A stretch of 17,131 nt of DNA. Origin: Paracoccaceae bacterium (GTDB lineage Bacteria > Pseudomonadota > Alphaproteobacteria > Rhodobacterales > Rhodobacteraceae). How positions within the stretch are numbered: position 1 is the stretch's first letter; each line of letters begins with the position of its first letter. Below are positions 1 through 17,131 of the stretch, piece by piece. The notes below the pieces were generated by a model. That model worked only from the letters and a program-made list of their open reading frames with translations, had not been told where the DNA came from and made no database searches. The stretch covers positions 1-17,131 of the forward strand of contig SKOX01000197.1 of NCBI GenBank assembly GCA_007119835.1, in the 5' to 3' direction. Both the position numbers and the translations under genes were made by a program.

Positions 1-256
1 CCACGTCGATCAGCCCGTCGTCGATGTCGGCGAGCAGCCGCTTCAGCGCTGGGCGCTCCAGCGTCCCGCCCGAGATGCCGCCGTCGTCATACTGGTCGCG
101 GACAAGCACCCAGCCCTCGGAGCGCTGGCTGGCGACATAGGCCTCGCAGGCCTCGCGCTGGGCGTGGAGCGAGTTGAACCCCTGCTCCAGCCCCTCCTCG
201 GAGGATTTGCGGGTGTAGACCGCGCAGCGGAGCTTTCGGGTGATCGGCTTGGTCAT
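1..256 (-). CDS. Large serine recombinase, N-terminal part (runs off the left edge)
   Basis: The first 85 residues of a serine site-specific recombinase are visible. The catalytic motif YTRKSS gives Y14, R16 and the nucleophile S18 (YxRxS pattern of the resolvase/invertase family). It is followed by the usual SLHAQREACEAYV helix and by YDDGGISGGTLERP, which is typical of the large recombinase group that also carries a recombinase and a zinc-ribbon domain further on; those parts lie outside the window. The ATG at 256-254 overlaps the TGA of the DUF2924 gene (ATGA), so translation is probably coupled. As the last gene of a long leftward phage-type operon it is the best candidate for the element's integrase. 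Its target and att sites cannot be seen. The family assignment is firm; the integrase role is inferred. Confidence 0.93.
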   Translation of the reverse strand, partial: MTKPITRKLRCAVYTRKSSEEGLEQGFNSLHAQREACEAYVASQRSEGWVLVRDQYDDGGISGGTLERPALKRLLADIDDGLIDV

Positions 257-693
257 GTGCGGCGGTTCTTCAGGCCGAAGAAGACGAGGCCGTTCCAGCG
301 GGTGCCGGTGATCGCGCGAGCGATTGCCGAGAGCGACCGGTACGGCCGGCCCTCCCACTCGTAGCCCTCGGCAAGCACCGTAACGGTGTGCTCGATGCCC
401 TTCCACTCGCGCACCAGCCGGGTGCCGGCGATCGGCCTGGCGTCGTGCCGGATGCGACGCGCGGTGATGTTGCCGCTGTCGTAATGCTCGCCGAGTGCTT
501 CCAGCCGCCGAAGCGTCTCCGGCTTCAGCCCGCCATAGGCCAGCTCCTGGATCCGGTAGGCGATCCGGTTCTCCAGGTGCCGGCGGTTGAAGGGCGGCGG
601 CTCGGTCTCGAAGAGCTCGCGCCACTGCGCCTTCAGGTTCGGCATCGGCATGGACTTCAGCGCGGTCAGGCGCGCGGGGATCGGGTAAATCAT
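253..693 (-). CDS. DUF2924 family protein
   Basis: The 146-residue product starts MIYPIPARLTALKSMPM and ends with the conserved block GTRLVREWKGIEHTVTVL, GYEWEGRPYRSLSAIARAITGTRWNG and FFGLK, which I recognise as DUF2924. The ATG at 693 is chosen over an upstream in-frame start because it has AGGGAG a few bases before it and overlaps the TGA of the preceding small gene (ATGA); the extra 95 residues of the longer reading are arginine/proline-rich and look non-coding. DUF2924 genes commonly sit directly before a serine recombinase gene, as here, so an accessory role in recombination is possible, but no biochemical function is established that I know of. No catalytic motif or membrane segment is visible; the C-terminal block is compatible with a small nucleic-acid-binding fold. 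Confidence 0.9.
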   Translation of the reverse strand: MIYPIPARLTALKSMPMPNLKAQWRELFETEPPPFNRRHLENRIAYRIQELAYGGLKPETLRRLEALGEHYDSGNITARRIRHDARPIAGTRLVREWKGIEHTVTVLAEGYEWEGRPYRSLSAIARAITGTRWNGLVFFGLKNRRT

Positions 694-893
694 GCGGGTC
701 TCCCTCGTTTCCGGTTCGCATGACCGCTCCGGTCGGGCGGGAAGTGTAGCGAACCTTCTCCCGCTAACTCTGATAGTTGGCTTGACGGGCTGCCGCGGAG
801 GCGGACGAGGCCGAGCGCGAGGATCGCGCAGAGTTCGGCGCGTCGCTCGGCGGGCGACATGAGCTCGGGCGGGAGCGGGTTGGGGCGTTTCAT
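690..893 (-). CDS. Small conserved hypothetical protein, 67 aa
   Basis: A 67-residue protein beginning MKRPNPLPPELMSPAERRAELCAILALGLVRLR and ending in a basic tail (GHANRKRGRPA). The first half is helical and contains one cysteine; the second half carries a HFPPDRSGH motif. It is joined to both neighbours by 4-bp ATGA overlaps (890-893 with the helicase stop, 690-693 with the DUF2924 start), strong evidence that it is translated. I recall similar small proteins before DUF2924 in other alphaproteobacterial elements, but no function is known. It could be a small partner of the helicase or of the recombinase/DUF2924 pair. Confidence 0.8.
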   Translation of the reverse strand: MKRPNPLPPELMSPAERRAELCAILALGLVRLRGSPSSQLSELAGEGSLHFPPDRSGHANRKRGRPA

Positions 894-2572
894 GCTGCGC
901 GGCGCGCCCCGTCCTTAAGCACCGCGGCGGCGATCGCCGTGCGATTCCAGCGGAAGTTGAGGTGGCAGTTCGCGGCATACTTCGAGAGGCCGAAGTCGAA
1001 CCCGGTCGCCGAATGCCCGGCGCGCTGGAGCAGCTCGATCTGGCGCAGGGTCGCCGGGTCGTTCAGCCAGCGACGGCTCTTCGCCGAGGCCGTCGTGGTC
1101 TCCGTCTCCCGCAGGAAATCGTCAGCGGCCGCCAGCGCCTGCACCCGGGTTCCCACACCGAGCGTGCGCATTGCGCGCTGCCGCGGCTGCCCCAGGGCGT
1201 GCCAGAGGGTGCCATCGAAGAACACCCCGGCCCAGCCCTGGAAACCGCTTGCCATCAGCGCCTGGCCGTCGCCATGCAGGTCGCACCAGGCGAACGGCGA
1301 CCGATCGAGCAGGTCGATCTCCGTCATCTCGAACGCCGCCAGTACACCCTTCTCGCCGCGCTCGCGGGTGAAGACGTGGCCGCAGAAGTCGCAGGCCGAG
1401 GCGCCGAGCGGCAGCTCCGCCTCGCAGGACGGACAGGTCTTCCATGGCGCCGCGCCGGGCTCGTGGTCCTCGTCGTCGAGGCTGATCTCCTGTTCGAGCG
1501 AGCCGTGCCGCAACGCTGCTCCGGCGAAGTCGAGCACGATGCAATCGATCTTGACGATGCCGGGGAAGCGCTCGGGATCGACCCGGCGCAGGCCCCTTCC
1601 GATCGCCTGGATGAAGGTGCCCTTGTGCAGCATCGGCCGCAGGATGCCGATGCAGCCGACCGGCTGGCTGTCGAAGCCCTCGGTCAGCACCATGCAGTTG
1701 GTGAGCACCTGCACCTCGCCGCGATCGAACCGGGCGATGAGGTCGGCCCGGGCCCGGCTGGGCATCTCGCCGGTGACGGTCTCGGCGGTGATGCCCTCGG
1801 CGCGGAACGCCGCGGCCACCGCCTCGGCGTGGTCGACGGTTGCGCAGAAAAAGATGCTGCGGCGGTCGGCGGTGCGCTCTTTCCAATGCTCGACCACCGC
1901 CTCGTTGAGGACAGCCCGGTTCAGCACCTTGTCGGCCTCGCGCATGTCGAACTCGCCGGCGCTGCTGTGCAGCCCGGCGAGCTCGTCCTCGACGCCAAGG
2001 TCGATGGTGAAGGTGCGCGGCGGCACCAGCAGGCCGCGCGCGATCAGCGTGCCGATCTTCAGCTGGTAGCCGACGTTGGTGAAGGTCTTGCGCAGGCTGC
2101 GCCCGTCGCCGCGGCCGGGCGTGGCGGACAGTCCGAGCAGCTTGACCCTGGGGTTGAGGTCGCGGACATGCTCAATGATCGACTGGTAGCTTGCAGCCGC
2201 GGCGCGGTGGCACTCGTCGATCACCAGGTGCGAGACGCTCGGCATGCGCGCGCGCCGGTTGGCGCGGGCGAGCGTCTGGACGCTGCCGAAGACCACGCGC
2301 CCTTCCCAGTCGTCCTGCTCAGCCTTCACCACCGAGGTATGGAGGCCGGTGATCCTGGCGACGGCACTACGGTTCTGTTCGATCAGCTCATCCGTGTGCT
2401 GCAGCACCAGAGCGCGAGCCTCGCGGCTGTCCTCCACCTCCTCACCGATGTAGAGGCCGCCGATGACCGTCTTTCCTGCCCCGGTCGGCAACACCAGCAT
2501 GGTGTTGCCGTGCACGTTGGTCTTCTCGCGAGCGGCATCGACGGCGGCCCTCTGGTAGTCGCGCGGGATCAT
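890..2572 (-). CDS. SF2 DEAD/DEAH-type helicase with zinc ribbon
   Basis: A 560-residue superfamily 2 ATP-dependent helicase of the UvrB/Rad3/type III restriction helicase-like group. Visible motifs in order: MIPRDYQRAAV (Q-like motif, 1-11), Walker A PTGAGKT (29-35), motif II DECH (119-122), motif III SAT (149-151), motif V region LTEGFDSQP (296-304) and motif VI QAIGRGLRR (322-330). After the helicase core a zinc ribbon with C380/C383 and C394/C397 precedes a less conserved C-terminal domain. The start ATG has GAGGAGG ahead of it, which overlaps the stop of the preceding gene; the stop overlaps the next start (ATGA). In a phage operon with a Sak4-like ATPase it probably unwinds or remodels DNA in replication or recombination. 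No nuclease domain is seen, so a restriction subunit is unlikely. Confidence 0.93.
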   Translation of the reverse strand: MIPRDYQRAAVDAAREKTNVHGNTMLVLPTGAGKTVIGGLYIGEEVEDSREARALVLQHTDELIEQNRSAVARITGLHTSVVKAEQDDWEGRVVFGSVQTLARANRRARMPSVSHLVIDECHRAAAASYQSIIEHVRDLNPRVKLLGLSATPGRGDGRSLRKTFTNVGYQLKIGTLIARGLLVPPRTFTIDLGVEDELAGLHSSAGEFDMREADKVLNRAVLNEAVVEHWKERTADRRSIFFCATVDHAEAVAAAFRAEGITAETVTGEMPSRARADLIARFDRGEVQVLTNCMVLTEGFDSQPVGCIGILRPMLHKGTFIQAIGRGLRRVDPERFPGIVKIDCIVLDFAGAALRHGSLEQEISLDDEDHEPGAAPWKTCPSCEAELPLGASACDFCGHVFTRERGEKGVLAAFEMTEIDLLDRSPFAWCDLHGDGQALMASGFQGWAGVFFDGTLWHALGQPRQRAMRTLGVGTRVQALAAADDFLRETETTTASAKSRRWLNDPATLRQIELLQRAGHSATGFDFGLSKYAANCHLNFRWNRTAIAAAVLKDGARRAA

Positions 2573-2583
2573 CGCCGGCCTCC

Positions 2584-3216
2584 TCAGCGCGCCCAGAACG
2601 GGGCGGCGCCGCCGGCGGGCGTGGAAGAGCCGGCATGCGGATTGTCCACCACACGCCCGCCGGCGTAGCCGGGTGCCGGGGTGTGGACCGAGGCCGTCGG
2701 CATGGCGCCCATGAGCCGCAGGTATTCGGAATGATCGGGGCCGATCGCGGCCTTGATCACGTTGCGGCCGGTGTCCTCGGGCTTATCCTTGTCCTTCTCG
2801 ATGCCGATCTTTGCGACCAGGTCGAGCCCGCTGAGTTCGCCAAGGCTGCGGATCATGCGCGCGGCGCGGGCCGCCTCGGACTGGTCGGCGGTCCTGATGC
2901 CGCGCGCCGACTCCAGGATGCCACGGATCAGGGCGCGGCCGCGATTGGCGTAGCTGTCCTCTCCGGACCTGCCTGCATCTTTCCCCCTGAAGCCGATGCG
3001 GGTGTAGATGCGCCGCCGGGCGTAGGGCCCCTCGAGGACGATGGCCTCGGTGTTGAGGTAGAGTGCGCTGCTGGTCTTGCTCTGGGTGAGCCAGCCCTCC
3101 GGGCCGGCGCCGCCGGGACGGATGGTGAGGCCGATCTTCACCAGGGTGTTGGCGGGGATCAGGTCGAAAGCGGCGTCCTGGCTGTCGGCGCCGTTGAAGT
3201 CCATGTCGTTGGCCAT
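2584..3216 (-). CDS. DUF669-like phage protein, possible ssDNA-binding partner
   Basis: A 210-residue protein. The first half holds FDLIPANTLVKIGLTIRP, then SSALYLNTEAIVLEGPYARRRIYTRIGFRG, resembling the DUF669 pattern in which a beta-rich domain ends with 'EGPYxGRKxFxRL'. The middle is helical (RGRALIRGILESA, ARAARMIRSLGEL) and the C-terminus from about residue 175 is a low-complexity proline/glycine/alanine tail ending APFWAR. DUF669 proteins usually lie beside phage Sak4-like ATPases and are suspected single-strand-binding proteins; an acidic flexible tail is usual for SSB, but this tail is not clearly acidic. GGAG lies 8 bases before the ATG, and the gene starts 3 bases after the ATPase stop. 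Family is a moderate-confidence call; SSB function is inference. Confidence 0.72.
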   Translation of the reverse strand: MANDMDFNGADSQDAAFDLIPANTLVKIGLTIRPGGAGPEGWLTQSKTSSALYLNTEAIVLEGPYARRRIYTRIGFRGKDAGRSGEDSYANRGRALIRGILESARGIRTADQSEAARAARMIRSLGELSGLDLVAKIGIEKDKDKPEDTGRNVIKAAIGPDHSEYLRLMGAMPTASVHTPAPGYAGGRVVDNPHAGSSTPAGGAAPFWAR

Positions 3217-3219
3217 GGG

Positions 3220-4113
3220 TTACGCTCCAGTCGTCGGGGTGGCGACGCCGGCAGCCGCCGGCAGATCGAAGTCGAGGCGGGCGGCGGGCCGGTCGGGGCG
3301 AGGCCCCCGGATCTTCACCATGAGTCGGCCGAGGTGCGCCGGCTCCAGCATGGCGAGGCGGCCGCTGCGGTCCTTCGCCGGGAAGCCGAAGTCGTTGATC
3401 GTGGTGCAGACGAAGGCGCGGAACGGCTCGCCCTCCTTCGGGCGGATTTCGGCGAGGGTGATGACCTCATCGACGATCCCCGGCAGCTCGAGCCCGGTCT
3501 TCGAGCCCTCGACCTGCATGGCAAAGTACGGCTTGCCGAAGTCATCGAGGCGCTTGTCGAGCAGCCCGACCAGCCAGATGTTCTTTCGCGGCGTGTGCTG
3601 GAGATGGGTCAGCCAGCCGATCATCTCCTGGCCCAGCAGCCCGTAGGCGCCGCGCAGGTCGGGCTTGCCGCTGCGATCCGACTGCGCCTGCGGCTGGCCC
3701 TTGCACCACTGCAGGCAGATGCGGGACGCGACCGAGATGCTGTCGACGAAGACGGTTTCGTACTTGTCGAGGATCGACGGATCGCCGAAGGCCGCGCAGA
3801 CGCGGTCATAGTCCTTCTGGCTGTAGGACTGGTCGTCGCGCATCGCCGGGTTCGGGCCGCCGATCCAGCAGGCGAGGTCGCGGGCGCGCTCCCAGTCGCG
3901 GATGCGGACCTCGTCGCCGGGCCAGCCCTGAACCGCGAGCTCGCCCGCCTCGAGGTTCAGGAACAGCGTGCGCTCGGCGTCGAGGGTCCAGAGCTGCGAG
4001 GTCTTGCCGATGCCGGAGATGCCGGTGAGCACGCCCTTGATCCCGCGGGTCTCGGCGAGCCGCTGATCGGCCGTGATGATCTGCAGCGGAGCGGTTCCGA
4101 AGGGCATGCTCAT
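3220..4113 (-). CDS. Sak4-like RecA-fold ATPase (AAA_24 type)
   Basis: A 297-residue P-loop ATPase. Walker A is GISGIGKT (31-38); Walker B is TVFVDSIS with D124. The layout (P-loop near residue 30, LFLNLEAGE near 50-58, WLTHLQHTPRKNIWLVGLLDK in the middle, a C-terminal proline/alanine tail) fits the phage AAA_24/Sak4 group of RecA-like single-strand-annealing or recombination mediators. It precedes the DUF669-like gene and the SF2 helicase, the usual arrangement for such a recombination set. The ATG at 4113 overlaps the TGA of the upstream small gene (ATGA); a second ATG at codon 3 is an alternative. Fold and ATP binding are firm; the annealing role is by family. Confidence 0.88.
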   Translation of the reverse strand: MSMPFGTAPLQIITADQRLAETRGIKGVLTGISGIGKTSQLWTLDAERTLFLNLEAGELAVQGWPGDEVRIRDWERARDLACWIGGPNPAMRDDQSYSQKDYDRVCAAFGDPSILDKYETVFVDSISVASRICLQWCKGQPQAQSDRSGKPDLRGAYGLLGQEMIGWLTHLQHTPRKNIWLVGLLDKRLDDFGKPYFAMQVEGSKTGLELPGIVDEVITLAEIRPKEGEPFRAFVCTTINDFGFPAKDRSGRLAMLEPAHLGRLMVKIRGPRPDRPAARLDFDLPAAAGVATPTTGA

Positions 4114-4400
4114 TGCCGCTCTCCGAGCTGGCGTGCGGCAGCTGTGACGGCATTTTCATCACCGAGCGCACCCTGCTTCCGGGCGAGGTCGTGAACCTCC
4201 TTCAGCGCACTGCAGAGGCGGCAGAGCGCCGAGTGCTGCTCGTTGATGGCCACAAGCGCGAGGGCGAGCTCATCGACCGTGACGCGCTCGATCGAGAGGG
4301 TACGGCCGGGCCGCCCGCCGATCTCGGGCACGGTGAGGGTGTCGGGGATGGACGCAAGCCAGTTTGACTGGCGCAGCTGGTTGAGGGGCGAGGTGAACAA
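4110..4400 (-). CDS. Small hypothetical protein, 96 aa, TTG start
   Basis: The product reads (M)FTSPLNQLRQSNWLASIPDT and continues through LTVPEIGGRPGRTLSIERVT to a long helix with a CRLC pair (SALCRLCSALKEVHDLARK). A TTG at 4400-4398 is chosen as start because AAGGAG sits 7 bases before it. An in-frame GTG at 4550 that overlaps the sigma-factor stop would add 50 residues, but that part has no protein-like composition and contains an inverted repeat. The stop overlaps the ATPase start (ATGA). A function is not recognised. The use of TTG, the weakest common start, suggests low or controlled synthesis. Confidence 0.72.
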   Translation of the reverse strand: MFTSPLNQLRQSNWLASIPDTLTVPEIGGRPGRTLSIERVTVDELALALVAINEQHSALCRLCSALKEVHDLARKQGALGDENAVTAAARQLGERQ

Positions 4401-4546
4401 AGGTCTGCTCCTTGGTTTCGTGCCTCCAGGGTCGTCGGGAAGACTGCTGCCGGGCCTGACGCCGCCCTGGAGCTCGCGGTCGGAGTGTTTCCCTTGCGGG
4501 TGTTGCATTCCTCCGAGGGCCCGGCATGAATTCGGCTGTCCTGCCC
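4401..4546 (-). promoter_or_regulatory. Leader between sigma-factor gene and recombination genes, with inverted repeat
   Basis: This 146-bp gap on the leftward transcript contains a perfect 8-bp inverted repeat, CTCCAGGG at 4424-4431 and CCCTGGAG at 4465-4472. It is extended by imperfect pairing of GTCGTC with GACGCC and is followed downstream by the AAGGAG and TTG start of the next gene. No U-tract follows, so it is not an intrinsic terminator; a translational or attenuation control is possible. The gap also holds TTGCGGGTGTTGC at 4494-4506, identical to part of the arms of the large palindrome at 11104-11196. Confidence 0.5.
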
Positions 4547-5161
4547 TCACTTACCGGCGGGCACGGTGAAGTGTCGGGGGCCGCGGACATATTCATCGAG
4601 GCCGAGTGCAAGGGCGGCAGCGCGGATGGACGCCAGCCGCGCGTAGATCGTGCAGCGGTTCAGGCCGAGCGCGCGGGCGGCCTCGGTCGGGGACATTTCG
4701 CACAGCGCCACCGCCACCTGCCGGCAGGTCGGCGGCAGCGCGGCGAGCAGCCGGCCCACATCCCGGCGCAGGCCGAAGGTGACGTCCGGGTCGGTCCCCT
4801 CGGCCGCATGCAGCGCGGCCGCCTCCGGCAGCGTGTCGGACAGCGGCAGTCCCTCGCCGTCGTCGCTCGCGCCGCTGGGCCCATGCAGATCCCGCATACC
4901 GCGCTCGGCCCGGAGCCGTGCGGTCGGCGCCGCGAGCGTCGCGATGCGGTTCGCGGTGACCCGGTCGGCGAAGGTCTCGAACGACGCGCGGGCGGGGTCG
5001 AACCGCGAGCTGCGCTCGATGAGGTCGAGTCGCAGGTCCTGGGCGATGTCGTCGGCGTCCCTCCCGGGCAAGGAGCCGGAGCGGGCTAGCCGCTCGGCGC
5101 GGATACGGATGTTGCGGGAGACGCGGGAGTTTGCGTCGGTGAGGTGGTAGCTGTGCTCCAT
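4547..5161 (-). CDS. Sigma-70 family RNA polymerase sigma factor (ECF-like, phage-borne)
   Basis: A 204-residue protein with two sigma regions. Region 2 (about residues 15-80) has DADDIAQDLRLDLIERSSRFDPARASFETFADRVTANRI, the usual 'AEDIxQExxLxL...FDxxRGxFxxWL' layout. Region 4 (about 140-190) has LLAALPPTCRQVAVAL followed by the helix-turn-helix MSPTEAARALGLNRCTIYARL. There is no region 1.1 or 3, so it is ECF-like in size. The ATG at 5161 has AAGGCGA ahead of it; an upstream reading to 5698 runs antisense through the neighbouring gene and is rejected. It is first in the operon carrying the recombination and recombinase genes and follows an intrinsic terminator, so its own promoter should lie in 5162-5255. 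It may direct host polymerase to element promoters. No anti-sigma gene is adjacent. Confidence 0.87.
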   Translation of the reverse strand: MEHSYHLTDANSRVSRNIRIRAERLARSGSLPGRDADDIAQDLRLDLIERSSRFDPARASFETFADRVTANRIATLAAPTARLRAERGMRDLHGPSGASDDGEGLPLSDTLPEAAALHAAEGTDPDVTFGLRRDVGRLLAALPPTCRQVAVALCEMSPTEAARALGLNRCTIYARLASIRAAALALGLDEYVRGPRHFTVPAGK

Positions 5162-5255
5162 GGGGTGTCGCCTTGGGTCCAGGGGCGGGCACGGCGGCCC
5201 GAACACCCGGCACCGGCGAAAATTCGTCGGAGCGGCGGTCTGGAGTGGCGGCTTC

Positions 5256-5294
5256 GAAGAAAAAGCCGCCGAAATCATCTGGATTTCAGCGGCT
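5256..5294 (-). terminator. Intrinsic terminator after the 366-aa gene
   Basis: On the minus strand a 13-bp stem, AGCCGCTGAAATC pairing with GATTTCGGCGGCT (one G-U pair), has a 5-base loop and is followed by TTTTTCTT. It lies 29 bases past the stop of the 366-aa gene and 95 bases before the sigma-factor start, so it separates the two leftward transcription units. Confidence 0.85.
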
Positions 5295-5322
5295 TGACGG
5301 GGTCGGACTTTTCTTCCGGGGC

Positions 5323-6423
5323 TCAGGCGTCGTCGGCGAATTTTCGTTGGCGCTGGCCAGGCTTGCCCTGATCGAGGTCGTCGGCGCGGATGACGAAACG
5401 GGCGCGGTAGTCTCTGCCATGGACGGGGATGGGTTCGTCCTGGATCCCGAAGCATGCGCGGAGGGCGCCCGACAGCTCCTGTTTCTGCTTCTGGTGGCCC
5501 TTGACCACACGTGGCGGATCGACAGGTAGCAAGCCGCCGGACCTGGCCAGCGCCTTCATGTACGTCCATTGTCGCTTTGGCTTGCCGCTCCGGGCGTCCT
5601 TCATGCCCAGCTGGTCGGGTTCGAAACGCCGGGTCTGCCCCCTGAACGAGACATTGATCACCTCGTCCGCTACGAAGACGATGGTGACCTCCTCCCACCG
5701 AGCGTCAGGCGGGAGAGGCCAGACCAGGCCAGCATCGGCGGAGTCAGTGGCCTCGGCGACCGCTGCCCTCAGCGCAGCGAACAGGACCTCGACCGGCTGC
5801 GAGACCCCGAGGCGGTGGCAATCGTCGGCGACCAAAACATCGGCCAGCGCGAAACGCGTGACGCCGATTGTGTCGAGATAGCGTGTCGCTGCGGCGCCGA
5901 GCGAACGGCGCGTAGGGGTCAGCAGCACCTTGGGTCTCGAGACCGCGACCAGCTCTGCTAACGACTCGATCCCGTCCCCGAACCACGGACCGGGCACGAC
6001 GAGGAACACCGGGAAGCCGCGACCGGCATGAACCTCATGCGTGCCGATCTCGATCACTGCACCAGCGTTCGTGGCCGCCGGGCGCTCCGACAGCGACAGC
6101 GCGACGGCAACGGCCCTGATCAGCTTGGGCCGGTCGAGTCCGAGAATGGCGATGTCGTCACGCGCGAGGTCGAGGTCGTCGCAGATCCTCGGGCTCTCGC
6201 CGCAGACAGCGCGAATGCTGCCGTCGTCGTGCCTGACCACGCGCCGCGGGCAGCCTGTGCCGCCCGGGCTCGGGCACGCGATCGACGTCGCGAGCCCGCC
6301 GGTGCTCCGCAACAGGGGCGCAGCGACGGGCCATTCGGGCCCCAGACGCGCGCGCCATTCCCGCGCGTCGGTTGCCGCGTCCGTCAGCCCGTCAAGCGAC
6401 TTCCAGAAGCGCGTCGTCCGCAT
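5323..6423 (-). CDS. Unrecognised zinc-finger protein, 366 aa (second gene of a pair)
   Basis: Not recognised as a named family. Residues 49-84 carry four cysteines, C50, C58, C74 and C81, in CPSPGGTGCPRRV and CGESPRICDD, a likely zinc knuckle or ribbon. The middle (about 95-225) looks like an alpha/beta domain with hydrophobic strands (FPVFLVVPGPWF, KVLLTP). The C-terminal third begins RWEEVTIVFVADEVINVSFRGQ and contains RRFEPDQLGMKD and KRQWTYMKALARSGG. This resembles a winged-helix DNA-binding domain of the response-regulator type. The gene overlaps its upstream partner by 32 bp and is followed by an intrinsic terminator, so the two form one unit. A DNA-binding regulator or effector is possible; the function is open. 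Confidence 0.8.
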   Translation of the reverse strand: MRTTRFWKSLDGLTDAATDAREWRARLGPEWPVAAPLLRSTGGLATSIACPSPGGTGCPRRVVRHDDGSIRAVCGESPRICDDLDLARDDIAILGLDRPKLIRAVAVALSLSERPAATNAGAVIEIGTHEVHAGRGFPVFLVVPGPWFGDGIESLAELVAVSRPKVLLTPTRRSLGAAATRYLDTIGVTRFALADVLVADDCHRLGVSQPVEVLFAALRAAVAEATDSADAGLVWPLPPDARWEEVTIVFVADEVINVSFRGQTRRFEPDQLGMKDARSGKPKRQWTYMKALARSGGLLPVDPPRVVKGHQKQKQELSGALRACFGIQDEPIPVHGRDYRARFVIRADDLDQGKPGQRQRKFADDA

Positions 6424-7582
6424 CGTCCTCGTCCGCCGGCGGGCGGCAGAAGCCGCGGGCCTTCAGCCACACGTCGATCACGTCGGTGTCGGAGTCCCGC
6501 TCGTAGCGCGCGATGTTCGCCGGCCGGACCGTGACCGTGCGCTCCCGCTTGGAGCCCTCGAAGGCGACCTTGAAGACGGCGTAGGTCAGCTTGCCGCCGG
6601 TCAGCCGTGTCGGCCAGCTGTCGCCGAAGGACGTGTAGAGATCCTCGGCCTTCCGGATCTCAGTGTCCTGCTGGCTCCCGCCCCAGAATCTGCCGAACTC
6701 GACGAGGCGGACCCGCGCGATCCCCTCGATGTCGTCGCACGCCAGCGAGCCCGGGCCGACCTCGCGGAGTGGCTCGAGCGTGAAGCGCTCGGACGAATCG
6801 AAGTAGTTCTCGTCGCCGAACAGCACTTCGCCGATGACCTCCAGGTAGAGCGTGCGCTCGCCCTTGGTGCCGGCGTTGACGCCCATCTCGTCGGTCTCGG
6901 CATCGTAGATCACCACGTCGTGCTGCTGCGGACGATAGAAGGCGATGCCGCCCTCGCCGTCGTCGAGATGCTTGCCCTCCCGCCGAATCGGCAGGCCGTG
7001 GCGGATCAGGAACCAGATCTTGTTGCCGCGCGGGAAGGCAAAAATCCGGCAGCCACGGCCGCGGCGCTTCTTCTCGAACCAGTTGTCCAAGCGGTTCTGC
7101 ATCAGGTCTCGCTGGGCCTCGAGCATCTCGGGGAGCTCGGCGCCCGCGCCGCCGCAGCCGGCGAAGTACATGAAGTTCGAGCGGGCGAAGGCCACCGCCT
7201 CCGCGTGCTGGCGCTGCAGCAGCATCGGCTGCGCCAGCCAGATCTGCACAGCCACGTCCGCCGCCGAGGTCTCGGTGTCGTCGTCGATGTCGATGCCCGC
7301 TGCCGCGGCGCGGTCCAGGAGCTGCTCCATCGTGTCGTGCGAGGCGGTCTCGTCGACGTAGTAGAGCGCGTTGACCATGTCTTCCGGCACCGTCGCGTCC
7401 GGGTTCATCAGCACGTGCGCGATTTCGTCGAGCGGCATGTCATCGACGTCCGCCGCGGGGAGGTCGATGCCGCGCGCGGTGAAGTACGCCTTCCAGGGAT
7501 CGAGGAACGCCAACAGCCGTGCCGGCGCGATGTGCTTCAGGCGATCGGGCCTGGCGAAAATGCGGGGGTTGAAGGTGGCCAC
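6392..7582 (-). CDS. Unrecognised 396-aa protein (first gene of a pair)
   Basis: Not recognised. The start is taken as GTG at 7582-7580, giving MATFNPRIFARPDRLKHIAP, because TTGGAG lies 8 bases upstream; longer in-frame ATG starts at 7612 and further upstream lack a good ribosome site. Features: an N-terminal helical region with many acidic residues; FMYFAGCGGAGAELPEML near 155-170; a basic stretch EKKRRGRGCRIFAFPRGNK with a following beta-rich part (IWFLIRHGLP, AFYRPQQHDVVIYDAET); a further region (GERTLYLEVIGEVLFGD); and an acidic C-terminus (ADEDDADDALLEVA). No catalytic motif is obvious. Gene overlap with the 366-aa zinc-finger protein suggests that the two act together. It is the first gene left of the divergent regulatory gap. 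Confidence 0.8.
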   Translation of the reverse strand: MATFNPRIFARPDRLKHIAPARLLAFLDPWKAYFTARGIDLPAADVDDMPLDEIAHVLMNPDATVPEDMVNALYYVDETASHDTMEQLLDRAAAAGIDIDDDTETSAADVAVQIWLAQPMLLQRQHAEAVAFARSNFMYFAGCGGAGAELPEMLEAQRDLMQNRLDNWFEKKRRGRGCRIFAFPRGNKIWFLIRHGLPIRREGKHLDDGEGGIAFYRPQQHDVVIYDAETDEMGVNAGTKGERTLYLEVIGEVLFGDENYFDSSERFTLEPLREVGPGSLACDDIEGIARVRLVEFGRFWGGSQQDTEIRKAEDLYTSFGDSWPTRLTGGKLTYAVFKVAFEGSKRERTVTVRPANIARYERDSDTDVIDVWLKARGFCRPPADEDDADDALLEVA

Positions 7583-7764
7583 TTCTGAGTCTCCAAGGAC
7601 GGTTGAGAGCATCCGCCTACGGTAAACCTTAACGTGCATCAAGCGGCCGTGTTCACGTTTTGGTCAGCCCGACACTTCGCGCCGCCGGCCGGTATGTGAG
7701 GAGAGCAACTGGAGCTCTCTGCAATGACGCGACCCTCTGCCCACCCGCCGCAAGAAGGCGGCAA
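7583..7764. promoter_or_regulatory. Divergent promoter/operator region
   Basis: This gap separates the leftward two-gene unit from the rightward replication operon and must hold the promoters of both. I see an inverted repeat AACGTG (7631-7636) / CACGTT (7654-7659), about two DNA turns centre to centre, as for a dimeric repressor. There is also a perfect 6-bp hairpin GAGAGC (7701-7706) / GCTCTC (7714-7719) just before the rightward genes. No convincing -35/-10 pair stands out on either strand. No repressor gene is visible nearby in the window. Confidence 0.55.
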
Positions 7765-7768
7765 GTGA
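7724..7768 (+). CDS. Possible 14-codon leader ORF
   Basis: An ATG at 7724 opens a 14-codon frame, MTRPSAHPPQEGGK, whose TGA (7766-7768) overlaps the GTG start of the next gene (GTGA). GGAG lies about 9 bases upstream, inside the small hairpin. The overlap would allow translational coupling, and the hairpin could hide the ribosome site. It is short enough to be chance. Confidence 0.3.
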   Translation: MTRPSAHPPQEGGK

Positions 7769-7971
7769 TTGATCCCGATGACCGCGAACGCGCGGCGATC
7801 GCCGCCGGGCTCAGGCTGATGGCCGAGCTCATGGCGGAGATCGGCTGGACCACGCGCCTGAACGAGTTGACCGAGCCGCAGGCCCGAGCACTCGCGGAGA
7901 GCGCGATCGACGGCTTCCTCGAAGCGATGGCAACGAGCGCCCCCCGCCCGGACGCAGAGGTGCCATTCTGA
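7765..7971 (+). CDS. Small conserved hypothetical protein, 68 aa
   Basis: The product is (M)IDPDDRERAAIAAGLRLMAE followed by LMAEIGWTTRLNELTEPQARALAESAIDGFLEAM and a short tail ending EVPF. The GTG at 7765 is preferred because AAGGCGG precedes it; the upstream reading to 7660 crosses the presumed promoter region. The protein is predicted all-helical with no cysteine, membrane segment or catalytic motif. Its stop shares a base with the ATG of the nuclease gene (TGATG), so the two are coupled. I recall similar small proteins ahead of PD-(D/E)XK nucleases in related elements but know no function. Confidence 0.75.
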   Translation: MIDPDDRERAAIAAGLRLMAELMAEIGWTTRLNELTEPQARALAESAIDGFLEAMATSAPRPDAEVPF

Positions 7972-8717
7972 TGGACGCGGCTTTCGACTACAACCATCGC
8001 GAGAAGCCGCCCGCCTTCGTCGACGAGGTGAACGCGCTTATCGACCGCGCACTGGTCGCCGAGAACGCCATGCGGCCACAGCGGGACTATCTCGGCGGCA
8101 GCCGCCTCGGCGAGAGCTGCAGCCGCAAGCTGCAGTACGAGTATCTCAAGGTGCCAAAGGACGACGGCGCCGACTTCACCGGGAAGTCGTTGCGCATCTT
8201 TGCCCTAGGCCACGTGCTTGAGGACCTGGCGATCGAATGGCTGCGCAAGGCCGGGTTCGATCTGCGCGTGCGGAACCGGCACGGCGAGCAGTTCGGGTTC
8301 TCCGCGGCCGGCGGCCGGGTGCAAGGGCACGCGGACGGCGTGGTCGTCGCGGCTCCGAACGGCGTGGCGGTGCCGGCACTCTGGGAGTGCAAGTCGGCGA
8401 ACGCCAAAAACTGGCGCGACATCGTCAAGCGCGGGGTGAGCGTCGCCAAGCCGATCTACGCCGCCCAGATCGCGCTCTACCAGGCCTACCTCGGGCTCAC
8501 CGAGCACCCGGCGCTTTTCACCGCGGTCAACAAGGACACCTGCGAGCTCTGGCACGAGCTCGTGCCCTTCGACGCTTCGCTCGCCCAGGTCACCAGCGAC
8601 AAGGCGGTGAAGATCCTGCGCGCCTGCGACGCCGGCGAGCTGTTGCCGCGCCACACGGCCGATCCCGAGCACTTCGAGTGCCGCTTCTGCGCCTGGAAGG
8701 AGAGGTGCTGGGAATGA
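7971..8717 (+). CDS. PD-(D/E)XK nuclease, Cas4/RecB-like, likely Fe-S
   Basis: A 248-residue nuclease of the RecB/Cas4 group. The catalytic set is visible: H81 and E84 in GHVLEDLAIEWL, D122 in GHADGVV, E139 and K141 in WECKSA, then Q166 and Y170 in AAQIALYQAYL. Four cysteines, C50 (GESCSRK) and C237, C240, C246 (FECRFCAWKERCW), are arranged as in Cas4/AddB, where they bind a 4Fe-4S cluster. It probably degrades or resects DNA ends in phage replication or recombination. It overlaps the primase start (ATGA at 8714-8717). There is no CRISPR array or other cas gene in the window, so a CRISPR role is not supported. Confidence 0.9.
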   Translation: MDAAFDYNHREKPPAFVDEVNALIDRALVAENAMRPQRDYLGGSRLGESCSRKLQYEYLKVPKDDGADFTGKSLRIFALGHVLEDLAIEWLRKAGFDLRVRNRHGEQFGFSAAGGRVQGHADGVVVAAPNGVAVPALWECKSANAKNWRDIVKRGVSVAKPIYAAQIALYQAYLGLTEHPALFTAVNKDTCELWHELVPFDASLAQVTSDKAVKILRACDAGELLPRHTADPEHFECRFCAWKERCWE

Positions 8718-11077
8718 CCGTCAAAACCGGATCCCACCCCGAGGTGACGGCGGTCGAGTCCGATCCCGTCATGATTGCGCTCTACGCCGACGTCGTCTTC
8801 GGCTACTGTGAGCGCTGGGTGCCGGTGCGCGCCCTGGCTGAGAAGGGTGCCGCCGACGCGCCCCCGCACACCCCGTTCATAAAGTCCGACGGCGAGCTCG
8901 CTTCGCGCCTCGCTTTGCAGGCCAGCTGGGCGGCCGATGCCGGCATGGCGCTGTTCGTGGTGCCCGGCACGGTGGAGACGCCCGGCGAGGCCCGCGCCGA
9001 GCACATCGCGCAGACGCAGGTCGTGCTGGTCGACCTCGACCACGGCGACATCGCGGCGAAGCGGGAGCATCTCCTGCGCCACCTGGGCGTGCCAACGCTG
9101 GAGGTCGCCTCGGGCGGCGTCACGCCGGACGGCCAGCGGAAGCTGCATCTCTACTGGCGGCTGACCGAGCCGGCCGAGGACGAGGATATCGCTCGGGTCT
9201 GCCGCGCTCGGCACATGATCGCCACCAAGGTCGGCGGCGACCCGGCGTTCCGCTCGGCCCATCAGCCGATCCGTGTCGCAGGTTCGGTGCACGCCAAATC
9301 CGGGATGCGGCGGCTCGTCGAGATCCTGCATCACGATCCGCGCGACCACGATCTCGGGGAGCTGATCGAGGCGATCATCGCCATGCCGCCGCTCGAGGGC
9401 GAGGCGGCCTCGGATTTCGACTTCAACGACGCCACCTCGACGAGCGGCAGCGTCACCGAGCTCTTCGGCTGCAAGGTCCGCGAAGGGGGCGTCGACGGCA
9501 CCACGCGGTTCGACGCCCTTTCGCGGGTGATCGGCTACTGGATCCGGCGCTGCCGCGAGGGGCATGTCACCCCGGCGCAGGCCTGGGACGAGATCGTCGC
9601 CTACAACGCCGCGCGCATCGACCCGCCCTGGCCCGAGGCGCGGCTGGCGCAGGAGGCCGAGCGCCTCTGGAAACGGGACGCCGATCGCAACGGCGACCTG
9701 CCCGACGGCGATGATGGTGACGGCGATCGGCCCTCTGGCGGAGACGGCGACGGGCCGGTTCCCGTGCGCTTCACCGAAGATGCGCTCGCCGCGACCTTCG
9801 CCGAGCGGCACGTCGACACCTGGCGCTACGTCGCGGCGTGGGGGCAGTGGCTCACCTGGTCGGGCGTTGTCTGGCAACGCGAGGACACGCTGCAGGCGTT
9901 CGACCTCGCGCGGCGCGTCTGCCGAGAGGCGGCGTCGCGCGCGGGCGCTGCCAAGCTGAAGGCAAAGCTGTCGTCGGCCGCGACGGTATCGGCGGTGGAG
10001 CGGCTCGCCCGGAGCGACCGTCGCCACGCCAGCACCACCGACGTCTGGGACCGCGACCCCTGGCTCCTGAACACGCCGAAGGGTGTGGTCGACCTCCGCA
10101 GCGGCGCCGTGGCTGCGCACGATCCGCTGCTGCACATGACGAAGACCGCGGGCGCCTCGGCCGCCGGCGACTGCCCGGTCTGGATGGAGTTCCTCGACAC
10201 GGTCACTGGCCAGGACGCCGAGCTACAGGCCTACCTGCAGCGGATGGCGGGCTACTGCCTGAGCGGCGTCACCACCGAGCACGCGCTCTTCTTCCTGTAC
10301 GGCACCGGCGCCAACGGCAAGTCGGTCTTCGCCAACACGCTCACCGCCATCATGGGCGACTACGCCACCGTCGCCGCCATGGACATGTTCATGGCGACAC
10401 ACGGCGACCGGCACCCGACCGACATGGCGGGGCTGCGCGGCGCGCGCATCGTCACCTCGATCGAGACCGAGCAGGGCAGCCGCTGGGCGGAGAGCAAGCT
10501 GAAGGCGCTGACTGGCGGGGACAAGATCACCGCCCGCTTCATGCGGCAGGACTTCTTCGAGTTCACGCCGCAGTTCAAGCTGCTGATCGTCGGCAACCAC
10601 AAGCCCTCGATCCGCAACGTCGACGAGGCGATGAAGCGCCGGCTGCACATGGTGCCGTTCACCGTCACCATCCCGGCGCCGAAACGCGACAAGCGGCTGC
10701 CCGACCGGCTACTGGCCGAGCGCGACGGCATCCTCGCCTGGGCGCTGCAGGGCTGCCTCGAATGGCAGCGCACCGGGCTCCGCCCGCCCGCCGCGGTGAT
10801 GGCCGCCACCGAGGACTACTTCGAGGCAGAGGACGCCATCGGGCGCTGGATCGACGAGCGCTGCGTGAAGGGTCCCCAGCACAGCGAGGGCTCGACCCCC
10901 CTCTATACCAGCTGGAAGTCCTGGGCGGAGGCGAACGGCGAGTACGCCGGCTCGATGAAGCGCTTCTCCGAGACCTTGGGCAATCGCGGATTCCAGAAGC
11001 GGAACACCGCCCAAGCCCGCGGATTCCGCGGCATCGGGCTCAAAGACAGCAATTCTGACCTGTTTGCGGAGGACTGA
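8714..11077 (+). CDS. Phage/plasmid primase-SF3 helicase, P4 family, with RepB-like primase domain
   Basis: A 787-residue replication protein. The N-terminal third is a RepB-like primase domain: VVLVDLDHGD (about 106-115), VASGGVTPDGQRKLHLYWRL (about 131-150) and HQPIRVAGSVHAKSG (about 183-197). An acidic glycine/aspartate linker lies near 330-350. The C-terminal half is a D5_N/superfamily 3 helicase: Walker A GTGANGKS (530-537), motif B GARIVTSIETE (about 576-586) and motif C LLIVGNH with RNVDEAMKRRLHMVPF (about 624-648). A final domain (about 715-780, IGRWIDERC, SWKSWAEANGEYAGSMKRF, RGF) is the wing-like domain seen after P4/D5 helicases and recurs in the next protein. The ATG at 8714 overlaps the nuclease stop. 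It should prime and unwind at the element's origin. The length is usual for the family. Confidence 0.95.
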   Translation: MTVKTGSHPEVTAVESDPVMIALYADVVFGYCERWVPVRALAEKGAADAPPHTPFIKSDGELASRLALQASWAADAGMALFVVPGTVETPGEARAEHIAQTQVVLVDLDHGDIAAKREHLLRHLGVPTLEVASGGVTPDGQRKLHLYWRLTEPAEDEDIARVCRARHMIATKVGGDPAFRSAHQPIRVAGSVHAKSGMRRLVEILHHDPRDHDLGELIEAIIAMPPLEGEAASDFDFNDATSTSGSVTELFGCKVREGGVDGTTRFDALSRVIGYWIRRCREGHVTPAQAWDEIVAYNAARIDPPWPEARLAQEAERLWKRDADRNGDLPDGDDGDGDRPSGGDGDGPVPVRFTEDALAATFAERHVDTWRYVAAWGQWLTWSGVVWQREDTLQAFDLARRVCREAASRAGAAKLKAKLSSAATVSAVERLARSDRRHASTTDVWDRDPWLLNTPKGVVDLRSGAVAAHDPLLHMTKTAGASAAGDCPVWMEFLDTVTGQDAELQAYLQRMAGYCLSGVTTEHALFFLYGTGANGKSVFANTLTAIMGDYATVAAMDMFMATHGDRHPTDMAGLRGARIVTSIETEQGSRWAESKLKALTGGDKITARFMRQDFFEFTPQFKLLIVGNHKPSIRNVDEAMKRRLHMVPFTVTIPAPKRDKRLPDRLLAERDGILAWALQGCLEWQRTGLRPPAAVMAATEDYFEAEDAIGRWIDERCVKGPQHSEGSTPLYTSWKSWAEANGEYAGSMKRFSETLGNRGFQKRNTAQARGFRGIGLKDSNSDLFAED

Positions 11078-11081
11078 GGAA

Positions 11082-11996
11082 ATGGCAGGGAAATCAAGGG
11101 CAGTTGCGGGTGTTGCGGGTCATCCCCTTATCACCGTCACGCGCGCGCATACGCGCGCCTGTAGTGCTCATAGGGAGGAACCCGCAACACCCGCAATGCC
11201 CGCCATGCCGACGATGGCGCCGATCGACGAATGGCTCGCAGAGCGGTGCTTTCTCGATCCGAATGCGACCTGCGGCACGGGCGGCCTGTTCGCCGACTGG
11301 ACGTCATGGGCACTGGCGCGCGGAGAGTATGTCGGCTCGGTGAAGGCTTTCGCCCTCGCGATCGGACGCCGGGGCTTCCGAAGCGCGAGGACCCGCCTGC
11401 AGCGCGGGTTCATCGGCCTCGCGCTCAGGGCCAACCCTGGCTGCCAGCTGCTGTCTCCGCCGGCGATGGTCGGCCCGAGAACGGAAGATCAGACCGAGGC
11501 TGTCACGCCAGTGCCCTCCGCCGATGGGAGCGGTGCCATCCTCGCGCTCGACCTCGGGACCACGACCGGCTGGGCGATCCGGACCTTCGACGGGCTGGTC
11601 ACCAGCGGCACCGTCGGCTTCCGGCCGAACCGCTTCGACGGCGGCGGCATGCGCTACCTGCGCTTCACCAACTGGCTGACGGAGCTCGACCGGCTGAGCG
11701 GCCCGATCGCCGCGATTTGGTATGAAGAGGTGCGCCGGCACGCCGGCACCGATGCCGCGCACGTCTACGGCGGACTGATGGCGACGTTGACGTCGTGGGG
11801 CGAACTGCGGGGCGTTCCATACGCCGGCGTGCCGGTCGGCACCATCAAGCTCCACGCCACCGGCAAGGGCAACGCACCAAAAGAGGCGATGATCGGGGCG
11901 GCGCGCGCCCGCGGCTTTTCGCCCGCCGACGACAACGAGGCCGACGCCATTGCCGTCCTGATGTGGGCGCTCGAAGCCGGCGGAGGTGTGCGATGA
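11082..11996 (+). CDS. RuvC-like resolvase fused to a primase-type C-terminal domain
   Basis: A 304-residue fusion. Residues about 47-120 (PIDEWLAERC, DWTSWALARGEYVGSVKAF, RRGF, RGFIGLAL) match the C-terminal domain of the preceding primase. Residues about 153-300 are a RuvC/RNase H-fold nuclease: AILALDLGTTTGWA with D157, YEEV with E215/E216, the RuvC-like segment GTIKLHATGKGNAPKEAM, and ADDNEADAIAV with D284 and D288. It likely cuts branched DNA such as Holliday junctions. The ATG at 11082 has GGAGG 9 bases upstream. Residues 9-39 are encoded by the large palindrome 11104-11196 and look like low-complexity filler (AGVAG, ATPAMPAM). A start at ATG 11196 would leave the palindrome in a leader. 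The nuclease call is strong; the start is uncertain. Confidence 0.87.
   Translation: MAGKSRAVAGVAGHPLITVTRAHTRACSAHREEPATPAMPAMPTMAPIDEWLAERCFLDPNATCGTGGLFADWTSWALARGEYVGSVKAFALAIGRRGFRSARTRLQRGFIGLALRANPGCQLLSPPAMVGPRTEDQTEAVTPVPSADGSGAILALDLGTTTGWAIRTFDGLVTSGTVGFRPNRFDGGGMRYLRFTNWLTELDRLSGPIAAIWYEEVRRHAGTDAAHVYGGLMATLTSWGELRGVPYAGVPVGTIKLHATGKGNAPKEAMIGAARARGFSPADDNEADAIAVLMWALEAGGGVR
11104..11196. repeat. 93-bp nested palindrome, candidate origin or cruciform
   Basis: Outer arms of 17 bp are perfectly inverted: TTGCGGGTGTTGCGGGT at 11104-11120 and ACCCGCAACACCCGCAA at 11180-11196. Each arm contains TTGCGGGT twice in tandem. At the centre GCGCGCG (11141-11147) pairs with CGCGCGC (11152-11158) around a 4-base loop. 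The inner and outer dyads share almost the same centre (11149.5 and 11150). Bases 11138-11158 alternate pyrimidine-purine without a break, a Z-DNA-prone pattern. The spacer halves are also partly complementary. It starts 26 bases after the primase stop, where P4/RepB-type origins can lie. Origin function is inferred. Confidence 0.75.
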
Positions 11997-12241
11997 GCGC
12001 CCGCCAGATCCTCGAGCACGCCGCTGGCGTGGTTGACGCTCGCCGCACCGCCTATGGGCCGCCGCAGACCGCCATGGCCGCTCGGTGGTCGCTCACGCTC
12101 GGCCGCCGCGTCACGCCGGCGCAGGTGGTGCTCTGCATGATCGACCTGAAGCTCGCTCGGCTCACACACGACCCGGCGTACCGGGACGGTGTCATCGACG
12201 TCATCGGCTATGCGGCGCTGCTCCCGGAGGTGCTGGAGTGA
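11993..12241 (+). CDS. DUF6378-like protein, 82 aa
   Basis: The product runs MSARQILEHAAGVVDARRTAYGPPQTAMAARWS, then LGRRVTPAQVVLCMIDLKLARLTHDPAYRDGVIDVIGYAALLPEVLE. The order 'AYGPP ... RWS ... ITPxDVxLxMxxLKxARL ... DxxxDxxGYAAL' is that of DUF6378, a small helical phage family; its layout resembles MazG-like all-alpha proteins, but the metal-binding residues are not clear enough to claim nucleotide hydrolysis. The ATG overlaps the resolvase stop (ATGA), and the stop overlaps the next GTG start. Confidence 0.78.
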   Translation: MSARQILEHAAGVVDARRTAYGPPQTAMAARWSLTLGRRVTPAQVVLCMIDLKLARLTHDPAYRDGVIDVIGYAALLPEVLE

Positions 12242-12447
12242 AGGGGATGCGGTTCGCGCCGAAAGGCTACGGCGGCGAGCGCCGCTCGCCCGACCGGGTG
12301 AAGCAGGACGGCTGGCGCGAACAGGGCGTGCTGGCGGTCTCGGTCGACGATGATCGCCTGAGTTGGCCGGAGCGCGAGCTCGTCCGCCAGCTCGGCGACA
12401 AGCTGTATGGGCCGCGTCCGCAGGGGAAGGAGGCTCGCGATGGCTGA
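12238..12447 (+). CDS. Small conserved hypothetical protein, 69 aa, GTG start
   Basis: The product begins (M)KGMRFAPKGYGGERRSP and continues DRVKQDGWREQGVLAVSVDDDRLSWPERELVRQLGDKLYG, ending in a charged tail. GGAGG lies 7 bases before the GTG, which overlaps the upstream TGA (GTGA); an internal ATG at 12247 is the alternative. Similar small proteins recur between DUF6378- and DUF6362-type genes in alphaproteobacterial prophages as far as I recall. It has no cysteine, membrane segment or recognised motif. Confidence 0.75.
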   Translation: MKGMRFAPKGYGGERRSPDRVKQDGWREQGVLAVSVDDDRLSWPERELVRQLGDKLYGPRPQGKEARDG

Positions 12448-12820
12448 GTACGAGTGGACCGCTGAGGGCGTGGCCGACCACTTAGAGGAGGCGTTCCGGA
12501 CACTGCGCAAACTGCCGCCCGTCAGGGTGCAGGGCTACTTCAACGCCTGGCCAGAGGTGCTGCGCACGAGCCGTGAGATCGCGGCAATGGAGCCCGAGCC
12601 GATGCGCGTCTGGCCCTCGGCCGCCGCGATCACCCGGCTCGAGCAGACCTTCGACTGGGTGCTCTGGATCGACGAGGCCGAGCGGAGGCTCGTCTGGTCG
12701 CGCGCCGCCCGCGTCCCGTGGAAGCAAATCAGCGGCGAACTCGGTTGCGACCGCACGACGGCTTGGCGGCGATGGCAGCTGGCTCTGACGAAGATCGCAG
12801 CGCGTCTGAATGCGCTGTGA
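12440..12820 (+). CDS. DUF6362 family protein with C-terminal helix-turn-helix
   Basis: A 126-residue protein. The N-terminal part (EWTAEGVADHLEEAFRTLRKLPPVRVQGYFNAWPEVL) and centre (VWPSAAAITRLEQTFDWVLWIDEAERRLVWSRAA) match the DUF6362 layout. The C-terminus, VPWKQISGELGCDRTTAWRR followed by WQLALTKIAARL, is a clear helix-turn-helix resembling sigma region 4 or a small terminase subunit. AAGGAGG lies ahead of the ATG, which overlaps the previous gene by 8 bp. It is the last gene of the rightward operon and is followed by palindromic sequence. A DNA-binding role, perhaps regulatory, is likely. No large terminase gene follows here. Confidence 0.83.
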   Translation: MAEYEWTAEGVADHLEEAFRTLRKLPPVRVQGYFNAWPEVLRTSREIAAMEPEPMRVWPSAAAITRLEQTFDWVLWIDEAERRLVWSRAARVPWKQISGELGCDRTTAWRRWQLALTKIAARLNAL

Positions 12821-12827
12821 CTCCAAT

Positions 12828-12882
12828 GTGTTGCAACACTTTTCCCTTCGACATCTGCAACATGATCGTGTTATCCGAAGGG
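12828..12882. promoter_or_regulatory. Cluster of operator-like palindromes
   Basis: Three overlapping symmetric signals start 8 bases after the DUF6362 stop: a perfect 12-bp palindrome GTGTTGCAACAC (12828-12839); an inverted repeat CCCTTCG (12844-12850) / CGAAGGG (12876-12882); and inside it a near-palindrome AACATGATCGTGTT (12859-12872). The half-sites GCAACA and TGTT recur. This looks like binding sites for a dimeric regulator; the regulator is not identified. Confidence 0.5.
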
Positions 12883-12888
12883 CAGGAT

Positions 12889-12920
12889 GGGGAGAGTTCG
12901 CTGGAGGGGCAGCTCTCCCC
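12889..12920. repeat. 8-bp hairpin after the replication operon
   Basis: GGGGAGAG (12889-12896) and CTCTCCCC (12913-12920) form a perfect stem with a 16-base loop. There is no T-run on either side, so a Rho-independent terminator is doubtful, although it could stall polymerase or protect the 3' end of the rightward transcript. Confidence 0.4.
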
Positions 12921-12970
12921 TTCGCGCATCAATATCATACATTCGGCGTGCCCTTCCCGGTGGATGCTTG

Positions 12971-13356
12971 GGGTCCAGCCGGAGTCCGGAGCGGCGTCCG
13001 GATCGGAAGCAGGACGTCGGAGCAAGAAGCAGGGCGCGGAGAACGGTTTTCCGATGAGTCTGGTGACCGCTTGACCGCTACAAACCTTCTCCGCCTCCTT
13101 CCAAGCTATTGATTTTACGGGTCCTTCCTGTTGCCTCACGTATACGGGGGGGGCGAGGCGCGCAAGCTCGCCAGCGTCAGAGCCAATTTTCTGGGAAGCC
13201 ACCCGGAGCCGGAGTCCAGGCGTAGCCAGCTGACAAGCCAATGAACAAAGGGCGCTGAGGGCTCCGCCGGCTGGATTTCGCGCGGAAGCGAAGGTCCAGC
13301 AGGAGTCCAGCCGGATCCCGCACGCGGAGTCCAGGGCCGGAGTCCAGCCGGTGTCC
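12971..13356. repeat. Dispersed GGAGTCC / GTCCAGCCGG repeats in a gene-free stretch
   Basis: The 571 bp from 12821 to 13391 contain no ORF I can support. Within it GGAGTCC occurs exactly at 12981, 13211, 13302, 13326 and 13339, with a variant GGTGTCC at 13350. GTCCAG follows or overlaps most copies, giving a rough unit CCGGAGTCCAGCCGG. The last copies are spaced 24 and 13 bp apart. A less GC-rich block (about 13060-13135) separates the first copy from the rest, and a run of eight G lies at 13146-13153. The repeats could be protein-binding sites or recombination debris; no coding reading is consistent across frames. Confidence 0.6.
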
Positions 13357-13391
13357 ATCTTCCGGCGACGCGCGGCGCCAGTGCCGGCGGC

Positions 13392-13682
13392 TCAGGCGAC
13401 ACCCTCGACCAACAGCAGGTCGGTCTCGGCCGCACGTTCGCGCACGCGCCTGGCAGCCGTGTACACGTCCGACTCGTAGAAGCGGCGCGCCGCCTCCATG
13501 TCGTCGAACTCGATCACGACGACGGAGCCGCGCAGGTCCCCCTCGCGGTGATCGGCCTCCGGGTTGCGCACAAGGACGCGGCCGCCATGGTCCGCGATCG
13601 CCGGTCCGGCCATCTTCTTGAACTCTTCGTATCCCTCGTCGTCGTGCACCCGGATATGGGCCACGAGATATGCCTTCGGCAT
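13392..13682 (-). CDS. DUF1330 family protein, 96 aa
   Basis: The product starts MPKAYLVAHIRVHDDEGYEEFKKMAGPAI and has GGRVLVRNPEADHREGD, VVVIEFDDMEAARRFYESDVYTAARRVRE and DLLLVEGV. This is the ferredoxin-like DUF1330 fold (dimeric alpha-beta barrel), complete and of normal length. GGGAGGAG precedes the ATG; the longer upstream reading to 13766 is rejected because it would run over the methyltransferase promoter region. These are usually chromosomal, metabolism-related genes of unclear substrate, not phage genes. It lies opposite to the phage genes on both sides, which suggests acquired cargo. Confidence 0.9.
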   Translation of the reverse strand: MPKAYLVAHIRVHDDEGYEEFKKMAGPAIADHGGRVLVRNPEADHREGDLRGSVVVIEFDDMEAARRFYESDVYTAARRVRERAAETDLLLVEGVA

Positions 13683-13786
13683 CTGCTCCTCCCTCTCCCG
13701 AACGTGGAAGGGTAGCGCGGGGGCTCGTAAGCGCGAAGCCAAAACCGGCCGCGGCCGGACCACCATTTCGACCAGGATCGACCTGC
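13683..13786. promoter_or_regulatory. Divergent gap between DUF1330 and methyltransferase genes
   Basis: This 104-bp gap must hold the starts of two divergent transcripts. It contains a perfect 14-bp palindrome, CCGGCCGCGGCCGG, at 13745-13758, 28 bases before the methyltransferase ATG. Its pure GC content means that it may simply reflect base composition, but the position suits an operator. AGGA before 13787 serves as ribosome site. Confidence 0.35.
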
Positions 13787-15076
13787 ATGACCCTCGCCTA
13801 CGCTCCCGAGCGGATCGAGCAATGGCCGCTTGCGCGGCTCCAGCCCTATGCGAACAACGCGAAGGTGCATGGCGCCGACCAGGTCGCGAAGCTCGCCGCC
13901 AGCATGGCCGAGTTCGGGTGGACCGTGCCGTGTCTCGTCGCCGAGGACGGGGGGCTGATCGCGGGGCATGGCCGGGTGCTCGCGGCGACGCAGCTGGGGC
14001 TAACCGAGGCGCCGGTCATCGTGCTCGGGCATCTGACCGAGGCGCAGCGCCGGGCCTACCGGATCGCGGACAATAAGCTGACCGAACTTGGGACATGGGA
14101 TGAGGCGCTGCTCTCGGCGGAGCTGCAGGACCTGCTGGCCGAGGAATTCGATCTGTCGCTGATCGGTTTCTCGGAAGCCGAGCTCGACCAACTGCTCGCA
14201 GCGGAGGGCTTGGACGAACCCGGTGCGCGCGAAGGCGAGGACGAGATCCCCGAGACGCCGGCGGACCCGGTCAGCCGCCCCGGCGACCTTTGGGTTCTGG
14301 GCAGGCATCGGCTGCTCTGCGGCGACAGCACTGTGGCCACGGACGTCGAGCGCGTGCTCGACGGCGTGACGCCGCTGCTGATGGTCAGCGATCCGCCCTA
14401 CGGCGTGGAGTACGATCCCTCCTGGCGGAACAAGGCAGGCGCGGCAGCGACCCGGCGTACCGGCAAGGTGCTGAACGACGACCGCGCCGACTGGCGCGAG
14501 GCCTGGGCGCTGTTCCCGGGCGATGTCGCCTACGTCTGGCACGGCGCGCTGCACGCGGCGACCGTCGCCGAGAGCCTGGAGGCCGCGGGCTTCACGATCC
14601 GCTCGCAGATCATCTGGGCCAAGGAGCGCCTGGTGCTCAGCCGCGGCGACTACCACTGGCAGCACGAGCCGATGTGGTACGCCGTGAAGAAGACGGGCAA
14701 GGGCCACTGGGCCGGCGACCGCAAGCAGACGACGCTCTGGCAGATTCCGAGCCGCGACCAAGACGCCGATACAGTCCACGGGACCCAGAAGCCGGTCGAG
14801 TGCTTGCGCCGGCCGATCCTCAACAACTCGAGCCCGGGCCAGGCGGTTTACGAGCCGTTCATGGGGTCGGGAACGACGCTGATCGCGGCCGAGACCACCG
14901 GCCGCGTCTGCCTCGGGATCGAGCTGAACCCGGCCTACGTCGATGTGGCCGTCGAGCGGTGGCAGCGGTTCACCGGCAAGGTGGCGGTACTGGATGGCAA
15001 TGGCCAGAGCTTCGACGAGCTGAAGACCGCCGGCTCGGGAGCTCGCCTTGAGCCGAATGGAGAGGCGGCCGCGTAG
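13787..15076 (+). CDS. ParB-domain DNA (adenine/cytosine-N4) methyltransferase
   Basis: A 429-residue fusion. Residues about 5-110 are a ParB/Spo0J N-terminal-like domain: PYANNAKVHGADQVAKLAASMAEFGW and the ParB box GGLIAGHGRVLAA. Residues about 165-410 are an amino-methyltransferase: motif IV DPPY (202-205) comes before motif I FMGSGTT (358-364), so the order is that of beta-class N6-adenine/N4-cytosine enzymes. GTQKPVECL lies just before motif I, as usual. No restriction gene adjoins it, so it is an orphan enzyme, of the kind phages use to modify their DNA or alter regulation. The start at 13787 removes a 39-residue upstream reading that overlaps the DUF1330 gene. Target sequence unknown. 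Confidence 0.94.
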   Translation: MTLAYAPERIEQWPLARLQPYANNAKVHGADQVAKLAASMAEFGWTVPCLVAEDGGLIAGHGRVLAATQLGLTEAPVIVLGHLTEAQRRAYRIADNKLTELGTWDEALLSAELQDLLAEEFDLSLIGFSEAELDQLLAAEGLDEPGAREGEDEIPETPADPVSRPGDLWVLGRHRLLCGDSTVATDVERVLDGVTPLLMVSDPPYGVEYDPSWRNKAGAAATRRTGKVLNDDRADWREAWALFPGDVAYVWHGALHAATVAESLEAAGFTIRSQIIWAKERLVLSRGDYHWQHEPMWYAVKKTGKGHWAGDRKQTTLWQIPSRDQDADTVHGTQKPVECLRRPILNNSSPGQAVYEPFMGSGTTLIAAETTGRVCLGIELNPAYVDVAVERWQRFTGKVAVLDGNGQSFDELKTAGSGARLEPNGEAAA

Positions 15077-15113
15077 CAGCGTGCCTCAGCGTCTGGGGTG
15101 AGCGCGCGGGCTT

Positions 15114-15968
15114 TCAGGAGCTTTTCCTAACGAAGTCGGCGAACGCCTCTGCGTAGTCCGGATGCCAGCGAGAGAGCGCCGGCCGGTTCTCGACGATATC
15201 ACCGGCAGCCCAGAGGATGCGGCGCTCGTCCAGCTCCCGCGGAACATCGTTGTCAGGGCAGAGGATGTAGAAGTCGCCGGCCTCGAGGCGCCTCATCATG
15301 AACTCGGCTGTCTGCTCAGGGGTCCAGGCACCAGATGGCTTCTCGGAGCGCCCCTGAGCGGTAAGCTCCGTGAAAACGAAGCCCGGGATCAGGAGGTGAG
15401 CCGTCAGTCTGCAGCCCTGCGTGTTCCTGAGCTCGTGCGCGAGGGCCTCAGTGAAAGCCTTCACGCCCGCCTTCGAGACGTTGTAGGCCGGATCACCAGG
15501 TGGCGTCGTGATGCCCTGCTTCGAGCCGGTGTTGATCACGAGCCCCGGTCGACCGCGCGAGATCATGTTTGGCACGAAGACGCGACTGCCGTTGATCACG
15601 CCCCAGAGGTTGACGTCGATTACCTTTTCCCAGTTCTCCTGCGGCCCGAAGAGGGCGCTGCCGGGCTGGATGCCGGCGTTGTTCATGAGAACATCGGCGC
15701 CCCCGAACCGCTCACGCACGCCGGCCTCGAGCCGCTGAAGATCTTCCACGCGGCTGACATCCGTCTCCATCGCCATGATGGCGGACGGCCCCTCGGGCGC
15801 CACTTCGGCAAGCTGGGCGGCAGCGCGGGAGAGGCGCTCTTCGCCGATGTCTGCAATGCAGACCTTGAGGCCGAGGCGTGCGAATTCGGCCGCTGCAGCG
15901 TGACCGATTCCCGATGCGCCGCCGGTGACGACAGCGACGGCCCCGGCAGTGAAGGCGGGATGCGGCAT
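15114..15968 (-). CDS. Short-chain dehydrogenase/reductase (SDR)
   Basis: A 284-residue classical SDR. The Rossmann motif is TGGASGIG (15-22), an acidic D40 at the end of the second strand favours NAD(H), NNAG is at 96-99, and the catalytic residues are N120, S149, Y162 and K166 (YNVSK). The extension after about residue 215 (ARRLEAGDFYILCPDNDVPRE and the C-terminal helix) is seen in several SDRs acting on small alcohols or ketones; the substrate cannot be told. AAAGGAA precedes the ATG at 15968; the upstream reading to 16163 overlaps the next phage gene and is rejected. It is intact, on the opposite strand to its phage neighbours, and looks like metabolic cargo. Confidence 0.94.
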   Translation of the reverse strand: MPHPAFTAGAVAVVTGGASGIGHAAAAEFARLGLKVCIADIGEERLSRAAAQLAEVAPEGPSAIMAMETDVSRVEDLQRLEAGVRERFGGADVLMNNAGIQPGSALFGPQENWEKVIDVNLWGVINGSRVFVPNMISRGRPGLVINTGSKQGITTPPGDPAYNVSKAGVKAFTEALAHELRNTQGCRLTAHLLIPGFVFTELTAQGRSEKPSGAWTPEQTAEFMMRRLEAGDFYILCPDNDVPRELDERRILWAAGDIVENRPALSRWHPDYAEAFADFVRKSS

Positions 15969-16128
15969 GGGCGTTTCCTTTCGTAGCGCCGGTGGAAGAT
16001 CGGCGGCTGTAGATCCGTTGCAGGCGGATGCCGGCGATAAGACGTTTGGCTCACCGGTTGGGTTGAAGCCTACCGATCGCGATGCCGGCGGTGAAGGCGC
16101 GACTGAGTGCAACGACGGAAAGATCATC

Positions 16129-16362
16129 ATGCAGTCGCGGCGGATGTCGCTGATCGAGGCCACGACGAACGTGGTGGTGGGCTATGCACTCGCGCTCGCG
16201 ACGCAGCTGGTCGTGTTCCCGCTCTTCGGGTTCGAGGCCGGGCTCCGCGAGCACCTGACAATCGGGCTCGCCTTCCTCGGCGTGTCGCTTGCGAGGGGCT
16301 ACGCGCTGCGGCGGCTGTTCGAGCGGCTCCGCGGCCGCGGCGGCGTGGTTGACCGGAGGTGA
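16129..16362 (+). CDS. DUF7220-like small membrane protein, 77 aa
   Basis: The product starts MQSRRMSLIEATTNVVVGYALAL, with a first membrane helix at about 14-36 (NVVVGYALALATQLVVFPLF) and a second at about 43-62 (LTIGLAFLGVSLARGYALRR), then a basic tail. The MSLxEAxxNVxxGY opening and ARxYALRRLF motif are those of the DUF7220 phage family. GGAAAG lies ahead of the ATG. The positive ends and short loop suggest a two-pass inner-membrane hairpin. Its role in the element is unknown. Confidence 0.85.
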   Translation: MQSRRMSLIEATTNVVVGYALALATQLVVFPLFGFEAGLREHLTIGLAFLGVSLARGYALRRLFERLRGRGGVVDRR

Positions 16363-16367
16363 CGCCG

Positions 16368-16382
16368 ATGCTCTACGCCTGA
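16368..16382 (+). pseudogene. Four-codon ORF behind a strong ribosome site, possible gene remnant
   Basis: GGAGGTGA at 16355-16362, itself overlapping the stop of the DUF7220-like gene, is followed by ATG at 16368, but the frame (MLYA) ends after four codons. A strong ribosome site leading to such a short frame suggests either the start of a small gene lost by deletion or mutation, or a translational relay to the gene at 16402. Confidence 0.3.
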
Positions 16383-16401
16383 GCCTGTCGGGGGCAGGCG
16401 G

Positions 16402-16851
16402 ATGGTTGACATGCGGGACCAGGGGGACATCCGAGAGCGGCTGGAGAAGCTCGAGGCGCTGTTTGCCCGTGGCGCGACCGCCGGCGAGCGGGCGGCAGCC
16501 GGAGCGGCGCTGGAGCGGCTGCAGGCGCGGGTCGATCTCGCGGGGCCTGTGCCGGAAGAGCCGGAGATCGAGCTGCAGTACTCGCTGCCGGATGTGTGGG
16601 CGGTGCGCCTGTTCATCGCGTTATGCCGCAAGCATGGCATCAAGCCCTACAGGTATCCGCGGCAGCGCCGGACCACGGTGATGGTGCGGGTCCGCCCGGA
16701 CGCGTTCGAGCAGACCGTCTTGGCCGAGTTCCGAATGCTGCACAGGGAGCTGACGAGCTATTTCGGGGAGATGGTGAACCACCTCATCGCCAACGTGATG
16801 AGGTCGGACGGCGACGACGAGACCCTGGAGCAGCGCCAGATCGCGCCATAG
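16402..16851 (+). CDS. DUF2786-like phage protein, 149 aa
   Basis: The N-terminal helix pair, IRERLEKLEALFARGATAGERAAAGAALERLQAR (about 9-43), resembles DUF2786. The rest (VWAVRLFIALCRKHGIKPYRYPRQRRTTVMVRV, then FEQTVLAEFRMLHRELTSYFGEMVNHLIANVM) is a small alpha/beta domain as in the partner domain often found after DUF2786. Starts at 16402 and 16411 (MVDM) are both possible; CAGGCGG lies just ahead of the first. It follows the DUF7220-like gene on the same strand. No catalytic residues are recognised; the function is unknown. Confidence 0.72.
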   Translation: MVDMRDQGDIRERLEKLEALFARGATAGERAAAGAALERLQARVDLAGPVPEEPEIELQYSLPDVWAVRLFIALCRKHGIKPYRYPRQRRTTVMVRVRPDAFEQTVLAEFRMLHRELTSYFGEMVNHLIANVMRSDGDDETLEQRQIAP

Positions 16852-16871
16852 GCCTCGTCGTCGGCACATCT

Positions 16872-16986
16872 TCACTCCCCGGCGATGCGGTAGACCCGCT
16901 CACCGTCCTCGGCCTTCTGCGAGGTGACCTCGAGCCCAAGCTTCTTCTTCAGCGCTCCGGCGAAGAAGCCGCGGACCGTGTGCGAC
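16872..16986 (-). pseudogene. DUF3489 gene remnant (C-terminal 38 codons)
   Basis: Read on the minus strand this is SHTVRGFFAGALKKKLGLEV, then TSQKAEDGERVYRIAGE and a stop. That is the C-terminal half of the DUF3489 domain, which normally starts with a longer helical part ending 'ATGWQPHTVRG'. The reading is cut just before SHTVRG, exactly where the TTATGCCGA palindrome begins at 16987, and continues only into unrelated sequence. In relatives DUF3489 genes often sit near DUF2924 and recombinase genes. It is best read as interrupted by insertion of a mobile element; the missing 5' part may lie beyond the window. Confidence 0.82.
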
Positions 16987-17131
16987 TTATGCCGACGTCG
17001 GCATAAGGCACATTATGCCGATGCCCGGATTATGCCGAGGTAGGTCTGCAAGCGTCTGAATAACCTAAAGTCTGTAGCGTCGGGGTCGGCATAATCCTTG
17101 GTGCTGAGGGCTGGTAACGTCTCCTCTTTCA
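16987..17131. mobile_element. Probable end of an unnamed mobile element with TTATGCCGA repeats
   Basis: At the break in the DUF3489 gene lies a perfect 20-bp palindrome, TTATGCCGACGTCGGCATAA (16987-17006). The 9-mer TTATGCCGA occurs again at 17013-17021 and 17030-17038, and in inverse orientation (TCGGCATAA) at 17086-17094, five copies in 108 bp counting both palindrome halves. Multiple short binding sites inside one terminus are typical of elements moved by multi-subunit transposases or tyrosine recombinases. No ORF is visible in the 125 bp that remain. The element family cannot be named from this end alone. Confidence 0.65.

Follow-up and report, generated by a model that had tools for sequence, protein, structure and literature searches.

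Results

A nested dyad at the junction of a primase gene and a RuvC-like gene

The window analysed here (the whole stretch of 17,131 nucleotides of contig SKOX01000197.1 from a Paracoccaceae bacterium) encodes a primase-helicase followed on the same strand by a RuvC-like open reading frame (ORF), and a large dyad begins after the primase stop codon (11075-11077), within the open frame of the RuvC-like ORF (Table 1). The dyad spans 11103-11197 and consists of a tandem pair of 9-bp repeats (GTTGCGGGT), a core and the repeat pair in inverted orientation. Its 17-nt arms (11104-11120 and 11180-11196) are perfectly complementary and stand 59 nt apart; with the flanking base included they form four 9-bp units, and the single mismatch among these four is the outermost base pair of the dyad. 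The core (GC 0.63) holds 21 nt of pyrimidine-purine alternation and an inner stem (GCGCGCG at 11141-11147 and CGCGCGC at 11152-11158). The inner stem is centred at 11149.5 and the outer arms at 11150, so the two centres agree to half a base. The original prediction, made from the letters of the window alone, had described these features (perfect 17-bp arms with tandem repeats, a second 7-bp stem with the same centre, 21 alternating bases in the middle, and a location right after the primase and inside or before the RuvC-like gene), and all were borne out.

Table 1. Features at the dyad locus (positions in the window)
Feature	Coordinates	Strand	Description
Primase-helicase	8714..11077	+	Pfam D5_N and DUF5906, PHROG DNA primase; 787 aa; proposed initiator
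Primase C-terminal winged helix	10835..11041	+	Residues ~708-776; helix/strand order in predicted model; proposed iteron reader
RuvC-like ORF	11082..11996	+	phrog_159 match at residues 142-299, E 1.5e-26; alternative start ~11205
Left arm	11103..11120	+	Two tandem 9-bp iterons GTTGCGGGT (11103-11111, 11112-11120)
Core between iteron pairs	11121..11179	.	59 bp; holds pyrimidine-purine run 11138-11158 and inner stem
Right arm	11180..11197	-	Inverted iterons (minus strand): 11180-11188 GTTGCGGGT, 11189-11197 ATTGCGGGT
Second primase-type winged helix	11214..11435	+	N-terminus of RuvC-like protein, residues ~45-118

This is the best dyad with a 20-90-nt loop in the window. No dyad with a score of at least 17 was found in 20 Markov-1 sequences of the size of the window, where the mean number scoring at least 15 was 0.05. 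Folded as single-stranded DNA, the stretch reaches -39.9 kcal/mol (z -8.8). Scans for Rfam families, promoter or terminator sites, and tRNAs were empty, and the dyad model has no second match in the 3.12-Mb assembly (85% complete).

Residues 345-787 of the primase-helicase were modelled at pLDDT 85.8, and all 50 PDB matches among those listed are to ASFV PrimPol and the poxvirus D5/E5 helicases. In this predicted model the protein ends in a winged-helix-like fold. Further along the window, Pfam identifies an N6/N4 DNA methylase gene (13670-15076), the N-terminus of which looks ParB-like by eye; AcaML1 and the Eleftheria locus likewise have annotated methylase genes downstream. A minus-strand ORF (15114-16163) resembles, by eye, a host short-chain dehydrogenase, so the element may end near 15.1 kb.

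The dyad is conserved 3' of the primase gene

We surveyed 90 loci that cover the primase C-terminus, from viral contigs and the window, a set in which the window is included three times (the window itself, L001, and L002) and five loci end too early. A dyad lies 3' of the primase stop in 82 of the 85 loci with enough DNA (67 with a score of at least 13 and 15 with a score of 9-12); with the window copies excluded, it is present in 79 of 82 viral loci, 64 of them with a score of at least 13. Several viral contigs are duplicated, and the 82 represent 59 distinct dyad regions. The dyad falls below the loose threshold in three loci (L112, L154, and L155) that carry the same primase and RuvC. Repeat-like units are visible there by eye, and these loci are a partial counter-example to the original prediction, by which the dyad should persist wherever the same replication genes are kept. 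One further locus (L141), counted among those that are too short, has long G runs after the primase stop and has lost the arms, probably through sequencing or assembly error.

Bacterial genomes provided 27 loci, one without the primase C-terminus. The dyad was detected in 25 of the 26 others (22 with a score of at least 13) and was absent from L199, the primase of which is 59% identical. The named hosts include Paracoccus, Ruegeria, Jannaschia, Chelatococcus, and an uncultured Magnetospirillum. A covariance model of the dyad alone, run against 196 genomes with no protein information, matched seven places, the window's own included. Six adjoin an SF3 primase gene, and at four of these six the best identity to the compared primases is only 45-52%. 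At one of the seven (L446), a separate scan at score 13 found no dyad. The weakest match (L448, 1500-1584) has no primase match within 1.5 kb in its 3-kb locus, shares its contig with a strong dyad ~34 kb away and is upstream of an ORF that by eye resembles a ParB/DNA-methylase type protein.

We also detected dyads before RuvC beside other replication proteins, with quite different sequences. Where RuvC is kept and only the N-terminal part of the primase is alike, a dyad precedes RuvC in 11 of 26 loci (score at least 13), the rest having none; where RuvC is kept with no primase match, this holds for 26 of 43 loci (score at least 14), again with none in the rest. Several loci (L024, L026, L029-L032, L035, L039, L047, and others) share a common 17-bp dyad (CTTCTTTCAATATTTCA) before RuvC without a clear tandem repeat; they have the same RuvC and another replication protein (DUF3987-like by eye in L024). 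GC skew, a check suggested with the original prediction, gave no support: it does not turn at the dyad, right exceeding left in 14 of 27 loci, and in plasmid pMNOD03 it was uninformative.

The arms covary around a core of near-constant length

Arm covariation was analysed in 27 distinct sequences (28 unique arm pairs), leaving out L122, which has lost the outer right unit. Compensatory double changes occur at 16 of 18 arm pairs and number 55 in all. Of 486 arm cells, 94.9% pair, compared with 84.0% after shuffling and 24-49% with the partners slid, and none of 500 shuffles reaches the observed pairing or double-change count; the arms covary across homologous loci, a check proposed with the original prediction. 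Mismatches in the arms comprise 16 G.T, 17 A.C, and 15 others, and the near-equal numbers of G.T and A.C indicate no RNA-strand preference.

The core is 59 nt long in 42 of the 67 loci with arms of at least 16 nt and 55-68 nt in the rest. Within the primase family of the window, all but one of the 30 unique left arms that reach 17 nt (29 of 30) show 9 as their best tandem period, and the mean GC over 51 cores is 0.61. Near-invariant elements of the core are CGTYACGCG, a central GCGC, and flanking TA boxes. In its best single register, 52% of the core matches its own reverse complement, and symmetry in the best of seven registers averages 0.56 versus 0.38 for shuffled cores; the palindrome of the family cores is partial, centred half a base to each side of the outer centre, and not continuous. 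Long pyrimidine-purine cores are common in the window's family and in the AcaML1 family without being universal, runs of 7 occurring in four Aminay-type cores and in pRN1.

Of 77 loci, 71 keep the RuvC frame open across the dyad, three have it partly open, and three have it closed. Translation across the dyad is thus possible, and coding could account for part of the sequence constraint. The dyad is retained in all six loci with a closed or partly open frame (in L122 as a partial dyad), which argues against the encoded peptide, rather than the dyad, being what is conserved, a possibility raised together with the original prediction.

Similar dyads adjoin other families of primases

We searched from -300 to +1000 of the primase gene end in other families and found a dyad with a score of at least 13 in 66 of 68 BPP-1-type, 64 of 70 AcaML1-type, 4 of 7 Aminay-type, and 35 of 75 VapE-type loci. 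With slightly different bounds, a dyad was present in 63 of 64 BPP-1, 55 of 61 AcaML1, and 33 of 72 VapE loci. Control stretches of equal length within the gene bodies contained none (0/69, 0/80, and 0/78 for BPP-1, AcaML1, and VapE, respectively); the corresponding counts were 9/59, 0/56, and 0/75 for upstream and 1/59, 1/48, and 11/61 for downstream stretches. Nine is the best period in 33 of 40 BPP-1, 16 of 17 AcaML1, and 19 of 21 VapE unique arms of at least 17 nt, compared with 14-16% of shuffled arms. No RuvC-like tblastn match was found in 71 loci of BPP-1-type relatives (at most 8.7 kb each). Similar tandem-arm dyads also occur upstream of P4-family primase genes, once in a Thermaerobacter plasmid (L165, 2523-2621) and twice in a Streptomyces plasmid (L172, 2404-2495 and 2682-2760).

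Iteron sequences track the primase C-terminus

Tracking was measured as the partial rank correlation of iteron distance with the distance between protein parts, a statistic that ignores phylogeny. Over 61 loci, the iterons correlate with the primase C-terminus at 0.37 given the primase part, 0.37 given the D5_N part, and 0.20 given the SF3 part (0/300 permutations each). The strongest segment comprises residues 740-779 (0.36 given the whole of 345-787), with 530-569 reaching 0.25 and 440-479 reaching 0.21. In the 43 loci with RuvC aligned, primase residues 740-779 have a partial correlation of 0.62 given RuvC residues 145-200 and of 0.49 given the SF3 part; RuvC 145-200 given primase 740-779 yields -0.02, so the iterons do not follow RuvC once the primase C-terminus is allowed for. 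In the window's family the SF3 part retains a residual signal (0.16 given 740-779 and 0.17 given 690-787), and no part of the primase gene lies closer to the dyad than its C-terminus.

The residues of the wing differ between iteron classes. The primase wing reads FEKFK or FDKFK where the iterons are TGGCG, KHS/KNS-NG where they are TTTACGG or TTGACGG, and mostly xN-T in closer relatives with TGACGG or GCGACGG iterons. Exceptions are the distant loci L149, L153, L156, and L158, which have TGACGG iterons and another wing.

Tracking by the C-terminal 95 residues, given the helicase part, was also detected in the other families: AcaML1 (0.65, 51 loci), VapE-type (0.75, 29 loci), and BPP-1 (0.20, 59 loci; 0/300 permutations each), the C-terminal signal in BPP-1 being modest. 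The helicase part given the C-terminus gives 0.10 in BPP-1, -0.17 in AcaML1, and 0.31 in VapE-type loci. Among pairs with similar helicases (distance below 0.15), the C-terminal distances in BPP-1, AcaML1, and VapE are 0.32, 0.28, and 0.33 when the iterons differ (115, 119, and 7 pairs) but 0.04, 0.11, and 0.10 when they are identical; BPP-1 pairs with different iterons also have a greater helicase distance (0.107 vs 0.031). This statistical tracking points to the primase C-terminal domain as the putative iteron reader, and the behaviour of pRN1, P4 alpha, and SaPI Rep suggests that it would act by binding.

A primase-type winged helix on the RuvC-like protein

The database copy of the RuvC-like protein has 263 residues, and its start would lie at ~11205, past the dyad. 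An alignment of 41 sequences shows five invariant acidic residues (D157, E215, D283, D284, and D288). The full-length model is poor (mean pLDDT 51.5), with very low confidence in the stretch encoded across the dyad (block means 26-30), and only a winged helix is well modelled. Residues 45-117 match the C-terminus of phrog_6088, the family of the upstream primase (E 5.5e-7), and the winged helices of the primase and of RuvC at the same locus are ~35% identical. The fusion of winged helix and RuvC was identified in 16 of 91 loci, 11 of them distinct, in a sample of 8 loci chosen as known fusions and 83 newly fetched ones that gives no estimate of frequency; only L453-L455 are new. Many dyad-bearing loci have a RuvC without the extra winged helix.

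The wing residues of the fused RuvC proteins can be set beside the iterons of the same loci: FN with TGGCGGAT (L124, L132, and L137), VQ with ATGGCGG/ATGGCAG (L126 and L453), HK with TTTACGGGT (L003 and L454), HN with GCGACGGGT (L083), YK in the GCGACGG-type locus L455, and AR with TTGCGGGT in the window. This match between wing and iteron class is only suggestive because the few fused lineages are mutually related. From these sequences we tentatively propose that, in a subset of elements including that of the window, the origin-reading winged helix of the initiator may have been copied onto a RuvC-like nuclease. The product could be an origin-directed junction resolvase that docks on the same iterons, and its role there might be to resolve intermediates of replication, to restart them, or to turn the origin off.

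Discussion

The dyad as a probable replication origin

The architecture of the dyad, its conservation and position, the compensatory change of its arms, its near-constant spacing, and the tracking of its iterons by the primase C-terminus are observed directly. The position, covariation, spacing, and C-terminal correlation, together with counterparts in pRN1 and P4 crr, lead us to consider the dyad very probably the site at which a prophage-like element starts replication in cis, or at which its initiator is loaded, used by the upstream primase-helicase reading duplex iterons. By analogy with pRN1, P4 alpha, and SaPI Rep, origin activity would involve binding, double-hexamer loading, and core melting. 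The ligand of the dyad would be the primase-helicase encoded just upstream, the C-terminal winged helix of which would read the 9-bp iterons as double-stranded DNA. With two iterons on either flank of a core whose length hardly varies, the facing pairs could position two SF3 helicase assemblies head to head; ATP-driven unwinding would then open the core, and the N-terminal primase part would make the first primers.

The main rival to duplex iterons is a stem-loop reading, by which an extruded cruciform or single-stranded hairpin forms and the 17-bp stem itself is recognised, as proposed for pRN1; the site would still be an origin, and the mode of recognition would differ. The strong fold of the dyad and the partly palindromic core are consistent with this, as is the pairing in L147, which is perfect although its two tandem units differ, and in pRN1 a second mutation restoring the symmetry of the stem is reported to have rescued replication (PMC4234260). 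The similarity of dyad partners (0.905) also exceeds that of tandem neighbours (0.843) and of crossed pairs (0.849), but a symmetric double-stranded site predicts similarity of partners too. A stem has no need of a period, yet period 9 dominates the arms of four primase families; the stems of L071 and L083 are imperfect, yet their iterons are recognisable; and a near-constant core length is unnecessary for a loop. We regard recognition of the stem as rather unlikely.

The original prediction had offered, beside an origin, the alternative that the RuvC-like protein has the dyad as its substrate or regulatory target; as a junction nuclease it would cut a cruciform or control its own gene there. 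The RuvC-like ORF starts around the dyad, its acidic residues are invariant, and the 11 distinct loci with a primase-type winged helix on RuvC show that some lineages carry a copy of the primase DNA-binding domain, which leaves room for RuvC action at the dyad. Many dyad loci have RuvC without the extra domain, though, and the dyads of BPP-1 relatives without a RuvC-like match in 71 loci of at most 8.7 kb, together with the absence of tracking of the RuvC core given the primase C-terminus, led us to reject a RuvC substrate as the sole reason for the dyad. The origin half of the prediction therefore stood and its resolvase half was unneeded; we consider a RuvC target improbable. A large stem in or just before the gene start might also suggest that the RuvC leader forms an RNA hairpin or attenuator, but this is very improbable: G.T mismatches are no more frequent than A.C, as strand-specific wobble would have them, no Rfam family or terminator-like site was found, and dyads also occur where no RuvC match was found, in BPP-1 at a distance of 466 nt past the gene end, and in L165 and L172 on the upstream side of the primase. 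The RNA reading was rejected on the mismatch symmetry and the dyads where no RuvC match was found. The nested palindrome with an alternating centre and a partly palindromic core could also recall a recombination (att/dif) site or a protelomerase-type telomere, like those of the N15 type. The palindrome of the core is far from continuous through its centre, so a protelomerase telomere was set aside; no integrase or protelomerase match was obtained in two scans covering 10 and 9 window proteins (part of the ORFs), and our survey of four primase families looked next to the primase gene and located the site there. A telomere or recombination site is scarcely plausible.

Comparison with known systems

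With the dyad read as an origin of duplex iterons, its design is most likely common to many phages and plasmids and seldom recognised as one kind. The pRN1 'stem-loop' origin, P4 crr, and many unannotated phage origins may represent a single design, namely two facing pairs of ~9-bp iterons beside the gene of an SF3 initiator that reads them. If so, the origins of many prophages would be predictable from sequence, and the C-terminal residues of each iteron class would be a candidate specificity code that is directly testable. Our literature search for P4-primase origins with iterons returned no match, and in the open-access literature the titles and abstract openings listed do not mention paired 9-bp iterons as a common plan.

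Among initiator helicases with downstream iterons, SaPI Rep is described as recognising its origin through its C-terminal domain, apparently as two hexamers (PMC7581432). The origins of E. coli PICIs likewise have two iteron sets flanking a core (PMC6092414). That core is described as AT-rich, unlike the cores of the window's family, and the GC-rich core (mean 0.61; 0.63 in the window) rules out an AT-rich PICI-type origin.

The P4 crr region, annotated as cis-required (NC_001609), lies directly 3' of the gene for the alpha primase-helicase; in it, two tandem octamers, spaced 9 bp from start to start, face two inverted octamers. The dyad of the window has the same arrangement of short iterons in tandem pairs, inverted with respect to each other, beside an alpha-type gene. 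Unlike the window, P4 crr comprises two 120-bp units with inverted octamers 18 bp apart and an extra octamer, and a separate origin region is annotated ~4.5 kb from crr.

The dyad of the Bordetella phages BPP-1 and BIP-1 has 22-nt arms, of period 9 in our reading of the BPP-1 sequence, and a loop of 60, downstream of the primase gene; it differs from the window in its iteron sequences, its AT-rich core (family mean GC 0.32), its distance from the primase gene end, and the lack of a RuvC-like match. In the Sulfolobus islandicus plasmid pRN1, a 100-bp dyad with 21-nt arms and a 58-bp core lies 3' of a primase/SF3/winged-helix gene; in our own reading of the sequence its arms have the 9-bp period seen in the window, and an AT-rich core and an archaeal host set it apart. 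The window shares with this pRN1/BPP-1 kind a large dyad with arms of ~20 nt and a loop of ~58-60 nt adjoining the initiator gene, and an initiator that combines an SF3 helicase with a C-terminal winged helix, the latter in the predicted model. All eight 3-bp deletions tested in the 58-bp loop of pRN1 abolished transformation, and the loop is said to tolerate base substitutions (Joshua et al. 2013, PMC3869888). The stem-loop is reported to be required and portable, with the same suggested for phage BIP-1, in an account in which pRN1 is said to be without a typical iteron structure (Berkner et al. 2014, PMC4234260). Whether duplex iterons or a stem-loop are recognised bears on the disagreement about pRN1 replication described there.
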